Below, piece after piece: positions 1 through 64,000 of a DNA stretch of 64,000 bases; within the stretch, counting starts at the first letter, position 1, and each line of letters opens with the position of its first letter. Below the pieces are notes generated by a model. The model was not told the origin of the DNA. It worked only from the letters and a program-made list of their open reading frames with translations, and ran no database searches. The position numbers and the translations under genes are program-made. The DNA is from Pseudovibrio exalbescens DSM 16456 (lineage in GTDB: Bacteria; Pseudomonadota; Alphaproteobacteria; Rhizobiales; Stappiaceae), in the NCBI RefSeq assembly GCF_000422785.1, contig NZ_AUGS01000001.1, positions 434,001 to 498,000 on the forward strand. The letters are read 5' to 3'.

Positions 1-2073
1 AGAGCGGCTCTGGTGGTGGGCACATCGTTGTTCCTGACCGTGATGGCTACCGTGTTCTGGATGAAGATATTCGAGCTGCAACTTCAGCGCATCTCGCTGG
101 GTGCTCTGGTGATTGCCATGGGCATGTTGGTGGACAATGCCATCGTGGTTGCAGAGGGCATGATGATCAACATGCAACGGGGCATGAAACCGTTGCCAGC
201 CGCTTCGTTGGTGGTGCGGCAAACCAAATGGCCGCTGTTGGGCGCAACCGTAATCGGCATCATGGCGTTCTCCGGCATCGGTCTGTCTCCGGATGCAACC
301 GGTGAGTTCATGTTCTCACTGTTCGCCGTTGTTGCTATTTCCCTGTTGATGTCATGGGTCTTTGCAATCCTGCTTACCCCCTTGTTCGGCAAGTACTTCT
401 TCATCACGACCTTGAGCGGTGAGGACAAGGATCCCTATCGCGGGCTCTTGTATGTAACCTTCAAGAAGGTGCTTGTGGTTGCTCTCAAGTTCCGGCCTTT
501 GACAATCCTGTTGCTCATCGCCACGACCGCTGTGTGCATGTACAGCTTCAAGTATGTGGGTGTTGCGTTCTTCCCGGATTCCTCGACGCCCATGTTCTAT
601 GTGAACTACTGGGCCCCTCAGGGCGCGGATATTCGCAGTACGGATCGGGATCTGAAAATCCTCGATGAATACATTCGGGGGCTGGATAGCGTTACTGCGA
701 CGAGTGCTTTTGCCGGTCGTGGTGCGGCGCGCTTCATGCTTACCTACAGCCCTGAAGATGCCACCTCCAACTATGGTCAGATTATTGTCCGAACCAAAAC
801 AACCGAGACAATTGACGCTTTGGCAGAAAGGGTGCGTGAGTTCGGCTTGCAGACCTTCCCGAATGCCCGGGTGTTCACTGAGCGTCTGGTTTTCGGACCG
901 CCCAGCGGGGCTTCCATTCAGGCTCGTTTCTCTGGCAAGGATGCAAATGTACTGCGTGGATTGGCTGAGGAAGCTGAACGCATTTTCCGAGATCCTAAGT
1001 ATCGGTTGCACGATGTACGCACTGACTGGCGCGAGCGCGAGTTCGTTCTGACACCTTTGTTTGATGAGGATCGAGCAAGGATTGCCGGCATTACCCGTCA
1101 GGATCTTGCATCAGCGATCCAGTTTTCCTCTGAAGGAATGCGCGCTGGCAGTTATCGTGATGGGGATGAGAATATTCCGATCATGGTGCGCCGTGACCGT
1201 CCGGATGGCATGACCGCCTCTGAAGCTTTGATGGACACGCTCGTTTGGAGCTCGCAACAGAGCGCCTATGTGCCGATTGATCAGGTGACGGATGGCGTGA
1301 AAACTGTTGCCGAGGATACCATTATTCGGCGCCGGGATCGGGTGAAGACCATTACCGTGATGGGTGCCAATGCGGATGATGAACTGGCTTCAACGGCTCA
1401 TGCACGCATACGGGGCGCGATTGAATCCATTCCGTTGCCGGAGGGCTATTCTCTGGAATGGGGCGGAGAGTATGAAAGCTCCAATGATGCGAACGCTTCT
1501 CTTGGGGCGGCCCTGCCAATCGGGTTCCTGACGATGGTGATCATCTCCATTTTGCTGTTCGCCAAGGTACGCGAACCTTTGATGATCTGGTTGATGGTGC
1601 CAATGTCGATCAATGGCGTGACCATTGCTCTGCTTGGAACCGGCTTTCCGCTGGACTTCATGGCGATCCTCGGCGTCTTGTCCCTCTCGGGTATGCTTAT
1701 CAAGAATGCGATTGTTTTGATTGAAGAGATCGCCATTCAGATTGATGAGGGCAAGGAGAAGTTTCAGGCGGTGGTGGATGCCAGTGTCTCACGTTTGAGA
1801 CCGGTTACCATGGCAGCGTTCACAACCATTCTTGGCATGGCGCCACTGGTCATTGATCCGATGTTCCGCAGTATGGCTGTGTCGATCATGGGCGGGCTTG
1901 CGTTTGCAACTGTGCTGACCCTGATTGCTGCGCCAGCCTTGTACTGCGCCTTCTATCGCATCAAGTACCATCCGCTTGATCAGCACCCTGAAGGCGGGGA
2001 TGGGCCCTCAGCTGCAGAGCGCGAAAATGCGGCAATGGCGGGAGGTTCCGCCAAGGAACTCGTCGGCGCTTGA
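1..2073 (+). CDS. RND family efflux permease, C-terminal two thirds (partial)
   Basis: The frame is open from base 1, so the gene starts outside the window; about 690 C-terminal residues are present of a usual 1,030-1,050. These pumps form inner-membrane trimers that export drugs or other toxic compounds using the proton gradient, together with a periplasmic adaptor and an outer-membrane channel. Visible are the TM4 motif GMLVDNAIVVAEG (D-N rather than the D-D pair of AcrB), the large second periplasmic loop after TM7 (roughly residues 190-490), and the terminal helix block with MLIKNAIVLIEE and MAAFTTILGMAPLV. The adaptor gene is not in the window and may lie upstream. Substrate cannot be inferred. 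Confidence 0.95.
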   Translation, partial: RAALVVGTSLFLTVMATVFWMKIFELQLQRISLGALVIAMGMLVDNAIVVAEGMMINMQRGMKPLPAASLVVRQTKWPLLGATVIGIMAFSGIGLSPDATGEFMFSLFAVVAISLLMSWVFAILLTPLFGKYFFITTLSGEDKDPYRGLLYVTFKKVLVVALKFRPLTILLLIATTAVCMYSFKYVGVAFFPDSSTPMFYVNYWAPQGADIRSTDRDLKILDEYIRGLDSVTATSAFAGRGAARFMLTYSPEDATSNYGQIIVRTKTTETIDALAERVREFGLQTFPNARVFTERLVFGPPSGASIQARFSGKDANVLRGLAEEAERIFRDPKYRLHDVRTDWREREFVLTPLFDEDRARIAGITRQDLASAIQFSSEGMRAGSYRDGDENIPIMVRRDRPDGMTASEALMDTLVWSSQQSAYVPIDQVTDGVKTVAEDTIIRRRDRVKTITVMGANADDELASTAHARIRGAIESIPLPEGYSLEWGGEYESSNDANASLGAALPIGFLTMVIISILLFAKVREPLMIWLMVPMSINGVTIALLGTGFPLDFMAILGVLSLSGMLIKNAIVLIEEIAIQIDEGKEKFQAVVDASVSRLRPVTMAAFTTILGMAPLVIDPMFRSMAVSIMGGLAFATVLTLIAAPALYCAFYRIKYHPLDQHPEGGDGPSAAERENAAMAGGSAKELVGA

Positions 2074-2089
2074 TGTCGACAAAAGAATA

Positions 2090-2170
2090 GGACGAGGGCG
2101 ATACCCCGATCGCTCTCGTCCTGAAAAGCGCCATCCTTGTTTCCAACACCCGGGGATGGCGCTTTTCTTT
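2090..2170. terminator. Double-hairpin bidirectional terminator
   Basis: Two back-to-back hairpins follow the RND permease. The first (2090-2121) has a 13-bp stem with one G-U pair and a 6-base loop. The second has 13-bp arms at 2124-2136 and 2154-2166 and ends in a T-rich tract to 2170. The second stem begins with four A residues, so it also reads as a terminator on the minus strand, fitting the convergent peptidase gene. Confidence 0.85.
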
Positions 2171-2277
2171 ATCCTCCAAGGGGGCTTTTCTGACAATACC
2201 CTGGCTTTTTGAGAGGCTGTGCTGTGCGTTCGTATAATCGCGCTGCCATGGCTGTGACGTTTGCGCGTGCTGGCTTG

Positions 2278-3324
2278 TCAGGTTGTGAGATAGCTTTCTT
2301 TCCAGGTCGGGACGGCGTCAGTCCTGTCTGGCGCTGCGTGGTAAACCCCACGAGCGATCGCGCGGGCTACCGTGGAAGCCGCGTGGGCGCCAAGCATCTG
2401 CATATCTGATACCGGGTCAGTCATCGCCCGTTTGCCGGTAGACAACACAAAGATAAGATCGCCGTCCAAAGGAGTGTGGGACGGCCATATCGCCTGAGCA
2501 TAGCCATCATGGGCCGCAACGGCGATGCGCTTTGCTTCGGCCTTTGTAAGGATAAGGTCAGTTGCGACGACACTGATGGTCGTGTTCTGAAGTGGCTGGG
2601 CCTTGCTGTCCATGTTGGTCAGCTTGCTCAGGATCGCCTCACTGGGTTGGGGGAGGTGGTCCGGCAGGCCAAGGCCGCCAAACTCATCGCCTATTTCAAA
2701 CGGGGCTGCCCTGAAATGGGCCAGATGGTCATAGGTGACCGATCCCAGCGCGTTGACAGCGGCGAGTGCACCAATGGTTGCCCCAGACGGGAGCAACGTT
2801 GATGCGGATCCCAATCCGCCTTTCAGCGTGGCTGTTGTCGCGCTATAGCCCGCACCGATGGTTCCCAGCTCAAAGTCTGTTCTTGCATTCTGTGCTGCCT
2901 GGATGCCCAGATGACGATAAGGTGTTTCATCCAGCCCCCAGTTCTTGTCGCCGCCGTTTAGCAGATCGAAGAGTATGGCAGCGGGGACGATGGGCACGCG
3001 AACGGAACCGACAGCATAGCCCTTGCCTCGCTTGGCCAACAGGGATTGCACTCCGGCTGCGGCATCAAGCCCGAAAGCAGAACCCCCTGACAGGACGAGG
3101 GCATCAACTTGTGCAACGGTTTGGTCGGGTTCGAGCAGGGCAACGTCACGGGTGCCCGGTGCGCCGCCATGAATAGCGACGGAAACCACAGCCGGATTGT
3201 CCGGAATGATGGCGGTACTGCCACTTTTGAGTACCGGATCGTGCGCATTTCCTACTTGGATGCCCGGAACATCGGTAATCAGATTTTTTGCGCCTGCCTT
3301 AAGCCTTGCCATGATTATGCTCAC
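2278..3324 (-). CDS. P1 family (DmpA-type) peptidase
   Basis: Member of the DmpA/L-aminopeptidase-D-esterase family, N-terminal nucleophile hydrolases that cleave themselves before a Ser or Thr. The 348 residues cover the family. The likely self-cleavage site is Asn247-Thr248 in QNTTISVVATD, with Thr248 as candidate nucleophile. Other family features are ALVLSGGSAFGLDAA, GTIGAGYSATT and HTPLDGDLIFVLSTG near the C-terminus. A GTG start at 3324 is preferred because an AAAAGG ribosome site lies just upstream; the ATG at 3312 is too far from it. There is no signal peptide, so it is probably cytosolic. The natural substrate is unknown. Confidence 0.9.
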   Translation of the reverse strand: MSIIMARLKAGAKNLITDVPGIQVGNAHDPVLKSGSTAIIPDNPAVVSVAIHGGAPGTRDVALLEPDQTVAQVDALVLSGGSAFGLDAAAGVQSLLAKRGKGYAVGSVRVPIVPAAILFDLLNGGDKNWGLDETPYRHLGIQAAQNARTDFELGTIGAGYSATTATLKGGLGSASTLLPSGATIGALAAVNALGSVTYDHLAHFRAAPFEIGDEFGGLGLPDHLPQPSEAILSKLTNMDSKAQPLQNTTISVVATDLILTKAEAKRIAVAAHDGYAQAIWPSHTPLDGDLIFVLSTGKRAMTDPVSDMQMLGAHAASTVARAIARGVYHAAPDRTDAVPTWKESYLTT

Positions 3325-3371
3325 TCAAACCTTTTCATTTGAGCCAGCATATCTGTGGTGCGGTTCAAAGG

Positions 3372-3866
3372 CTATAGCGCGTGGTAGTTGCGATCGAGAT
3401 AAATGAGCGCTTTTTCTTTGCCGCCAAAATGTGCCGCTACGACCTCTCCGAAAATGACCGAATGCGTTCCAACCTCGGCGATTTCGCTCACTCGGCAGTC
3501 GCAGGCCATCCGGGCTTGTTCAAGGATGGGAGAGCCGGTTTCCAGTGTCGTCCAGGTGCCGTAGCCAAAACGGTCGGCCATATCCAGATCGCCTCGCCCG
3601 GCAAACACATCGGAAATGGATGTGTGATTATGGATCAGCGTATTGAGGGAAAACACGCCATTCTGTTTGATGGTCTCATTTACATCTGTGCCTCGATTTA
3701 GGCAGACAAGGACCGTGGGCGGCTGATCACTTACCGAACAGGCAGAAGACACAGTGACCCCGACCCGACCTGCTGGTCCATCCGAGGTCAAGATATTCAC
3801 AGAAGCGGCCAGACGACTCATGGCCTCACGAAACTGCTCGGCAGAGATGTGTTCGTTGTGGCTCAT
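3372..3866 (-). CDS. Flavin reductase family protein (RutF-like)
   Basis: Small FMN-binding split-barrel reductase that would supply reduced flavin to a monooxygenase. The sequence FREAMSRLAASVNILTSDG, the segment TVLVCLNRGT and the C-terminal DRNYHAL closely resemble RutF of the E. coli pyrimidine-degradation pathway. No rutA or other rut genes are nearby, so the partner is not identified. The frame is open back to 4013; the ATG at 3866 gives a length (164 aa) that aligns with RutF, and 3896 is an alternative. It is transcribed in the same direction as the P1 peptidase, 47 bases upstream of it. Confidence 0.85.
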   Translation of the reverse strand: MSHNEHISAEQFREAMSRLAASVNILTSDGPAGRVGVTVSSACSVSDQPPTVLVCLNRGTDVNETIKQNGVFSLNTLIHNHTSISDVFAGRGDLDMADRFGYGTWTTLETGSPILEQARMACDCRVSEIAEVGTHSVIFGEVVAAHFGGKEKALIYLDRNYHAL

Positions 3867-4235
3867 GGACGTTCTGTAGGGTGCCGGTGCTGTCATTTTG
3901 AAGTGTGCCTGTTGTGCTGTTTCGGATTGAAGCGCCTGCTTCCTAGCTAGGGGCTTTTCCGTAATTTTTCCAGCGCCATTTGCGGGTTGTCGAGGGGGAA
4001 CCCGTGATTCCATCCCCAGAAATGCTTGTTTTCCAATGCCAAGTGGGAAGCCAGATCAAACCGATAATCGGTTCTTGGCAGTTGGTCTATCGCTGATATA
4101 TTACTAACGGCGATTGATTCCTTCCCGCTGATCTCTGGCAGCTTGGCCACGGGGCGGCAAACCGCCATTCAGCGAACTCAATTGTTTCTCTAGGTAAACA
4201 CCATATGCGCAGAGAACGCGACGTGAAGGAATTAA

Positions 4236-4265
4236 TTGTTCGTTACAAAGGTAATTTGCGATATA
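4236..4265 (+). promoter_or_regulatory. Possible promoter of the liv operon
   Basis: A TTGTTC hexamer at 4236-4241 and GATATA at 4260-4265 are separated by 18 bases in the AT-rich stretch between the flavin reductase start and livH. The region 3867-4407 shows no convincing gene. The match to the consensus is only moderate, and an initiation site here would leave a 5' leader of about 135 bases containing the hairpin at 4340-4361. Confidence 0.3.
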
Positions 4266-4339
4266 AAGTTATCAATATAGGTGCTTACCAGTATAGGGAA
4301 TTTACTTGCTCAGAAAGGCTCTCTAGAAAATATATGGGG

Positions 4340-4361
4340 CCGAGCGTGGAGAGACGCTCGG
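4340..4361 (+). promoter_or_regulatory. liv leader hairpin, copy 1 (GGAGAG loop)
   Basis: Perfect 8-bp stem CCGAGCGT/ACGCTCGG closing a GGAGAG hexaloop, 46 bases before the livH start. The core GCGTGGAGAGACGCT (4344-4358) recurs exactly in the leader of the binding-protein gene at 8705-8719. A weaker 4-bp hairpin and a short T run follow at 4368-4384. The GGA in the loop could be bound by an anti-Shine-Dalgarno small RNA or a CsrA-type protein; that is inference. Confidence 0.6.
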
Positions 4362-4407
4362 GTAGAACGGTAAAAACCGCTTTTCCAATCGGGGAACAAA
4401 ACAAAAT

Positions 4408-5337
4408 ATGGATTATTTTCTCCAACAGCTAATAAATGGCGTCACCTTGGGATCAATTTACGGTCTTATCGCCATTGGTTATACGATGGTCTACGGTATC
4501 ATCGGCATGATCAACTTTGCGCATGGTGACATTTTCATGGTTGGCGCTTTCATCGCGTTGATCACGATCGTGGCACTTGGCATCACGGCGGCGACGCCGC
4601 TGCTGCTGTTGATTGCTGCGCTTGTTCTGGTGCTCGTTATTGCCATGGCCTTGACTGCCGTGTGGGGCTGGACGGTCGAGCGTATTGCCTACCGGCCGTT
4701 GCGCGGGTCTTTTCGGCTTGCGCCTTTGATTACGGCAATCGGGGCCTCCATTGCTCTTCAGAACTTTGTGCAGATATCGCAGGGTGCTCGTAACAAGCCG
4801 CTGCAGCCGCTGTTTCAGGGTGGCTTCCAGCTTTCGGATGGGGCAGGGACGGGGTTTGCCGTTCAACTGTCCTACATGCAGATCCTGATCATCGTAACCA
4901 CTGTGGTTTTGATGGCAGGTTTTACATTCCTGATCAACAACACCAGTCTGGGACGAGCCCAACGCGCTTGTGAACAGGACCGCAAAATGGCGGCCCTTCT
5001 TGGCGTAAACGTCGACCGAACCATCTCACTCACCTTTGTGATGGGCGCGGCTCTGGCTGCCGTAGCGGGATTGATGTTCCTCATGTATTACGGCGTGGTT
5101 GACTTCTTCATCGGCTTTGTTGCGGGTGTTAAGGCCTTTACCGCCGCGGTTCTGGGGGGGATTGGATCGCTACCGGGCGCGATGTTGGGTGGTCTTTTGA
5201 TCGGGCTCATCGAGACCTTCTGGTCCGGTTACTTCTCCGTTGAATACAAAGATGTTGCCGCCTTCTCGATCCTCGCGATCGTTCTGATCTTCATGCCCGA
5301 AGGTCTGCTTGGCAAACCGGAAGTGGAGAAGGTCTGA
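4408..5337 (+). CDS. livH: Branched-chain amino acid ABC transporter, permease LivH
   Basis: One of the two membrane-spanning subunits of the LIV-type uptake system that moves leucine, isoleucine and valine (sometimes other amino acids) into the cytoplasm. The 309 residues are nearly all hydrophobic helices, beginning with the family signature LINGVTLGSIYGLIAIGYTM and containing GMINFAHGD and the coupling-helix region GRAQRACEQDRKMAALLGV. It is first in an operon with livM, livG, livF and a DUF6867-type gene; livM starts 2 bases after its stop. A GGGGA ribosome site lies 12 bases before the ATG, rather far. The leader carries the hairpin at 4340-4361. Confidence 0.95.
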   Translation: MDYFLQQLINGVTLGSIYGLIAIGYTMVYGIIGMINFAHGDIFMVGAFIALITIVALGITAATPLLLLIAALVLVLVIAMALTAVWGWTVERIAYRPLRGSFRLAPLITAIGASIALQNFVQISQGARNKPLQPLFQGGFQLSDGAGTGFAVQLSYMQILIIVTTVVLMAGFTFLINNTSLGRAQRACEQDRKMAALLGVNVDRTISLTFVMGAALAAVAGLMFLMYYGVVDFFIGFVAGVKAFTAAVLGGIGSLPGAMLGGLLIGLIETFWSGYFSVEYKDVAAFSILAIVLIFMPEGLLGKPEVEKV

Positions 5338-5339
5338 TC

Positions 5340-6674
5340 ATGGAAACTGTCAAGAAACCAAGCCTTCTTGAAAGCAGCGTGAAAGACGCTGGTATGGGCG
5401 CATTTGTGACCTTTGCGCTTGCGCTGGTCATGGTTGGCATGAAGGTGGATGTGGCTTCCGGCCTCGGAGCCGAGTTGTTTATCGAATACCGGTGGACAGC
5501 CGTTGCCATTGCCGTGGTAACGGTCTTCGTGGGACGTCTGCTGCTGAACCTGTTTTTCTGGAAGCCGGATAACCCGTTGGCGGTCAACCTGTCTGGCCTC
5601 ATGCCGTCTGGTGACAGCGCAACGCAGATTGGGAAGGCGCTGAAACCGGTCCTTCTGATCATTGCGATCGCGTTGCCGTTTGCTCTGATGTTCTGGCTCG
5701 GGGCGCGGGGGTCTCGCCAGTATATCGATCTGGCCATTCTGGTGACCACCTACATCATGCTGGGGTGGGGCCTCAACATTGTGGTGGGGCTGGCCGGGCT
5801 TCTGGATCTCGGCTATGTGGCGTTTTATGCTGTGGGGGCATACTCCTACGCCTTGCTGGCCGAATACTTCGGGTTCTCGTTCTGGATCTGCTTGCCACTT
5901 GCAGGCATTCTGGCCGCGTTCTGGGGTATCATCCTCGGCTTTCCCGTGTTGCGGTTGCGAGGGGATTACCTGGCGATTGTTACATTGGCTTTCGGCGAAA
6001 TCATCCGGATCGTGTTATTGAACTGGTATCAGTTTACGGGTGGTCCCGACGGGATTTCAGGTATTCCGCGTCCATCCTTCTTTGGTCTTGAGTTCAAGCG
6101 CGGCGATGGCGGGTTTGCGGACTTTTTCGGTCTGGATTACTCCTCCATTCACCGGATCATCTTCTTGTACTATCTCATTCTCATCATGGCTTTGGTGACC
6201 AATATTGTCACCATGCGGCTGCGGCGCATGCCGATTGGCCGGGCATGGGAGGCGCTGCGGGAAGACGAGATTGCCTGTCGGTCGCTGGGTATCAACACCA
6301 CCAACACCAAGCTTACCGCATTTGCGCTGGGTGCCATGTTTGGTGGGTTTGCCGGCTCGTTCTTCGCCACTCGTCAGGGGTTCATTTCACCTGAGAGTTT
6401 CACCTTCATTGAATCGGCCGTAATCCTCGCGATTGTCGTGCTTGGAGGGCTTGGCTCTCAGATTGGTGTGGTGATTGCCTCGGTCGTCATGATCGGAGGG
6501 TTCGAATTCTTCCGCGAGTTTGAAGAGTACCGCATGCTGGTCTTTGGTATGCTCATGGTCTTCATCATGGTCTGGAAACCGCGGGGTCTGGTCTCAACCC
6601 GAGCGCCGTCGGTGACCCTGTCGAAAGACGCCAAAGGCATTTCGGCGGATCTGGTTCAGGAGGGACACGGATGA
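5340..6674 (+). CDS. livM: Branched-chain amino acid ABC transporter, permease LivM
   Basis: Second permease subunit. At 444 residues it has the N-terminal extension of about 110 residues with extra helices (high-affinity permease domain) common in alphaproteobacterial LivM, then the core with LGWGLNIVVGLAGLLDLGYVAFY, RLRGDYLAIVTLAFGEI and the coupling segment GRAWEALREDEIACRSLGI. Its stop overlaps the livG start by 4 bases, implying translational coupling. Confidence 0.95.
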   Translation: METVKKPSLLESSVKDAGMGAFVTFALALVMVGMKVDVASGLGAELFIEYRWTAVAIAVVTVFVGRLLLNLFFWKPDNPLAVNLSGLMPSGDSATQIGKALKPVLLIIAIALPFALMFWLGARGSRQYIDLAILVTTYIMLGWGLNIVVGLAGLLDLGYVAFYAVGAYSYALLAEYFGFSFWICLPLAGILAAFWGIILGFPVLRLRGDYLAIVTLAFGEIIRIVLLNWYQFTGGPDGISGIPRPSFFGLEFKRGDGGFADFFGLDYSSIHRIIFLYYLILIMALVTNIVTMRLRRMPIGRAWEALREDEIACRSLGINTTNTKLTAFALGAMFGGFAGSFFATRQGFISPESFTFIESAVILAIVVLGGLGSQIGVVIASVVMIGGFEFFREFEEYRMLVFGMLMVFIMVWKPRGLVSTRAPSVTLSKDAKGISADLVQEGHG

Positions 6675-7516
6675 CCCAATGGAACGATAATCCTGTGTTG
6701 ACCGTTGAGCATTTGACCATGCGGTTTGGTGGTCTGACGGCAATCGATGATTTGTCCTTCAATGTGGGGCGTGGAGATATCACGGCGTTGATTGGTCCGA
6801 ACGGGGCTGGAAAAACAACCGTGTTCAACTGTGCCACAGGTTTTTACAAGCCTACTGAAGGACGCCTTGTCATGCGTCGCTCCAATGGCGAGAAATTCCT
6901 CCTGGAGCGGTTGCCGGACTTCAAGATCTCGGCCCATGCAAAGGTTGCGCGGACATTCCAGAACATCCGCCTGTTTGGCGGCATGACCATTTTGGAAAAT
7001 CTGATGGTCGCGCAGCACAATCCTTTGATGGTGGCTTCCAACTGGACCCTCGGCGGTTTGTTGGGGTTGACGGGCTACCGTCATGCCAACCGTGATGCTA
7101 TCGATCATGCCAAGTACTGGCTTGAGAAAACAAACCTTTTGGATCGGGCGGATCTTCCAGCGGCGGAACTGCCATATGGTGACCAGCGCCGGCTGGAGAT
7201 TGCGCGGGCCATGTGCACTGGTCCGGAGATTTTATGTCTGGACGAACCGGCTGCTGGTTTGAACCCCAAGGAGAGCCTCGAGCTCAATGAACTGCTCATG
7301 TACATCCGGAAGGAACATGACACCTCTGTGCTGTTGATCGAACATGACATGTCTGTGGTGATGGAAATTTCCGATCACGTGGTTGTGTTGGATTACGGGG
7401 TGAAGATTTCTGACGGTACCCCAGACGAGGTCAAGAATGATCCGCATGTGATCGCGGCTTATCTGGGTGTGGATGATGATGAGGTTGATGAAATCGAGGA
7501 GGAAGTGGGCCTATGA
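6671..7516 (+). CDS. livG: Branched-chain amino acid ABC transporter, ATPase LivG
   Basis: First of two cytoplasmic ATPase subunits. Walker A is GPNGAGKTT near residue 40, the signature is YGDQRRLEIARAM (LivG proteins have YG in place of the usual SGG), and Walker B is ILCLDEPAAGLNP. The C-terminus ends in an acidic run (DDDEVDEIEEE) of about 12 residues that is longer than I would expect. It overlaps both livM and livF by 4 bases. Confidence 0.95.
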   Translation: MTQWNDNPVLTVEHLTMRFGGLTAIDDLSFNVGRGDITALIGPNGAGKTTVFNCATGFYKPTEGRLVMRRSNGEKFLLERLPDFKISAHAKVARTFQNIRLFGGMTILENLMVAQHNPLMVASNWTLGGLLGLTGYRHANRDAIDHAKYWLEKTNLLDRADLPAAELPYGDQRRLEIARAMCTGPEILCLDEPAAGLNPKESLELNELLMYIRKEHDTSVLLIEHDMSVVMEISDHVVVLDYGVKISDGTPDEVKNDPHVIAAYLGVDDDEVDEIEEEVGL

Positions 7517-8244
7517 CAATGACAGAACCACTTCTGAAGGTCCGTGGGGTCGAGACCTACTACGGTAAGATCATTGCCTTGAAAGGCGTCGATCTGGATG
7601 TCCACGAAGGTGAGATCGTGACGTTGATCGGCGCGAATGGAGCCGGAAAGTCCACCTTGATGATGACGGTCTGCGGATCACCGCAGGCGCGTAACGGGTC
7701 AATTGTTTATGCTGGTGAGGACATCACGACCAAACCAACCTACGAGATCATGAGAACGGGCATTGCCCAGTCACCCGAAGGGCGACGCATTTTTCCGCGC
7801 ATGTCCGTGCTGGAAAACCTCATGATGGGTGGCATGGTTGCGGAAAACAAGTACTTCGAGGACGATCTGAAGCGCGTGTTCGAGTTGTTTCCGCGGCTGA
7901 AGGAGCGTCAGCATCAGAGTGGCGGAACGTTGTCAGGTGGTGAACAGCAAATGCTGGCCATTGCCCGGGCATTGATGAGCCGTCCGCGATTGCTTTTGCT
8001 GGACGAACCGTCGCTGGGTTTGGCGCCCATTATCGTTCGCCAGATCTTTGAGGCAATCAATGAGCTGAACAAGACCGATGGACTGACCGTGTTCTTGGTG
8101 GAACAGAATGCGTATCACGCACTGAAGCTCGCTCACCGGGGCTATGTGATGGTGAACGGTGTCATCACCATGACAGGTACAGGTAAAGAGCTTTTGTCTC
8201 GGGAAGAGGTCAAGGCGGCCTATCTCGAGGGCGGTCGTCACTAA
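7513..8244 (+). CDS. livF: Branched-chain amino acid ABC transporter, ATPase LivF
   Basis: Second ATPase subunit, 243 residues, of usual length. Walker A GANGAGKST, signature LSGGEQQMLAIARALM, Walker B LLLLDEPSLGLAP and the switch histidine region are all intact. It starts inside the last codons of livG (4-base overlap) and is followed 17 bases later by the DUF6867-type gene. Confidence 0.95.
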   Translation: MTMTEPLLKVRGVETYYGKIIALKGVDLDVHEGEIVTLIGANGAGKSTLMMTVCGSPQARNGSIVYAGEDITTKPTYEIMRTGIAQSPEGRRIFPRMSVLENLMMGGMVAENKYFEDDLKRVFELFPRLKERQHQSGGTLSGGEQQMLAIARALMSRPRLLLLDEPSLGLAPIIVRQIFEAINELNKTDGLTVFLVEQNAYHALKLAHRGYVMVNGVITMTGTGKELLSREEVKAAYLEGGRH

Positions 8245-8261
8245 GCAAGGGAGCACGCGAT

Positions 8262-8621
8262 ATGGGTATTCTTTATGGCAGTTCCTTGCCGGTCTTCATC
8301 ATCTTTGTATGTGGTATCGGCGGGTTGGCTGCCTATGCCACGGGCCGCGCGATTGCGGTGACCTGGCGACCGTTCTGGATGTTGTTCTGGTTCTTGTTCT
8401 TGCTGACATTGGCGGTTCGGTTCCTGTGCTTTGCATTGTTCGAGGAACCGTTGCTGTCATTTCAGTATTTTGTCGTTGACTATCTGGTGTTGACCGGCAT
8501 TGCGCTGATTGGTTGGCGCAAAACCCGCACGACGCAGATGGTAACGCAATACCGTTGGCTCTACGTAAGAACGAGCCCGTTCACGTGGACATTGCGGCAA
8601 GGTCAGAACGATGCCTACTGA
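8262..8621 (+). CDS. DUF6867-type small membrane protein of the liv operon
   Basis: A 119-residue protein with three predicted membrane helices (about residues 7-27, 38-58 and 66-84) and a basic, aromatic C-terminal tail (YRWLYVRTSPFTWTLRQGQ) that should be cytoplasmic. I recognise it as the DUF6867 type found in alphaproteobacterial liv operons; no function is known to me. An AAGGGA ribosome site is 9 bases before the ATG. Its place between livF and the binding-protein gene suggests an accessory or regulatory subunit of the transporter, which is inference. The transcript may end or be processed in the 199-base gap that follows. Confidence 0.75.
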   Translation: MGILYGSSLPVFIIFVCGIGGLAAYATGRAIAVTWRPFWMLFWFLFLLTLAVRFLCFALFEEPLLSFQYFVVDYLVLTGIALIGWRKTRTTQMVTQYRWLYVRTSPFTWTLRQGQNDAY

Positions 8622-8701
8622 AACTAGAGGTACTACTTAGTTTCGGGTTGAAAAAGCTTCTGGGGGTTGTTCAACTACTCCCAGAAAGAATTTGGGATTC
8701 T

Positions 8702-8721
8702 GCGGCGTGGAGAGACGCTGT
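8702..8721 (+). promoter_or_regulatory. liv leader hairpin, copy 2 (GGAGAG loop)
   Basis: Contains the same 15 bases GCGTGGAGAGACGCT (8705-8719) as the livH leader. It folds into a GCGT/ACGC core stem, extended by G-U and C-G pairs, with the loop GGAGAG. It lies 100 bases before the binding-protein start. Confidence 0.6.
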
Positions 8722-8740
8722 GGACCCAAGACAAGAAATG

Positions 8741-8785
8741 AAATGGCTGAGACCATTTTTCCATTCCGTCTTTAATTTGAGACGG
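8741..8785 (+). promoter_or_regulatory. Two hairpins in the binding-protein leader
   Basis: AAATGG/CCATTT (8741-8758) is a weak hairpin followed by TT, and CCGTCT/AGACGG (8766-8785) is a stable 6-bp stem with an 8-base loop. The second lies 35 bases before the start codon of the binding protein. Such structures could act as a processing barrier or attenuator that lets the binding protein be made in excess over the membrane subunits; this is inference. Confidence 0.4.
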
Positions 8786-8820
8786 TCAGAGGTAAATCAC
8801 CTTCAATCAGGGGAGTAAAA

Positions 8821-9921
8821 ATGAAAAACTCTATTTTGGCGAGCCTTGCAGGCATTACGGCAATTGCGATGTCCAGCACCGCAATGGCGGAGATCGTTAT
8901 TGCAACCGCCGGCCCGATGACCGGTCAGTATGCCTCCTTCGGAGCTCAGATGAAGGCGGGGGCCGAGCAGGCCGTTGCCGACATCAATGCTGCTGGCGGC
9001 ATCAATGGCGAAGAGCTGGTTCTGGAAGTGGGCGATGACGCTTGTGACCCCAAGCAGGCCGTAGCTGTTGCCAACCAGATGGTTGGTAAGGGTGTCGTGT
9101 TCATGGCGGGTCACTTCTGCTCCGGTTCTTCAATTCCGGCCTCTCAGGTCTACGCTGAAGAGGGCATCATTCAGATTACACCGGCTTCGACCAATCCGAA
9201 GTTCACTGATGAGCGTCCGGGGCCGGGTGTCTACCGTGTGTGTGGCCGCGATGACCAGCAGGGTCAGGTAGCGGGTACTACATTGGCTACCGAGTTTGGT
9301 GATAAAAACATCGCCATCATTCACGACAAGACCGCATACGGCAAGGGTCTGGCCGATGCCACCAAGGCAGTGATGAACGCCGCTGGCAAGGAAGAAGCTG
9401 TGTACGAGGCTTACACCGCCGGTGAGAAGGACTATACGGCTCTGGTTTCAAAGCTGAAGTCCGAGAACATCGATGTTCTTTATGTGGGTGGTTACCACAC
9501 AGAAGCTGGCCTCATGAAGCGCCAGATGCAGGATCAGGGCATGGATACGATCCTGATCTCTGGTGATGCTTTGGTAACGGATGAGTATTGGTCGATTACA
9601 GGTCCTGCCGGTGAAGGGACCTTGATGACCTTCTCGCCAGATCCGCGCAAGAATGCCGAAGCTGCTCCGGTTGTGGAGGCCTTGGAAGCGGCAGGTAAAA
9701 CTGCTGAAGGGTATGCGCTTTATACCTATGCGGCCATTCAGGCATGGGCGGAGGCTGTAGAAGCAGCCGGTACCACCGATTACGAAGAAGTGGTGGCCGC
9801 TCTGGATGAGGGCGAGTTCAACACCGTACTCGGCAAGCTGTCCTTTGACGAGAAGGGCGACGTGACCCTGCCAGGTTATGTCTGGTACGAGTGGAAAGAC
9901 GGTCAGTACGACTATCGCTAA
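8821..9921 (+). CDS. livK: Branched-chain amino acid ABC transporter, substrate-binding protein
   Basis: Periplasmic type I binding protein (LivJ/LivK family), 366 residues. A signal peptide spans residues 1-23 with cleavage after STAMA. The mature protein begins EIVIATAGPMTGQYASFG, the usual ligand-pocket start, and a disulfide is expected between the cysteines in DDACDPKQA and GHFCSGSS. A strong AGGGGAG ribosome site precedes the ATG. It follows the liv operon but is separated by a structured 199-base leader, so it may be expressed at a different level. Exact ligand range (Leu/Ile/Val or wider) cannot be read from sequence. Confidence 0.95.
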   Translation: MKNSILASLAGITAIAMSSTAMAEIVIATAGPMTGQYASFGAQMKAGAEQAVADINAAGGINGEELVLEVGDDACDPKQAVAVANQMVGKGVVFMAGHFCSGSSIPASQVYAEEGIIQITPASTNPKFTDERPGPGVYRVCGRDDQQGQVAGTTLATEFGDKNIAIIHDKTAYGKGLADATKAVMNAAGKEEAVYEAYTAGEKDYTALVSKLKSENIDVLYVGGYHTEAGLMKRQMQDQGMDTILISGDALVTDEYWSITGPAGEGTLMTFSPDPRKNAEAAPVVEALEAAGKTAEGYALYTYAAIQAWAEAVEAAGTTDYEEVVAALDEGEFNTVLGKLSFDEKGDVTLPGYVWYEWKDGQYDYR

Positions 9922-9953
9922 GCAACACATTGGACCAAGTGTTGATTGCAATG

Positions 9954-9987
9954 GGCCTCGCAGGAAACTGCGGGGCCTATATTTTTG
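9954..9987 (+). terminator. Rho-independent terminator after livK
   Basis: A 10-bp GC-rich stem (9954-9963 with 9968-9977) capped by a GAAA tetraloop, followed by TATATTTTT. A smaller hairpin at 9923-9942 precedes it. Confidence 0.9.
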
Positions 9988-10105
9988 CCTGTTTCTTCAG
10001 GTTCCATAAACTCTGGCAGTGTTTTTCGGTCACCAAGGTCGTTGCAGCATGCTTGAAATTAGGCAAGGTCCGTTAGGCTGTCTTTCAAAAAGAAGGAGAA
10101 ATCCC

Positions 10106-10588
10106 GTGTGCCGTCTGTCTGTATTCGCTACCCTGTTTTTAATGAGTTGTGGGTTGGCTGTGGCCAGCAGTAACCTGAACGTGCCGACACCCGAAGATCG
10201 AAACGTGCTGCAGGTTTGTTTGGCTGAAGCGGGTATGTCTTTTGCCGGATCAGTTGCGTGTATTGGCAAGGTGTTTTCCGCTTGTCAGGCTAATCCGGAA
10301 AACCAGACATCACTTGGCATGCGGATTTGTGCCTCTCGGGAAACCGAGTTGTGGGATGAAAAGCTGAATGCGGCTTACCAGAGCGCTATGGATGCGCAGC
10401 CCGAGCCTGTTCAAGAACAGTTGCGAGCGACGCAGCGGTTGTGGATTGAGTTTCGAGACCATGACTGCGACGTGCCCATGGTCATTTATGAAGGTGGCAC
10501 GCTTGGCCCCGTAGCCGCGACACAATGCTTGCTACAAGCAACGGCGCTTAGGGCCTTGCAGATGGAAGACTACGCGAGGGTGCCTTGA
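10106..10588 (+). CDS. Exported LprI-type (DUF1311) protein
   Basis: Small periplasmic protein with a C-terminal DUF1311 (lysozyme-inhibitor LprI-like) domain: CASRETELWDEKLNAAYQ, a helix ending RLWIEFRDHDCDV, and a final C-terminal helix. Family members inhibit lysozyme in mycobacteria, but most are uncharacterised. The GTG at 10106 is chosen because AAGGAG lies 7 bases before it and because it begins a signal peptide (CRLSVFATLFLMSCGLAVA). That gives 160 residues. The stop overlaps the TTG start of the next gene. Confidence 0.75.
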   Translation: MCRLSVFATLFLMSCGLAVASSNLNVPTPEDRNVLQVCLAEAGMSFAGSVACIGKVFSACQANPENQTSLGMRICASRETELWDEKLNAAYQSAMDAQPEPVQEQLRATQRLWIEFRDHDCDVPMVIYEGGTLGPVAATQCLLQATALRALQMEDYARVP

Positions 10589-11079
10589 AAAGATTACTCG
10601 GTGTTTTTGTTGGTTTGGGACTGTTGATGGCTGCGCCGGCTTCCGCGTTGGAACTGCCATTTTGCCAGCCTGACGATGACTTGATCCCGATTCCGCGTTG
10701 GGAAGTGGAAGTGGACTCGCAGTACCAGCTCTCGACAGTGCCGCCGGCACAAGAGGGGCGGATTGTTCACCTTCTCTTGTCCTTTCCGGATCTGGATCGC
10801 GATGCCTGTACAGCGTTGTCTGGCGGCAAGAACTTTCTCTACCCGTTTTCTGAGGATGATCCGGAAAGCGCAGACATGGTGATCACCATTCGCGAAGCCC
10901 CCACTTACGGATCACGAGGCTGCATGGTGGATGGCCTCTATGCTTTTGGCGAGTTGGAAGAAGCCGGCGGTGAAGAGGAGGGTGATGGTGCTGGCGTTGT
11001 GCGCTTCCAGCTCCATTTGCAGCCGGATTGGTCAATTCTTGAAAGCGGACGTTTCTGCAAGATGGTACAGGAGGGCTAA
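10585..11079 (+). CDS. Exported four-cysteine protein of unknown function
   Basis: I do not recognise a family. The 164-residue product has a signal peptide (about residues 1-22, cleavage near ASA-LE), four cysteines in the mature part (LPFC, DACTAL, RGCMV, RFCKM) that could form two disulfides, and an acidic low-complexity stretch GELEEAGGEEEGDGAG near residue 130. The start is a TTG inside the stop region of the DUF1311 gene, with GCGAGGG just upstream, so the two genes are probably translationally coupled. The 3' end overlaps the convergent CoxE-type gene by 4 bases. Confidence 0.7.
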   Translation: MKRLLGVFVGLGLLMAAPASALELPFCQPDDDLIPIPRWEVEVDSQYQLSTVPPAQEGRIVHLLLSFPDLDRDACTALSGGKNFLYPFSEDDPESADMVITIREAPTYGSRGCMVDGLYAFGELEEAGGEEEGDGAGVVRFQLHLQPDWSILESGRFCKMVQEG

Positions 11080-12314
11080 GCCACTCGGTGGAGCCATTGT
11101 CTTGGATCATGAGCCCGGTTTGATTTGCCTCGGTCACCAAGGGCTATGCAAAGGTCTGCCACCGCGTCTAGAGAGTGGACAGGGCGAAACTCGTCGACAT
11201 GGGGGAGTAGCGCACGAATGCCGCGCGCCTTGGCTTCGAACTGGTCAAAGCGCAGCAGCGGATTAAGCCAAACCAGTCGGCGGCAGGAACGATGCAGGCG
11301 GTCCATTTCCCACTCCAACATGCTGTCTTCCTGACGTTCAAGTCCGTCCGATATGAAAAGGACAATGGGACCGCCGGAAAGGACGCGCCGTGACCACTTT
11401 CGGTTGAACTCGTAAAGTGCGTGGGCAATTCGGGTGCCGCCGGACCAGTCCGCAACACTATCGGTACAGAGCAAGAAAGCCTCATCGGGATCCTTGCGTG
11501 TCAAGTCGCGTGTGATGTTGGTCAGTCTCGTGCCGAAAAGAAAAGTCTGGACACGTCTTTTTTCAGAGAGCGCATGGAGGAAATGCAGGAGCACCCTTGT
11601 GTACTGGCTCATGGATCCGGAAATGTCACAAAGAGCGACAATTGGTGGATGCTGTTCGGCTCTCTTGCGGTGGCGCAAGTCGATCACGTTACCGCCCGCC
11701 CGCAGAGAGGCGCGCAAGGTGCGACGTGGATCAATCCTGCCTCTGCCGGCGGGAACCAAACGGCGGGTGGCAACCTTATCCAAGGGTAGTTGTATGGACT
11801 GAAGAGCGCGACGGGCTTGCGCAATCTCCGTTGCCGTCATCTGGGCGAAGTCCTTCTTTTGCAAGACCTCTCGTTCCGACACGGTAAACCGGGCGTCCAC
11901 TTCGACCTGAGGCCGGGTTTCTGCGGCTTCTCGTTTTCGATTGGTTTCGAATGCCTGAGAAAGTCGCGTTTGACCCACCTTGGGTTTTTCAGGTTCCTTA
12001 GGGCCGGCGGGGGCTACCGGTGACAGAATGGACAGCAATTTTTCAACCAGCCCGTGGGTTTTCCAATAGATGCGGAAGGCTTCATCGAAAACGGGTTGTT
12101 GTTCGTGTTTGTTTACGAATACCGCATGCAGGGTCCAATAGAGATCGTCACGGTTGCGCAGGCCCGAAATAACAACCGCTTCGACAGCTTCAACCACGCT
12201 GGCCGGGCCGATGGGAAGGCCGGCTTTGCGGAGGGTGCGGGCGAAGTGGACGATGTTTTCGGTAATTTTGCCGCGCGATGCTTCCGACAAATGCGTGTCT
12301 TGGCCTGTGTTCAT
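11076..12314 (-). CDS. VWA-domain protein of the CoxE family
   Basis: 412 residues. The N-terminal part is helical (VHFARTLRKAGLPIGPASV); the C-terminal half is a von Willebrand A domain with an intact metal site: VALCDISGSMSQY (DxSxS), and a later GGTRIAHAL threonine. In Oligotropha, CoxE works with the MoxR-type ATPase CoxD in maturing the copper-molybdenum site of CO dehydrogenase, but most such pairs sit elsewhere and have unknown clients. Here it overlaps the MoxR gene by 4 bases and no cox genes are in view. Acts in the cytoplasm. Confidence 0.9.
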   Translation of the reverse strand: MNTGQDTHLSEASRGKITENIVHFARTLRKAGLPIGPASVVEAVEAVVISGLRNRDDLYWTLHAVFVNKHEQQPVFDEAFRIYWKTHGLVEKLLSILSPVAPAGPKEPEKPKVGQTRLSQAFETNRKREAAETRPQVEVDARFTVSEREVLQKKDFAQMTATEIAQARRALQSIQLPLDKVATRRLVPAGRGRIDPRRTLRASLRAGGNVIDLRHRKRAEQHPPIVALCDISGSMSQYTRVLLHFLHALSEKRRVQTFLFGTRLTNITRDLTRKDPDEAFLLCTDSVADWSGGTRIAHALYEFNRKWSRRVLSGGPIVLFISDGLERQEDSMLEWEMDRLHRSCRRLVWLNPLLRFDQFEAKARGIRALLPHVDEFRPVHSLDAVADLCIALGDRGKSNRAHDPRQWLHRVA

Positions 12315-13264
12315 CTGGATAGTGGCCCTGTTTGCGGCGACTGACCTTGGGCGAACAAATCCTGTCGCAGGGACTCGACTATCTCATGAGCGCGGGAGCC
12401 TTTGATACGATCAATATCCTCCTGATACTTGAGCAACGTCCCCAAGGTATCCGTCACCATTTCCGGATCGAGTGCGACTTCGTTGAGTTCGGTCAGAGCG
12501 GTGGCCCAGTCCAGCGTCTCGGCCACACCGGGTTGTTTGAACAGATCTTCGTTGTTTCGCAGATGCTGAACGAAGGCAACCACCTCTTGGGCCAGTTGCT
12601 CAGCGGCACCCGGCACCTTGCGTGCTACGATTTCCAATTCCCGCTCGGCGGTTGGATAGTCCAGCCAATGATACAGGCACCGCCGCTTCAGAGCGTCGTG
12701 GATCTCTCGGGTCCGGTTGGTGGTGATGATGGTAATCGGAGGCTCACCTGCCTTGATCGTACCCAGTTCCGGGATGGTTACCTGATTATCCGCAAGGACT
12801 TCCAGAAGAAAGGCTTCAAAGGCTTCATCAGAACGGTCCAACTCGTCAATCAGGAAGATCGGAGCGCCTGCACTGCTTGTCTCCAATGCCTGTAGGACAG
12901 GGCGTCTTATGAGAAAACGCTGGGAGAAAACGGAGTTTGCCAGAGCCTCGCGCGATACATTCCCTTCTGCCTCTGCGAGGCGGATTTCGATCATTTGCGC
13001 GGCATAGTTCCATTCATAGACCGCAGTCGAAATATCCAGACCCTCATAGCACTGGAGCCGTACCAGTGGCCGGTCCAGACTTGCCGCCAGAACCTTTGCG
13101 ATCTCGGTTTTGCCAACTCCCGCTTCGCCCTCTAAAAACAGAGGACGTCCCATGCGCAAGGCCAAATGCAACACAGTGGCCAGCGAACGATCAGCTACGT
13201 AGCCTGCGCTGTCCAACAGGCCTTGCGTTTCTTCTATGGATTTTGGCAGTTCGCCGCTGGTCAT
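12311..13264 (-). CDS. MoxR family AAA+ ATPase
   Basis: AAA+ chaperone-type ATPase that remodels a client together with the VWA protein encoded next. Walker A is GEAGVGKTE, Walker B FLIDELDRSDEAFEAFLLE, sensor 1 IITTNRTRE, and a second lid domain follows. The frame is open to 13297, but GGGGGG lies 7 bases before the ATG at 13264 (protein beginning MTSGELPKS), so that start is preferred and gives 317 residues. With its partner it forms the commonest arrangement for this family, ATPase first. Confidence 0.92.
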   Translation of the reverse strand: MTSGELPKSIEETQGLLDSAGYVADRSLATVLHLALRMGRPLFLEGEAGVGKTEIAKVLAASLDRPLVRLQCYEGLDISTAVYEWNYAAQMIEIRLAEAEGNVSREALANSVFSQRFLIRRPVLQALETSSAGAPIFLIDELDRSDEAFEAFLLEVLADNQVTIPELGTIKAGEPPITIITTNRTREIHDALKRRCLYHWLDYPTAERELEIVARKVPGAAEQLAQEVVAFVQHLRNNEDLFKQPGVAETLDWATALTELNEVALDPEMVTDTLGTLLKYQEDIDRIKGSRAHEIVESLRQDLFAQGQSPQTGPLSR

Positions 13265-13352
13265 CGGCATTCCCCCCGGTTTGGCTGAGACCTTCATGAG
13301 GCATCATACGAAGATCTGCGTATTTTTCCAGTGGGGCTTTGGCGCTGTGAGA

Positions 13353-14174
13353 CTATCTGCGGTGTTCTATGCTGAGGCCTTTGCCATGGCGCATCACTGC
13401 CGTTGCCTGCTCGGTGAAGTCTTCACCCTGTCCTTTGTGAAGGGTGAAGCCGGGCAGGAGGCGCAGACCCGATTTGCTCTGGCAGGTTGCTCGTATGATT
13501 ACCCGAGTGGCGGCACTTGTCGCGGTTGGGCGCAGCGGAATGACATCAATCGCGCCGAAGCGTCCTTGCATTGTATCCAGAAGATCATGCAGGCCGTCCG
13601 CGCGGAAAATCACCGTCAGTGATCCGCCTTCTTTCAACAAGTCTTTTGCAGTGCGCATCCAGGGTTCCAGTCCACGTTCGTCCAGTGCGTGGGCGGGTGC
13701 GCGGTCCTTCTGCGGCGTGACCCGGAAACGGCTACTATCATAGTATGGCGGGTTCATTATGACGTGATCGGCCTGCAAGGGATGCAAGCCATTTGCATGG
13801 CGCAGACTGCCCTTCGCCGTGATGTCGGCCTCAAGAATGCGCACGCGGTTTGCGAAACTCTTGTTCTCTGAAAGTCTCAAGCCACGCCGGGCCAATTCTG
13901 CCACAACCGGATCCAGTTCCACTCCGGTTACGGTGATTTGGGGAAGGCGCCACGCCGCACAAAATGCAGCAGAGCCCACACCTGTTCCCAAATCCATCAC
14001 ATGCCCTGTTGTGGTGTCGGGCAGGCAAGCGGCGAGGTACACCGCGTCCAAGCCTGCCCTGTGTCGCCCCTTGGCCGGCTGTTCGATCATCACCTTGCCA
14101 TCCAGAAACTTGTCCAGGGTGGTGGCTGGCAGGTCGATATTTGAGGTTGCAGATGTGGGCGTGATGTCGTTCAT
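13353..14174 (-). CDS. TrmN6-like tRNA1(Val) adenine-N6 methyltransferase
   Basis: SAM-dependent methyltransferase of COG4123. The SAM site is HVMDLGTGVGSAAFCAA, followed by the acidic TGVELD, and the amino-methylase motif is MNPPYYDSS. E. coli TrmN6 modifies A37 of tRNA1(Val); whether this protein has the same target is inference. 273 residues. It follows DUF2007 by 10 bases on the same strand, an order I know from other Hyphomicrobiales. Confidence 0.85.
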   Translation of the reverse strand: MNDITPTSATSNIDLPATTLDKFLDGKVMIEQPAKGRHRAGLDAVYLAACLPDTTTGHVMDLGTGVGSAAFCAAWRLPQITVTGVELDPVVAELARRGLRLSENKSFANRVRILEADITAKGSLRHANGLHPLQADHVIMNPPYYDSSRFRVTPQKDRAPAHALDERGLEPWMRTAKDLLKEGGSLTVIFRADGLHDLLDTMQGRFGAIDVIPLRPTATSAATRVIIRATCQSKSGLRLLPGFTLHKGQGEDFTEQATAVMRHGKGLSIEHRR

Positions 14175-14184
14175 GGCGCGGATT

Positions 14185-14406
14185 TCAGCGTTTCAGTTCG
14201 TTCTCTAGACCAGCGTCGATCAGCAACTGTTTGGCGCGGTCAATCTCGTCGGCATCTACCAGAATTCGGCGGGGCAGGAAACCCAGAGACCCCTCCATGA
14301 TGCTCATGTTCGTATCTGCTACGAAATAATGAATCTCTTCCTCTGTCAGGAGAGCTTCGACGAATGAAATGGTCACTGCGTTGTTGGTTCTCAGTAGTTC
14401 TTCCAC
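14185..14406 (-). CDS. DUF2007 protein
   Basis: 73 residues. Small alpha/beta domain (MEELLRTNNAVTISFVEALL, then PRRILVDADEIDRAKQLL) of the DUF2007 or 'putative signal transducing protein' family. No biochemical role is known to me. First gene of a two-gene unit with the methyltransferase and divergent from the polyprenyl synthase. Confidence 0.85.
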   Translation of the reverse strand: MEELLRTNNAVTISFVEALLTEEEIHYFVADTNMSIMEGSLGFLPRRILVDADEIDRAKQLLIDAGLENELKR

Positions 14407-14569
14407 GTCAGCTTCCCTCCCGATCTCAATTATGAGGTGTGCATTTGTCCACTTGTGGCCCTTTGATGTGGTTTAACCTAGGAACAGATGCGGCCAATTT
14501 GCGTTCTTGTCTTGCCGAAGTTGGTTCTCAGACCTATTGTCCCCCGAAAGAAAACGGAGAGGGCAACCC

Positions 14570-15583
14570 GTGGGCGTCGTACAGTTGCAAGATAACCTTA
14601 AACAACCGGCCAGCATACAAACGCTTGTCGATCTTGTCTCGCAGGATATGGCCAAGGTCAATGACCTGATCCTGTCCAAAGCCGGATCCAATGTGGAACT
14701 GATCCCTGAAATTTCGAGACATCTGATCGATTCTGGCGGCAAGCGGTTGCGTCCAATGTTGACGCTCGCCTTCGCCAAGATGTTCGACTATCAGGGTGAT
14801 GGGCATATCATTCTGGCAGCGTCCGTTGAGTTCATGCACACCGCAACTCTGCTCCATGATGATGTAGTGGATGAGAGTGACATGCGCCGTGGCAAGCTGG
14901 CTGCGCGCAAGCTGTGGGGCAATCAGGCCAGTGTTCTGGTCGGCGACTACTTGCTTGGCCAAGCTTTCAAGATGATGGTGGATGTGGGCTCGCTCGAAGC
15001 CCTGCGTATCCTCTCGGAGGCTTCTGCAGTGATTGCGGAAGGTGAGGTATTGCAGTTGGGGGCGTCTCAGAACACGTCAACCAATGAAGCGCAATACATG
15101 CAGATCATTGAAGCGAAAACGGCTGCGCTTTTTGCAGCTGCCTCTGAGGTCAGTCCTGAAGTGTCAGGCCAATCGGATGCAGTCCGGGCTGCTGCGCGGA
15201 AATTCGGTATGGATCTTGGACTGGCGTTTCAGTTGGTAGATGACGCGCTGGATTATGGCGGTTCGGCCAAGGATTTGGGCAAGGATGTGGGAGATGATTT
15301 CCACGAAGGTAAAATCACCTTGCCGATCATTTATGCTCTGGCACGTGGTACGGATGAGGATCGCGCCTTCTGGAAGCGCACGCTGGAAGACGGCCAAATC
15401 GAAGATGGAGACCTGGATCACGCTATCAGTCTTCTGCGCAGCACCGGTGCTCTGGACGATACCATTCAGCGGGCCCGAGACTTCGGCGCCTCGGCTATTG
15501 AAGCTCTGGCATCATTGCCAGATGGTCCGTGCAAGGATGCCTTGCGCGAAAGCGTTGAATTCTGCATTCAGCGCGTAACGTGA
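14570..15583 (+). CDS. ispB: Long-chain polyprenyl (octa-/decaprenyl) diphosphate synthase
   Basis: Makes the all-trans side chain for ubiquinone from farnesyl and isopentenyl diphosphate. The first Asp-rich motif LLHDDVVDES and the second, LVDDALDYGG, are intact, as is GGKRLRP near residue 50. The open frame begins at 14507, but GGAGAGGG followed 6 bases later by GTG at 14570 gives the usual N-terminus and 337 residues. Product length (C40, C45 or C50) cannot be told. Convergent with ispE. Confidence 0.93.
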   Translation: MGVVQLQDNLKQPASIQTLVDLVSQDMAKVNDLILSKAGSNVELIPEISRHLIDSGGKRLRPMLTLAFAKMFDYQGDGHIILAASVEFMHTATLLHDDVVDESDMRRGKLAARKLWGNQASVLVGDYLLGQAFKMMVDVGSLEALRILSEASAVIAEGEVLQLGASQNTSTNEAQYMQIIEAKTAALFAAASEVSPEVSGQSDAVRAAARKFGMDLGLAFQLVDDALDYGGSAKDLGKDVGDDFHEGKITLPIIYALARGTDEDRAFWKRTLEDGQIEDGDLDHAISLLRSTGALDDTIQRARDFGASAIEALASLPDGPCKDALRESVEFCIQRVT

Positions 15584-15623
15584 TCCGTTGGATGTACCTG
15601 TTAATAATTGAGAGCTAAATGTA

Positions 15624-15643
15624 ACGGGGCCGAATGGCCCCGT
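15624..15643. terminator. Hairpin between convergent ispB and ispE
   Basis: Perfect 8-bp stem ACGGGGCC/GGCCCCGT with loop GAAT, centred between the two stops. The trailing bases on both strands are AT-rich but lack a proper T run, so termination strength is uncertain. Confidence 0.55.
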
Positions 15644-15645
15644 AT

Positions 15646-16554
15646 TCAATAGCAGGCGGCCTGTACCCACCAGCCGGGCCTGTGCTCCTTGATGCGTTCC
15701 GCCACTGCTTGCGCGTCGCTCAGCGTCGCACATAGAGCAAAACATGTAGGTCCGGAACCGGACATACGCGCCAGAAGCGTCTCCCATTGGGTGTCCAATA
15801 GAGAAATAACCTCAGCTATCTCCGGAACCATTGATTGGGCTGGGGCCTGCAAGTCATTGCGGCAGCCCTTAAGCCAGTTGGCAAAGTTCTGAATGCCGGT
15901 CCACTTTTCAGGCAGGGCAGGCAGTGGGCTGTTGTTCTTCTTGGCTAGTGCCTTGAAAACATCCGGTGTTTCCAGCTTGACGCCCGGATTGACCAGTACA
16001 ATGGCTCCTTTTGGAAAGGGCGGGGTGGTTTCGATTTGTTCACCGATCCCTCGTACGCGACTGTGCTTCTCGGTGAAGCACATGGGTACATCCGCCCCGA
16101 GACGCAGTGCCAGCTTTTCAAGGTTGTGACTGGAAGGGTGTACGTCCCACAGCCGTCCCAATGCTCGCAGCGTAGCGGCTGCATCAGCAGAGCCACCGCC
16201 TATACCGGCCGCGATGGGCAAGCGTTTTTCAAGTTCGATGCGGGCGGAACGATTGCCCGGCACGCTTTCGGCCATGAGCCATGCAGCCTTCATGGCAAGG
16301 TTTGCCGATGTGTTTGAGCCCAAGCCCGACGCAAATGGGCCGGACACATGTAGGGCCATGTCGTCCGCCGGTGTCAGCCTCAGTTCGTCGCCGTATTCAG
16401 GAAATACAACCAGGCTATCCAGCGTATGGTAGCCATCGTCCCGTTGACCTGTGACATGCAGCGCCAGATTGACTTTGGCGCGCGCCATTTCCACCACTGG
16501 AGAGGCGATGTCTATGGGCTTGGAAGAAAAACCCGTTGCACTATCAGCGTTCAT
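15646..16554 (-). CDS. ispE: 4-diphosphocytidyl-2-C-methyl-D-erythritol kinase
   Basis: GHMP-family kinase of the non-mevalonate isoprenoid pathway; phosphorylates the 2-hydroxyl of CDP-methylerythritol using ATP. Motifs: AKVNLALHVTGQRDDGYH at the N-terminus, glycine-rich ATP loop PIAAGIGGGSADAAATL, and C-terminal MSGSGPTCFAL. 302 residues, slightly longer than E. coli IspE. It starts inside the end of the upstream TPR gene (11-base overlap), so the two are likely co-translated. Confidence 0.95.
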   Translation of the reverse strand: MNADSATGFSSKPIDIASPVVEMARAKVNLALHVTGQRDDGYHTLDSLVVFPEYGDELRLTPADDMALHVSGPFASGLGSNTSANLAMKAAWLMAESVPGNRSARIELEKRLPIAAGIGGGSADAAATLRALGRLWDVHPSSHNLEKLALRLGADVPMCFTEKHSRVRGIGEQIETTPPFPKGAIVLVNPGVKLETPDVFKALAKKNNSPLPALPEKWTGIQNFANWLKGCRNDLQAPAQSMVPEIAEVISLLDTQWETLLARMSGSGPTCFALCATLSDAQAVAERIKEHRPGWWVQAACY

Positions 16555-18325
16555 TGCTGTTTTGTCCGATACTCAATGTCCCATCATCTTCTGGCATGCC
16601 GTTTGCGATCTTGTCGAGTATCTTTTCGAGGTGATCGGGTTCTGGTTCCAGGTCGCGGGCATGGTTCCACTTGAAACGGGCTTCCAGTTTGCGCCCGACC
16701 TTCCAATAGGCATCGCCCAAGTGGTCATTTAGAATCGGGTCCTGCGGGCGCAAGGCCACGGCGCGTTCCAATTGGGAGACAGCTTCTTCATAGCGCCCCA
16801 GCCGGTAATAAACCCAGCCCAAACTGTCCACGATGTAGCCATCCGTTGGACGCAGGCGCACGGCGGTCTTGATCATCTCCAGCGCTTCCTCAAGCTTCAT
16901 TCCTCGATCAACGAGGGAATAGCCAAGGTAGTTCAAGACCATGGGCTGATCCGGGTACAGATCCAGTACCTTTCGGAAGTCTGCCTCCGCTTGATCCCAT
17001 TTGTCTTGACGTTCCAGAGTGATGCCACGGAAGTACAAGAGGGGCCAGTTCTGGCGCTTTACTTCATCAAGCGTGCTGATGCCCGCGCTGTAGGCTGCCT
17101 CCGCTTCTTCAAAGAGCGAGTGCGAGCGCAACACATTGCCCAAGGCCGTTACGGCCTCCAAATCGGACGGATCTTCTTTCACCAGATCTTCAAGATGGGC
17201 GCGTGCCTGTTCCAGATCATCCAACACGTTGTAGTGAAGTCCGATCTGGATCTCCGCCTCCCGCTTCATGGGCGATGCGGGATCGACAGAGTCAAGGTAC
17301 TCGATGGCGCGAGCGTTGTTGCCCAATTGATCGAAAAGGGTGCCCAGAGCGATGGCAGCGGCGTCCAGGTCTTCATCAAGGTAACGGGAGGTTTGCAAGT
17401 AGACTGCCGACAATTCCTCACCATCTCGGCTGATTGCAGACCCCAGTCCGTAAAGTGCTTCGGCCACTCCTTCTGCAGGTGTGGTCACCAAGGGATCTAC
17501 AGTGCCGCCGCTGGTGATCTTGTCACGGGTAGCTACCAGCAACGGATGATTTGGAACCAGCTGTTCGTACGCATCCAGAACTTCGAAAGCTTCCTGTTGT
17601 CGTGCGTTGGCTGCAAGCGCACGAGCATAAGCATTGGTAATGCGAAGCGCGCCCGGATCTGCACCGTAGGCCTCTTCGTAATAGTCCAGCGCTTCCGCAC
17701 GACGATCCGCAGCTTCAAGAATCAAGCCGGCGTTGAAACTGGTGAAAAGTTCGAACCAATTGGGGCCTTCAACCGTGGAGAGGATTTCCACGCCCTTGTC
17801 CGTATTGCCTCGGCCAGCCTCAGCCCAAGCGGCCATGATTGCGAACGTAAGACGGGACAAAGGGTTTATGTCCCCACCGTCCAGCGCTTCGATGGCCTGG
17901 GTGTAGTCGCGTGCTTTCAGCGCCTTTGCGGATTTGAAGAAGTGCGCCAGAAAGTGATCGCGGTCGTTTTCCAAGAGACGATCGATCAACGGCTGGGCGC
18001 GATCAAAGTTGCCATCCGCCAATGCCATTACAAAGGTGCGATCCTGAAGATAATAGTTGTCCGGGTCCAGACGAAGCGCTCGTTCGAAGAACTCTGCCGC
18101 ATGTCCTAGGTCTTGTGCCTGCAGGGCACTGCGGCCGGACAAGTAGCTGCCAGCCAACGAGTATTCCTGGGTCAAGGGCTCCGCGAACTGACTCGTGCTC
18201 AAACTTGCCGCATGGGCCCATGTCACCGTCGTTACAGCAACCGTTGCTGCAAGAATGGCGGTTCGGCGGCCCAGAAGGCTGAGTGGCGAGCGGCGGGTGT
18301 CGAAGCTCTGTCTTGAATGGTCCAT
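16544..18325 (-). CDS. Exported tetratricopeptide-repeat protein
   Basis: 593 residues with a twin-arginine-free signal peptide (about 20-42: GRRTAILAATVAVTTVTWAHA) and then tandem 34-residue TPR helices throughout. Clear repeats are at SALQAQDLGHAAEFFERALRL, FRKVLDLYPDQP, ALEMIKTAVRLRPTDG and AVSQLERAVALRPQDP. Such proteins scaffold complexes in the periplasm or at the outer membrane. A TPR gene directly before ispE is a frequent arrangement in this order; no partner is known to me. Confidence 0.85.
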   Translation of the reverse strand: MDHSRQSFDTRRSPLSLLGRRTAILAATVAVTTVTWAHAASLSTSQFAEPLTQEYSLAGSYLSGRSALQAQDLGHAAEFFERALRLDPDNYYLQDRTFVMALADGNFDRAQPLIDRLLENDRDHFLAHFFKSAKALKARDYTQAIEALDGGDINPLSRLTFAIMAAWAEAGRGNTDKGVEILSTVEGPNWFELFTSFNAGLILEAADRRAEALDYYEEAYGADPGALRITNAYARALAANARQQEAFEVLDAYEQLVPNHPLLVATRDKITSGGTVDPLVTTPAEGVAEALYGLGSAISRDGEELSAVYLQTSRYLDEDLDAAAIALGTLFDQLGNNARAIEYLDSVDPASPMKREAEIQIGLHYNVLDDLEQARAHLEDLVKEDPSDLEAVTALGNVLRSHSLFEEAEAAYSAGISTLDEVKRQNWPLLYFRGITLERQDKWDQAEADFRKVLDLYPDQPMVLNYLGYSLVDRGMKLEEALEMIKTAVRLRPTDGYIVDSLGWVYYRLGRYEEAVSQLERAVALRPQDPILNDHLGDAYWKVGRKLEARFKWNHARDLEPEPDHLEKILDKIANGMPEDDGTLSIGQNSNER

Positions 18326-18570
18326 GGAATTCTCTCGTTGAGAGCCGGCGTCGACTCACTGTTGTGTCGCTTTGTCTGCCCAGCAAGCATGGCTTTAATA
18401 GGGCTTGCTTCTAAAGTCAGATATTCGCTTTCTACTCTAACCGATTGAATAGTGGAAGAAACCTAAACATCCTGTGAAATCTCAATTGTTAAAGCCCGAA
18501 AGCCCGCAGTTTCCGTAGTTTTTTTCAGCTTTGCTACGCATTACCCCTAAGGTTGCGCCGAATCCATCTT

Positions 18571-18578
18571 GCTATACT
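18571..18578 (+). promoter_or_regulatory. Possible extended -10 promoter of ppdK
   Basis: TGC-TATACT (TATACT at 18573-18578) is an extended -10 element about 50 bases before the ppdK start. No good -35 hexamer lies at 16-18 bases; TTGCGC at 18553 is only 14 bases away. The rest of the 303-base divergent gap (18326-18628) shows no gene. Confidence 0.4.
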
Positions 18579-18628
18579 CCCCCTGTCAATGCATCTAGAT
18601 ATTTCATTGTATTTCACAGGGGGGTGCT

Positions 18629-21304
18629 ATGACCAAATGGGTCTATGTTTTTGGTGAAGGCCGGACCGAGGGTGCCGCAGATATGCGCAACCTTCTGGGC
18701 GGAAAGGGAGCGAACCTCGCAGAGATGGCCCGCATGGGCTTGCCGGTTCCTCCAGGCTTCACTGTTACGACGGAAGTCTGTACGCATTACTACAAGAACG
18801 AGCACTCCTATCCTGAAGCGCTTAAGGCGCAGGTCGAAGATGCCCTGAAGGCGGTTGGGGCACTTACCGGTCGTACATTCGGCGATACGTCGGACCCTCT
18901 GCTGTTGTCGGTACGATCGGGCGCCCGTGTTTCCATGCCGGGCATGATGGATACTGTTCTCAACCTCGGGCTGAATGACGTGACTGTCAAGGCGCTTGCC
19001 GAGCAGTCTGGAGATGAGCGCTTTGCTTATGACAGCTATCGTCGCTTTATCCAGATGTATTCAGATGTGGTGCTTGGCGTTGATAATGATTACTTCGAAG
19101 AAATCATCGAAGACATCAAGGATGACAAGGATTATCGGCTCGATACGGACCTGACAGCTGATGACTGGAAGGGCTGTGTGGAAGCGTTCAAGGAAAAGGT
19201 GAAAGAGGAGCTTGGTCGTTCTTTCCCTGAAGATCCACATGAACAGCTTTGGGGCGCCATTGGCGCTGTCTTTTCGTCCTGGATGATCCCTCGCGCCCAG
19301 ACCTACCGCAAGATCCATGGCATTCCGGAGGAATGGGGCACAGCGGTAAACGTGCAAGCGATGGTCTATGGCAACATGGGTGAGGGGTCTGCTACCGGTG
19401 TGGCCTTTACCCGCAACCCGGCTACGGGTGAAAATGCTCTTTATGGTGAGTTCCTCGTCAACGCACAGGGCGAAGATGTGGTGGCCGGAATTCGGACCCC
19501 GCAGGATATCACCGAAGCTGCCCGCATTGCATCCGGTTCGGAAAAGCCGTCTCTGGAAGCATTGATGCCAGAGGTTTTTGGTCAGTTCCGCGAGACCTGC
19601 TGCAAGCTTGAAACCCACTACCGTGAAATGCAGGATCTTGAGTTTACCGTCGAGCGCGGCAAACTTTGGATGTTGCAGACCCGTACCGGTAAACGCACAC
19701 TTAAGGCTGCATTGAAAATTGCTGTTGAGATGGCCGAAGAGGGGCTCATTACCAAGGAAGAGGCCGTCAACCGGATTGATCCGGGCTCCCTTGATCAACT
19801 GCTGCATCCTACCATTGATCCCAATGCAGAACGGGATGAACTGACCACCGGCCTGCCAGCGTCTCCCGGTGCTGCCAGTGGTGCGATTGTGTTCAACCCG
19901 GACGATGCTGAAGCCGAGAAGGCAGAGGGCAACGCCGTAATTCTGGTGCGCACGGAAACCAGTCCTGAAGATATTCATGGGATGCACGCCGCGGAAGGCA
20001 TTCTGACCTCGCGCGGTGGTATGACCAGCCATGCTGCTGTTGTGGCACGCGGAATGGGCAAGCCGTGCGTTTCCGGCGCCGGCGCCATTCGTGTCGATAT
20101 GCAGCGTCAGGTCATGCTGGTGGATGGCCGTACCTTCAAAAAGGGTGATATCATCACCATCGACGGTAGTAGCGGGCAGGTCTTGGCGGGCCGTGCCGAA
20201 ATGCTGGAGCCTGAGCTTTCTGGCGACTTCCAGAAGTTGATGGATTGGGCAGACGCCATGCGCCGCATGAAGGTGCGGGCGAACGCTGAAACTCCGGCGG
20301 ACGTAAAAACGGCTCTGGCCTTTGGTGCTGAGGGCATCGGCCTGTGTCGTACCGAGCACATGTTCTTTGATGGTGATCGCATTCTTGCCGTTCGCGAGAT
20401 GATTTTGTCTGATACGGAGGAAGAGCGGCGCGAAGCGCTTGCAAAGCTTCTGCCGATGCAGCGCGATGACTTTTCGCAGATCTTCGAGTTGATGGAAGAC
20501 CGGCCCGTGACCATCCGGTTGCTGGACCCCCCACTTCACGAGTTCCTTCCGAAAACCGATGAGGAAATCGGCGAGGTAGCTCGGCAGATGAATGTGGATC
20601 CCGAGGACTTGAAGGAACGGGCGCTGGAGCTGGAAGAGTTCAACCCGATGTTGGGTAACCGCGGCTGCCGTCTGTTGATCTCGTACCCTGAAATTGCGGA
20701 GATGCAGGCACGTGCCATCTTTGAGGCTGCAGCTGAAGTTTCTCGTCGTCGCGGTGTGACCGTGAAGCCGGAAGTGATGGTTCCGTTGGTTGGTCTGCGC
20801 TCCGAGCTTGATTTTGTACGTGGTCGCATTGAAGCAATTGCAAAGGAAATCGACGCGGAGCAGTCAGTCAGTCTGGAATACTCGATCGGGACCATGATCG
20901 AGCTTCCGCGCGCTGCTTTGAGGGCCGCTGAAATCGCTGAATCAGCAGAGTTCTTCTCCTTTGGCACCAATGATTTGACGCAGACAACCTTTGGCATTTC
21001 CCGCGATGATGCAGCGTCGTTCCTTGGTACCTACCAAGAGCGCAAAATCCTCGAAAAGGATCCGTTCGTTTCGTTGGATACCAACGGCGTGGGCGAACTG
21101 ATCGAGATTGCCGCTCAACGGGGCCGTGAGAGCCGTAGCGATATCAAGCTGGGCATTTGCGGTGAACACGGCGGGGATGCTGCCTCGATCTATTTCTGCG
21201 AAAAGACCGGCCTTGATTATGTAAGCTGCTCACCATTCCGCGTCCCGGTGGCGCGTTTGGCTGCCGCGCAGGCCGTTCTCAAGAAGGTTGATCGGGACGT
21301 TTGA
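18629..21304 (+). CDS. ppdK: Pyruvate, phosphate dikinase
   Basis: Interconverts pyruvate + ATP + phosphate and phosphoenolpyruvate + AMP + diphosphate, giving either gluconeogenic PEP synthesis or PPi-linked glycolysis. 891 residues, full length: N-terminal ATP-grasp (GGKGANLAEMARMGLPVPPGF, ARVSMPGMMDTVLNLG), central phosphohistidine domain with GGMTSHAAVVARGMGKPCV, and C-terminal TIM barrel with the PEP-binding SFGTNDLTQTTFG and catalytic cysteine in LGICGEHGGD. A strong AGGGGGG ribosome site precedes the ATG. Monocistronic, with its own terminator. Confidence 0.97.
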   Translation: MTKWVYVFGEGRTEGAADMRNLLGGKGANLAEMARMGLPVPPGFTVTTEVCTHYYKNEHSYPEALKAQVEDALKAVGALTGRTFGDTSDPLLLSVRSGARVSMPGMMDTVLNLGLNDVTVKALAEQSGDERFAYDSYRRFIQMYSDVVLGVDNDYFEEIIEDIKDDKDYRLDTDLTADDWKGCVEAFKEKVKEELGRSFPEDPHEQLWGAIGAVFSSWMIPRAQTYRKIHGIPEEWGTAVNVQAMVYGNMGEGSATGVAFTRNPATGENALYGEFLVNAQGEDVVAGIRTPQDITEAARIASGSEKPSLEALMPEVFGQFRETCCKLETHYREMQDLEFTVERGKLWMLQTRTGKRTLKAALKIAVEMAEEGLITKEEAVNRIDPGSLDQLLHPTIDPNAERDELTTGLPASPGAASGAIVFNPDDAEAEKAEGNAVILVRTETSPEDIHGMHAAEGILTSRGGMTSHAAVVARGMGKPCVSGAGAIRVDMQRQVMLVDGRTFKKGDIITIDGSSGQVLAGRAEMLEPELSGDFQKLMDWADAMRRMKVRANAETPADVKTALAFGAEGIGLCRTEHMFFDGDRILAVREMILSDTEEERREALAKLLPMQRDDFSQIFELMEDRPVTIRLLDPPLHEFLPKTDEEIGEVARQMNVDPEDLKERALELEEFNPMLGNRGCRLLISYPEIAEMQARAIFEAAAEVSRRRGVTVKPEVMVPLVGLRSELDFVRGRIEAIAKEIDAEQSVSLEYSIGTMIELPRAALRAAEIAESAEFFSFGTNDLTQTTFGISRDDAASFLGTYQERKILEKDPFVSLDTNGVGELIEIAAQRGRESRSDIKLGICGEHGGDAASIYFCEKTGLDYVSCSPFRVPVARLAAAQAVLKKVDRDV

Positions 21305-21331
21305 TCCTGTTCGATTGATTGACATACAAAC

Positions 21332-21363
21332 AAAAAAGGCGGGTCGATTGATCCGCCTTTTTT
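21332..21363. terminator. Bidirectional rho-independent terminator
   Basis: Stem of at least 11 bp (AAAAAAGGCGG at 21332-21342 with CCGCCTTTTTT at 21353-21363) extended by three inner pairs. A six-base A/T tract on each side lets it serve ppdK on the plus strand and the convergent GGDEF-EAL gene on the minus strand. Confidence 0.92.
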
Positions 21364-21400
21364 GTTGCGCTTCTGTTTGCTTGTGCTGAACAAGGGGTTG

Positions 21401-23710
21401 TCAAAGCTGTTCAACAAGCTCGATATCGTCGAGTGCTGCGTCTTCAGCGCCTTCCCGCCAGAGACGAAACTTGGTCAACGGCATGGGGCGGGCGAACAGG
21501 AAGCCCTGCATGAGAGGATCGCCAACGTTTGCAAGGAACTTGAACTGTGACTTGCGTTCAATGCCTTCAACACAGATATCGACGTTGATAGCGCTGCCCA
21601 GAGAAATGAGGGCCCGCACGATTTCCTGAGCATCCACGTCGTGATCGAGGTCTTCGACGAACGAACGGTCAATCTTGATCTTGTCAAAGTTGTAGAGGCG
21701 GAGATAGCTCAGACTTGAATACCCGGTGCCGAAATCATCCAGAGCCACGCGTACACCGATGCGATGCAGTTCCTTGAGGGTTTCGTGCACCCCGTCGGCA
21801 TCATTGAGCAAGACTTCCTCGGTGACTTCGAGTTCGATGCGGTCGGGTTCGAGTTCATATCGCGTAAGCAGCTTTTCCACCAGAGACGGGAAGTCTGGAT
21901 GGCGCAATTGGTTGGGAGAAACGTTGACGCACATACGGATGCCGGGCAGGTGGGTTGCATCCTTCATGGCGGTTTCCAGCACCCACTCGCCGATCTTGTT
22001 GATCAACTGGGATTCTTCGGCAACGTGCAAGAATGTGCCTGGAGAAATCTGCCCGCGTGTGGGGTGGTTCCAGCGGATCAGCGCCTCAGCGGCGACGGCC
22101 TTTTCGCCTTTCGCATCCATAATGGGTTGATAGAAGTTTTCGAACTCGTGGCGCTTCAGTGCACGTTCAATCTCTTCTTCAATGGTACGGCGCATTTGAA
22201 TGCGCTCTTCCATATGGGGTTGGAATACAACATGTCGGGCGCGACCCATCTCCTTGGCTTGATAAAGCGCAATGTCACCACGTCTCAGCAGCTCGTTCAT
22301 TTCCGTGCCAAATTCGGGACTGATGACAACGCCCAGACTTGCTGTTGTCAGGATGCGGTTCTTTTCGACCATGTAGGGGCGGGTGATGGCTTGCTCGATT
22401 TCCAAGCACGTTTCTTCCACTTCCGTTGCGTTTGCGCGACCTGCCATAAGAATGAGGAACTCATCACCGCTGATACGCGCGAGCAGATCTCCGGCCCGCA
22501 GAACACCTTTGATGCGCTCGGCCACCTGGCAGATGACCTCATCGCCAATCATGTGCCCCAAACTGTCGTTGATCTGCTTGAAGTGATCCAGGTCCATGTA
22601 AACAAGCCCGGCCGTTTTTTTCTCCATCCGGGTTTTGCGTAGAATTGGAGCCAACGCCTCACTGAAGTAAGCGCGGTTGGGCAAACCTGTCAGTGCATCA
22701 TGCAGTGAGGCATAGCGGGCGCGAGCTTCGTTCTGCAACAAGCGATCGGCCAAGCGAACGGACGAGTAGAGGAGCCCCAGAGCGACAACCAGAATGACGA
22801 GCGTCACTGCCAACATGTAGGGCAGAAGCTCATCATAGAGTGCCTTTGAGGCTGCCGCCGTTGTCCAGCTCAAGTAGGTGATCGTCTCTCCGCTGGCGTT
22901 GTCGAGAGGGACGGAAACGATATCCGGATTCTCAGCGTTAGGGCTCGAAGTCAGATAAATGTTCCGCATGCCGGTGACGGATTCGAAGTTGTCCATCAAG
23001 TTGGCGTCAAGTTGTCGGATCCAGACAAGATAGCCGGCGTGATTGAGAACCCCGGGTGCATTGGGGTCAGGTTGCGCAATGGCCGCAATGGTGGCCAGAC
23101 CGATCCCGCCATCGAACCGCACGATATCGCGCTTGCTTAACTCAATGGGGGTTGAAGAGCGCAGGGGGGCGGGGATGCTGCTTTGATCTTTCTGGTTAAG
23201 AAGATTGTTTTCCAGAGCGTCAATGGTGGGCGCGATTTGGTCTTTGAGTTGGCCCTCATAAATCTCGTTGTGCCAGGGAAGGTCCTGACGATAGGCAGAC
23301 TGGGGGCGCTTGTCCCGGTCCAGAATCAAGAATACGTCGCGATCGCCACGATTGTTCTTGGTCGGCGTCAGGTCTTCATCAAGGAAGAGGTTTTGCTCGT
23401 TCGCTCGTACGGTGTTGTAGGCTTTTTCTGAAAGCGCAATCCGCTCCACCTCGTAGGCAAGGCTGTCCCGATATACCTGAAGGTTACTGGAAATAAGCCG
23501 TTGTTCCTTCTCGGACTCATAAATGATGGCTTTTTCCGTGGTGTATTGAAAGGCGGTATAGCCGGATATAAGGGCCGCACAAATCACGAGCAACAGGCCA
23601 AAGGCGATCAGCCTTGCCATCTTGTTCCGACGCGGGAACCGGTCGGCGGGTAGTAATGCAGGGTTGTTGCCAGTGGCCCAGCCCCGTGATTTGTCTGTCT
23701 CCTCGGACAT
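21401..23710 (-). CDS. CHASE4-type membrane GGDEF-EAL cyclic-di-GMP enzyme
   Basis: 769 residues: TM helix about 31-50, periplasmic sensor of about 240 residues (CHASE4-like), TM helix near 297-317, GGDEF domain, then EAL domain. The cyclase motif is SGDEF with an RxxD inhibitory site (RAGD) five residues before it. The EAL domain keeps EALIRW, N in CVNVSPNQL, E in LEVTEE, DDFGTGYSS, KIDRSF and EGIE, so phosphodiesterase activity is expected. It probably tunes c-di-GMP in response to an external signal. The tandem PilZ protein at 45.6 kb is a possible effector in the same cell. Confidence 0.92.
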   Translation of the reverse strand: MSEETDKSRGWATGNNPALLPADRFPRRNKMARLIAFGLLLVICAALISGYTAFQYTTEKAIIYESEKEQRLISSNLQVYRDSLAYEVERIALSEKAYNTVRANEQNLFLDEDLTPTKNNRGDRDVFLILDRDKRPQSAYRQDLPWHNEIYEGQLKDQIAPTIDALENNLLNQKDQSSIPAPLRSSTPIELSKRDIVRFDGGIGLATIAAIAQPDPNAPGVLNHAGYLVWIRQLDANLMDNFESVTGMRNIYLTSSPNAENPDIVSVPLDNASGETITYLSWTTAAASKALYDELLPYMLAVTLVILVVALGLLYSSVRLADRLLQNEARARYASLHDALTGLPNRAYFSEALAPILRKTRMEKKTAGLVYMDLDHFKQINDSLGHMIGDEVICQVAERIKGVLRAGDLLARISGDEFLILMAGRANATEVEETCLEIEQAITRPYMVEKNRILTTASLGVVISPEFGTEMNELLRRGDIALYQAKEMGRARHVVFQPHMEERIQMRRTIEEEIERALKRHEFENFYQPIMDAKGEKAVAAEALIRWNHPTRGQISPGTFLHVAEESQLINKIGEWVLETAMKDATHLPGIRMCVNVSPNQLRHPDFPSLVEKLLTRYELEPDRIELEVTEEVLLNDADGVHETLKELHRIGVRVALDDFGTGYSSLSYLRLYNFDKIKIDRSFVEDLDHDVDAQEIVRALISLGSAINVDICVEGIERKSQFKFLANVGDPLMQGFLFARPMPLTKFRLWREGAEDAALDDIELVEQL

Positions 23711-23820
23711 GCGTGATACTCTCCTGGTCCGGCGCGCGGTTGGATTTCTGGGCGTTTCACGGGAGTATCCCTGTCAAGTCTTGAGCGAGCCTGTAGTCGG
23801 TCCACTTGTGGGCGGGTGCT

Positions 23821-24573
23821 TCAGAGCAGGTTAAGGCCGCGAAAACTCGCATGGCCATGCTGGGCGATGATGATGTGATCGTGAAGCACTATGTTGAGGG
23901 GTTTGAGGGCCTCGTTGATACGGGAGGTCATCTCGATATCAGCGCGTGAGGGGGTCGGGTCACCCGAGGGATGATTATGGACCAGAATGATGGCGCTGGC
24001 AGCCAGTTCGAGCGCGCGCTTTATGACCTCGCGTGGGTAAACCGGAGCATGATCAACGGTTCCCTTTTGCTGAATTTCATCCGCGATCAACTGGTTTTTC
24101 TTGTCAAGAAACAGAATGCGAAATTCTTCTGTCTGGCTGTGTGCCATCGCAGCGTGGATGTAGTTCATCACCGCCGACCAGGAAGAGAGCGGGGTTTGCG
24201 GGTCAACTTGATCGCGGGCGTACAACACGGCCGCAGCTTGCAGCTCCTTGATGAAACGAGCGGTTTTTTCGCCGCAACCCGGCACTTCCATCAATCGATC
24301 ACGTGGAGCCGCCAAGACCTTGGCAAAGGAGCCAAAGCGCTCGATCAGAGCCTTTGCCAATGGCTTGGTGTCACCTTGCTTGATGCAGGAGAACAGGAGC
24401 AGTTCCAGCAATTCGTAGTTCTGCAAGCGATCCGCGCCAACAGCATCAAAACGCTGGCGCAACCGATCGCGGTGGCCGTGATAGTGTTTTTCTTCCCGTG
24501 GCCGTCGCGTAGTCTTCTTTTGGGTGGGTGAGGAGAGTGGGCTTTCCGATACACCGAAAAGGTCGTCTGACAT
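23821..24573 (-). CDS. radC: RadC family JAB-domain protein
   Basis: 250 residues: an N-terminal helix-hairpin-helix part ([37 protein letters not shown]) and a C-terminal JAB/MPN domain with the metal motif H199-N-H201, Ser209 and Asp212 ([15 protein letters not shown]). Despite the name, its role in DNA repair is doubtful; JAB proteins are metalloproteases or nucleases. Directly downstream of map on the same strand (23-base gap), probably co-transcribed. Confidence 0.93.
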
Positions 24574-24596
24574 TCACCCTCCTTTCTTCCCTTTGA

Positions 24597-25445
24597 TCAG
24601 GCGCTTTCCGTTTCCGGCCGCAGCGGGTTGAACAAACCACCGGGGGAGGTGGTGAAGATGTCACACCCATCCGGCGTAATGCCAATCGAATGCTCGAACT
24701 GGGCTGTCAGTGACTTGTCTCGGGTAACGGCGGTCCAGCCATCCTTGAGCACTTTCACATGCGGTTTGCCAAGATTCACCATGGGTTCAATGGTGAAGAT
24801 CATGCCCGGTTTCAACTCGATGCCTTCGCCGGGCTGCCCGTAGTGCAAGATGTTTGGCATGTCGTGGAACAGTTTGCCCACTCCGTGTCCGCAGAAATCG
24901 CGCACAACCGAACAGCGCTCAGCCTCCACATAGGCTTGGATGGCGTGGCCGATGTCCCCTGTCGTGTTGCCCGGTTTTGCGGCGGCGAGGCCCCTCATCA
25001 GGGACTCATGAGTAACTTCAATGAGCCGCTCTGCTGCGCGTTTCAGCTTTCCGACGGCATACATGCGTGATGAATCACCGTGCCATCCATCGACAACGTA
25101 GGTCACGTCGATGTTGACGATGTCCCCTTCCTTGAGGGGTTTGGGCCCGGGGATGCCATGGCAAACGACATGATTGATGGAGGTGCAGCACGATTTCATG
25201 AACCCACGGTAGTTCAGGGTCGCCGGAACGGCGCCACGCTGTTTACCGAATTCATAAACAAAATCATCGATTTCTTGCGTGGTGACACCCGGCTTGACCA
25301 AGGCAACCAGTTCATCAAGACACTGAGCAGTGATCTGGGATGCACGGCGCATGCCTTCGAAGTCTTCGGGACCGTAGAGACGGATCTGTCCGGTGTTTTT
25401 CAACGGCGCAGTGGCGGCATCAATGTATGAGACCATGTATTCCAT
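24597..25445 (-). CDS. map: Type I methionine aminopeptidase
   Basis: Removes the initiator methionine from nascent proteins in the cytoplasm. 282 residues; metal ligands lie in NIDVTYVVDGWHGDSSRM, CGHGVGKLFHD, FTIEPMV and QFEHSIGIT. The SINHVVCHGIPG segment is also present. The N-terminus is about 15 residues longer than in E. coli, and the ATG at residue 4 is an alternative start. Confidence 0.96.
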   Translation of the reverse strand: MEYMVSYIDAATAPLKNTGQIRLYGPEDFEGMRRASQITAQCLDELVALVKPGVTTQEIDDFVYEFGKQRGAVPATLNYRGFMKSCCTSINHVVCHGIPGPKPLKEGDIVNIDVTYVVDGWHGDSSRMYAVGKLKRAAERLIEVTHESLMRGLAAAKPGNTTGDIGHAIQAYVEAERCSVVRDFCGHGVGKLFHDMPNILHYGQPGEGIELKPGMIFTIEPMVNLGKPHVKVLKDGWTAVTRDKSLTAQFEHSIGITPDGCDIFTTSPGGLFNPLRPETESA

Positions 25446-25799
25446 ATTCCTTTATAGGGCCGCGCTTCCGAGTTTGCTTGTTCGCCTGAGGCCTACTTAA
25501 CGGCACCTTAACGAGCCTGTGTCCGGCGAGACAAGCCCCTGTTCTCCGTAGATCAGCTCTGCGAAAAGATACGGGTGAAGAAAGGCGGCGCATGACTTTC
25601 CCCGTATATAGCGCGAAAGCCGCCGCTTTTTTAAGGCGAAAAATCACGAAAATTCGGTTTCTTGGCTTCTTTCCTTGAATTGGGACGGTCCCGGTGGGCG
25701 CGGGTGGCGTTTGTGGCATAAGACTTGTTTTGTATTCTGGAAAATGAAGTTGGCGCTCTTGCGCTTGGCCTTTCCTGCCGCTATCCAGAAAGGCAACAA
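25446..25799. other. Intergenic region between map and tRNA-Leu
   Basis: 354 bases without a gene. It must hold the map promoter (minus) and the tRNA promoter (plus). The best plus-strand match is TTGTGG (25711-25716) with TATTCT (25733-25738) at 16-base spacing, which would start RNA about 55 bases before tRNA-Leu. Nothing else is recognised. Confidence 0.35.
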
Positions 25800-25884
25800 G
25801 CGGTCGTGGTGGAATTGGTATACACAGCAGACTTAAAATCTGCCGCCCTTGGGCTTGCGGGTTCGAGTCCCGCCGTCCGCACCA
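25800..25884 (+). tRNA. tRNA-Leu (anticodon TAA)
   Basis: 85 nt including encoded CCA. Acceptor arms GCGGTCG and CGTCCGC pair with one T-T mismatch at the fifth position. The anticodon stem GCAGA/TCTGC closes the loop CTTAAAA (anticodon TAA), a class II variable arm follows, and the T loop is GGTTCGAGTCC. Reads UUA codons. The glycyl radical genes begin 122 bases downstream. Confidence 0.95.
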
Positions 25885-26006
25885 AGTTTTTTCCCTTTCT
25901 CATCTGATGTTTTCTGACTTGAAGCGTATTGGTTTTGCGCCAGTTCAATTTTGTTGCGTGGCGATCGGGTTAAAGTATCGAAGACCAATGGCCAAGGATC
26001 CGCTTC

Positions 26007-27533
26007 ATGCCAGACGTGCGCGTATGCTTCAAAGAAATCACGGAAGATCCAACCCTATCCTTCGCTCAAAAAGCACGTGCCTTGGCGCTGGCGGCAGAGA
26101 ATTCGCTGGAGTACCCGAAGCTGGACACCCAGACTGCGGAAGCGCTTGAAGAGCGTGTTATCTGCGACATGTATGAAGGGCACGCCCCTTATAAACCACG
26201 TTATGTCCTGCCCGATTATTCCGTGGTTTTAACAGAAGGCAGCTCGTGGTTGGAGCTGGCGCCGGCCACGACGTTGGATGAGGCGATCAACACCTTGATG
26301 ATTGCCTACCACCATGTGCCATCCGTCACCAATATGCCAGTTTTCCTGGGCCATTTGGATGCGCTTTTGTTGCCCTTCTGTGATGATGTCAGTGATGAAG
26401 CGCTTTACAGCAAGATCAAACTATTCTGGCGCTATCTGGATCGGGTTTTGCCGGATGCCTTCATGCATGCCAATATCGGACCAACAGATAATCGCGTTGC
26501 CAGAACCATTCTGAAGGTTGATGCCGAGCTAAAGCAGGTGGCTCCCAACCTTACGTTTATTTGGGATCCGCAGCTAAGCAGCGAAGGGATCCTCGCACTC
26601 GCTTGTGATTGCATAATTGAGTGTTCCAAGCCGCATATTGCCAACCATCCGATCCATACTGCCGTGTTCGGTGAAGAAGGGTACGGTATTGCCAGCTGTT
26701 ACAACGCCTTGCCACTGGGTGGAGGTGCTTCAACCTTGACCCGTCTCAACTTGTATGAAGTTGCGCGGCGCTCCAAGGATACGGAAGATTTTTTTGCGAC
26801 CGTTCTGCCTCATTACATTGAGCTGAATTGTCAGCTTACTGAGGTTCGCATCAAGCATCTGTTTGAGACTTCTGGTTTCTTTGACAGCTTTCTGGTGAAG
26901 GAAGGCTGGATTCACAAAGATCGATTTGCCGCGATGTTTGGCGTCTTTTCGATGGCTGAGGCAGTTAACCTGCTGCAGGAGAAAGAAGGTCGGGCAGGTC
27001 GCTACGGGCATGATGATAGCGCCAATGCGCTGGGATACCGCATTTCCGAAGCGCTGGCTGCAGCTGTCACGGCGCGCCCAATGGCCCATGTGTGGCGCAA
27101 TCGAGCCATGCTCCATGCTCAGGCGGGGCTCAGTGATGATGGTGGGTGTACACCGGGTTTACGGATACCTTATGGAACTGAACCGGATCCTGTGACCCAT
27201 GTTCAGGCATTGGCGCCCCAGCATCAGTTTTATCCGTCGGGTGTTAGCGATATTCTGACGCTCGATGAAACAGTGCGTAACAATCGTGCTGCGTTGGTGC
27301 AGTTAGTCAAGGGAGCCCTTTCCCTCGGATTCCGGGAGTTTACGGCCAACATTGCTCACAATGATCTGGTGCGAGTCACTGGTTACATGGTGCGCCTATC
27401 GGATATCAAGAGGTTTCAGCAATGTGGCGGCTCGCGTATCAATACCACCGTTCTAGGGGCCGAAGCGGCCGAGACCGGCGATATTCTTCATCGTGCTCCT
27501 CGGGTGGTGGCTCATGAATTTACCTCTCGCTAA
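26007..27533 (+). CDS. yjjI: YjjI family glycyl radical enzyme
   Basis: 508 residues, similar in length to E. coli YjjI. The glycyl radical motif is RVTGY with the radical glycine at 459, and the likely thiyl cysteine is Cys231 in GIASCYNALPLGGG. The enzyme must be activated under anoxic conditions by the partner encoded next and would be cleaved or inactivated by oxygen. The reaction catalysed is not established to my knowledge; it is distant from pyruvate formate-lyase and from choline and glycerol lyases. AAGGAT precedes the ATG. The gene starts just after tRNA-Leu and overlaps yjjW by 20 bases. Confidence 0.93.
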   Translation: MPDVRVCFKEITEDPTLSFAQKARALALAAENSLEYPKLDTQTAEALEERVICDMYEGHAPYKPRYVLPDYSVVLTEGSSWLELAPATTLDEAINTLMIAYHHVPSVTNMPVFLGHLDALLLPFCDDVSDEALYSKIKLFWRYLDRVLPDAFMHANIGPTDNRVARTILKVDAELKQVAPNLTFIWDPQLSSEGILALACDCIIECSKPHIANHPIHTAVFGEEGYGIASCYNALPLGGGASTLTRLNLYEVARRSKDTEDFFATVLPHYIELNCQLTEVRIKHLFETSGFFDSFLVKEGWIHKDRFAAMFGVFSMAEAVNLLQEKEGRAGRYGHDDSANALGYRISEALAAAVTARPMAHVWRNRAMLHAQAGLSDDGGCTPGLRIPYGTEPDPVTHVQALAPQHQFYPSGVSDILTLDETVRNNRAALVQLVKGALSLGFREFTANIAHNDLVRVTGYMVRLSDIKRFQQCGGSRINTTVLGAEAAETGDILHRAPRVVAHEFTSR

Positions 27534-28380
27534 AGTCAGCAGGGTGCTGACATTTTCCTGCGTGGATGGACCGGGTAATCGTCTGGTGCTGTTTCTGCAG
27601 GGCTGCAATTTCGCCTGTCTTAGTTGCCACAACCCTCACACCATGACCGTTTGCAATCATTGCGGGGTGTGTGTGCCTGCTTGTCCTCAAGGGGCATTGC
27701 GGCTTGTGGACGGTAAGGTTTCGCATGACGGGCAGCTGTGTGATGACTGCGACAAGTGCCTAGATGCCTGTCCGATCAATTCAAATCCCAAGGTCGTCGA
27801 AATGAGCGTCGGCGACGTTCTGGCATTGTTAAAGAAAAACAAGCCGTTTTTGACCGGAATCACGGTTTCCGGCGGTGAAGCCACAACGCAGTTGAAGTTC
27901 ATCAAGGCGCTGTTTTTTGTCATCAAGCAAAGTGAAAGCTTGAAAGATCTGACATGTCTGATCGATAGCAATGGTTACCTTCCGGAGCACGCTTGGCTCG
28001 ACCTGTTGCCGGTAACGGATGGCGTCATGTTGGACATCAAAGCGTTTGATACGAGCCTTCACGAGGCGCTTACTGGACGGCCCAACGCGCGCACTCTTGC
28101 CTCTGCGCGGTTGCTCCATGCTCATGGCAAGCTGGAGGAGCTTCGGTTTTTGTTGGTTCCCGGTAAGACTGATCGCCCAGAGGAGATCCGTTCGCTATTG
28201 CAGTTCACGAAAGAGCTGTCAGCCGATTTGCCGCTTAGATTGAATGCTTTTCAGCACCATGGCGTTCGGGGAGAAGCGCTTGAATGGCCTGTCATGACGG
28301 AGGTCAGCGTTGAAGCGATTGCGGCCCTTCTGCGTATGGGCGGTCTCAACCATGTGACTACACCTGCCGTTTATTTGTAA
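27514..28380 (+). CDS. yjjW: YjjW family glycyl radical enzyme activase
   Basis: Radical SAM enzyme that abstracts a hydrogen from the glycine of YjjI. The SAM cluster motif is C31-x3-C35-x2-C38 (CNFACLSC). Two inserted 4Fe-4S ferredoxin sites follow (C47, C50, C53, C57 and C76, C79, C82, C86), and the glycine-rich SAM motif is TVSGGEAT. The open frame begins at 27493, but the ATG at 27514 lies just after GGGTGGTGG and gives the usual N-terminus MNLPLAKVSRV; length 288 aa. The 3' end overlaps the convergent P-type ATPase gene by 10 bases. Confidence 0.93.
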   Translation: MNLPLAKVSRVLTFSCVDGPGNRLVLFLQGCNFACLSCHNPHTMTVCNHCGVCVPACPQGALRLVDGKVSHDGQLCDDCDKCLDACPINSNPKVVEMSVGDVLALLKKNKPFLTGITVSGGEATTQLKFIKALFFVIKQSESLKDLTCLIDSNGYLPEHAWLDLLPVTDGVMLDIKAFDTSLHEALTGRPNARTLASARLLHAHGKLEELRFLLVPGKTDRPEEIRSLLQFTKELSADLPLRLNAFQHHGVRGEALEWPVMTEVSVEAIAALLRMGGLNHVTTPAVYL

Positions 28381-31070
28381 CGCCGGTCTACAAACCACAA
28401 GCGTATGCGCTTTTCTGCCTCTACACAGGCAAACAGCGTCATGCCAATCAACAGGATCAGTACCAGATCACTGATGGGCAAGGCGCGTGTCTCAAAGATG
28501 GTCTGCAGCGGGGCGGCATAGGTAATCAGCGCCTGCGCGGTCAGCGTTACCAAGATGGTCGCCCAGACAATGGGGGTTGCTTTCAGCGCAGCCCAACTGA
28601 GCGCACTCGTGTATTGGTTGCGGATGAACAGAAGGTGGAACACCTCCATGATGACAAGCGTGTTCATGGCCAGAGTACGTGCCTGTTCAATGGGATAGCC
28701 GCTTGATAGGGCGTAGCTGTAAACCCCGAACACCCCGGTAATAAAAAGAGAACTCACAAATACAATATGCCAGCCCAAACTTCGCGTCAGCAGCGGCTCA
28801 TCGCGTGGGCGCGGTGACTTCTTCATGGTTCCGGGCTCTGTGGGCTCAAAGGCCAAGGCAAGGCCGAGCGTTGCTGCGGTAATCAGATTGATCCAAAGGA
28901 TTTGCACTGGGGTGACCGGCAGCGCCAGTCCCAGAAGAAGGGCGACGATGATTGTAAGGGCTTCACCACCATTTGTTGGCAGCGTCCAGCTGATGACCTT
29001 CTTGATGTTGTCGTAAACCGTTCGTCCCTGTATTACAGCAGCGACAATGGTTGCGAAATTGTCATCCGCCAGAACCACTTCTGCCGCTTCTTTCGCCGCC
29101 TCGCTGCCTTTCTGTCCCATGGCTATTCCCGCATCCGCCCGCTTGAGGGCCGGGGCATCGTTGACACCATCACCGGTCATGGCAACACTCATGCCCTGAT
29201 CCTGCAAAGCCATGACCAAACGCAGTTTGTGTTCCGGGCTGGTTCGCGCGAAGACGTGGCAGTCCTGAATTCGTTGTCTCAGGTCCTCGTCACCCAGACG
29301 GTCCAGATCGGCGCCGGTCAGAACCTTATCATTGTTCGTCAGACCAATATTGCGGGCGATGGCAACTGCGGTTTTTGCATGATCGCCCGTGATCATCTTG
29401 ATTTGGATGCCGGCTGAATGGCAATCGCTGATGGCCTTGATGACTTCAGAACGTGGTGGATCCATCAGGCCAACCAGCCCGATAAAAATCAGCTGTCCAT
29501 CCAGATGAGCTTCACTCAAGCCCTCATCGGCCTGATGATTTCGTTTAAGAGCGAGCGCCAGAACGCGTTCTCCGTGGCTGGCGATCTGTTCAATTTCGGT
29601 GAGCCAGTAAGCTGTATTGAGAGGTTCTTCTTCGCCGGTATCGGAGAGTTGGGCTGCGCACAAATCCAACACACGCTCCGGCGCGCCCTTGACGAATACC
29701 TGACTTGTGGCGGGGATATAGGCGTTTTGTACAGCCATGTAGCGGTGTGCGGAATCGAACGGAATGATGGCTTCTCGGGGCCATTGGGACTGTAGGGCAT
29801 CAGTGTCCAAACCAAGCTTTTGGGCAAACGCCAGCAGCGCGCCTTCCATCGGGTCCCCCAAAACAGTCCAGTCGTTTCCATCAAGATGGAGGGAGGCGTC
29901 ATTACATAAAGCAGCGGCGTGGGCCAACTCCTTCAGGCACGGGGAGGGCTGGGTCAGCGGAGCCCCTGCTTCATCGGTGATCTCCCCTTCAGGGGCATAG
30001 CCGCGGCCTGCAATTCGGATTACCTTGTGGGCCGTGACAACTCTGGCGACCATCATTTCGTTGCGCGTAAGCGTACCGGTCTTGTCGGTGCAAATGGTCG
30101 AGACCGATCCGATTGTTTCGATGGCGGGAAGACGGCGAATGATGGCGTTTCGATTTGCCATCGCCTTGACGCCAACTGCAAGGGTAATGGTCAGAACAGC
30201 CGGCAAGCCTTCCGGAATGGCGGCAACGGACAGCCCCACGACTGCCATGAAGAGCTCCGACAGGTCTTGATTGGTGAATATGGCACCATAAAGAAGGATC
30301 AGGCCACTTATGGACAGGATCACCGCTGTGAGCCACCTGGCAAATTGAGCTGTATGGCGAATGAGCGGAGTTGTGAGCTGCTCCACATCGGCCAGCATGC
30401 CGCTGATGCGACCGATTTCCGTTTTGGCCCCCGTTGCTACCACCAGCCCGATGGCATGACCTTTCGTTGCCAGTGTGCCGGAGTAGGCCATGCCCGCCCG
30501 GTCTCCAAGGGTGGCGCCCGGCGCGGAGGCGTGTCCTGTCTTGTCAACGGGTAGGGATTCTCCAGTCAGAATGGCTTCTTGAACCTGAAAATTGCTGGCT
30601 TGCAAGAGACGAATGTCGGCGGGTATGCGATCGCCAGCCTCAATAATGATGATATCACCGGGCACCAGGTCTTCCGCGGAGACTTTCGCGCGCTTTCCGT
30701 CCCTTATCACCAAGGCGCTGGGTGCCAACATCAGCCGGATGGCATCCATGGCGCGCTCTGCCTTGCCCTCCTGCAGAAACCCGATCACACCGTTGATGAG
30801 CACCACCGCAAGAATGACGCTGGTGTCTACCCAATGCTGCATGAATGCCGTGATTGTTGCCGCGCCAAGCAGTACGTAGATCAGGACGTTGTTGAACTGC
30901 TGTAGAAACCGCATCGCCAGACTGCGGCGCTGTGTCTGGGGCAGCTTGTTGGGGCCGATTTCGTCTCGTCTCCGGGTGGCCTGAAGCTGTGCCAAACCAT
31001 GTTCGGAGGTGCTGAGTTTAACAAGCGCATCCTGAGGTGAGAGGCTGTGCCACGGGATTGTATCTGTCAT
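28371..31070 (-). CDS. Cation-translocating P-type ATPase (P2/Ca2+ type)
   Basis: 899 residues, ten-helix P-type pump. Motifs: LTGES (169-172), PEGLP in helix 4 (286-290, typical of Ca2+/Mn2+/Na+ P2 pumps), phosphorylated Asp329 in TDKTGTLT, KGAPE of the nucleotide domain, and TGDGVNDAPALK. N-terminal cation ATPase domain begins WHSLSPQDALVKL. It most likely exports Ca2+ or a similar ion; the ion cannot be fixed from sequence. No operon partner: DUF3360 is upstream on the same strand but has its own terminator. Confidence 0.9.
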   Translation of the reverse strand: MTDTIPWHSLSPQDALVKLSTSEHGLAQLQATRRRDEIGPNKLPQTQRRSLAMRFLQQFNNVLIYVLLGAATITAFMQHWVDTSVILAVVLINGVIGFLQEGKAERAMDAIRLMLAPSALVIRDGKRAKVSAEDLVPGDIIIIEAGDRIPADIRLLQASNFQVQEAILTGESLPVDKTGHASAPGATLGDRAGMAYSGTLATKGHAIGLVVATGAKTEIGRISGMLADVEQLTTPLIRHTAQFARWLTAVILSISGLILLYGAIFTNQDLSELFMAVVGLSVAAIPEGLPAVLTITLAVGVKAMANRNAIIRRLPAIETIGSVSTICTDKTGTLTRNEMMVARVVTAHKVIRIAGRGYAPEGEITDEAGAPLTQPSPCLKELAHAAALCNDASLHLDGNDWTVLGDPMEGALLAFAQKLGLDTDALQSQWPREAIIPFDSAHRYMAVQNAYIPATSQVFVKGAPERVLDLCAAQLSDTGEEEPLNTAYWLTEIEQIASHGERVLALALKRNHQADEGLSEAHLDGQLIFIGLVGLMDPPRSEVIKAISDCHSAGIQIKMITGDHAKTAVAIARNIGLTNNDKVLTGADLDRLGDEDLRQRIQDCHVFARTSPEHKLRLVMALQDQGMSVAMTGDGVNDAPALKRADAGIAMGQKGSEAAKEAAEVVLADDNFATIVAAVIQGRTVYDNIKKVISWTLPTNGGEALTIIVALLLGLALPVTPVQILWINLITAATLGLALAFEPTEPGTMKKSPRPRDEPLLTRSLGWHIVFVSSLFITGVFGVYSYALSSGYPIEQARTLAMNTLVIMEVFHLLFIRNQYTSALSWAALKATPIVWATILVTLTAQALITYAAPLQTIFETRALPISDLVLILLIGMTLFACVEAEKRIRLWFVDRRYK

Positions 31071-31175
31071 TGCTGATACCGCCGAAAGTTGTGGAGACAG
31101 AGTGCAGCAACTTCAGAATATCGCTCCGAATGGGAAGCGCAAGGTGACAAAGGTACATCTTGCATTGTGGATGAT

Positions 31176-31211
31176 AAAAAAAGAAAAGGCCCCGCGGGAG
31201 CGAGGCCTTTT
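31176..31211 (-). terminator. Rho-independent terminator after the DUF3360 gene
   Basis: On the minus strand an 8-bp stem (AAAAGGCC/GGCCTTTT, arms at 31184-31191 and 31204-31211) with a GC-rich inner loop is followed by a run of seven U (31176-31182). It separates the DUF3360 gene from the P-type ATPase. Confidence 0.92.
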
Positions 31212-31236
31212 GCAAATTTTGGAAATGGTATGCGTT

Positions 31237-32757
31237 TTACAGCATGGCCGGAATGCCGGGAAGCATGCCAACGGCAGCCATAGCCAGCGTGCAGATGATT
31301 ACTGCGCCGCCGGGGATGACGATACGGTCGATCATGTTCAGGCGCTGTGCACGTTCCTTGTCGCCGATCAGGCCGTTGTTATCGAGGAACATGGTCACTG
31401 CCCATGCCAGAACAGGGTTGGTGACGATTGCCGCGAAGATACAGATACCCGCTGCGTTCGTGTGGTTGTTGTCACGCACCATCTGCAGGCCAGCTTCCAG
31501 GAGCGGCAGAAATACACCCACCAGCAGGGCACAGGACATTACTGGCTGCCAAACGGCCACATCCATCGGATAACCGATCACGACGATGAGCATGCAGAGC
31601 GTACCAAGCAGGATGGCGCCTGCCGGGATCGGACGCTTCGCGATCGCAGCCGGGATCATGTAGGTACCCCAGGACGAAGTAATGTTACCACCGCCGAACA
31701 GGGTGCCCGTGAACTGACGCAAGGAGCAGCAGGTCATGGTGTCATCCACGTCCATAAGAACCTTTTCCGTGTTCTTCGGATAGTTCAGTTCCTGGAAGAT
31801 CCGGTGACCGAGGAAGTCCGGAGACCACATGGCTACTGCAAGAATTGCGAAGGGCAGTGATGCAACGAAGTGACTGAAGTTCGGAAGACCCAACTGCCAG
31901 CCGGTCTCGGTGGACCCCCACCAGTACCATGGGTTCATGTTCGGCAGGCCTGGCGTGGTGGTGAAAGTGAGGTCAACGCCTGCACCCAATGCCAGTGCGA
32001 TGGCAACCGCAACGATGGAACAAGCCGGAATTGCCAGCCAACGCTTGCCGATCTTCGCCAAGAACGCATACAGAGCGATATTCACGACGAAAATTGCGAG
32101 GGCAACATAAGCGAGTGAGTGGTCAAGGCTGTGCTTTGCCTGAAGACCGTCTGCCCAACTGAACAGTGAGGAAATCTGGCTGTTGGCACCCATGAAGCCA
32201 AGGAACACAAGCAAGCCGCCTGCAACACCCTGACTGGTCAGGTTTACAAGACGAGAGCCGCCCTTGAAATAACTGAGCAGCAAGCCAAAGCCACACAGCA
32301 GGATAGCGAGAGCCAGCGGGTGAGCGCCTGCCAACGCGATCGCGCCAATCAGCGGGATCATTGGGCCGTGGTTGCCTGCGAGGTTGGCGCGTGGGTTCAG
32401 GAAACCCGAGCCAATGACGCAGAACAGCAGCGCCGGGATGAGCATCTCGATGCGGACCACTTCAATGATCCACTCGGCGCCGAGGTTAACGTGGTCCCAC
32501 TTTTCGGTCAGGCCGCTTGCCCAGGCAGCCATAACGGCAGAGTACATGACCGAGATGCCGATCGTACCCGCAATTGCCGGAACAAGGTCTTCCGGCTCAA
32601 AGCGGAAGTCGCGAAAAGGAAGGTTCAAAGCCCAGCGACGGGGCTTCATGATCTGGAGTTCGTGATCCAGGTATTCAGTCCGAGTGGCAAATTCGCTGGA
32701 AGGGCGATGTAGCTCACTATAAGACTTCTCTTGGTCTTCTTTGATCTGCTGAAGCAT
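31237..32757 (-). CDS. DUF3360 multi-pass membrane protein
   Basis: 506 residues with about a dozen predicted membrane helices after a hydrophilic N-terminus of roughly 55 residues (SYSELHRPSSEF, TEYLDHELQIMKPRRW). I recognise this N-terminal signature from the DUF3360 family, which resembles SulP/uracil-xanthine type permeases in layout; no substrate is known to me. A loop near residue 355 has paired cysteines (DDTMTCCSLRQ). Single gene with its own terminator and a long upstream gap. Confidence 0.8.
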   Translation of the reverse strand: MLQQIKEDQEKSYSELHRPSSEFATRTEYLDHELQIMKPRRWALNLPFRDFRFEPEDLVPAIAGTIGISVMYSAVMAAWASGLTEKWDHVNLGAEWIIEVVRIEMLIPALLFCVIGSGFLNPRANLAGNHGPMIPLIGAIALAGAHPLALAILLCGFGLLLSYFKGGSRLVNLTSQGVAGGLLVFLGFMGANSQISSLFSWADGLQAKHSLDHSLAYVALAIFVVNIALYAFLAKIGKRWLAIPACSIVAVAIALALGAGVDLTFTTTPGLPNMNPWYWWGSTETGWQLGLPNFSHFVASLPFAILAVAMWSPDFLGHRIFQELNYPKNTEKVLMDVDDTMTCCSLRQFTGTLFGGGNITSSWGTYMIPAAIAKRPIPAGAILLGTLCMLIVVIGYPMDVAVWQPVMSCALLVGVFLPLLEAGLQMVRDNNHTNAAGICIFAAIVTNPVLAWAVTMFLDNNGLIGDKERAQRLNMIDRIVIPGGAVIICTLAMAAVGMLPGIPAML

Positions 32758-33583
32758 ATCAGCTCAGTCTCCATTGTAGCCGAAATGTTTCAGGGCGCTA
32801 AAGCGTGTCCTGAAAGTCAATCCGAGAAGAGCTGGAAGTAGATGGAAGGTACTCCACTCGGATTAGCGATTTCGCGAGTTTTTTAGCTACAGCAGTAACG
32901 AGGAGCAATAAGTAGAAAATTTACGAATACAAACGTAGAAAAACGTATTTTTCGAAATGTAAGATTTGAGAGTCATGTTTTGACGCATGGTCATCCGCGT
33001 CTTAGGGCGGGTTTTAACTTAGATCCTAAACCTGTTAAGTGGCTCAAATCGGCCAATTAAATTGAAGTTTATCCATTTCCAAGGCATCGACGCAGGTCAA
33101 GTTGTCGGTAAAATCTATTGAAAATCTTTGGATTCATGGAGCCTGAATCCCTGCGGCTAATCACGTATTTTGGTGATAGGTAACGTTACGCATGTGACGT
33201 TTTGGCGTCATACTTTTGAATGAAATTATCCGGTATAGGGCAGATGAAAACTGTGTATGACCTGACAAGGTTGTCACTTGCAGCGAGTCGATTTCGGTTG
33301 CGGCCATCCGATATGAACCATCAGGGCTTGTGGTTTGGTTGGCTTGTGCCAGATCGCCCTTGGGTTTGTAAGGGGTTTGTATCTTAACCAACAGAGCTGC
33401 ATAACTGCCTCTCAATAAAACCACTGGCATTCTTGCGGTGGATCTGGCAGTGCTGAAAGGTCTGCTTGGAGCCCATGGTGATCGGGCTGGGCTCAAGGCT
33501 ATTCCAAGCTGCCAATATCCGCTTTTTAAGGACGACTGTGCTGTGGCTGATTACAGATACTGTTCACCATTTGGGGCCAACCC
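32758..33583. other. 826-bp intergenic region without a convincing gene
   Basis: The longest non-coding stretch of the window. It holds a 5' leader for DUF3360 containing an 8-bp inverted repeat AATCCGAG/CTCGGATT (32819-32826 and 32857-32864), a perfect palindrome GTAACGTTAC (33180-33189), and TGACG/CGTCA arms (33195-33199 and 33206-33210). An open frame of 111 codons (33161-33496, minus) looks spurious. It divides DUF3360 and trkH, which are transcribed away from each other, so both promoters should lie here. Confidence 0.5.
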
Positions 33584-35026
33584 GTGATTCAACTTAGACC
33601 TGTTCTGAATATCCTCGGCTATCTGTATGTTGGACTTGCCTTGGTCATGCTGGTGCCTGCTATTGTGGATGTAGCGGCTCGGAATCCTGATTGGCAGGCG
33701 TTTGTCATGTCGAGCCTGATCGTGGGCATGTTTGGTATCTTGTTGGTTGCGGCTCTGGGCGGCTCCTTGAGCGACCCGCTGGATATTCGACAGGTGTTTT
33801 TGCTGACAACACTGGCCTGGATCACCATTCCTGCTTTTGGGGCACTGCCATTTTTAGGGCTCGGGATTGGTTATGTTGACGCTGCGTTTGAAACCATTTC
33901 TGGTTTTACGACAACCGGATCCACAGTTCTGACGGGACTCGACAGCCTACCTCCCGGATTGTTGTTGTGGCGTTCGCTGTCGCATTGGTTTGGCGGGGTT
34001 GGCATCATCGTGATGGCCATCGTGTTGATGCCGCTGCTGCGTATTGGCGGCATGCAGCTTTTCCGCGCTGAAAGCTCGGATCGTAGCGAAAAGGTCGTCA
34101 GCCGGGCCAGCGATCTGGTGCGATGGATTGGGGCAGTGTATGTGGCACTTACCATCATCTGCGCCGTTCTTTACACTATTTCAGGCATGTCGGCATTCGA
34201 TGCGGTCAATCACGCGATGTCAACGCTTTCGTCCGGCGGCTTTTCTACCCACGATGACTCGTTTGCACACTTCGATAGCAATTTTACACTGGCGGTTTGC
34301 ATCGTTTTCATGCTCGCTTCAGGTCTACCCTTTGTGCTTATGATCAAGAGTATTCGACAGCGGTCCATGGCGTTGTTCCATGACCCTCAGGTGCGCGTTT
34401 TTCTCGGTGTTATTGCTTTCTTCAGCGTGTGTATATGCTTGTACCTTGGCATCAAAAATGATGTGCCCTTCATTGACGCTCTGGTTAGTGCGTTCTTTGT
34501 TGTGACCTCCATCATCACTACCACCGGGTTCGGCTTGGGTGACTACACCGCTTGGGGGCCCCCTATGGTTGGGTTGATATTGACCTTTACCTTTTTTGGG
34601 GCTTGCACCGGATCGACCTCAGGCGGCATCAAGATGCTGCGTTTCATCGTGTTTTTCGGTACAGTACGAGCCTACATGAAAAAGCTGATCCGGCCAGACC
34701 GGGTCGTTGTGGTTCGGTACGGGGATACGAAAATCACGCCAGATCTTTCTTTTTCGGTTCTGGCCTTTCTGGTTGTTTATCTTGCCACCGTTGGGGTGAT
34801 CACGGTGATCCTTTCAGCCATGGGGTTGGACTTGGTGACGTCGTTCAGTGCCGCTGCGACTGCGGTCAGCAACGTTGGTCCCGGTCTTGGTGATGTTGTC
34901 GGACCCGTGGGGAATTTCGCGCCGCTGCCGGACAATGCGAAAATTGTCCTATCTGTCGCCATGCTGTTGGGGCGGTTGGAGCTTTTCACGGTATTGGTAC
35001 TGTTCGATCCGGAGTTCTGGCGATAA
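33584..35026 (+). CDS. trkH: TrkH family potassium channel subunit, copy 1
   Basis: 480-residue membrane subunit of the Trk/Ktr K+ uptake system. All four selectivity-filter repeats are visible: TTTGSTVL, SSGGFSTHD, TTTGFGLGDY and VSNVGPGLG. Needs a cytoplasmic TrkA gate, which is not in this window. GTG start. It is followed after 181 bases by a second copy. Confidence 0.93.
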   Translation: MIQLRPVLNILGYLYVGLALVMLVPAIVDVAARNPDWQAFVMSSLIVGMFGILLVAALGGSLSDPLDIRQVFLLTTLAWITIPAFGALPFLGLGIGYVDAAFETISGFTTTGSTVLTGLDSLPPGLLLWRSLSHWFGGVGIIVMAIVLMPLLRIGGMQLFRAESSDRSEKVVSRASDLVRWIGAVYVALTIICAVLYTISGMSAFDAVNHAMSTLSSGGFSTHDDSFAHFDSNFTLAVCIVFMLASGLPFVLMIKSIRQRSMALFHDPQVRVFLGVIAFFSVCICLYLGIKNDVPFIDALVSAFFVVTSIITTTGFGLGDYTAWGPPMVGLILTFTFFGACTGSTSGGIKMLRFIVFFGTVRAYMKKLIRPDRVVVVRYGDTKITPDLSFSVLAFLVVYLATVGVITVILSAMGLDLVTSFSAAATAVSNVGPGLGDVVGPVGNFAPLPDNAKIVLSVAMLLGRLELFTVLVLFDPEFWR

Positions 35027-35207
35027 TACTTCGAAATCTAGGCAGTCACAGACCCCACGGTTAGGGGGCAGAAGCTGTGGAGATCACCTAGATTGGTGGC
35101 TGCGTGCGCGAAGCTGAGGCTTGCGATAGCGTAATGTCTCGGCCTACCTTGGGCGCTTCGAAGGTTTTATCATCAGCCAGCGCCGTTCGCTGATCAGAGT
35201 TTGGGCC

Positions 35208-36653
35208 GTGATTTCAATTCGACCTGTCTTAAGTGTGTTGGGCCACCTTTATGTTGGCCTTGCCTCTGCCATGCTGATCCCGGCGATCGTGGATGTGGCT
35301 GCCCGCAATGCCGACTGGCAGGCGTTTGTTCTGTCTGCCTTGATCGTTGGGTTGATGGGGCTGTTGCTGGTTGTTGCCATGGGCAATGCACTTGCTGATG
35401 GGCTCGATACGCGGCAGACCTTCATCCTGACCACGTTGGCATGGGTAACCATTCCAGCTCTTGGCGCCATTCCGTTCCTTTGGCTTGGCATTGCTTATGT
35501 AGATGCGGCCTTTGAAGCGGTGTCTGGCTTTACTACAACCGGCTCTACTGTCTTGTCCGGATTGGACGGCCTGCCACCGGGCCTGCTGGTCTGGCGCTCC
35601 CTTATGCAATGGATGGGAGGTGTCGGGATCGTCGTTATGGCGATCGTCTTGCTTCCTTTTCTCCGCATTGGTGGGATGCAACTTTTTCAAACGGAGAGCT
35701 CGGATCAGAGCGAGAAGATCGTTGGCCGATCCATCGAGTTAATTCGGTACATCGGGTTGACCTATCTGTTCCTGACATGTTTGTGCATCATCCTTTACTG
35801 GGCATCCGGTATGTCCATGTTTGATGCGTTCAACCATGCGCTGACCACGGTTTCCACGGGCGGCTTTTCCACTCATGACAAGTCGTTCGGTTTTTTCGAA
35901 AATCCGGTGACTGGTTGGATTGCCGTTGCATTCATGATCATAGGCTCGCTGCCGTTTGTGCTGGTCATTCAGGCGTTCCGCGGTAAACCATTTCTGTTGT
36001 GGCGGGACCCGCAGGTGCGCGCTTTCCTGTATTTCCTGCTGTTTGTGGCGTTGGCATTGACTATCTATCTAGGCGTGAGTGGGGCAGCATCTTTCAGTGA
36101 TGCTGTTTTGCAGGCGACGTTCAACGTGGTGTCAGTGGTTACTGGTACTGGCTACGCCATGGGAGACTACACAGCGTGGGGCGCTCCGGTGATTGGCCTT
36201 GCACTGCTGTTGAAATTTGTCGGTGGGTGTACCGGGTCCACTACAGGCGGCATCAAGGTTTTCCGATTTCTGGTGTTTTTCGGCACGGTAAAGGCCCATA
36301 TGCGGCGAATGGTACGGCCCAACCGCGTTATCTCGGAAAGCTATGGCAATACGCGCTTGACGCCGGAACTGACGTTTTCCGTTCTTGCGTTCCTCGTTGT
36401 TTATCTGGGTACTGTCGGGCTATTGACGTTGATCCTGTCCACGTTCCATCTCGATCTGGTTACAGCCGTTTCTGCTGCAGCGACGAGTGTTGGCAACGTG
36501 GGGCCGGGACTGGGACCCGTGATTGGCCCTTCGGGTACCTTCGGGCCGCTTCCTGACACGGTGAAGTGGATCCTTAGTGCTGCCATGTTGTTGGGCCGCC
36601 TCGAACTGTTTACGGTACTTATTCTGCTGGACCCGGATTTCTGGTCCAAATAA
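35208..36653 (+). CDS. trkH: TrkH family potassium channel subunit, copy 2
   Basis: 481 residues, clearly a tandem duplicate of the upstream gene, with a near-identical N-terminal layout (ISIRPVLSVLGHLYVGLASAML). The filter repeats are TTTGSTVL, STGGFSTHD, TGTGYAMGDY and VGNVGPGLG; the third and fourth differ from copy 1. GTG start. It is followed 21 bases later by sfsA. Confidence 0.93.
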   Translation: MISIRPVLSVLGHLYVGLASAMLIPAIVDVAARNADWQAFVLSALIVGLMGLLLVVAMGNALADGLDTRQTFILTTLAWVTIPALGAIPFLWLGIAYVDAAFEAVSGFTTTGSTVLSGLDGLPPGLLVWRSLMQWMGGVGIVVMAIVLLPFLRIGGMQLFQTESSDQSEKIVGRSIELIRYIGLTYLFLTCLCIILYWASGMSMFDAFNHALTTVSTGGFSTHDKSFGFFENPVTGWIAVAFMIIGSLPFVLVIQAFRGKPFLLWRDPQVRAFLYFLLFVALALTIYLGVSGAASFSDAVLQATFNVVSVVTGTGYAMGDYTAWGAPVIGLALLLKFVGGCTGSTTGGIKVFRFLVFFGTVKAHMRRMVRPNRVISESYGNTRLTPELTFSVLAFLVVYLGTVGLLTLILSTFHLDLVTAVSAAATSVGNVGPGLGPVIGPSGTFGPLPDTVKWILSAAMLLGRLELFTVLILLDPDFWSK

Positions 36654-36674
36654 TCGGAAAACCGGAGTTTTGGA

Positions 36675-37382
36675 ATGAAGTTCGATGTACCGCTCGTTTC
36701 CGGGCGCCTCATCAAGCGATACAAACGCTTTATGGCCGATGTCACACTGGACGCCTTTGAGGAAGTGGTGACAGCGCATTGCGCGAATTCGGGTTCCATG
36801 ATGGGGCTGACCCGTGAAGGTATCCGAGTATGGCTCACACCGTCAGACAATCCGAAACGCAAGTTGAAGTACTCTTGGGAGCTGCTGGAAATTGACGGTG
36901 CCATGGTTGGCATCAACACGTCACGCCCTAATGGTCTTGTGGAAGAGGCACTGCGGGATGGTCGTATTCCCGAACTGGCCGGTTTTGATAACCTGCGCCG
37001 TGAGGTGAAGTACGGCAAAAACTCCCGCATCGACATTCTGCTGGAAGACCGTGATCTGCAGAAGACCTATGTTGAAGTCAAGAATGTAACGTTGGCGCGA
37101 GGTGATATGGGGCTTGCTGAGTTTCCGGATGCCGTGACTACCCGCGGGGCCAAACACTTGAGTGAACTTGCGGATATGGTGCGAGAGGGGCATCAGGCTG
37201 CCATGGTGTTTCTGGTTCAGCGCAATGATTGTGATGCGGTCGCAATTGCTAGGGATATCGACAAAGCCTACGGGGCCGCCTTCGATGCAGCGCTTGAAGC
37301 AGGCGTTCAGGTTTATGCTCTTGGCTGTGAGATAAGTTCAGAAGAGATCATTCCGAACAGGCCCATCAAGCTGGCATTTTGA
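36675..37382 (+). CDS. sfsA: SfsA family nuclease
   Basis: 235 residues, full length. N-terminal OB-like part (VSGRLIKRYKRFMADV, THCANSG-type segment AHCANSGSMMG) and a C-terminal PD-(D/E)xK nuclease core with D and EVK (TYVEVKNVTLARGDMGLAEFPDAVT split over residues about 130-155). Described as a DNA/RNA nuclease or sugar-fermentation stimulation protein; the physiological role is unsettled. Confidence 0.93.
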   Translation: MKFDVPLVSGRLIKRYKRFMADVTLDAFEEVVTAHCANSGSMMGLTREGIRVWLTPSDNPKRKLKYSWELLEIDGAMVGINTSRPNGLVEEALRDGRIPELAGFDNLRREVKYGKNSRIDILLEDRDLQKTYVEVKNVTLARGDMGLAEFPDAVTTRGAKHLSELADMVREGHQAAMVFLVQRNDCDAVAIARDIDKAYGAAFDAALEAGVQVYALGCEISSEEIIPNRPIKLAF

Positions 37383-37390
37383 CGGCAACA

Positions 37391-37418
37391 AAAAGGGCGC
37401 CTTATACGGCGCCTTTTC
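37391..37418. terminator. Bidirectional terminator between sfsA and gpt
   Basis: GGCGCC arms (37396-37401 and 37408-37413) extended by A-T pairs, flanked by AAAA on the left and TTTT on the right; loop TTATAC. Fits both convergent genes. Confidence 0.85.
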
Positions 37419-37434
37419 CGGTGAAATTCTAATC

Positions 37435-37932
37435 TTAACCTACTGAATCCTTGGATATTGGCGGCTGAAACTGCCATCCCATATCCCATGGAAAATAAAC
37501 CCAAGTGTCTTGTGAGAGCTCGGTAACAATCGTGTCTGCCATGTCACGACCTGCCGGCTTTGCGTAAACGGTAGCCAGATGGGCTTTTGGCAACATCTCG
37601 CGTACAACGGAGGCCGTTTTTCCGGTGTCGACGAGGTCGTCGATGATCAGGACGCCTTCACCGTCATTTCCAATTACTTTCGGATCAATTGCCTTGATGA
37701 CCTGCAGGTCTCCCTGATCCTTGTATTCGTGGTAAGACGCGATACAGACGGTCTCAATGGTCCGTACGCCCAACTCGCGGGCAATGATGCCAGCCGGTAC
37801 CAAACCGCCACGGGTGATGCAGACAATCGCCTGAAAATCCCCTTTATCGGCCAAACGCCATGCCAGTGCACGGCAGTCCCTGTGAAACTGATCCCACGAT
37901 ACGGGAAAGGCTTTCGGTTGAGTGCTGTCCAT
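37435..37932 (-). CDS. gpt: Xanthine phosphoribosyltransferase
   Basis: Salvages xanthine and guanine to XMP and GMP with PRPP. 165 residues; the PRPP-binding loop is [14 protein letters not shown], and other Gpt features are [12 protein letters not shown] at the N-terminus and [17 protein letters not shown]. The gene lies 10 bases after the CinA-type gene on the same strand. Confidence 0.93.
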
Positions 37933-37942
37933 TTCTCATCTC

Positions 37943-38692
37943 TCAGATCGATTTGCCTGTTGCTGAAGCGACCAACGTCTCAACAGCAGATGTGGCATCA
38001 CGCAGTACATCAAGATGACGGGATCTGACAACAACTTGTGTGCTGAATACGCCATCTTTTGATCTGGGATAGGACCCGATGGAGGTCTCTGGGAAGTTTT
38101 TCTGCACTTCTGCCAGTTTTTCTGCAATTCTGCTTTCCGGCAGCGGAACGTCAATGGCGTGAGAATGCATGTGCTGGCCGCCCTTCAAGGTGGGGGCCAG
38201 GGCATCCAGCATTGCCTGCATGATGTAGGGAACGCCTGCCATGACATGCACGTTCTCGATTCTGAAACCCGGAGCCGCAGAGGCAACGTTTTCAATCAGG
38301 TCAGCGCCTTCGGGAATACGCGCCATGCGTTGTCTTGCAGGGGTGAACTCGCCGGGGGGGTAGTGAGCCTCCAAAATCGCCATCGCGCGTGGATCTTTGT
38401 CAATCGAGACACCGAACGCTGCAGCAATGGCATCTGCGGTTATATCATCATGGGTTGGACCGATACCGCCTGATGTGAAGACGTAAGTATAACGACTTCT
38501 CAACGTGTTCACGGCTTCCACGATCATTCCCTGACTGTCGGGAACAATGCGAACCTCGGATAGGTCGATGCCGCGCTCTGTCAGGAAAGAAGCCAAGTAA
38601 CCGATATTCTTGTCTTTGGTGCGGCCGGAAAGGATCTCGTCACCAATAACGACAAAGCCGGCTGTCACCGGCTTGTGTTCTGTGTCGCTCAT
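37943..38692 (-). CDS. CinA N-terminal (molybdopterin-binding fold) protein
   Basis: 249 residues consisting of the MoaB/CinA-N domain only (VVIGDEILSGRTKDKN, TSGGIGPTHDDITADAIAAAF) plus a short C-terminal region; the nicotinamide-nucleotide deamidase domain of full-length CinA is absent. Stand-alone versions are usual in this order and are annotated as competence/damage-inducible protein A; some have ADP-ribose pyrophosphatase activity. Function here is uncertain. Confidence 0.88.
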   Translation of the reverse strand: MSDTEHKPVTAGFVVIGDEILSGRTKDKNIGYLASFLTERGIDLSEVRIVPDSQGMIVEAVNTLRSRYTYVFTSGGIGPTHDDITADAIAAAFGVSIDKDPRAMAILEAHYPPGEFTPARQRMARIPEGADLIENVASAAPGFRIENVHVMAGVPYIMQAMLDALAPTLKGGQHMHSHAIDVPLPESRIAEKLAEVQKNFPETSIGSYPRSKDGVFSTQVVVRSRHLDVLRDATSAVETLVASATGKSI

Positions 38693-38739
38693 TCAAATCT
38701 GCCCATTGGTTGTCGGGCCGATGTGACCCGAATGATCTT

Positions 38740-39933
38740 CTAGTTTAGATCAACATCCTCTGGTTTCCAGTTATAGATCCAGTCGAATTTGGAAAGCAGG
38801 CTGTCTGGAGAACTGGTTCTCAGGACCAGATCGCGTGCATAACAGCCCGGAATTGGCAGGTGATAGATTCGTTCATTGTTGACGGCTTGCTTGGACACCT
38901 TGGAAACGCGTGGCTTGCGTGATGCTTCATAGCGAGCGAACGCGGTTGGAATGTCCGAATGCTTCTCCAGTGCGGCGGCCAGAATGCACGCATCCTCGAT
39001 GCCCATGGCCGCACCCTGTGCCATGAAAGGCAGCATGGCGTGGGCAGCGTCACCGATGAGAGCGATTCTGCCTTGGTGCCATGCGGTATCAGGCTGGATG
39101 CCACACAAGGCCCATCGGGTCCAGTTCTCACCCAGCTCCAATATCTGACGGGGTTCATCCGCCCAGTCGTCAAATGCCCGGCGGAGTTCGATCGTCGAGG
39201 TGGTGTAAGCCCAGTGTTCTGCCTTCCACTCTTCTCGGCGAATGGCAACTATGTTGAGTAACTCACCGCTATGGACTGGATAGTGGACAAGATGGCTCTT
39301 GTTACCCATCCAGAGGCCAGTGGTCGTGCGCAGGCGATCACTAAGGCCCTTGATGGGAACGGTTGTGCGATAGGCCACGCGACCGCTGAATTCTGCAGGC
39401 GGTAGACGCAATGTGTTGGTTCTGATTTTTGACCACACACCATCTGCGGCAACAAGGCAGGCGAAGGGGTGGTTCTCCAAATGAGCGGGCAGGGCGCCTA
39501 TCAGCCGAACCCCGTCAACCTGCTCCATCGCATCGTCAACAGGACACCCTAAATGCAGATGGATGGCCTGATGGCGCTCGACAGCCTGTTTAAGAACGCG
39601 CTGCAGGTCGGCACGGTGGATCACAAGATAGGGGGTGCCATATTTGGTTTCTGCGTGGTCGCCAAGTGGAATGCTGGCCAGGTGAGCCCCTGTGCGTCCA
39701 TTGCCGATTTCGACCGAATTCGGTCGTGTCGCCAGTATCTTTAGCTCTTCCAGCAGACCTAGCGGCTCGAGGCAGCGCAAGGCATTGGCCGATAATTGCA
39801 GTCCTGCTCCAACTTCCGACAGGTCTTTTGCGGCCTCAAACAGGTGAACGGTGTGTCCATTTCTTGCCAGATGCAGGGCGCATACCATCCCTGCAATGCC
39901 AGCGCCGCTGATGGCGATGGGCATGCGTTTCAT
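38740..39933 (-). CDS. FAD-dependent monooxygenase, salicylate hydroxylase-like
   Basis: 397 residues, class A flavoprotein hydroxylase: N-terminal dinucleotide fold ISGAGIAGMVCALHLARNG, DG motif LVAADGVWSKIR, and the ribityl-binding GRIALIGDAAHAMLPFMAQG. No membrane segment. Substrate unknown; close family members act on aromatics or related small molecules. It lies 45 bases downstream of a CHCC zinc-finger gene on the same strand. Confidence 0.88.
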   Translation of the reverse strand: MKRMPIAISGAGIAGMVCALHLARNGHTVHLFEAAKDLSEVGAGLQLSANALRCLEPLGLLEELKILATRPNSVEIGNGRTGAHLASIPLGDHAETKYGTPYLVIHRADLQRVLKQAVERHQAIHLHLGCPVDDAMEQVDGVRLIGALPAHLENHPFACLVAADGVWSKIRTNTLRLPPAEFSGRVAYRTTVPIKGLSDRLRTTTGLWMGNKSHLVHYPVHSGELLNIVAIRREEWKAEHWAYTTSTIELRRAFDDWADEPRQILELGENWTRWALCGIQPDTAWHQGRIALIGDAAHAMLPFMAQGAAMGIEDACILAAALEKHSDIPTAFARYEASRKPRVSKVSKQAVNNERIYHLPIPGCYARDLVLRTSSPDSLLSKFDWIYNWKPEDVDLN

Positions 39934-39978
39934 GTTGTCCAGTCCTGACTCTCTTGTCCGTGAATAGGCTTTAACTGT

Positions 39979-40224
39979 TCACGCGGCATCCGGTGTCCAC
40001 ATACAGTCGGCGGGGATTGCGCCATGAGTGTCAAGTTCAGGATTGTGCTTATAAAGCGTTGAACAGTAAGGACAGACGATTTCGTGATCGCTTCCCATAT
40101 CAAGGAAAACATGCGGGTGGTCGAATGGGGGCTTGGCCCCAATGCACATGAACTCGCGTGCGCCGATCTCGATGGAGTCATGACCTTCGGTGTTCTGAAA
40201 GTGCGGAACGAAATTATCAGCCAT
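39979..40224 (-). CDS. CHCC zinc-finger protein
   Basis: 81 residues with the zf-CHCC arrangement: Cys in EFMCIGAKPP, His in HPHVFLDMG, and the CPYC pair. The fold is related to the NDUFS6 accessory subunit of complex I, which stabilises that complex. An ATG at 40224 after GGGGAG is preferred to the longer open frame to 40308. It may be a respiratory complex I accessory protein, which is inference. Confidence 0.85.
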   Translation of the reverse strand: MADNFVPHFQNTEGHDSIEIGAREFMCIGAKPPFDHPHVFLDMGSDHEIVCPYCSTLYKHNPELDTHGAIPADCMWTPDAA

Positions 40225-40497
40225 CTGTGGAGTTTCTCCCCTGATCTCGAAGAATTGGCGGGAGGATAGTCGGCCAACCTTCAAATGAACAGGCCAAAAC
40301 GCTCCCATCCTACGTGTTTTTTGGTGGTTTGTTCCCAGGCAGATTGAAGAAACAGACGCTGGTGGATCGTCAAGTCAGGGGTGTGAGAAGTCGCTGTTTT
40401 GAAGCATTTAAAAGTCTCATTGGCCTTTTCAATGGAGGGGCCTCTCTATATTGTCCCTCTGAATTTCTATGTTATCGCTCAAGGACGTCAGGTTAAA

Positions 40498-41250
40498 ATG
40501 CCGCAGTTTTCGAGAAACGGTGCCTCCTTCTCCTATCTGGATGAGGGGGAGGGCGACCCGATTTTGCTGATTCACGGATTCGCTTCAAACAAGAACGTGA
40601 ATTGGGAGTATCCCGGCTGGGTCGATGTGCTCGTCAAAGACGGACGCCGTGTCATTGCAATAGACAATCGAGGGCATGGGGACAGCCACAAGTACCACGA
40701 CCCGGCTGACTATGGTGCTCCGGTCATGGCAGATGATGCATTGGCTTTGCTCGATCACCTTCAAATCGATCAGGCCGATTTCATGGGCTACTCCATGGGC
40801 ACTCGTATCTCCGCATTCTGTGCCCTAAAACAGCCTGAGCGTGTTCGCTCGCTGGTTTTTGGTGGAATGGGATATGGCGTTGTGACCGGTGTCGGCAATC
40901 CGGAGCCTATCATTGAGGCGCTGCTTGCTGACAGACTTTCGGATGTGTCTGATCGCACGGGACGGGCTTTCCGGGCTTTTGCGGAGCAGACAGGCTCGGA
41001 CCGCCGGGCATTGGCCGCCTGCATGAAGTCCACCCGCAAACCGATCCTCGAGGAGGATGTGGCTCGCATTGCAGCTCCAACCCTGATCGCCGTTGGGACT
41101 AAAGATGAAGTTGCAGGAGACCCACACGCCTTGGCAGCATTGATGCCTCACGCAACCGTTTTGGAGATTCCCAATCGGGATCACATGGTGGCAGTGGGTG
41201 ACAAGGTTTTCAAACAGGGTGTTCTGGAGTTTCTGGAGCAATTTTCATAA
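40498..41250 (+). CDS. Alpha/beta hydrolase
   Basis: 250 residues. Oxyanion loop LIHGFASNKN, nucleophile elbow MGYSMGTRIS, acid in VGTKDEVAGD and histidine in NRDHMVAVGD. The ATG at 40498 begins MPQFSRNGASFSY, matching the domain start; the longer frame from 40399 adds an unsupported extension. Its stop overlaps the start of the next hydrolase (TAATG). Substrate unknown. Confidence 0.88.
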   Translation: MPQFSRNGASFSYLDEGEGDPILLIHGFASNKNVNWEYPGWVDVLVKDGRRVIAIDNRGHGDSHKYHDPADYGAPVMADDALALLDHLQIDQADFMGYSMGTRISAFCALKQPERVRSLVFGGMGYGVVTGVGNPEPIIEALLADRLSDVSDRTGRAFRAFAEQTGSDRRALAACMKSTRKPILEEDVARIAAPTLIAVGTKDEVAGDPHALAALMPHATVLEIPNRDHMVAVGDKVFKQGVLEFLEQFS

Positions 41251-42122
41251 TGACGCAGCAGCGCGTGTTCCTCGGTGCCGACAAAAATCGGCTCATGGCA
41301 GATGCATATGGCGAAGAGGGCGTGCCGGTCCTGCTCCTTCATGGTGGGGGGCAAACCCGTCATTCCTGGGGTGGTACGGCTCAACATATTGCTGACGCGG
41401 GAATGCGCGCCTACTGCTTGGATCAGCGCGGTCATAGCGACAGCGAATGGGTTGAGACAGGCTATAGTTTTCACGACTTCGGTCGTGATGTTGTCGCCGT
41501 TGCGCGGCAGATCCAAGAGGAAACCGGTCAGGCCCCCATAGCCATAGGCGCCTCACTGGGAGGTCTTGCATCCATCATGGCTGAGGGGGCGCTTTCTCCC
41601 GGCTCTCTCTCCGGGATTATTCTTGTCGATATCACGCCTCGGCTGGATAAGGGCGGGGTGAACAAGGTCATTTCCTTCATGGCGCGCAACGCAAGTGAGG
41701 GCTTTGAGAGTGTCGAGGATGCGGCGGCAGTGATCGCCGAATACTTGCCGCATCGACCGCCGCCAAAATCACTGAAGGGGCTCGCCAAGAATTTGCGCAT
41801 GAAGTCTGATGGCAGGTTTTATTGGCATTGGGATCCTAAGTTCATCGATCAACGCCATTTGGATGACCGGCATGCGGCCGCCATGCAGAATGCGCTGGAG
41901 GATGCAGCCCGCAAACTAGCTCTTCCTGTCTTGTTGGTGCGCGGCGGGTCCTCGGAATTGGTGAACGAAGCTCACGTTGATGAGTTCATGCAGATGGTGC
42001 CTCACGCGGAGTTTACTGAGGTCAAGGCTGCCGGCCACATGGTGGCTGGTGACAAGAATGATATGTTCACCTCGTCGATCATGCCATTTTTGTCCAGTAT
42101 TCGGATGAGTTTAGATGCTTGA
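41250..42122 (+). CDS. Alpha/beta hydrolase, second of a pair
   Basis: 290 residues: LLLHGGGQTRHSW, nucleophile elbow IGASLGGLAS, C-terminal histidine in AAGHMVAGD. A cap region follows residue 130 (PRLDKGGVNKVISFM). Translationally coupled with the preceding hydrolase by a shared base. The two are only distantly similar, so they probably act on different esters or amides in one pathway. Confidence 0.88.
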   Translation: MTQQRVFLGADKNRLMADAYGEEGVPVLLLHGGGQTRHSWGGTAQHIADAGMRAYCLDQRGHSDSEWVETGYSFHDFGRDVVAVARQIQEETGQAPIAIGASLGGLASIMAEGALSPGSLSGIILVDITPRLDKGGVNKVISFMARNASEGFESVEDAAAVIAEYLPHRPPPKSLKGLAKNLRMKSDGRFYWHWDPKFIDQRHLDDRHAAAMQNALEDAARKLALPVLLVRGGSSELVNEAHVDEFMQMVPHAEFTEVKAAGHMVAGDKNDMFTSSIMPFLSSIRMSLDA

Positions 42123-42266
42123 AGCGCGTGGTTGTTGACCACTGACATTTTCCCGCGACTTGAAATGGACAGGGTGCGACCCAACCCTTAGGAGATGAGT
42201 TGGTTTAGCGAACGGGTATTTTCTGCTAGACCTACTTCAATTGACTTGGCGTGAAAGGACACCCTG

Positions 42267-43115
42267 ATGTCGCAGGTATCCGAAAATCCTGAGCGAGCAT
42301 TGGCAATCCACGATCCGGTGTGGGCAGCCATTCGGCAGGAAGCCGAGGACATGGCCGCTTCCGAGCCGGCATTGGCCTCTTTTGTATATGAGACGATCCT
42401 GCATCACGGCTGTTTGGAAGAAGCTGTGGTTCATCGGTTGGCAGACCGCCTGGGTCATGTGGTGGTCTCGTCGTCGCTCATTCGGCAGACCTATCATGAG
42501 GCATTGGCCGATGATCTGACACTTGCAGAGATCTTTCGTGTCGATATCTCGGCGGTGTATGATCGCGATCCGGCGTGCTGCCGGTTTTTGGAGCCCCTTC
42601 TTTACTTCAAGGGATTTCATGCCTTGCAGACGCACCGTCTTGCACACTGGCTATGGCAACAAGGGCGCAAGGATTTTGCATTGTATCTGCAGAGCCGCAG
42701 TTCCGAAGTGTTCCAAGTAGATATTCACCCGGCGGTACCCATGGGGCGCGGCATTTTCCTTGACCATGGGACTGGCATCGTCATTGGCGGTACGGCCGTA
42801 GTGGAGGATGATGTATCCATTCTCCAGGGCGTGACCTTGGGTGGTACGGGCAAGGAAACCGATGATCGGCATCCAAAGATACGCCATGGTGTGCTGCTGG
42901 GCGCGGGTGCGAAAGTGCTTGGGAATATTGAAATCGGCCACTGTTCGCGGGTGGCATCCGGTTCAGTTGTGTTGAAACCGGTTGCTCCAAATACAACGGT
43001 TGCCGGCGTTCCTGCAAAAGCTGTGGGTGAAGCGGGATGTCCACAGCCGGCGCGTTTGATGGATCAAATGCTTGGTGAAGGTCAAGGCGATTCAGAGAAA
43101 AACAAACAAGGATAA
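42267..43115 (+). CDS. cysE: Serine O-acetyltransferase
   Basis: First step of cysteine synthesis: transfers acetyl from acetyl-CoA to L-serine. 282 residues with the N-terminal helical domain (WAAIRQEAEDMAASEPALA) and a left-handed beta-helix of hexapeptide repeats containing DIHPAVPMGRGIFLDHGTG and GGTGKETDDRHPKI. The C-terminal tail after residue 260 (QPARLMDQ) is the region where cysteine synthase docks in other species. DUF3126 follows, as usual in the order. Confidence 0.96.
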   Translation: MSQVSENPERALAIHDPVWAAIRQEAEDMAASEPALASFVYETILHHGCLEEAVVHRLADRLGHVVVSSSLIRQTYHEALADDLTLAEIFRVDISAVYDRDPACCRFLEPLLYFKGFHALQTHRLAHWLWQQGRKDFALYLQSRSSEVFQVDIHPAVPMGRGIFLDHGTGIVIGGTAVVEDDVSILQGVTLGGTGKETDDRHPKIRHGVLLGAGAKVLGNIEIGHCSRVASGSVVLKPVAPNTTVAGVPAKAVGEAGCPQPARLMDQMLGEGQGDSEKNKQG

Positions 43116-43199
43116 TCGCCGTCTCGGGGGTTGGCAGCGCAGCTTATTTGTATAGGTTCGGGCCGAGACGCGAACAAATAAAATTGAAGGAGATGGCCC

Positions 43200-43415
43200 T
43201 TGAAGCCTGATGAAATCCGCAAAGTGGAAGCTTATTTGCGCAAGGCTTTCAAATCGCCAGACCTGGTGGTCAAAGCACGTCCTCGCAAAGACGATTCCGC
43301 CGAGGTCTACATGGACGATGAGTTTCTTGGCATCATTTTCCGTGATGAGGAAGATGGTGAACTGAGCTGGAACTTCCAAATGGCGATTCTGGAAATCGAC
43401 GTGGAAGACATGTAA
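43200..43415 (+). CDS. DUF3126 family protein
   Basis: 71 residues, typical of this alphaproteobacterial family (EIRKVEAYLRKAF, DDSAEVYMDDEFLGIIFRD, ending in an acidic tail). TTG start with AAGGAG 7 bases upstream. No function is known to me. It follows cysE by 84 bases and has its own terminator. Confidence 0.88.
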   Translation: MKPDEIRKVEAYLRKAFKSPDLVVKARPRKDDSAEVYMDDEFLGIIFRDEEDGELSWNFQMAILEIDVEDM

Positions 43416-43439
43416 TCCGGTTTCGGACCAGCTTGTTTA

Positions 43440-43461
43440 GGGGCCCTTTGGCCCCTTTTTT
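43440..43461 (+). terminator. Rho-independent terminator after DUF3126
   Basis: GGGGCC/GGCCCC stem (43440-43445 and 43450-43455), loop CTTT, then six T. Confidence 0.93.
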
Positions 43462-43529
43462 ATATCTGACAGCCAATTGCATGGGGCTGAAAGTTTGTTT
43501 CGGCGTTATTTGCCCAGCGGGCCTTTATG

Positions 43530-43546
43530 TGTCCCAAAATGGGACA
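43530..43546. promoter_or_regulatory. Perfect 17-bp palindrome, probable activator-binding site
   Basis: TGTCCCAAAATGGGACA, with 7-bp arms and a 3-base centre. Its centre lies about 101 bp upstream of the -24 element of the sigma-54-like promoter at 43639, the usual position of an enhancer-binding protein site. It does not match the NifA spacing (TGT-N10-ACA) or the NtrC consensus. Confidence 0.6.
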
Positions 43547-43638
43547 TTTGTGCTTTTCTGTTCGTGTAACATCTCACTCCGCCGCCTTTAAAAATCACCT
43601 ATACCTGCGGTTTTGTGTAGTAGCGGCACAATTTTCTC

Positions 43639-43654
43639 TGGCATAGGCTTTGCT
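43639..43654 (+). promoter_or_regulatory. Sigma-54 (-24/-12) promoter candidate
   Basis: TGGCAT-N5-TTGC-T, with GG and GC exactly 10 bases apart as the RpoN consensus requires. It would start RNA near 43665, about 30 bases before the small membrane protein at 43694. Confidence 0.6.
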
Positions 43655-43693
43655 TAACTTTTCGTTAGGAGTTGGTCCTGGCTGGGAGTTGAG

Positions 43694-44011
43694 TTGGTGG
43701 TTCATGAATTATTTGTTGCGGCATTTCTTTGTGTTTCGGGTTTTGTAAGCGCTGGTATTCTCTCAAGTTTTTATCAGCTTGTTACCGGTGAGCCGCCGAA
43801 GTTCAGAGTGCCGTTTGATAATGCGCTGAAAGCGACACTCTCCATGATTTTTGTTTTGATGATTGGGCCGTTTTTGCTGATGCGAAGCGGTCTTCAACTG
43901 TATCGTGTTGAAGGACGACCTTTCGGCTGGTTGATGGCGTCTGCGGTGCTCTCTTGTTTATGGAGTGTGCAAACTGGCCTTTTCATCGTGTATGTGGCCC
44001 TTGTACTTTGA
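43694..44011 (+). CDS. Small membrane protein of unknown function (DUF6949-like)
   Basis: 105 residues with three hydrophobic helices (about 5-27, 48-65, 79-103). It may belong to the DUF6949 group seen in Hyphomicrobiales, which I recall only weakly; no function is known. The start is TTG at 43694 or GTG at 43697, both close to GGGAG. It is preceded by a sigma-54-like promoter and a palindromic site, and followed after 45 bases by the gamma carbonic anhydrase gene. Confidence 0.7.
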   Translation: MVVHELFVAAFLCVSGFVSAGILSSFYQLVTGEPPKFRVPFDNALKATLSMIFVLMIGPFLLMRSGLQLYRVEGRPFGWLMASAVLSCLWSVQTGLFIVYVALVL

Positions 44012-44056
44012 GCGCCATTAGGAAACCATGGTGCCGCTGTTATCCATGGAGGGGCT

Positions 44057-44590
44057 ATGACCGTTTATGCACTTGATGGCGTGAAGCCAACACTACCGTC
44101 TTCGAATGAGTTTTGGATTGCCCCGAGCGCAGAGGTAATCGGCCATGTTCGGTTGGACGAGGAAGCCAGCGTTTGGTTTGGCGCTGTTCTGCGGGGGGAC
44201 AACGAACTTATTTATGTTGGTGCGCGCTCGAATATTCAGGATGGGGCTGTACTGCATACCGATCCCGGTTGCCCACTCACGATCGGCACAGGGTGTACGA
44301 TTGGCCATAAGGCAATTCTGCATGGCTGCACGATTGGTGACAATGCTCTGATCGGGATGGGGGCTACTGTGCTCAATGGCGCGCAGATTGGTAAAAACTG
44401 CATTATTGGCGCCAATGCCTTGGTACCTGAAGGCAAAGTTATTCCTGATGGTTCTCTCGTGGTTGGCATGCCTGGAAAGGTCGTGCGTGAGTTGAGCGCC
44501 GCCCAACAGGAAAGACTTCAGTTGTCAGCGGATGTTTATGTCGCGAACTGGCGTCGCTTCAAGGCAGGCTTGTCCATTATTGAGGAATGA
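44057..44590 (+). CDS. Gamma carbonic anhydrase family protein
   Basis: 177 residues of left-handed beta-helix hexapeptide repeats ([27 protein letters not shown] split over the centre), with zinc-ligand histidines in VLHTDPG and GHKAILHG. Family members are YrdA/CaiE-like; many lack measured carbonic anhydrase activity. GGAGGGG lies 4 bases before the ATG. Possibly co-transcribed with the small membrane protein upstream. Confidence 0.92.
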
Positions 44591-44604
44591 AGACTTGAAG
44601 AAAT

Positions 44605-44642
44605 GACAAGGGGCCCCAGGGCAAGGGGCCCCTTGTCGTTTT
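44605..44642 (+). terminator. Strong terminator after the gamma carbonic anhydrase gene
   Basis: 13-bp perfect stem (44605-44617 with 44625-44637), 7-base loop, followed by GTTTT. May also slow the convergent transglutaminase-like gene's transcript. Confidence 0.88.
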
Positions 44643-44658
44643 GGTAGAGGCTTGGGAC

Positions 44659-45279
44659 TTAGTTCTTGATAGAGGCGACCGTGGTTACCCGGCGGTCAGA
44701 GATCGCGGCCCATTTGGCTGGATCGCGACTGGATTGGCGCTTAATGAAGCGATACGGTGTAGAATACCAAGGCAGAATGGCATTCATCTGATTGTCCAAA
44801 ATCAAATCGCCCTGATTGGTTCTAACGCTGAGAACCGCATGTCCTTGGTTGTTGGTGTCTTTCACGACCGTGATCAAAAGCGCGCTTTTGGGCCAGCCAG
44901 CTTCGATCAGCAGGCGGCGTTTTTCCAAAACGTATTCTTCACAATCACCATATCCGGCTGTCGGGTAGGTCCAAAACTCCGATACACCAAACTGATCTTC
45001 GTCCGGCAAGGGCTTGATCGTGGTATTGATGGTCTTGTTGATGTCGAGCAGTTCTTGCCAGCGCGGTCCGTCCAATTTGACAACGACAGGTAGCGTATGG
45101 GTACCAACGCACTCCTGAGGCCATAATGTGCAAAACTCAAGGTGCCCCGCGGGCGCCGTTGCTTCACCCAGAACAGGCATGAAACGGCCAAGCGGAGTCT
45201 CAGCAAGGGTGGTTGATGCTCCTGAAAAGAGCAGAGCCAAACCAATTCCAAATGCTGAGAGTGTTTTTGAAAGCACCAT
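44659..45279 (-). CDS. Exported transglutaminase-like cysteine peptidase (PF06035)
   Basis: 206 residues with a signal peptide (cleavage after TTLA near residue 26). The catalytic Cys-His-Asp triad is visible in GYGDCEEYVLEKRRLL, GHAVLSVRT and LILDNQ. These periplasmic proteins, related to LapG, cut surface adhesins in some bacteria; LapG is c-di-GMP controlled through LapD. No LapD or adhesin gene is in view. Its promoter lies in an AT-rich region carrying repeated TCAAAT motifs. Confidence 0.9.
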   Translation of the reverse strand: MVLSKTLSAFGIGLALLFSGASTTLAETPLGRFMPVLGEATAPAGHLEFCTLWPQECVGTHTLPVVVKLDGPRWQELLDINKTINTTIKPLPDEDQFGVSEFWTYPTAGYGDCEEYVLEKRRLLIEAGWPKSALLITVVKDTNNQGHAVLSVRTNQGDLILDNQMNAILPWYSTPYRFIKRQSSRDPAKWAAISDRRVTTVASIKN

Positions 45280-45644
45280 CTTGCTGCACGAGCTCCGTTG
45301 AACATGAAGCTACAGTGCCGCCCCCGGTTTTATAGGGGTTAAACCGGTCGAAGCGAGATTGAGTCAAATACGACTAAAAACAGATTTTAATTTAAGTCAA
45401 ATTAGATTTGAATTTTATTCAAATAAAGTTCAAATTGTAATTATTATAAGATGTTGTTTTGATTTATTATTTTTGATCCGGTTGTCTCTCTAAAGTAATC
45501 ATTAGCGTTAATATCCAATCAATGGGCCATAGGGAAAGAGTTAACCTTGCTGACAACTTTCGTAGCTCTTGAAATTCCTGAGGCGGAAAGAGGGGAACGG
45601 AAAGCTTGTTCTATAGCTTTAAAGGGTGGTGAGCGGGCTGAGGG
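45280..45644. other. AT-rich promoter region with TCAAAT repeats
   Basis: 365 bases without a gene, markedly AT-rich from about 45355 to 45500. TCAAAT occurs at 45364, 45397, 45419 and 45430, and the first half of the 15-base palindrome TCAAATTAGATTTGA (45397-45411) is one of these. It lies upstream of the minus-strand transglutaminase-like gene and could be bound by a MucR/Ros-type or other AT-preferring silencer; that is inference. Confidence 0.45.
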
Positions 45645-46280
45645 TCAGAAGGAATCCGGGGCGATGTGTCGTTCGAGAAGCTGCTGGTTCTGGATTGAGG
45701 CAAATTCGACCGCAATGCCGTCTTCCATATGGCGCACCACGCGGGCGCGCATCTTACCCAGTGAAATCTCCATGCCGATGGCAGGGCGCACTTCGGTTTT
45801 CAAGGCTGCCCCGGACAAGGAAACATCGATGATCCGACAGTCGTAACTGCGGTTGTCTGGCAGAACGATTCTGGTGATAGGGTTTTTCGGAATGAAGCGC
45901 TCGTGTCGGCGGTCTTCCGGCAGGTTGAGGGCGTCTCGATTTGCCAACCACGTCAGCACATTTGCAAGCTTGTCTCGCTTGCGCGGGGTTGCATTGAGTT
46001 CAACAGCAAAACCGCCGTCGATATGGCGGGAGATCCGCCCTTCGATGCGGCCGATATGATCGAGGTAGGCGATAACTCGTTCGCCAACCTTGCCAGCCAC
46101 CGGGGCGATGATCGCCGCACCGCCGGGTGACATGTTGGTCACCTGACACGGATACTCGCGCCGATCTTCCAGCATGAAGCGCCCGAGGATATCGACATCG
46201 ACGCGTGAGAACCGTCGTTGCTCCGAATTCTGCGCGATGATCTTACTCAGTATCTGAGATGTCGACTTACCCGACCTCAT
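45645..46280 (-). CDS. Tandem PilZ-domain protein
   Basis: 211 residues with two PilZ domains. The first has the c-di-GMP motif RRFSR with VTNMSPGGAAI; the second has RRHER with IIDVSLSGAAL. Both RxxxR and (D/N)xSxxG elements are present, so both domains may bind c-di-GMP. It may act as a receptor for pools set by enzymes such as the GGDEF-EAL protein at 21.4 kb. Cytoplasmic; no output domain. Confidence 0.88.
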   Translation of the reverse strand: MRSGKSTSQILSKIIAQNSEQRRFSRVDVDILGRFMLEDRREYPCQVTNMSPGGAAIIAPVAGKVGERVIAYLDHIGRIEGRISRHIDGGFAVELNATPRKRDKLANVLTWLANRDALNLPEDRRHERFIPKNPITRIVLPDNRSYDCRIIDVSLSGAALKTEVRPAIGMEISLGKMRARVVRHMEDGIAVEFASIQNQQLLERHIAPDSF

Positions 46281-46398
46281 TTGAGCCCCTGATTTCCAAC
46301 GTTAGCCATCGGCCACCCGACCTTAACTTAATGGAAACCTAATCCGCTACGGTTAACAGTTTATAATTACCCACTGTATTTCCGAGGGCTTTATGCAC

Positions 46399-47094
46399 TT
46401 ATCCGTGGTGTTTGCCTCCATCAATCACACGAAGGTGCTTCACGCGACGGGCGCTGGCAATTGCGCCAGCCATGGCGGCGTCGGCAGCCGGACGGTCGCG
46501 TTGTGGTGTGGTGTCGATTGTGACGCCCGGTTTCTTCTGGGAGCGGCGGATCGATTTGAAGTGGTGGACTTCCACCGGTGTTTCCTGAATGTCCAAATCG
46601 TCATCGGGCCACATCAATCGCAGCGACGTCACGCGCTGGCTGCAAATCGGAGTGGAGCCAAGCCACATGGGGCGTTGCATGGGAACCGCGCAGCCGAGGA
46701 GGCGGGTACACCCTTCGCCGCGAACATGAACCGGCAGTAACAGCATTTCCATGTCCAGCGTATGGCCCTTTGAACTTTCGCACCGAATGCCTATGACTGC
46801 GGCCGCGTTTTCCGTTGTAATGGTGGAAAGCAGTGCTGAGATTGCTTCGCGGTCCTTGTCAGACCATCCAATCAGGAAGTCTCGCCCCTTCAGTTCTTTA
46901 CAATAGGCTGAACAAAGTCGTGTTCCTGCCAGGCGGAACTTGTAGGAGAGTGGATGTTTGACTTCCAGAATAAACGTATCGCCAAGAACGGATTTGATTG
47001 ATGCTGGATGAATGTCACCTCGATCCGGTGCCGCTCGAGGGCCGCGGATATCGTCCCAGTATTGGTAGAGCGTTCGTGTGGCACCATGTTTCAT
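46399..47094 (-). CDS. PAS domain protein of family PF07310
   Basis: 231 residues. The N-terminal two thirds is the PF07310 PAS-like domain of alphaproteobacteria (LYQYWDDIRGPRAAPDRGD, YKFRLAGTRLCSAY, LGCAVPMQRP); the C-terminus is polar and probably disordered. The ATG at 47094 matches the domain start; the frame is open to 47112. Regulatory role unknown. A TGTCC-N7-GGACA palindrome lies 54 bases upstream. Confidence 0.85.
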   Translation of the reverse strand: MKHGATRTLYQYWDDIRGPRAAPDRGDIHPASIKSVLGDTFILEVKHPLSYKFRLAGTRLCSAYCKELKGRDFLIGWSDKDREAISALLSTITTENAAAVIGIRCESSKGHTLDMEMLLLPVHVRGEGCTRLLGCAVPMQRPMWLGSTPICSQRVTSLRLMWPDDDLDIQETPVEVHHFKSIRRSQKKPGVTIDTTPQRDRPAADAAMAGAIASARRVKHLRVIDGGKHHG

Positions 47095-47529
47095 TGAACT
47101 CGTTCCCCTCAAATTGATTCTTTAAAAATCTCGCTGCCGGTTCGAAGTGTCCTGTTTATGGACAAAATTAACTATCCATCTGACTTCACCACTTACTAAG
47201 CAGGGGGTGTGCCAACTCGCAGGATTTTACTGCTTTTTCAGCGAGTTGCTGGGAGGTGAAATGCGCATGTTGTCTGTTCTCGATGGTTCAGCCCACGGTG
47301 TTTTGGGGTGCCGGTTGTTAACTTTTGGCAAGGTGTCATAAGCTGAGGTTCGTATTCAGGCGCACAAATCCACGATTTGACTGCGTCTGTTTCATGGATG
47401 CCTCAAAGAAGGGGTGGAACAGATCCGAAGTCCTCAGCAAACGCGGACACTGGCGCTGCTGGAAAAATTTGTGCTTGTACTCGTAGGCCGTATCGCCTAC
47501 CTCCCAAAGACACACAGGAGAAATGGATC
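47095..47529. other. Divergent promoter region with a TGTCC-N7-GGACA site
   Basis: 435 bases between the divergent PAS and rhomboid genes. The inverted repeat at 47148-47164 has the same arms (TGTCC/GGACA) and total length as the palindrome at 43530. No gene is convincing here; a 64-codon open frame has no coding character. Confidence 0.4.
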
Positions 47530-48300
47530 ATGGACAACCCCGATTTGTCTCAGGATGGCACAGAGCCGCCCAAGGCTGAGCCGGTTTTCAACCTGCCCAA
47601 TCTGATTGTGATCCTCGGGGCGGTGCTGATCGGCATTCATAGTGTGCGTTCATGGGTGCTCCCGCCTGAGACTGATCTAATGACGCTGTTCATGTTTGCG
47701 TTCTGGCCGGTGCGCTATCTGCCGGAGGTTGCGGCCAGCGGCCAGTGGCCCGGCGGTTTCTTCAGTGGCATCTGGAGCTTCGCCAGCTATGCCTTCCTTC
47801 ACGGCAGTTTTACTCATGTCTTGTTTAATGTGCTCTGGATGTCGATTTTCGGCACCGCGCTTGCGCGCCGGTTTGGCACCTCACGATTTTTGCTGTTTTC
47901 CTTGCTGACTGCCATTGCGGGCGCTGGTGCCCATCTTGTGTCGCATTGGGGGGATCAAGTGCCTGTGGTCGGTGCTTCTGCTGCGATTTCGGCACATATG
48001 GCGGGTGCGATCCGTTTTGTTTTTGATTTCGGCGGCCCTCTGGGAGTGGTAAGAGCGCCCGACAGCATTGCGTATCGACTGCCTGCCCGTCCCTTCAAGG
48101 AAGCACTGTCAAACCCGCAGGTGTTTGGCTTTATCGTCGCCTGGTTTGGCATCAATCTGTTGTTTGGGCTGTGGTCGACGCCGCTTGCGGGTGAGGGGGC
48201 GTCCATTGCATGGGAAGCGCATGTCGGCGGCTTTATTGCCGGTTTGTTGCTGTTCCCCGTGTTCGACCCTGTCCCTCGGCGGCCGAATATCCTCACCTGA
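47530..48300 (+). CDS. Rhomboid family intramembrane serine protease
   Basis: 256 residues, six or seven membrane helices. Catalytic Ser in VVGASAAISAHMAG (GASA rather than the common GxSG) and His in WEAHVGGFIAG; the oxyanion helix has HVLFNVLWM. The ATG at 47530 follows AGGAG by 9 bases and gives a cytosolic N-terminus (DNPDLSQDGTEPPKA); the frame is open back to 47377. Substrate unknown. Confidence 0.9.
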   Translation: MDNPDLSQDGTEPPKAEPVFNLPNLIVILGAVLIGIHSVRSWVLPPETDLMTLFMFAFWPVRYLPEVAASGQWPGGFFSGIWSFASYAFLHGSFTHVLFNVLWMSIFGTALARRFGTSRFLLFSLLTAIAGAGAHLVSHWGDQVPVVGASAAISAHMAGAIRFVFDFGGPLGVVRAPDSIAYRLPARPFKEALSNPQVFGFIVAWFGINLLFGLWSTPLAGEGASIAWEAHVGGFIAGLLLFPVFDPVPRRPNILT

Positions 48301-48432
48301 TTTCCCTTGGTTTTCGCAGGTTCGCTTGTTGGGGGCTATGCAAGGGGAGCGCTTTTTGCCTAAGATGCCGCTAGGTAAATATCGCGGCATGCCGGTGTTA
48401 CCGCGCAGATTATGGCAAAGAGGAGGGATACC

Positions 48433-48864
48433 ATGACAGTCGCTGCTATCCTCAACAGCAAGGGGCGCGAAGTCTTCACGGAGACGACCGACAAAACCCT
48501 CGGCGAAATTGCCGCCGTTCTTGGCGGTCGGCGGATCGGGGCGATTGTGCTTTGCGATGAACCCGGTGTGATCTGCGGTATCATTTCAGAGCGCGATATT
48601 GTGGGAGCCATAGCGCTGAATGGCCCGGATGTGCTGAGCCAGCCAGTGAAAGACTACATGACTGCTGATGTTATTACATGCAGTGAGCATGATACCATCA
48701 ACGCCGTCATGGAGCAGATGACAACGCGTCGCTTCCGGCATATGCCCGTTCAAAGCGATGGGAAAATGGTTGGTCTGGTTTCCATTGGTGACGTGGTCAA
48801 GTACCGCATTGCCGAGGTTGAGCGCGAAGCGGAGCAACTGCGTAGCTACATCCACACCGCGTGA
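48433..48864 (+). CDS. CBS-domain pair protein
   Basis: 143 residues containing two CBS motifs (FTETTDKTLGEIAAVL, GIISERDIVGAI; ITCSEHDTINAVMEQM, GLVSIGDVVKYRI) and a short C-terminal helix. CBS pairs bind adenine nucleotides and report energy state. The ATG at 48433 follows GAGGAGG. Partner unknown; this order (rhomboid, CBS, patatin, hisI, folE) is common in the Hyphomicrobiales. Confidence 0.9.
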   Translation: MTVAAILNSKGREVFTETTDKTLGEIAAVLGGRRIGAIVLCDEPGVICGIISERDIVGAIALNGPDVLSQPVKDYMTADVITCSEHDTINAVMEQMTTRRFRHMPVQSDGKMVGLVSIGDVVKYRIAEVEREAEQLRSYIHTA

Positions 48865-48916
48865 CCCTGTTTGGATGCGAAATCCTCAACTGCAAGTCTC
48901 TTGTATCGGGGGCGGG

Positions 48917-48938
48917 CGGCACGCCTGGTTGCGTGCCG
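48917..48938. terminator. Hairpin between convergent CBS and patatin genes
   Basis: 8-bp perfect stem CGGCACGC/GCGTGCCG, loop CTGGTT. No T run on either strand, so intrinsic termination is doubtful. Confidence 0.4.
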
Positions 48939-50003
48939 TCAGATAAGGCGTTTTGGATTGTGGGCCAAACACGCTTGAGTGTCTTCAATTGCCTTCAATC
49001 CGGCGTCGTAGCCGATTTTGATCGCGTCATCAGCCCGGTGGAAATCAAAGAGGCCCAAGTGTCCAAGACGCAGGCTCATGATGACATCCGGTGGGTCGCC
49101 AGCAAGACGTGACCGTCCGATGCGATCCTGGATAATGTTGTAGCTATCCATCATTACCCCTGAAATGCCGGGTAACCCATTGGAGCGCCCCCCCATGAAC
49201 TGCCGACGCAAAATGCGGCTTGCCGTAGAGCCCATTGCCTGTTTCATGTCGTGTTCTACCTCCGGCAACATGTCTGGTGGGGCAGGTGGCAGATCATGAA
49301 CGACCGTTGAGCCGCGGCCAAAGGTGTCGGAATTGAGATTGACCGCAACGACGACTCGTGCACCCAAGGCACGGCATACAGAGACAGGGATAGGGTTCAC
49401 CAAAGCCCCGTCGACCAACCACCGGCCTCCCAGAGGAACTGGTTCGAAAACGCCAGGAAGAGCATAAGAGCAGCGCAGTGCATGGGACAGGCTGCCTGAT
49501 TTGATCCAGATTTCGTGTCCTGTGCCAAGTTCCGTCGCCACTGCTGCGAACGGACCTGACAAGTCCTCGATCCTGAGATCACCAACATGGGATTCGAGGC
49601 GGTTACGGAGGCGCTGGCCGCCGATCAGGCCGGATCCTCTTATGGAAATATCCATGAGCCCGAATACCCGTCGACGGGTCAATGACCTGGCGAAGTCCTC
49701 AAGCTCATCCAGTTTGCCCGCCAGATAGCATCCGCCGACGACTGCGCCAATGGAGGTGCCGCAGATGAGATCGGGGCGGATGCCGTTTTCGAGAAACGCC
49801 CTGAGAACTCCGATATGAGCCCAACCACGAGCTGCGCCGCCGCCAAGGGCCAAGCCCAAAGTGGGGCGCTCAGGACGCTCAAGGCCGCTGGCCTCTCGTT
49901 CGTCCTCGTCTTCCACCGGTTGCTCTGCTACCGGATCTGGTTGTCCGTGGTGGTCTGAGTGTTCAGGTTTTTTGGATGACCATCGTGGGAAGCTAGCCAA
50001 CAC
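48939..50003 (-). CDS. Patatin-like phospholipase family protein
   Basis: 354 residues. Patatin catalytic dyad: serine in ICGTSIGAVVGG and aspartate in LVDGALVNPIPV; oxyanion loop LALGGGAARGWAHIGVL. An N-terminal 55-residue polar extension (HSDHHGQPDPVAEQPVEDE) precedes the domain. Resembles bacterial NTE/RssA-type proteins. Probably an esterase acting on phospholipids at the membrane face. Confidence 0.92.
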   Translation of the reverse strand: MLASFPRWSSKKPEHSDHHGQPDPVAEQPVEDEDEREASGLERPERPTLGLALGGGAARGWAHIGVLRAFLENGIRPDLICGTSIGAVVGGCYLAGKLDELEDFARSLTRRRVFGLMDISIRGSGLIGGQRLRNRLESHVGDLRIEDLSGPFAAVATELGTGHEIWIKSGSLSHALRCSYALPGVFEPVPLGGRWLVDGALVNPIPVSVCRALGARVVVAVNLNSDTFGRGSTVVHDLPPAPPDMLPEVEHDMKQAMGSTASRILRRQFMGGRSNGLPGISGVMMDSYNIIQDRIGRSRLAGDPPDVIMSLRLGHLGLFDFHRADDAIKIGYDAGLKAIEDTQACLAHNPKRLI

Positions 50004-50095
50004 CTAAGTTCTCCAAGTTTGATGATGAGAGTGGTGAGATGCTTCTTGTTTTGGTTTGTCTCGTGAATGGATGGCGCTCTCAAGCGCCTTCCATA

Positions 50096-50563
50096 CTATT
50101 TGGAAGAGTAGACTTCAGCAGGATCATAGACCCTTTCGGTCTCAGCGAAAACCAGATGCGGTTGCCCATTTTGATCGGTTTCGACACGCCTGTAAAAGCA
50201 GGAGCGGTATCCAACGTGGCAGGTCGCGCCGTTGCCAGCGACGCGAACGCGGAGCCAAATGGCATCCTGATCGCAGTCAGTGCGGATTTCAACCACTTCC
50301 TGAACCTGGCCTGAGGTGGCCCCTTTTTTCCAGTATTCCTGACGTGATCGGCTCCAATACCATGCGTGACCGGTTTCAATAGTGCGTTGCAGGGCTGTTT
50401 CATTCATGAACCCCACCATCAACAACTCGCCACTGTCAAAATGGGTGACGACCGCCGGAATGAGGCCATGCTCATCAAACTTGGGGGCAAGCACGGTGCC
50501 GTGCTCCATGGTTTTCTTGTCGAGGGCGGACGCAAAAGGCGTCATACCTTGGCCGGTCGTCAT
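50096..50563 (-). CDS. hisI: Phosphoribosyl-AMP cyclohydrolase
   Basis: Third step of histidine synthesis: opens the adenine ring of PR-AMP. 155 residues, monofunctional (no HisE domain). Motifs [26 protein letters not shown] region, [11 protein letters not shown] metal site and cysteines in [13 protein letters not shown]. Lies 34 bases after folE on the same strand. Confidence 0.95.
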
Positions 50564-50597
50564 CTATTCAGGCTTTCACGTGTAATGCTGGGAGTTT

Positions 50598-51227
50598 TCA
50601 AGATGTGGTGCGGATGAGTGTCATGAACCGGGCCTGTTCAGCCGGATCTTCCTTGAAGATGCCGGTAAACTGGTTCGTTATCGTGCTCACGCCCGCTTTT
50701 TGAATGCCGCGCATCGCCATGCACTGGTGTTCCGCTTCGAGCATGACAGCGATGCCGCGCGGCGCCAGATAAGTGTCTATGGCACCAATGATTTCCGCAG
50801 TGAGATTTTCTTGAGTCTGCAGTCGGCGCGCATAAATCTCGACCACGCGGGCCAGTTTGGACAGGCCAATCACCTTGTTCGAAGGGTAGTACGCAATGTG
50901 CGCTTTCCCTTTGAAAGGCAAAACGTGGTGTTCGCAGAACGAATAGAAGTCGATATCACGCAGCAGCACGATGTCGTTGTAGCCGCCGACTTCTTCAAAT
51001 GTGCGTTCAAGATGCTCGCGCGGGTCTTCGCGATAACCGGCAAACAAGTCCTCAAATGCCTTGACCATGCGTTTTGGTGTTTCCACCAGGCCTTCGCGCT
51101 CCGGATTGTCGCCTGCCCATTCCAGCAGCACGCGTGCGGCGGCTTCTGCTTCTTCACGGGAAGGGCGGGACGCAGCGCGCCGCTCATCCGAGGTTTCTTG
51201 TGCAACCGTTCTTAGCACAGCATCCAT
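50598..51227 (-). CDS. folE: GTP cyclohydrolase I
   Basis: Converts GTP to 7,8-dihydroneopterin triphosphate, the first step of folate synthesis. 209 residues; zinc ligands in [13 protein letters not shown] and the later cysteine in [13 protein letters not shown], with conserved [20 protein letters not shown]-terminal 25 residues are variable. Upstream of hisI in the same unit and divergent from the Fe-S scaffold gene. Confidence 0.96.
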
Positions 51228-51495
51228 ATGTGTTCTCCAACTCTAAAGGCGAACCTACCCTGTTTCCGAGGGTCACTGTCCTCAAATCATCGGGTTACAC
51301 TGCGTCATCATGCAACCCTCAATTCTTACGTTCCACGCTGCTGCTAGGATTAGTGCGTTGTGATTTTAATGTGCCAGTTCATGATCTGCTCAGGCAGACA
51401 CGGACGCGGAGTTGACACTAAAATTACTCGGCATTGGCCCTTATATAGGTTAGTTATCTGATAGATGAAAGTGGCAGCGCCAACAAGGGGCCGTT

Positions 51496-51939
51496 ATGCT
51501 AAACGACATTTACAACCAGAAGATCCTCGAATTTGCGGGCAATGTTCCTCTCCTTGGGCATCTCGAAGCGCCGCATGGCATGGCCAAGGCACATTCGCGC
51601 CTGTGCGGGTCTACGGTTTCTGTCGAGGTGTGTCTTGAGGGGGATCATGTGTGCAATTTCGCGCAGGATGTGAAGGCCTGTGCGTTGGGTCAGGCCTCTG
51701 CTGCGATTCTGGGGCGCCACGTTATTGGCGCATCGCGGGATGAACTGGTCAAGGCCAGAGATGCTCTCAAGGCCATGTTGAAGGAGGGCGGCTCGCCGCC
51801 TGAGGGGCGCTTTCATGAGCTCGCCTTTCTTGAGCCTGTCAAAGACTACAAGGCACGGCATGCATCCACCATGCTGGCATTTGAAGCGGTCGTTGAGGCT
51901 GTCGAAAAAGCGCAAACCAGTGCTCAAGCCGGAGTGTAA
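51496..51939 (+). CDS. IscU/NifU-N-like iron-sulfur scaffold protein
   Basis: 147 residues (LNDIYNQKILEFAGNVP, RLCGSTVSVEV, DVKACALGQASAAIL). Two of the three cluster-binding cysteines are visible; the third position, normally Cys, appears as RHAS (Ala) in DYKARHASTMLAF. Cluster binding may therefore differ from canonical SufU/IscU. The gene lies 3 bases upstream of yidD and is likely co-transcribed with it. Confidence 0.88.
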   Translation: MLNDIYNQKILEFAGNVPLLGHLEAPHGMAKAHSRLCGSTVSVEVCLEGDHVCNFAQDVKACALGQASAAILGRHVIGASRDELVKARDALKAMLKEGGSPPEGRFHELAFLEPVKDYKARHASTMLAFEAVVEAVEKAQTSAQAGV

Positions 51940-51942
51940 ACC

Positions 51943-52350
51943 GTGTGCCATCACTCGCACAGGCATCAGCATGAGATCGTGCCGCATCAGTGTTCTGGAC
52001 AGCAGGTGGACTCTCGGTCTCCTGAGGGGGCTGGCAGGCGCAGTCCGGGTTTGATGATCGCCGTCGGTTTGATCCGAGCTTATCAATACAGCTTTTCCCT
52101 GTTCATGGGGCGAGGGTGCCGATACGCGCCAACTTGTTCCAGTTATACGGAAACCGCCATGCGGCGCTTTGGTGTGTGGCGTGGCGGATGGATGGGCGCC
52201 GCACGTATCCTGCGATGTCATCCTTGGGGTGGTAGTGGCTATGATCCTGTGCCGGACGAGGTGCCTGTCAATGCCAGATGGTATATGCCCTGGCGCTATG
52301 GCTTGTGGCGTAGTGATCATATTGATCCCTCAACACGGTTGGATGGTTAG
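51943..52350 (+). CDS. yidD: Membrane protein insertion efficiency factor YidD
   Basis: Small amphipathic membrane-associated protein that helps the YidC insertase. The core is [22 protein letters not shown] (split, residues about 43-65), [13 protein letters not shown] and [16 protein letters not shown], with conserved cysteines. GTG start. An N-terminal extension of 35 residues is rich in His ([10 protein letters not shown]), which is unusual. yidD near thrS is a common order in Hyphomicrobiales. Confidence 0.93.
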
Positions 52351-52360
52351 GCGTCTGCAC

Positions 52361-52807
52361 TCAAGAGCATCCCTTTCGACCATCTGATGGCGTGACGCCG
52401 CTCAAGACTTCAAAGGTGCCTTCAACCTGCAAGTTGCTGTCCTGCTCGGCATTGATAATGACGCCGAATATCTTGCCTGTGGTGAAATCCAGCGTCCAGA
52501 CGTAGCCGAGATTGGATGTCTCGGGAGAATCCTTCCAGCTCACTTGTGTAATGTCGGGCGTTATCTCCGTCATGGTGTAGGCGGCCTGATGGTGTTCGGG
52601 GTCCGCCAGCTGCGATATGTCGTTCCAAACCAAGAAATCAGTTTCGCAGAAAAATGTTTCGAACCGCTTTTCGATAGTGTCGCCGTTTGCGCTTGCCTCC
52701 TGCCAAACGTGCGTCAGCGTCTTTCCCAACAAATCACGCGCGTGAACAGGTGTTGCAAAGGCCCAAAAAGCTGCAAGGAGCAGGGATGCGGAGATGATGG
52801 CTTTCAT
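52361..52807 (-). CDS. Exported lipocalin-fold protein, MoaF-like
   Basis: 148 residues with a signal peptide (cleavage near PVHA-RD at about residue 23). The body contains alternating beta strands (YTMTEITPDITQVSW, GYVWTLDFTTGKIFGVIIN) that resemble the MoaF C-terminal barrel. Assignment to the MoaF-related group is tentative. One cysteine occurs near the middle (ETFFCETDF) and one at the C-terminus (KGCS). Function unknown. Confidence 0.55.
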   Translation of the reverse strand: MKAIISASLLLAAFWAFATPVHARDLLGKTLTHVWQEASANGDTIEKRFETFFCETDFLVWNDISQLADPEHHQAAYTMTEITPDITQVSWKDSPETSNLGYVWTLDFTTGKIFGVIINAEQDSNLQVEGTFEVLSGVTPSDGRKGCS

Positions 52808-53146
52808 ATTGTTCTCGTTATTGCGGCCGGATGGGGTGGATTACATACTTACGTAACGGTAGAATAGCTATTTGGCGGAACCATGGCTTGTGCGTCCAGC
52901 AACTTTTGATTGTTGTTTGCGCTAAAGTTAGAGAACACCTACCAGTTCGAGCGTCATTGATTGCCTCGCCGAGTTTTGGTGGCTTGTGAATAACTCTATG
53001 TTTTCTAGGCAGAAAAACGGTGGGAGAGGAGTTTTCCAAGGCAATGTCGGCTAAATGGTGGACAGTTTTCAGCTGCGGCGTTGACAATCAGGCCATGAAT
53101 TCGCATAAGGCCTCCCACACGACGCGGTCGACACCGACAACGCGAC
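52808..53146. other. Intergenic region upstream of tRNA-Tyr
   Basis: 339 bases without a gene. It contains the promoter of the MoaF-like gene (minus) and, near its right end, the tRNA-Tyr promoter listed separately. Otherwise nothing recognised. Confidence 0.5.
53081..53109 (+). promoter_or_regulatory. tRNA-Tyr promoter
   Basis: Perfect -35 hexamer TTGACA (53081-53086), 17-base spacer, -10 CATAAG (53104-53109). The predicted start is about 30 bases before tRNA-Tyr. Confidence 0.7.
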
Positions 53147-53231
53147 GGAGGAGTGCCCGAGTGGCTAAAGGGGGCGGACTGTAAATCCGCTGGCTATGCC
53201 TACGTTGGTTCGAATCCAACCTCCTCCACCA
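53147..53231 (+). tRNA. tRNA-Tyr (anticodon GTA)
   Basis: 85 nt with encoded CCA. Acceptor GGAGGAG/CTCCTCC fully paired; anticodon stem GCGGA/TCCGC around CTGTAAA (anticodon GTA); class II variable arm; T loop GGTTCGAATCC. The promoter TTGACA-N17-CATAAG is upstream. Confidence 0.96.
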
Positions 53232-53409
53232 CCTTTTCCGATGCTTTCAATATACGCTAACTCGCTTTAAAAAAAGCTGTGCCTGCACTGTCTTCAGGAT
53301 AGACGTTTGCTGAGGATTACTGGCTGCTCTATACCCGGAGTATCCAAATCTTCGATCTGGTGAGGGCAATTACCACACCAGTGCTGTGTTCGAGCCAGAA
53401 AGAGGCCCA

Positions 53410-53832
53410 ATGTCCTTCGACGTTTCCGAACTTCCCAGTTTTACGTTTGGCGATACGCCAGAACTGGCAGATGAGCTGCTGAACCTTGTTCTTATTGGTC
53501 AGAAAACCGCCACCTGCGGAGATCTATACTACTACGAGACGGAGGGGGTTCCGGTGCCGCAGGCAGGCGATCGCTACGTCATTCTTGATGGTGCTGGTAA
53601 ACCGGGCTGTGTCGTTGAGATGGTTGACGTGTCTATCCGCAAGTTCAACGAAATTGATGAAGTGTGGGCCGTTCTGGAGGGTGAAGGGGACTTGAGCCTA
53701 GAGCACTGGCAACGAGAGCATAAGGCCTATTTCGAGCGCCTTGGCGTTTTCTCATCGGAGATGGAGCTGGTTTGCGAGTACTTCAAACTCATCAAGGTTT
53801 TCAAGCAGTCCGGGCAGGATACGACACATTAA
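53410..53832 (+). CDS. ASCH domain protein
   Basis: 140 residues of the ASCH (PUA-like beta barrel) fold: FTFGDTPELADELLNLVLIG, KTATCGDLYYYE, GDRYVILDGAGKPGCVVEM. The family is proposed to bind RNA; E. coli YqfB hydrolyses N4-acetylcytidine. ATG at 53410 after AGAGG is preferred over the GTG at 53386. Lies just downstream of tRNA-Tyr and converges with the glycosyltransferase gene (1 base apart). Confidence 0.85.
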   Translation: MSFDVSELPSFTFGDTPELADELLNLVLIGQKTATCGDLYYYETEGVPVPQAGDRYVILDGAGKPGCVVEMVDVSIRKFNEIDEVWAVLEGEGDLSLEHWQREHKAYFERLGVFSSEMELVCEYFKLIKVFKQSGQDTTH

Positions 53833-53833
53833 G

Positions 53834-55201
53834 CTATCCGACGTGGAGGTGTGGCGCCTTGCTCGTGCGCTTCTCCGAATGTGGTGGTTGTCCTGACGCC
53901 TCACCTGAATGAGCACAGGCATGGCTGTGCAGATCTTGCGCGACCTCCCGCCAACTGCGCAGCGAGCTGCGGTTCGGAACCTTGCGGCGAAAACGTGTTG
54001 GAGCCTCCAGAAAATTGCGTAGACACGTGACGATGGTCTCAACTCTGTTGGGATCAAAGTAGGAGACATGCGGGCCGCCTACTTCCGGGATGGACGTAGT
54101 ATGGGACGCCAAGACAGGTGTGCCCATCCAGAGCGCTTCCCCAACAGGCATGCCAAACCCCTCATAAAGACTGGGATAGATCAGCGCTTGGGCGCGGACA
54201 TACAGCCTGAGCAGATCCGATTGTTGCGGCCCCGGGACAAGGTGAATGTAGGGGGCGACGCGATCCAGCTCGTGATCGAGGATCAACTGCTCCAAAGCGG
54301 AGGGCTCGATATTGCCTGCGCAAACCAGCTTGGGAAGCGTGAAAGGAAGTCCGCTTTTGAGAAGGGATTGGTAGGCCTTGAAAACAGCAAGGGCATTCTT
54401 GCGGTGCTGAATATCTCCCACCATCAGAAAATAGCGCTCGGGCGGAGGGCTCGCCATGCGAGTTCCCTCAGTTTCACCACGGGTTTCAGGGGCTCCTCGG
54501 ATTTCATGGGCTAGCGGAACGCATTGTAACCGTCGTGGAGAGGGCAAATGCTGTTCGCGAATGTAGGCTATAACGTCATCGCGCGTGAATTGGGAGTTGG
54601 TCAGAAGATTTGGGGCGAGGGAGAGCAGGGCTTTCAAATCATGTTCCCAGCGGCCGCTCCCGCGTGATTTGGGGCCCATCTCAGTCCGGACAGGGATCAG
54701 ATCGTGGATGAAGCCAACATAGTTCTCGAGGTCGCCTGCTTGTGTCATGTGAGTCGCGAGTTGTCGCTGTGTGTGTATACCGCCAAGGCAAAGTGTTGGC
54801 TGTATGAACTTCCGAACCGGAGTGCCAAGGGCTGTGCCCTCCAAGGCACCTGTCAGCTTTGCATAAAAGCGGCGGCATTTGTACTTTCCGGCATGGAACA
54901 GATGTCGGATCGGCCGCCCCGTGTATTTGGGCGCCCAAGGAGCCATAAGGGCATTGCCTAAACTCTCTGCGGTCCATTTGGGGAAAGGATCTGCGTGATC
55001 GAAGAGCTTGCGCGGATCGACTTCGTGATATCGGGAGGTTCCGTTGTGAAAGCAAATGAAGGTCACGGGCAGGGGCTCGGTAAACAACGCATAAGCCACT
55101 TCCAGTATGGTGCGATGGATTCCCGTTGCCTGCTTCGTGTTTTTGCCGTCGCCCTTCAGTTCCGTCAGATCAAACTGAATGGCGGTGGTCTCGTTTTTCA
55201 T
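53834..55201 (-). CDS. Family 4 glycosyltransferase
   Basis: 455 residues, GT-B fold, GT4 type. The donor-site motif is YPSLYEGFGMPVGEALWMG with the E(x7)E glutamates, preceded by the glycosyl-transfer domain FLMVGDIQHRKNALAVFKAY. The N-terminal acceptor domain is less conserved. The acceptor is unknown; no other sugar-polymer genes are nearby, so it is an orphan. It sits between tRNA-Tyr and thrS, which in related genomes tend to be closer to yidD. Confidence 0.88.
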   Translation of the reverse strand: MKNETTAIQFDLTELKGDGKNTKQATGIHRTILEVAYALFTEPLPVTFICFHNGTSRYHEVDPRKLFDHADPFPKWTAESLGNALMAPWAPKYTGRPIRHLFHAGKYKCRRFYAKLTGALEGTALGTPVRKFIQPTLCLGGIHTQRQLATHMTQAGDLENYVGFIHDLIPVRTEMGPKSRGSGRWEHDLKALLSLAPNLLTNSQFTRDDVIAYIREQHLPSPRRLQCVPLAHEIRGAPETRGETEGTRMASPPPERYFLMVGDIQHRKNALAVFKAYQSLLKSGLPFTLPKLVCAGNIEPSALEQLILDHELDRVAPYIHLVPGPQQSDLLRLYVRAQALIYPSLYEGFGMPVGEALWMGTPVLASHTTSIPEVGGPHVSYFDPNRVETIVTCLRNFLEAPTRFRRKVPNRSSLRSWREVAQDLHSHACAHSGEASGQPPHSEKRTSKAPHLHVG

Positions 55202-55401
55202 GAAAGTGGCTCCCTCAACCCACTTGCGCCCATCAGTTGCAGTGTGGAGAGGAAAATGGTGTCCGGCAATCTCCTGAAATTGTTGAGCTTGACCCGTTGA
55301 TTACTGGACCCGACCCGCAAAATTCGCTAAGCAAGCGCTCTGAAACCAACAGGAGACCGCTTACCTGCCTTTGTCTGCAGGAGTGAGCTGGAGAGAATGA
55401 T

Positions 55402-57342
55402 ATGATTCAACTGACTTTCCCCGACAATTCTGTTCGCGAATTCGAGGCTGGTGTATCCGGTCTGGACGTGGCTGGCAGCATTTCCAAATCCTTGCAGAAG
55501 AAATCCCTTGCCATGGCATTGGATGGTGAGCTGCGGGACTTGAGTGATGTTATTGAGCACAATGCAAAAATCGAGCTTATCACACGAGATGATCCTCGGG
55601 CGCTTGAGCTGATCCGACACGATTGTGCGCACGTCATGGCCGAGGCCGTGCAGGAACTGTGGCCGGGTACTCAGGTGACCATTGGTCCGGTTATCGAGAA
55701 TGGGTTCTACTACGACTTCAAGCGCGAGGAACCGTTCACGCCGGAAGACCTGCCGGTGATTGAAAAGAAGATGCGGCAGATCATCGAGCGCAACGCCAAG
55801 TTCACCAAAGAAATCTGGAGCCGCGACGAAGCCAAGGACTACTTCCGCCAACAGGGCGAGGATTACAAGGTCGAACTGGTGGATGCGATTCCCGAAGGTG
55901 AAAGCGTCAAGATCTACCGTCAGGGCGATTGGCTGGACTTGTGCCGCGGACCGCATATGGTGTCGACCAATCAGATTGGCTCTGCTTTCAAGTTGATGAA
56001 GGTGGCTGGCGCTTATTGGCGTGGGGACAGCGACAACGAGATGCTGACTCGCATCTACGGTACGGCGTGGGCCAATGACAACGATCTGAAGGCCTATCTT
56101 CACATGCTGGAAGAGGCCGAGAAGCGTGATCACCGCAAGCTGGGCCGTGAAATGGACCTCTATCACTTCCAAGAGGAAGGCCCGGGTGTCGTGTTTTGGC
56201 ACCACAAAGGTTGGCAGTTGTTCCAGAATCTGACCAATTACATGCGGCGCCGTCTGGCTGATGACTATCAGGAAGTGAATGCGCCGCAGATTCTGGACAA
56301 AAGCCTGTGGGAGACCTCGGGGCACTGGGAATGGTACCACGAGAACATGTTCGTCACCGAGACAGAGGACGAGCGTGTATTTGCCATCAAGCCGATGAAT
56401 TGTCCCGGTCACGTTCAGATCTTCAAACACGGATTGAAGTCGTATCGCGATCTACCCCTCCGCATGGCTGAGTTCGGTGCCGTATCCCGCTACGAGCCGT
56501 CGGGAGCGCTTCATGGATTGATGCGTGTGCGCGCCTTTACTCAGGATGATGCCCATGTGTTCTGTACGGAAGATCAACTGGCCGACGAATGCCACAAGAT
56601 CAACGATCTGATTTTGGCGGTCTACAAGGACTTTGGCTTTGAAGAAATCGTCGTCAAGCTATCAACGCGTCCGGAAAAGCGGGTTGGCTCCGACGAGGTG
56701 TGGGATCATGCCGAAGAAGTCATGAGCGAAGTGCTGAAGCAGATCGAAGAACGCTCAGGCGGGAAGATCAAGACCGATATTCTCGAGGGTGAAGGTGCGT
56801 TTTACGGGCCCAAGTTCGAGTATACCTTGCGAGACGCCATCGGTCGCGAATGGCAGTGTGGCACCACGCAGGTGGACTTCAACCTTCCAGAGCGCTTTGG
56901 TGCCTTTTACGTGGACAGGGACGGTGAGAAGAAGCAGCCGGTCATGGTTCACCGGGCGATTTGTGGATCTCTGGAGCGTTTCCTCGGCATCCTTATCGAG
57001 AACTTCGCCGGTCACTTCCCGTTGTGGCTAGCTCCGCAACAGTATGTTGTGGCTGCGATCACCTCTGATGCTGATGACTACGCGGCCGAAGTCCACAAGG
57101 CGATGAAAGCTGCCGGTTTGCGCGGCGAACTGGATCTTCGCAATGAGAAGATCAACTACAAGGTTCGCGAGCACTCTCATGCCAAAGTTCCGGTCATCAT
57201 TGCCGTGGGCAAGCGTGAAGCTGAGGAGAAGACTGTCAGTATCCGTCGTTTGGGCTCACGTGCTCAAACCAATATGACTTTGGATGAAGCTATTCAAAGC
57301 CTGAGTGACGAAGCGGTTGCACCGGATCTCAAGCAGTCCTGA
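55402..57342 (+). CDS. thrS: Threonyl-tRNA synthetase
   Basis: 646 residues, full length: TGS domain (1-62), editing/SAD domain with the [11 protein letters not shown] and CRGPHM zinc-related motifs, class II catalytic core with [13 protein letters not shown] (Zn Cys), motif 2 [19 protein letters not shown] and motif 3 [17 protein letters not shown], then the anticodon-binding domain. GGAGAG lies 7 bases before the ATG. A hairpin CCTGC/GCAGG precedes the ribosome site at 55364-55381; its role is unclear. Confidence 0.97.
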
Positions 57343-57365
57343 TCCATCAGTACATGTTCAGTAAA

Positions 57366-57405
57366 CGGGGTTGGCATCAATAATTGTTGCCAACCCCATA
57401 TTTTT
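57366..57405 (+). terminator. Rho-independent terminator after thrS
   Basis: 10-bp stem GGGGTTGGCA/TGCCAACCCC (57367-57376 with 57388-57397), then ATATTTTT. Confidence 0.93.
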
Positions 57406-57500
57406 ATGTCTCTGTCGCCAGACTTTCACGAAGAGTTGCTTAGGTGGCGGTCTATTTATGGTTTGTCATCTTAGGCTACGCCCGTTTGGGGAGGTCACAT

Positions 57501-58334
57501 TTGGAATACGCAGAGTTCAGCTACGCGAATGCAGACCATCCGCGTCTCAAGCGCTGGATTATTCGGGGGGTCGAAGGTCTCTCCGGGCGAAAGAAGCTGT
57601 TACGTCTTTATGAGATGTGGCGCGAACAAATCGTTGGAAGTACACCCTATCAGTGGGGCGGGTTGCTGGAACTGATCAATGTGTCGCTATCGGTCAGCGG
57701 TGCCTCATGGCCACCGAAGAAATTGCCCGATGGTCCGCTTGTGGTCATTGCAAATCATCCATTCGGAATTGGAGATGGGCTGGCCATTCTGGCGCTGACG
57801 GAGCAACTTGATCGGCCTTATCGGATCCTCATCAACAATGAACTTCTCAAGGTGCCGGAGATCCGTCCTTATTCTCTGCCCGTTGATTTTGAGGAGACAC
57901 AGGAAGCGCTGCGCAACAACATGCGCACCCGTCAGGAAGCGTTGCGCCTTCTGAACGAAGGGGTGACAATTGTTGTCTTTCCAGGTGGCGGTGTTGCGAC
58001 CGCGCGCAAACCCTTTGGCCGCGCCGAGGAATTGCCATGGAAAACCTTCACGGCCAAGTTGATCCGCTCAGCGAAGGCAACAGTGGTTCCCATGTATTTT
58101 GAAGGTCAGAACTCGCCGCTCTTTCACATGGCAAGCCGCTTTTCGCTGACATTGCGGTTATCCCTGTTGATCCGCGAGTTTCGGCGCATTGTGGGATCGC
58201 ATATCTCAATTCGTGTTGGGGATGAAATCCCCTATGAAGAGTTGAAGGCGTTTTCCAACCAGAAGGAAGTCATTGACCATTTGCAGGAGCGCGTTCTTGC
58301 ATTGGGCCCGCCGGAGTTGAAGCGCTCCGCCTGA
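57501..58334 (+). CDS. Lysophospholipid acyltransferase family protein (PlsC/OlsA-like)
   Basis: 277 residues. The acyltransferase motif is NHPFGIGDG (H-x5-D, as in OlsA and related enzymes), followed by block III FPGGGVATARKPFG and block IV VPMYFEGQNSPLF. It would transfer acyl groups to a lysophospholipid or lyso-ornithine lipid on the cytoplasmic face. The TTG at 57501 is chosen because GGGGAGG lies 6 bases upstream; the frame continues back to 57444. Ends next to a terminator shared with the convergent gene. Confidence 0.88.
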   Translation: MEYAEFSYANADHPRLKRWIIRGVEGLSGRKKLLRLYEMWREQIVGSTPYQWGGLLELINVSLSVSGASWPPKKLPDGPLVVIANHPFGIGDGLAILALTEQLDRPYRILINNELLKVPEIRPYSLPVDFEETQEALRNNMRTRQEALRLLNEGVTIVVFPGGGVATARKPFGRAEELPWKTFTAKLIRSAKATVVPMYFEGQNSPLFHMASRFSLTLRLSLLIREFRRIVGSHISIRVGDEIPYEELKAFSNQKEVIDHLQERVLALGPPELKRSA

Positions 58335-58373
58335 GGGGCGCTGGGGAAGCGCCAATATTTCTGATGGAGATTG

Positions 58374-58401
58374 AAAAGCTCAGCCTATCGCTGAGCTTTT
58401 T
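58374..58401. terminator. Bidirectional terminator overlapping the exported repeat gene
   Basis: 11-bp stem AAAAGCTCAGC/GCTGAGCTTTT with flanking A and T runs. Its right arm lies within the last codons of the minus-strand gene that stops at 58385, so the terminator is partly coding. Confidence 0.9.
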
Positions 58402-59479
58402 CTGTATCGATCTCGATTTCCACGTCGCGGAAGCCGGTTTTAACTTCAAAGGTGTCGCGATAGGTTGTTGCACCGTTCTGTGCCATCACTTCATAGGTGC
58501 CTGCGGCCAGCGTAAGATCCAGAAACGCACCATTTCCGGAGGCCACGGTATCCCCGCCAGGGGTCAGAACAGTCCATGATGTGTTGGCAAGAGAAATCTT
58601 GTTTTTGCCGCTAACCAGCTTCAACGTCACTTCGCCTGCACGATGGTGAAGCGTTGCTTCTGTCAGTTTGCCGGCCTGTACGTGCAAATCAGCGCGGACA
58701 ATGGCGTTCAAGTTGCCGTATCGGCTCACCACATGGTACGTGCCTGCTCCGATTGGAATCAACTGGCCGGGCTTTACGTTACCCGCGATGAGATTGCGGT
58801 TGCCCGTGGCGTCGTAGGTCATGTCGTAGATGTCGAAGGTGACATCTTCGCGTTCCAGTGGCTGATCCCCGGATAGTGCGGCATCCAGGCGAATGCCCCC
58901 TGCGTTCAGCACAATTGTTCCGGTTGTGACACCTTGGGTCAGTTCATGCCGTGTTGTGGCCGTTACCTTGCCGAACGAGGTGTGAACCAGGTAGGCGCCT
59001 GGGTCCAGCCGGACTTCAGCATCGCTATCCTTGATAACGGCCAGTTGCTCGTAGCTGCCGTCTTCTTTGGGCGTTGCATCGAACACACGCCAAACAAGAC
59101 CCTTGGTCAGGTTGGGAGTGTCTTCCGAGAGCTTTGCCACAAGATAGAGTGTCGCCTTGTCCATCGCCGTTTCTGCCGTTGAATCAAACGGAAAGCTTGG
59201 CGAGTAGGTCTGATTGGTCGAGCCGAATGTGGGGGCCAACGATTGCCCTTGGTAACCGCTCAGCGGATCATAGCTGATGGGCGGGGTAACAGATTGATTG
59301 CCGTCTGGATTCATATCCAGAACGTCAGGGGCAAACGGCAAATCCGGTTTGACCGGGGGTATCGCAGATTGTGCCAGCGCGGAGGACACGGGTGCCCATT
59401 GCAATGCCACTGCTGTTGCACAGACCACCGCGACACGTGAAACGGCTCTGGAAACAGGATTTAATGTTCTAAGCACCAC
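58385..59479 (-). CDS. Exported protein with three carboxypeptidase-like repeats
   Basis: 364 residues, no family recognised with confidence. Signal peptide to about residue 36 (AVSRVAVVCATAVALQWAPV, cleavage after ALA-QS). After a proline-rich linker there are three repeats of about 85 residues, each with a W/F-x-V/I-[DT] strand and a G-x-Y-x-V motif followed by a conserved glycine (LDPGAYLVHTSFG; IGAGTYHVVSRYG; LAAGTYEVMAQNG). The repeats resemble transthyretin/carboxypeptidase-like beta sandwiches and may be a surface or periplasmic binding module. Start GTG after GAGAGCG. Confidence 0.6.
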   Translation of the reverse strand: MVLRTLNPVSRAVSRVAVVCATAVALQWAPVSSALAQSAIPPVKPDLPFAPDVLDMNPDGNQSVTPPISYDPLSGYQGQSLAPTFGSTNQTYSPSFPFDSTAETAMDKATLYLVAKLSEDTPNLTKGLVWRVFDATPKEDGSYEQLAVIKDSDAEVRLDPGAYLVHTSFGKVTATTRHELTQGVTTGTIVLNAGGIRLDAALSGDQPLEREDVTFDIYDMTYDATGNRNLIAGNVKPGQLIPIGAGTYHVVSRYGNLNAIVRADLHVQAGKLTEATLHHRAGEVTLKLVSGKNKISLANTSWTVLTPGGDTVASGNGAFLDLTLAAGTYEVMAQNGATTYRDTFEVKTGFRDVEIEIDTEKAQR

Positions 59480-59747
59480 GTTTGCGCTCTCTGATACACT
59501 GTGTTTTTAAGTGTTGTTCCGATGCGACAGCGCACGAAAAACTGGTTGTTCGCATCCAATTGAAACTAGCCTGTCACATTTTGATTTGGAAGCGATTTAT
59601 AAAGGTTTACTTGAAGTTTTGACAGAAATGCCCAAATGAGGCGAAATTGTGCCCGCTCTATACCCAGTCCCCTCGGGATTGATGGTGGTATCTTTTCAGA
59701 TTATGCGCGCTGTCAAATTATAGAAATGTTTCAAGAAGCCGAGAATC

Positions 59748-60338
59748 ATGTCCAATAAAAGCACCGATTATTCTGCCGTAACCGAGTTTATGCTCAAGCG
59801 CCGTTCACAATTGGCAGCAACACTGGTTGAGCCGGGGCCCAGTCAAGAAGATCTTGCCGTTTTACTGAGAATCGCGACTCGCGTGCCAGATCATCGCAAG
59901 CAATGCCCATGGCGATTTGTTGTTTACCAAGGCGATGCGCGCCGTGACGTTGGGGTGAATCTGGCCCGCATTGCCGAGGAAAAGGAAGGTCCGCTTGGCG
60001 TAAACCGTCAGCAGATGGAGGAGGGGCGGTTCTTGCGGGCTCCATTGGTGATTGGTGTGCTGGCGTCATATCGACCGGAGAGCAAAGTGCCCAAGCTGGA
60101 GCAAACGCTGTCCACAGGCGCGGCTTGCATGAACCTGTTGATCGGAGCTAACAGCCTCGGTTTTGGCGCGCAGTGGATTACAGAGTGGTACACTTATGAC
60201 GCTGATGCTGCCCGGATGCTGGGTGCTGATGGGCATGAGCAGTTCGCTGGCTTTATTTATATTGGCAGTTCCAGTGTTACGCCCAAAGAGCGGGACCGAC
60301 CGGACATTGAGGCCATTACCACTCACTGGTCTGCCTAA
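59748..60338 (+). CDS. Nitroreductase family protein (YdjA/NfnB-like)
   Basis: 196 residues, FMN-dependent reductase of the small YdjA-like branch: MLKRRSQLAATLVEP, RVPDHRKQCPWRFVVYQG, GACMNLLIGANSLGFGAQW. Reduces nitro or other electron-poor compounds with NAD(P)H; the natural substrate is unknown. 16 bases upstream of a flavin reductase gene on the same strand. Confidence 0.9.
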   Translation: MSNKSTDYSAVTEFMLKRRSQLAATLVEPGPSQEDLAVLLRIATRVPDHRKQCPWRFVVYQGDARRDVGVNLARIAEEKEGPLGVNRQQMEEGRFLRAPLVIGVLASYRPESKVPKLEQTLSTGAACMNLLIGANSLGFGAQWITEWYTYDADAARMLGADGHEQFAGFIYIGSSSVTPKERDRPDIEAITTHWSA

Positions 60339-60354
60339 TCACGAGTATTGTTCC

Positions 60355-60951
60355 ATGTTTTACAAGACAAATGAGCCCCATGGGCTGCCTCATAATCCTT
60401 TCAAGGCGCTGGTTGCTCCGCGGCCCATAGGTTGGATTTCCAGTAAATCGGCCTCTGGGGCGTTGAATTTGGCACCTTACAGTTTCTTCAATGCTGTTTG
60501 CGATACACCGCCGATCGTCATGTTCTCCTCCAGTGGCTACAAAGACTCGGTTGCTAACATCGAGGCGACTGGCGAGTTCGTCTGCAATCTGGCCACTCAG
60601 CACCTTCAGGACGCAATGAATACCTCCTCGAAGATGGTGGATTCGGATGTCTCTGAATTTGATCTGGCTGGGTTGGATACCGCGACTTGTGAGATTGTCC
60701 GCGTGCCCCGTGTGGAGGCAGCCAAGGCGGCTTTGGAATGCAAGGCGTTGTCTATCCAGCGTCTTGTTGATTTGGCTGGAGAAGAGACCAACTCATGGGT
60801 GGTGTTCGGGCAGGTTGTTGGCGTCCACATCGATGATGATGTGCTGGTTGATGGCCTGATTGACATGAGCCGTCTTAAGCTATTGTCGCGGCTTGGGTAC
60901 ATGGACTACGCGGTGATTGACGAAGTGTTTGCTATGCCCAGGCCGCAATGA
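60355..60951 (+). CDS. Flavin reductase domain protein
   Basis: 198 residues, split-barrel FMN reductase with APRPIGWISSKSASG, LAPYSFFNAVCDTPP and GEFVCNLAT. The ATG at 60355 is used; the frame is open to 60163 inside the nitroreductase gene. Likely supplies reduced flavin; co-transcribed with the nitroreductase. Confidence 0.9.
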   Translation: MFYKTNEPHGLPHNPFKALVAPRPIGWISSKSASGALNLAPYSFFNAVCDTPPIVMFSSSGYKDSVANIEATGEFVCNLATQHLQDAMNTSSKMVDSDVSEFDLAGLDTATCEIVRVPRVEAAKAALECKALSIQRLVDLAGEETNSWVVFGQVVGVHIDDDVLVDGLIDMSRLKLLSRLGYMDYAVIDEVFAMPRPQ

Positions 60952-60965
60952 TTGGCGCTGGCTAC

Positions 60966-61072
60966 GAAAAAGGCGGAGATGGAAGGTTCATCTCCGCCGT
61001 AATTCGCCCGACAGCAATGGTTGCCCATCACTGGGGAATGTCGGGTGTTGAGCCGTAGACTACGTAGCTCAT
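60966..61072 (-). ncRNA. Candidate structured RNA ending at a terminator
   Basis: On the minus strand, three elements follow one another: a hairpin (61070-61050, GAGC[UA]CGUA-GUC-UACGGCUC); a three-way junction (61047-61005) with a 9-bp closing stem, a CCA-GUGA-UGG arm carrying a GNRA tetraloop and a GCAA-CCA-UUGC arm; and a terminator (60998-60972, 10-bp stem) with U5. The terminator tail fits the minus strand, not the plus-strand flavin reductase gene. No Rfam family comes to mind. It could be an independent small RNA or a long 3' UTR of the CitE-like gene. Confidence 0.3.
60967..60998 (-). terminator. Rho-independent terminator (minus strand)
   Basis: 10-bp stem GGCGGAGATG/CATCTCCGCC (60972-60981 with 60989-60998), 7-base loop, followed on the minus strand by U5. 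The plus-strand side lacks a T run. It lies 420 bases after the stop of the minus-strand CitE-like gene. Confidence 0.75.
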
Positions 61073-61417
61073 GTCACCACGAACTAGCACTTTTCAGCGC
61101 TTGTTTAAACGGGTTTGGGGATGAACGGGGTGGCACTCAGATGTGGCGAAGCGGCCACACTGCTTTCTTGGGAGTGATTTTTCACCTCAGTGATCGCGAC
61201 TAAAATATGGCAAACCCTTGGATTTTGGTGTGTTCCAGATCACAGTTTTGATGGTAAATCTGCAACAGCTGTTTTCTTGCCTGTGTGCACCAAAGTCCCG
61301 ATTGCTTGTGAATAAGCTGTTGAAGTGTCTCCGTGCGCTTTCGCGAACCAGCAGTTGTTGTGCCTGATGATTCTTTGACCATCGTGCAGGAGGTGGGGTC
61401 CAGTTTTCTTGGCACGG
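60999..61417. other. Intergenic stretch before the CitE-like gene end
   Basis: Together with the terminator, a 466-base gap (60952-61417) without a convincing gene. It contains the candidate RNA at 60966-61072, a hairpin TGTGGC/GCCACA (61142-61147 with 61154-61159), and a small GTGA/TCAC hairpin near 61182. Open frames on the minus strand of 71 and 106 codons lack recognisable features. Confidence 0.4.
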
Positions 61418-62107
61418 CTAAGAGGGTCTGTTGAAGTATTGCCGAACAGTTCGCAGTTCGCTCTCATTTGTGACGGCTTTTCCTGCAAAACCCATTGCGC
61501 GCGCCTCTTGGGTCCACTTTTGGAACTCATGGGGATTGGCGGCATTGTGGGAGGTGTCAAACGCGGGCACCTCCAGTGCGGCGGCCGCCATGACTATTTG
61601 CGCTTGAGCAGTCAGGAAGGGCGAGAAGTAGGAGCCGGTGGAGGAGCGCGTTGAAGTCGCACCAATGGCTTGTTTAAGAGTGTTTTCGCACCACGTCAGT
61701 GCTGTGATGCGCGTGGCAACGGTTACTGGCCAGTTTCCAACTGCGCTGAAGGCGGCGGGGCGACTGCCAAGTTCAAACAGTATGGATAGACTTTGGTCGG
61801 GACGACCCGTTTCGGCTTCAACCGCAGACAGGATTGTGTTCAAGCGTTGAACGTCCGTAGCAGTGACCAGACCTCCAGTGTAGATCCCGCAGAGAGAGTC
61901 TAGAGTGCATTCTTGAACTAAATTCAGTAGTTCTTGATCATCTGCGGTATCTGCAGCGAGAAACAGGTTTTGACACGCCCCTTGGTATGACGCGGTGTTC
62001 CCATTCTGCAACGCGTCTCGATCAACTACAATAATGTCGTTGGAAGCTATTTTTCCTTGATGGATCAGAGGACTATCCGGGGTATACACCCTGAGCAGGC
62101 AGGTCAT
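61418..62107 (-). CDS. Diverged HpcH/HpaI aldolase (CitE-like) protein
   Basis: 229 residues that follow the outline of CitE-type beta-subunit folds (DIIVVDRDAL, ILFELGSRPAAF, WCENTLKQAIGA, LEVPAFDTSHN, EARAMGFAGKAV) but are shorter than usual (about 270-290). Expected Mg2+ and substrate residues are altered: the D in the DL-x-LG region appears as WCENTLKQ, and the IHPxQ end motif is AVTNESEL. It may have lost catalysis or use a different substrate. Single gene with a 466-base gap downstream. Confidence 0.6.
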   Translation of the reverse strand: MTCLLRVYTPDSPLIHQGKIASNDIIVVDRDALQNGNTASYQGACQNLFLAADTADDQELLNLVQECTLDSLCGIYTGGLVTATDVQRLNTILSAVEAETGRPDQSLSILFELGSRPAAFSAVGNWPVTVATRITALTWCENTLKQAIGATSTRSSTGSYFSPFLTAQAQIVMAAAALEVPAFDTSHNAANPHEFQKWTQEARAMGFAGKAVTNESELRTVRQYFNRPS

Positions 62108-62246
62108 TCGGTTCTCCGCAGGTTTTGGATGCAGACAATAAAAATTTAAGCTATCAGGGGATGCATTGCCCAGAATAATTTAACGTTAACGATTTATTAA
62201 CCATTATTAAGCAATTTTTACTATAAGTAAGGAAGGGGTGAAGACC

Positions 62247-63218
62247 ATGAAGGTCGTCGGGGATGCTTCCATATCCAATCGCATAGAGCGGGCCTTCGAG
62301 AGCGCTTCGCAGACCACAGGTACGCCGTTTGGTTACCTTGTGCAAGCTGCTGCCCGCGAATCCGCGATGGATCCTCAGGCCAAGGCGCCAACTTCCTCCG
62401 CGACGGGTCTTTTCCAATTCATTGAGAGCACGTGGCTTGAGACGCTGAAGAAGAACGGCAGCGACTTGGGTCTTGAAGACTATTCCCGGCATATTGATGT
62501 TACTCCCGGTGGTGACTACGTGGTCAAGAACCCGCAGTTGCGCGAGCAGTTGCTTGATTTGCGGCACGATCCGGAGGTTTCTGCGTTGGTCGCGGGGGCG
62601 TTTACGCAGGCCAATCATCAGGAACTTACCAACAAGCTGAACCGTCCTCCGTCGACTGGTGAGCTGTATGTCGCTCATTTTCTTGGTGCTTCAGGTGGGG
62701 CGCGGCTTATTACAGCTTCGGAGCAGACGCCTGAAGTTGAAGCTGCCACGCTGTTTCCAAAACAAGCACGAGCGAACAAGAACATTTTTTACGAGCGTGA
62801 CGGGTCTGCCCGAACCGTGGCCTCTGTGTACGACCGTCTTGTCAACGAGTTCGCCGAAACGGAAATGACTATCGCGGCCAAGCAGGTTCTACAGCCGGAT
62901 GAGCGCGATGTCGGAGGCAAGGATGCCGACCAGCAACGGTCTTCCATGGCAGAAGCCGATGTGATTCACAGCCGGATCTTGACTGCATGGGCAACCAGTG
63001 GCCGCCATCCCGGCGCGCCTTTTGAGGCGTTGTTCACAAATCAGGCTGAGGCAGATCGTGCCAGCGCTTTATCTGCCTCTGTTTCTTCCGCATTCCAGGC
63101 ACAGGAACAAACAGCTGCTGACGCCTTTGCTGCCGTGCCAAAACCGCGCCCGGCCGGGGCTCCGCTTGATTTGACGGGCTTCCTGAACCATGGAGCCATC
63201 AAGTCGACACGAGGTTGA
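62247..63218 (+). CDS. Lytic transglycosylase (SLT domain) protein
   Basis: 323 residues. N-terminal SLT domain: catalytic glutamate in QAAARESAMDPQAKA, then SATGLFQFIESTWLETLKK, and GELYVAHFLGASGGARLI. The C-terminal 130 residues are less conserved and polar. No clear signal peptide, so export may be unusual, as in some flagellar or type III associated transglycosylases. AAGGAAGG is 8 bases before the ATG at 62247; GTG at 62238 is an alternative. The DUF2336 gene follows. Confidence 0.85.
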   Translation: MKVVGDASISNRIERAFESASQTTGTPFGYLVQAAARESAMDPQAKAPTSSATGLFQFIESTWLETLKKNGSDLGLEDYSRHIDVTPGGDYVVKNPQLREQLLDLRHDPEVSALVAGAFTQANHQELTNKLNRPPSTGELYVAHFLGASGGARLITASEQTPEVEAATLFPKQARANKNIFYERDGSARTVASVYDRLVNEFAETEMTIAAKQVLQPDERDVGGKDADQQRSSMAEADVIHSRILTAWATSGRHPGAPFEALFTNQAEADRASALSASVSSAFQAQEQTAADAFAAVPKPRPAGAPLDLTGFLNHGAIKSTRG

Positions 63219-63328
63219 CCTTACGCCGGCTATCTCCCTGATCTACAAGTTCTTTATGGTGAACCAAACATTAATAAATATGCTTAATGATAAGTCATTA
63301 AGTAATCATATTAGTGGTTTGGCGTAGC

Positions 63329-64000
63329 ATGATTGTATCTAGTTTTCTGACGTGGGTTCAGACGGCTCCTGCTGGAAGCCGTGCTCAGGCCGTTGCAGCG
63401 CTTGCGAAAGCCTATTTGTTTTCGGAGATGGATGCGGAGGAGCGAGAAACCGCAGAGGCGGCCTTGACCTTCATGCTGGATGATCCTGAGCCGGACGTGC
63501 GGTGCGCTATTGCCGAAGTGCTTGGCCCTGCCGAGGGGGTGCCGCCCCACATCATCTCCGCCTTGTTGTGTGATGAGGATTCGGTTGCGCTGCCCGTATT
63601 GGCGCATTCACCGTCCATCAGTGTTGGCGAACTGGTGGATATCGTGGCGACGTCCGGCGTTGCCCGGGTCTGTGCGATTGCTCGGCGGACCTGTGTACCT
63701 GTGGGGCTGGCTGCTGCGATTTGTGAGGTTGCACCGCTCGAAGCTATTGAAACTTTGTTGGAAAATCCCGGCGCAGTTTTGCGCGAACGTATGTTTCAAC
63801 GCATCATCGATCGGTTCGGCGGTGAGAGGTCCATTCAGGATGCGTTGTTGAAGCGGGAGGATCTGTCGTTGCCCATGCGCCACATGCTGATCCGGCGCTA
63901 TACGGAGGATTTGCGGGAACACCCATTGCTGACGGGTGGAATTCATACACAGTCTCCGCAACGCCTTGTGGCTGATGCGCAAGATAGGGCCACCATTTCA
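63329..64000 (+). CDS. DUF2336 domain protein (partial, runs off the window)
   Basis: Open reading frame from an ATG at 63329 with no stop before base 64000 (224 codons). The product has HEAT-like helices typical of DUF2336 (FSEMDAEERETAEAALTF, LDDPEPDVRCAIAEVLG, VREL-type PHIISALLCDED, VPVGLAAAICEVAPLEA), a family abundant in alphaproteobacteria. Some members are linked to c-di-GMP or stress signalling, but function is unclear. It follows the SLT protein by 110 bases. Confidence 0.8.
   Translation, partial: MIVSSFLTWVQTAPAGSRAQAVAALAKAYLFSEMDAEERETAEAALTFMLDDPEPDVRCAIAEVLGPAEGVPPHIISALLCDEDSVALPVLAHSPSISVGELVDIVATSGVARVCAIARRTCVPVGLAAAICEVAPLEAIETLLENPGAVLRERMFQRIIDRFGGERSIQDALLKREDLSLPMRHMLIRRYTEDLREHPLLTGGIHTQSPQRLVADAQDRATIS

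Follow-up and report, generated by a model that had tools for sequence, protein, structure and literature searches.

A conserved sigma-54-type promoter upstream of DUF6949 in Pseudovibrio exalbescens, with a palindromic candidate enhancer and a CtrA-type box

The window, a stretch of 64,000 nucleotides from Pseudovibrio exalbescens DSM 16456, carries a 17-bp palindrome and a sigma-54 -24/-12 element between a DUF3126 gene with its terminator-like site and an open reading frame of 105 codons (Table 1). Re-reading of the window confirmed the sequences and coordinates that a preliminary description had given for the two elements, including the GG-N10-GC spacing of the promoter, and 92 bases separate the palindrome from the T of TGGCAT. 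The box listed third in Table 1 directly adjoins the 3' side of the -12 element. No sigma-70-like promoter is listed in 43420-44100, which is weak evidence because shuffled sequences average only 0.5.

Table 1. Features of the DUF6949 promoter region, in window coordinates
Feature	Position	Strand	Remarks
Terminator-like stem-loop and T run behind the upstream DUF3126 gene	43439..43456	+	
Palindrome, 17 bp, TGTCCCAAAATGGGACA	43530..43546		putative P0001 enhancer; conserved upstream of many family orthologues
Sigma-54 -24/-12 element TGGCATAGGCTTTGC	43639..43653	+	GG at 43640-41, GC at 43652-53, N10 between
CtrA-type box TTAACTTTTCGTTAG (TTAA-N7-TTAG, one mismatch)	43654..43668	+	over the start predicted from the -12 element
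DUF6949 gene, 105 aa, three-helix	43694..44011	+	TTG start; GTG at 43697 equally possible
Gamma-carbonic-anhydrase-like hexapeptide protein	44057..44590	+	possibly co-transcribed with DUF6949

The protein of 105 residues matches the Pfam family DUF6949 (E = 2e-28), and its AlphaFold model consists of three long helices with a mean pLDDT of 94.9, which judging from the sequence probably lie in the membrane. Together with the hexapeptide match of the following gene, these results bear out the earlier account of a three-helix protein and a gamma carbonic anhydrase downstream of the promoter. The fold does not inform on the function of DUF6949, because the best PDB match to the model had E = 1.8, and DUF6949 is mentioned by none of the papers in the literature collection searched. 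Relatives of the protein include those of Stappia, Hongsoonwoonella and Pseudovibrio; matches are present in 64 of 81 relatives and, in an evenly drawn sample of the class, in 11 of 289 genomes (own genome counted), while none was found in Caulobacter vibrioides, used as a control. The gamma-carbonic-anhydrase-like gene lies downstream on the same strand at 58 of the 59 loci compared (some genomes twice); at L081 it is about 2 kb away and at L082 it was not found.

For the analysis of conservation, regions of about 300 bases upstream of DUF6949 were compared for 63 of the 64 matches, 45 from the same bacterial family and 18 from other families; genome G030, whose match has an internal stop and lies near a contig end, was left out. 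The pattern [CT]GGCA[CT]-N5-TTGC is found upstream of 41 of the 45 family orthologues, covering all seven genera, and in 4 of the 18 regions from other families. When the spacer was varied from N0 to N11, the other lengths gave at most one match in the family and none elsewhere, and spacers N3, N4 and N6-N11 gave none in the family either. The genome of P. exalbescens contains one rpoN gene, as well as activators with the GAFTGA motif: ten matches to the Sigma54_activat model were found, of which six are strong (at least 180 bits), and five of these six loci encode GAFTGA. The exact-spacing conservation, the single rpoN gene and the six strong activator matches support the proposed RpoN promoter with an upstream activator site.

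The words by themselves are less telling. The perfect palindrome occurs once in the 4.16 Mb of the genome, but allowing one mismatch yields 9 places versus 12 for a reversed-pattern control, so that the word is not enriched. TGGCAYN5TTGCW was counted 10 times against 5 for its control, and YGGCAYN5TTGC 93 times against 45. Rarity in one genome is therefore weak evidence; the original observation is true, but one-genome counts are insufficient and conservation decides.

In the family, the palindrome TGTCCC-N5-GGGACA matches at 10/12 or better in 24 of the 45 DUF6949 upstream regions, from three of the seven genera, whereas 59 permuted half-sites averaged 1.1 and peaked at 7. The contrast is small at 9/12 or better (33 of 45 versus a permuted maximum of 27). 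Among all 4096 half-site words with an N5 center, TGTCCC ranks second at 11/12 or better (13 of 45), behind GTTAAC alone; at 10/12 it ranks eighth, and each of the seven higher words is at most one letter from GTTAAC. Conservation of the palindrome, which the preliminary description had named as a check, is seen for the family as a whole but not at most loci of the genus label or beyond the family: 8 of 13 same-genus upstream regions have no match even at 9/12, six of these eight retaining the -24/-12 element, and outside the family there is no enrichment (2 of 18 at 10/12 or better, with another permuted word reaching 4 of 18). Because the word is not enriched elsewhere and the -24/-12 element is present in only 4 of 18 regions there, the combination appears to be mainly a family trait. 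At 13 of the 45 family loci at least two palindromes are present at 9/12, spaced 19-20 bases apart and ending 55-94 bases before the -24 element.

The word that heads the ranking at 11/12, GTTAAC-N5-GTTAAC, is found in 33 of the 45 family upstream regions and contains TTAA-N7-TTAA, which we take to be the CtrA box consensus. TTAA-N7-TTAA occurs exactly in 42 of the 63 upstream regions and in 14 of 25 genera, compared to at most 3 of 63 for any other spacer from N0 to N15; with one mismatch allowed the numbers are 55 of 63 and at most 31. The box in P. exalbescens itself has one mismatch. Its position relative to the promoter varies among relatives: family loci outside the genus label mostly have it about 15-17 bases before the start-codon region, and several loci that bear the label have it some 30 bases 5' of the -24 element. 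CtrA is encoded in the genome (425 bits at a cut-off of 350). The preliminary description had missed this box, through which CtrA would probably act on the DUF6949 promoter, as it had missed the repeated palindromes and the candidate activator treated below.

Which activator could read the palindrome? Of the six strong activator loci, only one has a 10/12 match to the word shortly upstream of its gene, namely P0001 (G000:C6:113390-114910), an NtrC-family response regulator with GAFTGA that by its resemblance we take to be, and that probably is, of the TacA type; none of the 25 best-scoring NCBIfam models for P0001 reached its cut-off. The other four GAFTGA loci are by eye presumably NtrC-like, FlbD-like and, in two cases, LuxO-like, and the strong locus without GAFTGA presumably NtrX-like. 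The LuxO-like activators are L008 and L009 (G000:C10 and G000:C3), and close relatives of the former occur patchily across the family.

P0001 promoters were compared for 56 of 57 orthologues, 36 from the family and 20 from outside (G057 was left out, as its match starts at residue 58). Of the first 30 orthologues, 28 have a match of at least 9/12 at a distance of 48-68 bases ahead of the point where the protein match begins. At this threshold the word is present in 31 of 36 family promoters (permuted maximum 17) and 10 of 20 outside (permuted maximum 6); at 10/12 or better the numbers are 15 of 36 (permuted mean 0.56, maximum 4) and 5 of 20 (mean 0.32, maximum 2). Among 4096 palindromic words, TGTCTC ranks first and TGTCCC second at 10/12 or better. 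The word is shared by the promoter of the activator and the DUF6949 target, although the P0001 sites are weaker, since none of the 36 family promoters reaches 11/12 (rank 71). By eye, many P0001 promoters have a TTTAC word about 20 bases upstream, so that the site would overlap the -10 region, which suggests autorepression. From these sequences we infer that P0001 binds the palindrome and regulates itself.

Orthologues of P0001 are present in 57 of 61 genomes and absent from G011, G051, G055 and G065. Three of these four also have no DUF6949 match; the remaining one, G055, has DUF6949, and both the palindrome and the -24/-12 element are missing there. Of the 57 genomes that carry P0001, ten showed no match to DUF6949, and P0001 must therefore have other roles.

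We also searched for further places where the palindrome stands before a sigma-54 promoter. Of the eight further genomic copies that deviate from the palindrome at no more than one position, six overlap mechanically called open reading frames of at least 100 aa, some of which may not be genes; at two of these (L210 and L211) YGGCAYN5TTGC is found within 400 bases, with the palindrome on its downstream side. The palindrome at L003 lies in a gap and that at L212 precedes a small open reading frame, presumably for ribosomal protein L36, in both cases with no YGGCAYN5TTGC within 400 bases. Nowhere else in the genome does a palindrome with up to one mismatch lie within 400 bases upstream of YGGCAYN5TTGC, and on inspection of the eight places we rejected other sigma-54 targets of the palindrome in this genome. 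Similarly, among the ten TGGCAYN5TTGCW places only that of the window has an upstream palindrome over 10/12 by a loose consensus.

A composite scan for the palindrome plus the -24/-12 element in 81 genomes gave 14 places, 10 at DUF6949 and 4 elsewhere, and in 87 genomes 18 places, 10 at DUF6949 and 8 elsewhere; reversed-control composites gave one place and none, respectively. DUF6949 is the one locus that recurs widely in these scans, which may have missed targets with weaker sites. Two pairs of like sequence, L130/L134 and L137/L138, make up four of the eight places outside DUF6949 and are possibly further targets, or plain sequence identity.

Taken together, we favor, with a probability of roughly three in four, a sigma-54 promoter of DUF6949 at which the palindrome would serve as an enhancer for P0001, with P0001 also binding at its own gene and CtrA modulating the promoter. 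Alternatively, the sigma-54 promoter is real and the palindrome is read by some other enhancer-binding protein, or by a repressor, in control of both DUF6949 and the P0001 gene. Shared sites indicate co-regulation and are silent on which protein binds, and the genome has four other GAFTGA activator loci to choose from. However, none of the five other strong activator loci has the word at 10/12 or better, and in a control set of LuxO-like loci (30 minus 5 P0001 orthologues, one of the remaining 25 coming from the own genome and one having a shortened upstream region) the word is present in 3 of 25 at 9/12 or better and in 1 of 25 at 10/12 or better. Furthermore, one of the LuxO-like activators has close matches (at least 58% identity) in 4 of 24 other family genomes, compared to 57 of 61 for P0001. 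Autoregulation of P0001 is the simplest reading of the shared word, and we regard a different reader as unlikely.

That the -24/-12 match and the palindrome are chance words in front of an ordinary or CtrA-driven promoter would agree with their counts in the own genome, where they are not rare enough, and with the CtrA-type box being the element found in most genera (14 of 25). On the other hand, chance hardly accounts for an exact -24/-12 element in 41 of 45 family orthologues next to zero at spacers N3, N4 and N6-N11, and the missing sigma-70-like promoter, weak as this point is, also speaks against it; we consider this explanation very improbable. Even less credible is that the palindrome is the terminator hairpin of the upstream gene. 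A terminator scan does list 43529-43547 with its tail as terminator-like, but the site directly behind the DUF3126 gene (Table 1) is the stronger one, with 7 pairs, 6 of them GC, followed by TTTTTA. Moreover, the palindromes of relatives mostly have no T runs after them (by eye) and in many relatives lie several hundred bases past the DUF3126 gene.

The three elements found by computation, their conservation and the word shared with the P0001 promoters are the basis of the preferred mechanism, in which binding, direction of regulation, phosphorylation, timing and the TacA name are inferred. The RpoN promoter would drive DUF6949 and, possibly by read-through, the gamma-carbonic-anhydrase-like gene. 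P0001, presumably in its phosphorylated form, would bind the palindrome and contact the RNA polymerase-sigma-54 complex at the -24/-12 element via DNA looping, leading to open-complex formation. It would also bind the matching palindrome in its own promoter, probably repressing itself. CtrA, bound at the adjoining box, may tune this promoter; in the simplest case it would block the start until CtrA is cleared.

The arrangement proposed here resembles that of NtrC at glnA in its 17-bp dyad with an N5 center, in the distance of roughly 100 bp from the enhancer to the -24 element and in an activator that represses its own promoter, as P0001 probably does. The NtrC site is TGCACC-N5-GGTGCA, whereas the half-site here is TGTCCC, and the NtrC-like locus of the own genome does not have the word at 10/12 or better. 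NifA sites read TGT-N10-ACA, and the palindrome reads TGT-N11-ACA. The earlier suggestion of an activator other than NifA or NtrC is supported by TGTCTC and TGTCCC being the leading words at 10/12 or better in promoters of a different NtrC-family regulator, P0001.

Sinorhizobium meliloti belongs to the Rhizobiales. A genome-wide list of its RpoN promoters, with TacA among seven activators, offers a comparable set of such promoters in an alphaproteobacterium; according to the excerpted text, targets had been identified for NifA, DctD and NtrC only, and as far as that text goes no TacA target was therefore known there in 2013 (PMC3616915). In Caulobacter, staR and spmX are described as TacA targets (PMC7010744), and of four activators of this kind FlbD and TacA are said to have GAFTGA (PMC10274813). 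CtrA is stated to activate transcription of the TacA/SpmX pathway (PMC2877005), and tacA, staR and spmX are listed among the genes that decrease on loss of cckA function (PMC12421884). In these sources the ShkA-TacA and CtrA circuit resembles our locus in its sigma-54 promoters, a GAFTGA activator of the NtrC family and a link to CtrA (PMC7010744, PMC10274813, PMC2877005). It differs in that DUF6949 was not found in C. vibrioides and that here the CtrA-type box is at the target promoter itself; P0001 is likened to Caulobacter TacA by resemblance. Literature searches on TacA, ShkA, Sinorhizobium, Brucella with CtrA, Pseudovibrio and the half-sites gave no printed TacA recognition site among the papers and passages listed, and a wider one, on activators and comparative genomics, yielded no paper.

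If P0001 is of the TacA type, the locus would give an activator present in 57 of 61 relatives searched a site (TGTCCC-N5-GGGACA), a target gene and a site of autoregulation. It also connects the uncharacterized DUF6949 family with RpoN and, probably, with CtrA, so that the role of DUF6949 becomes testable. A more speculative version, which we hold only tentatively and think rather doubtful, is that a TacA-type activator has DUF6949 as its one dominant conserved target in the family, with CtrA acting on the same start site to form an AND-NOT switch. Such a switch would fire once CtrA declines while the activator is phosphorylated, and DUF6949 would be an unrecognized membrane factor of the cell cycle (G1-to-S) in a part like that of SpmX or StaR in Caulobacter.

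Several variations in the intergenic regions of relatives were seen. Upstream of DUF6949 at locus L097 (genome G029), a second dyad, TGTCCC-N10-GGGACA, follows the N5 palindrome, and the spacing of the half-sites may therefore be flexible. At two loci, L016:2064-2804 (-) and L078:1921-2664 (-), DUF3126 and DUF6949 are separated by a divergent open reading frame of about 247 aa, and many other relatives have a gap of similar size; the palindromes there may therefore lie between divergent genes and serve both. Finally, in several genera CTTGACC stands directly 3' of the -12 element (L046, L047, L050 and similar loci, by eye), where it may act as the -35 box of a second promoter that overlaps the first.
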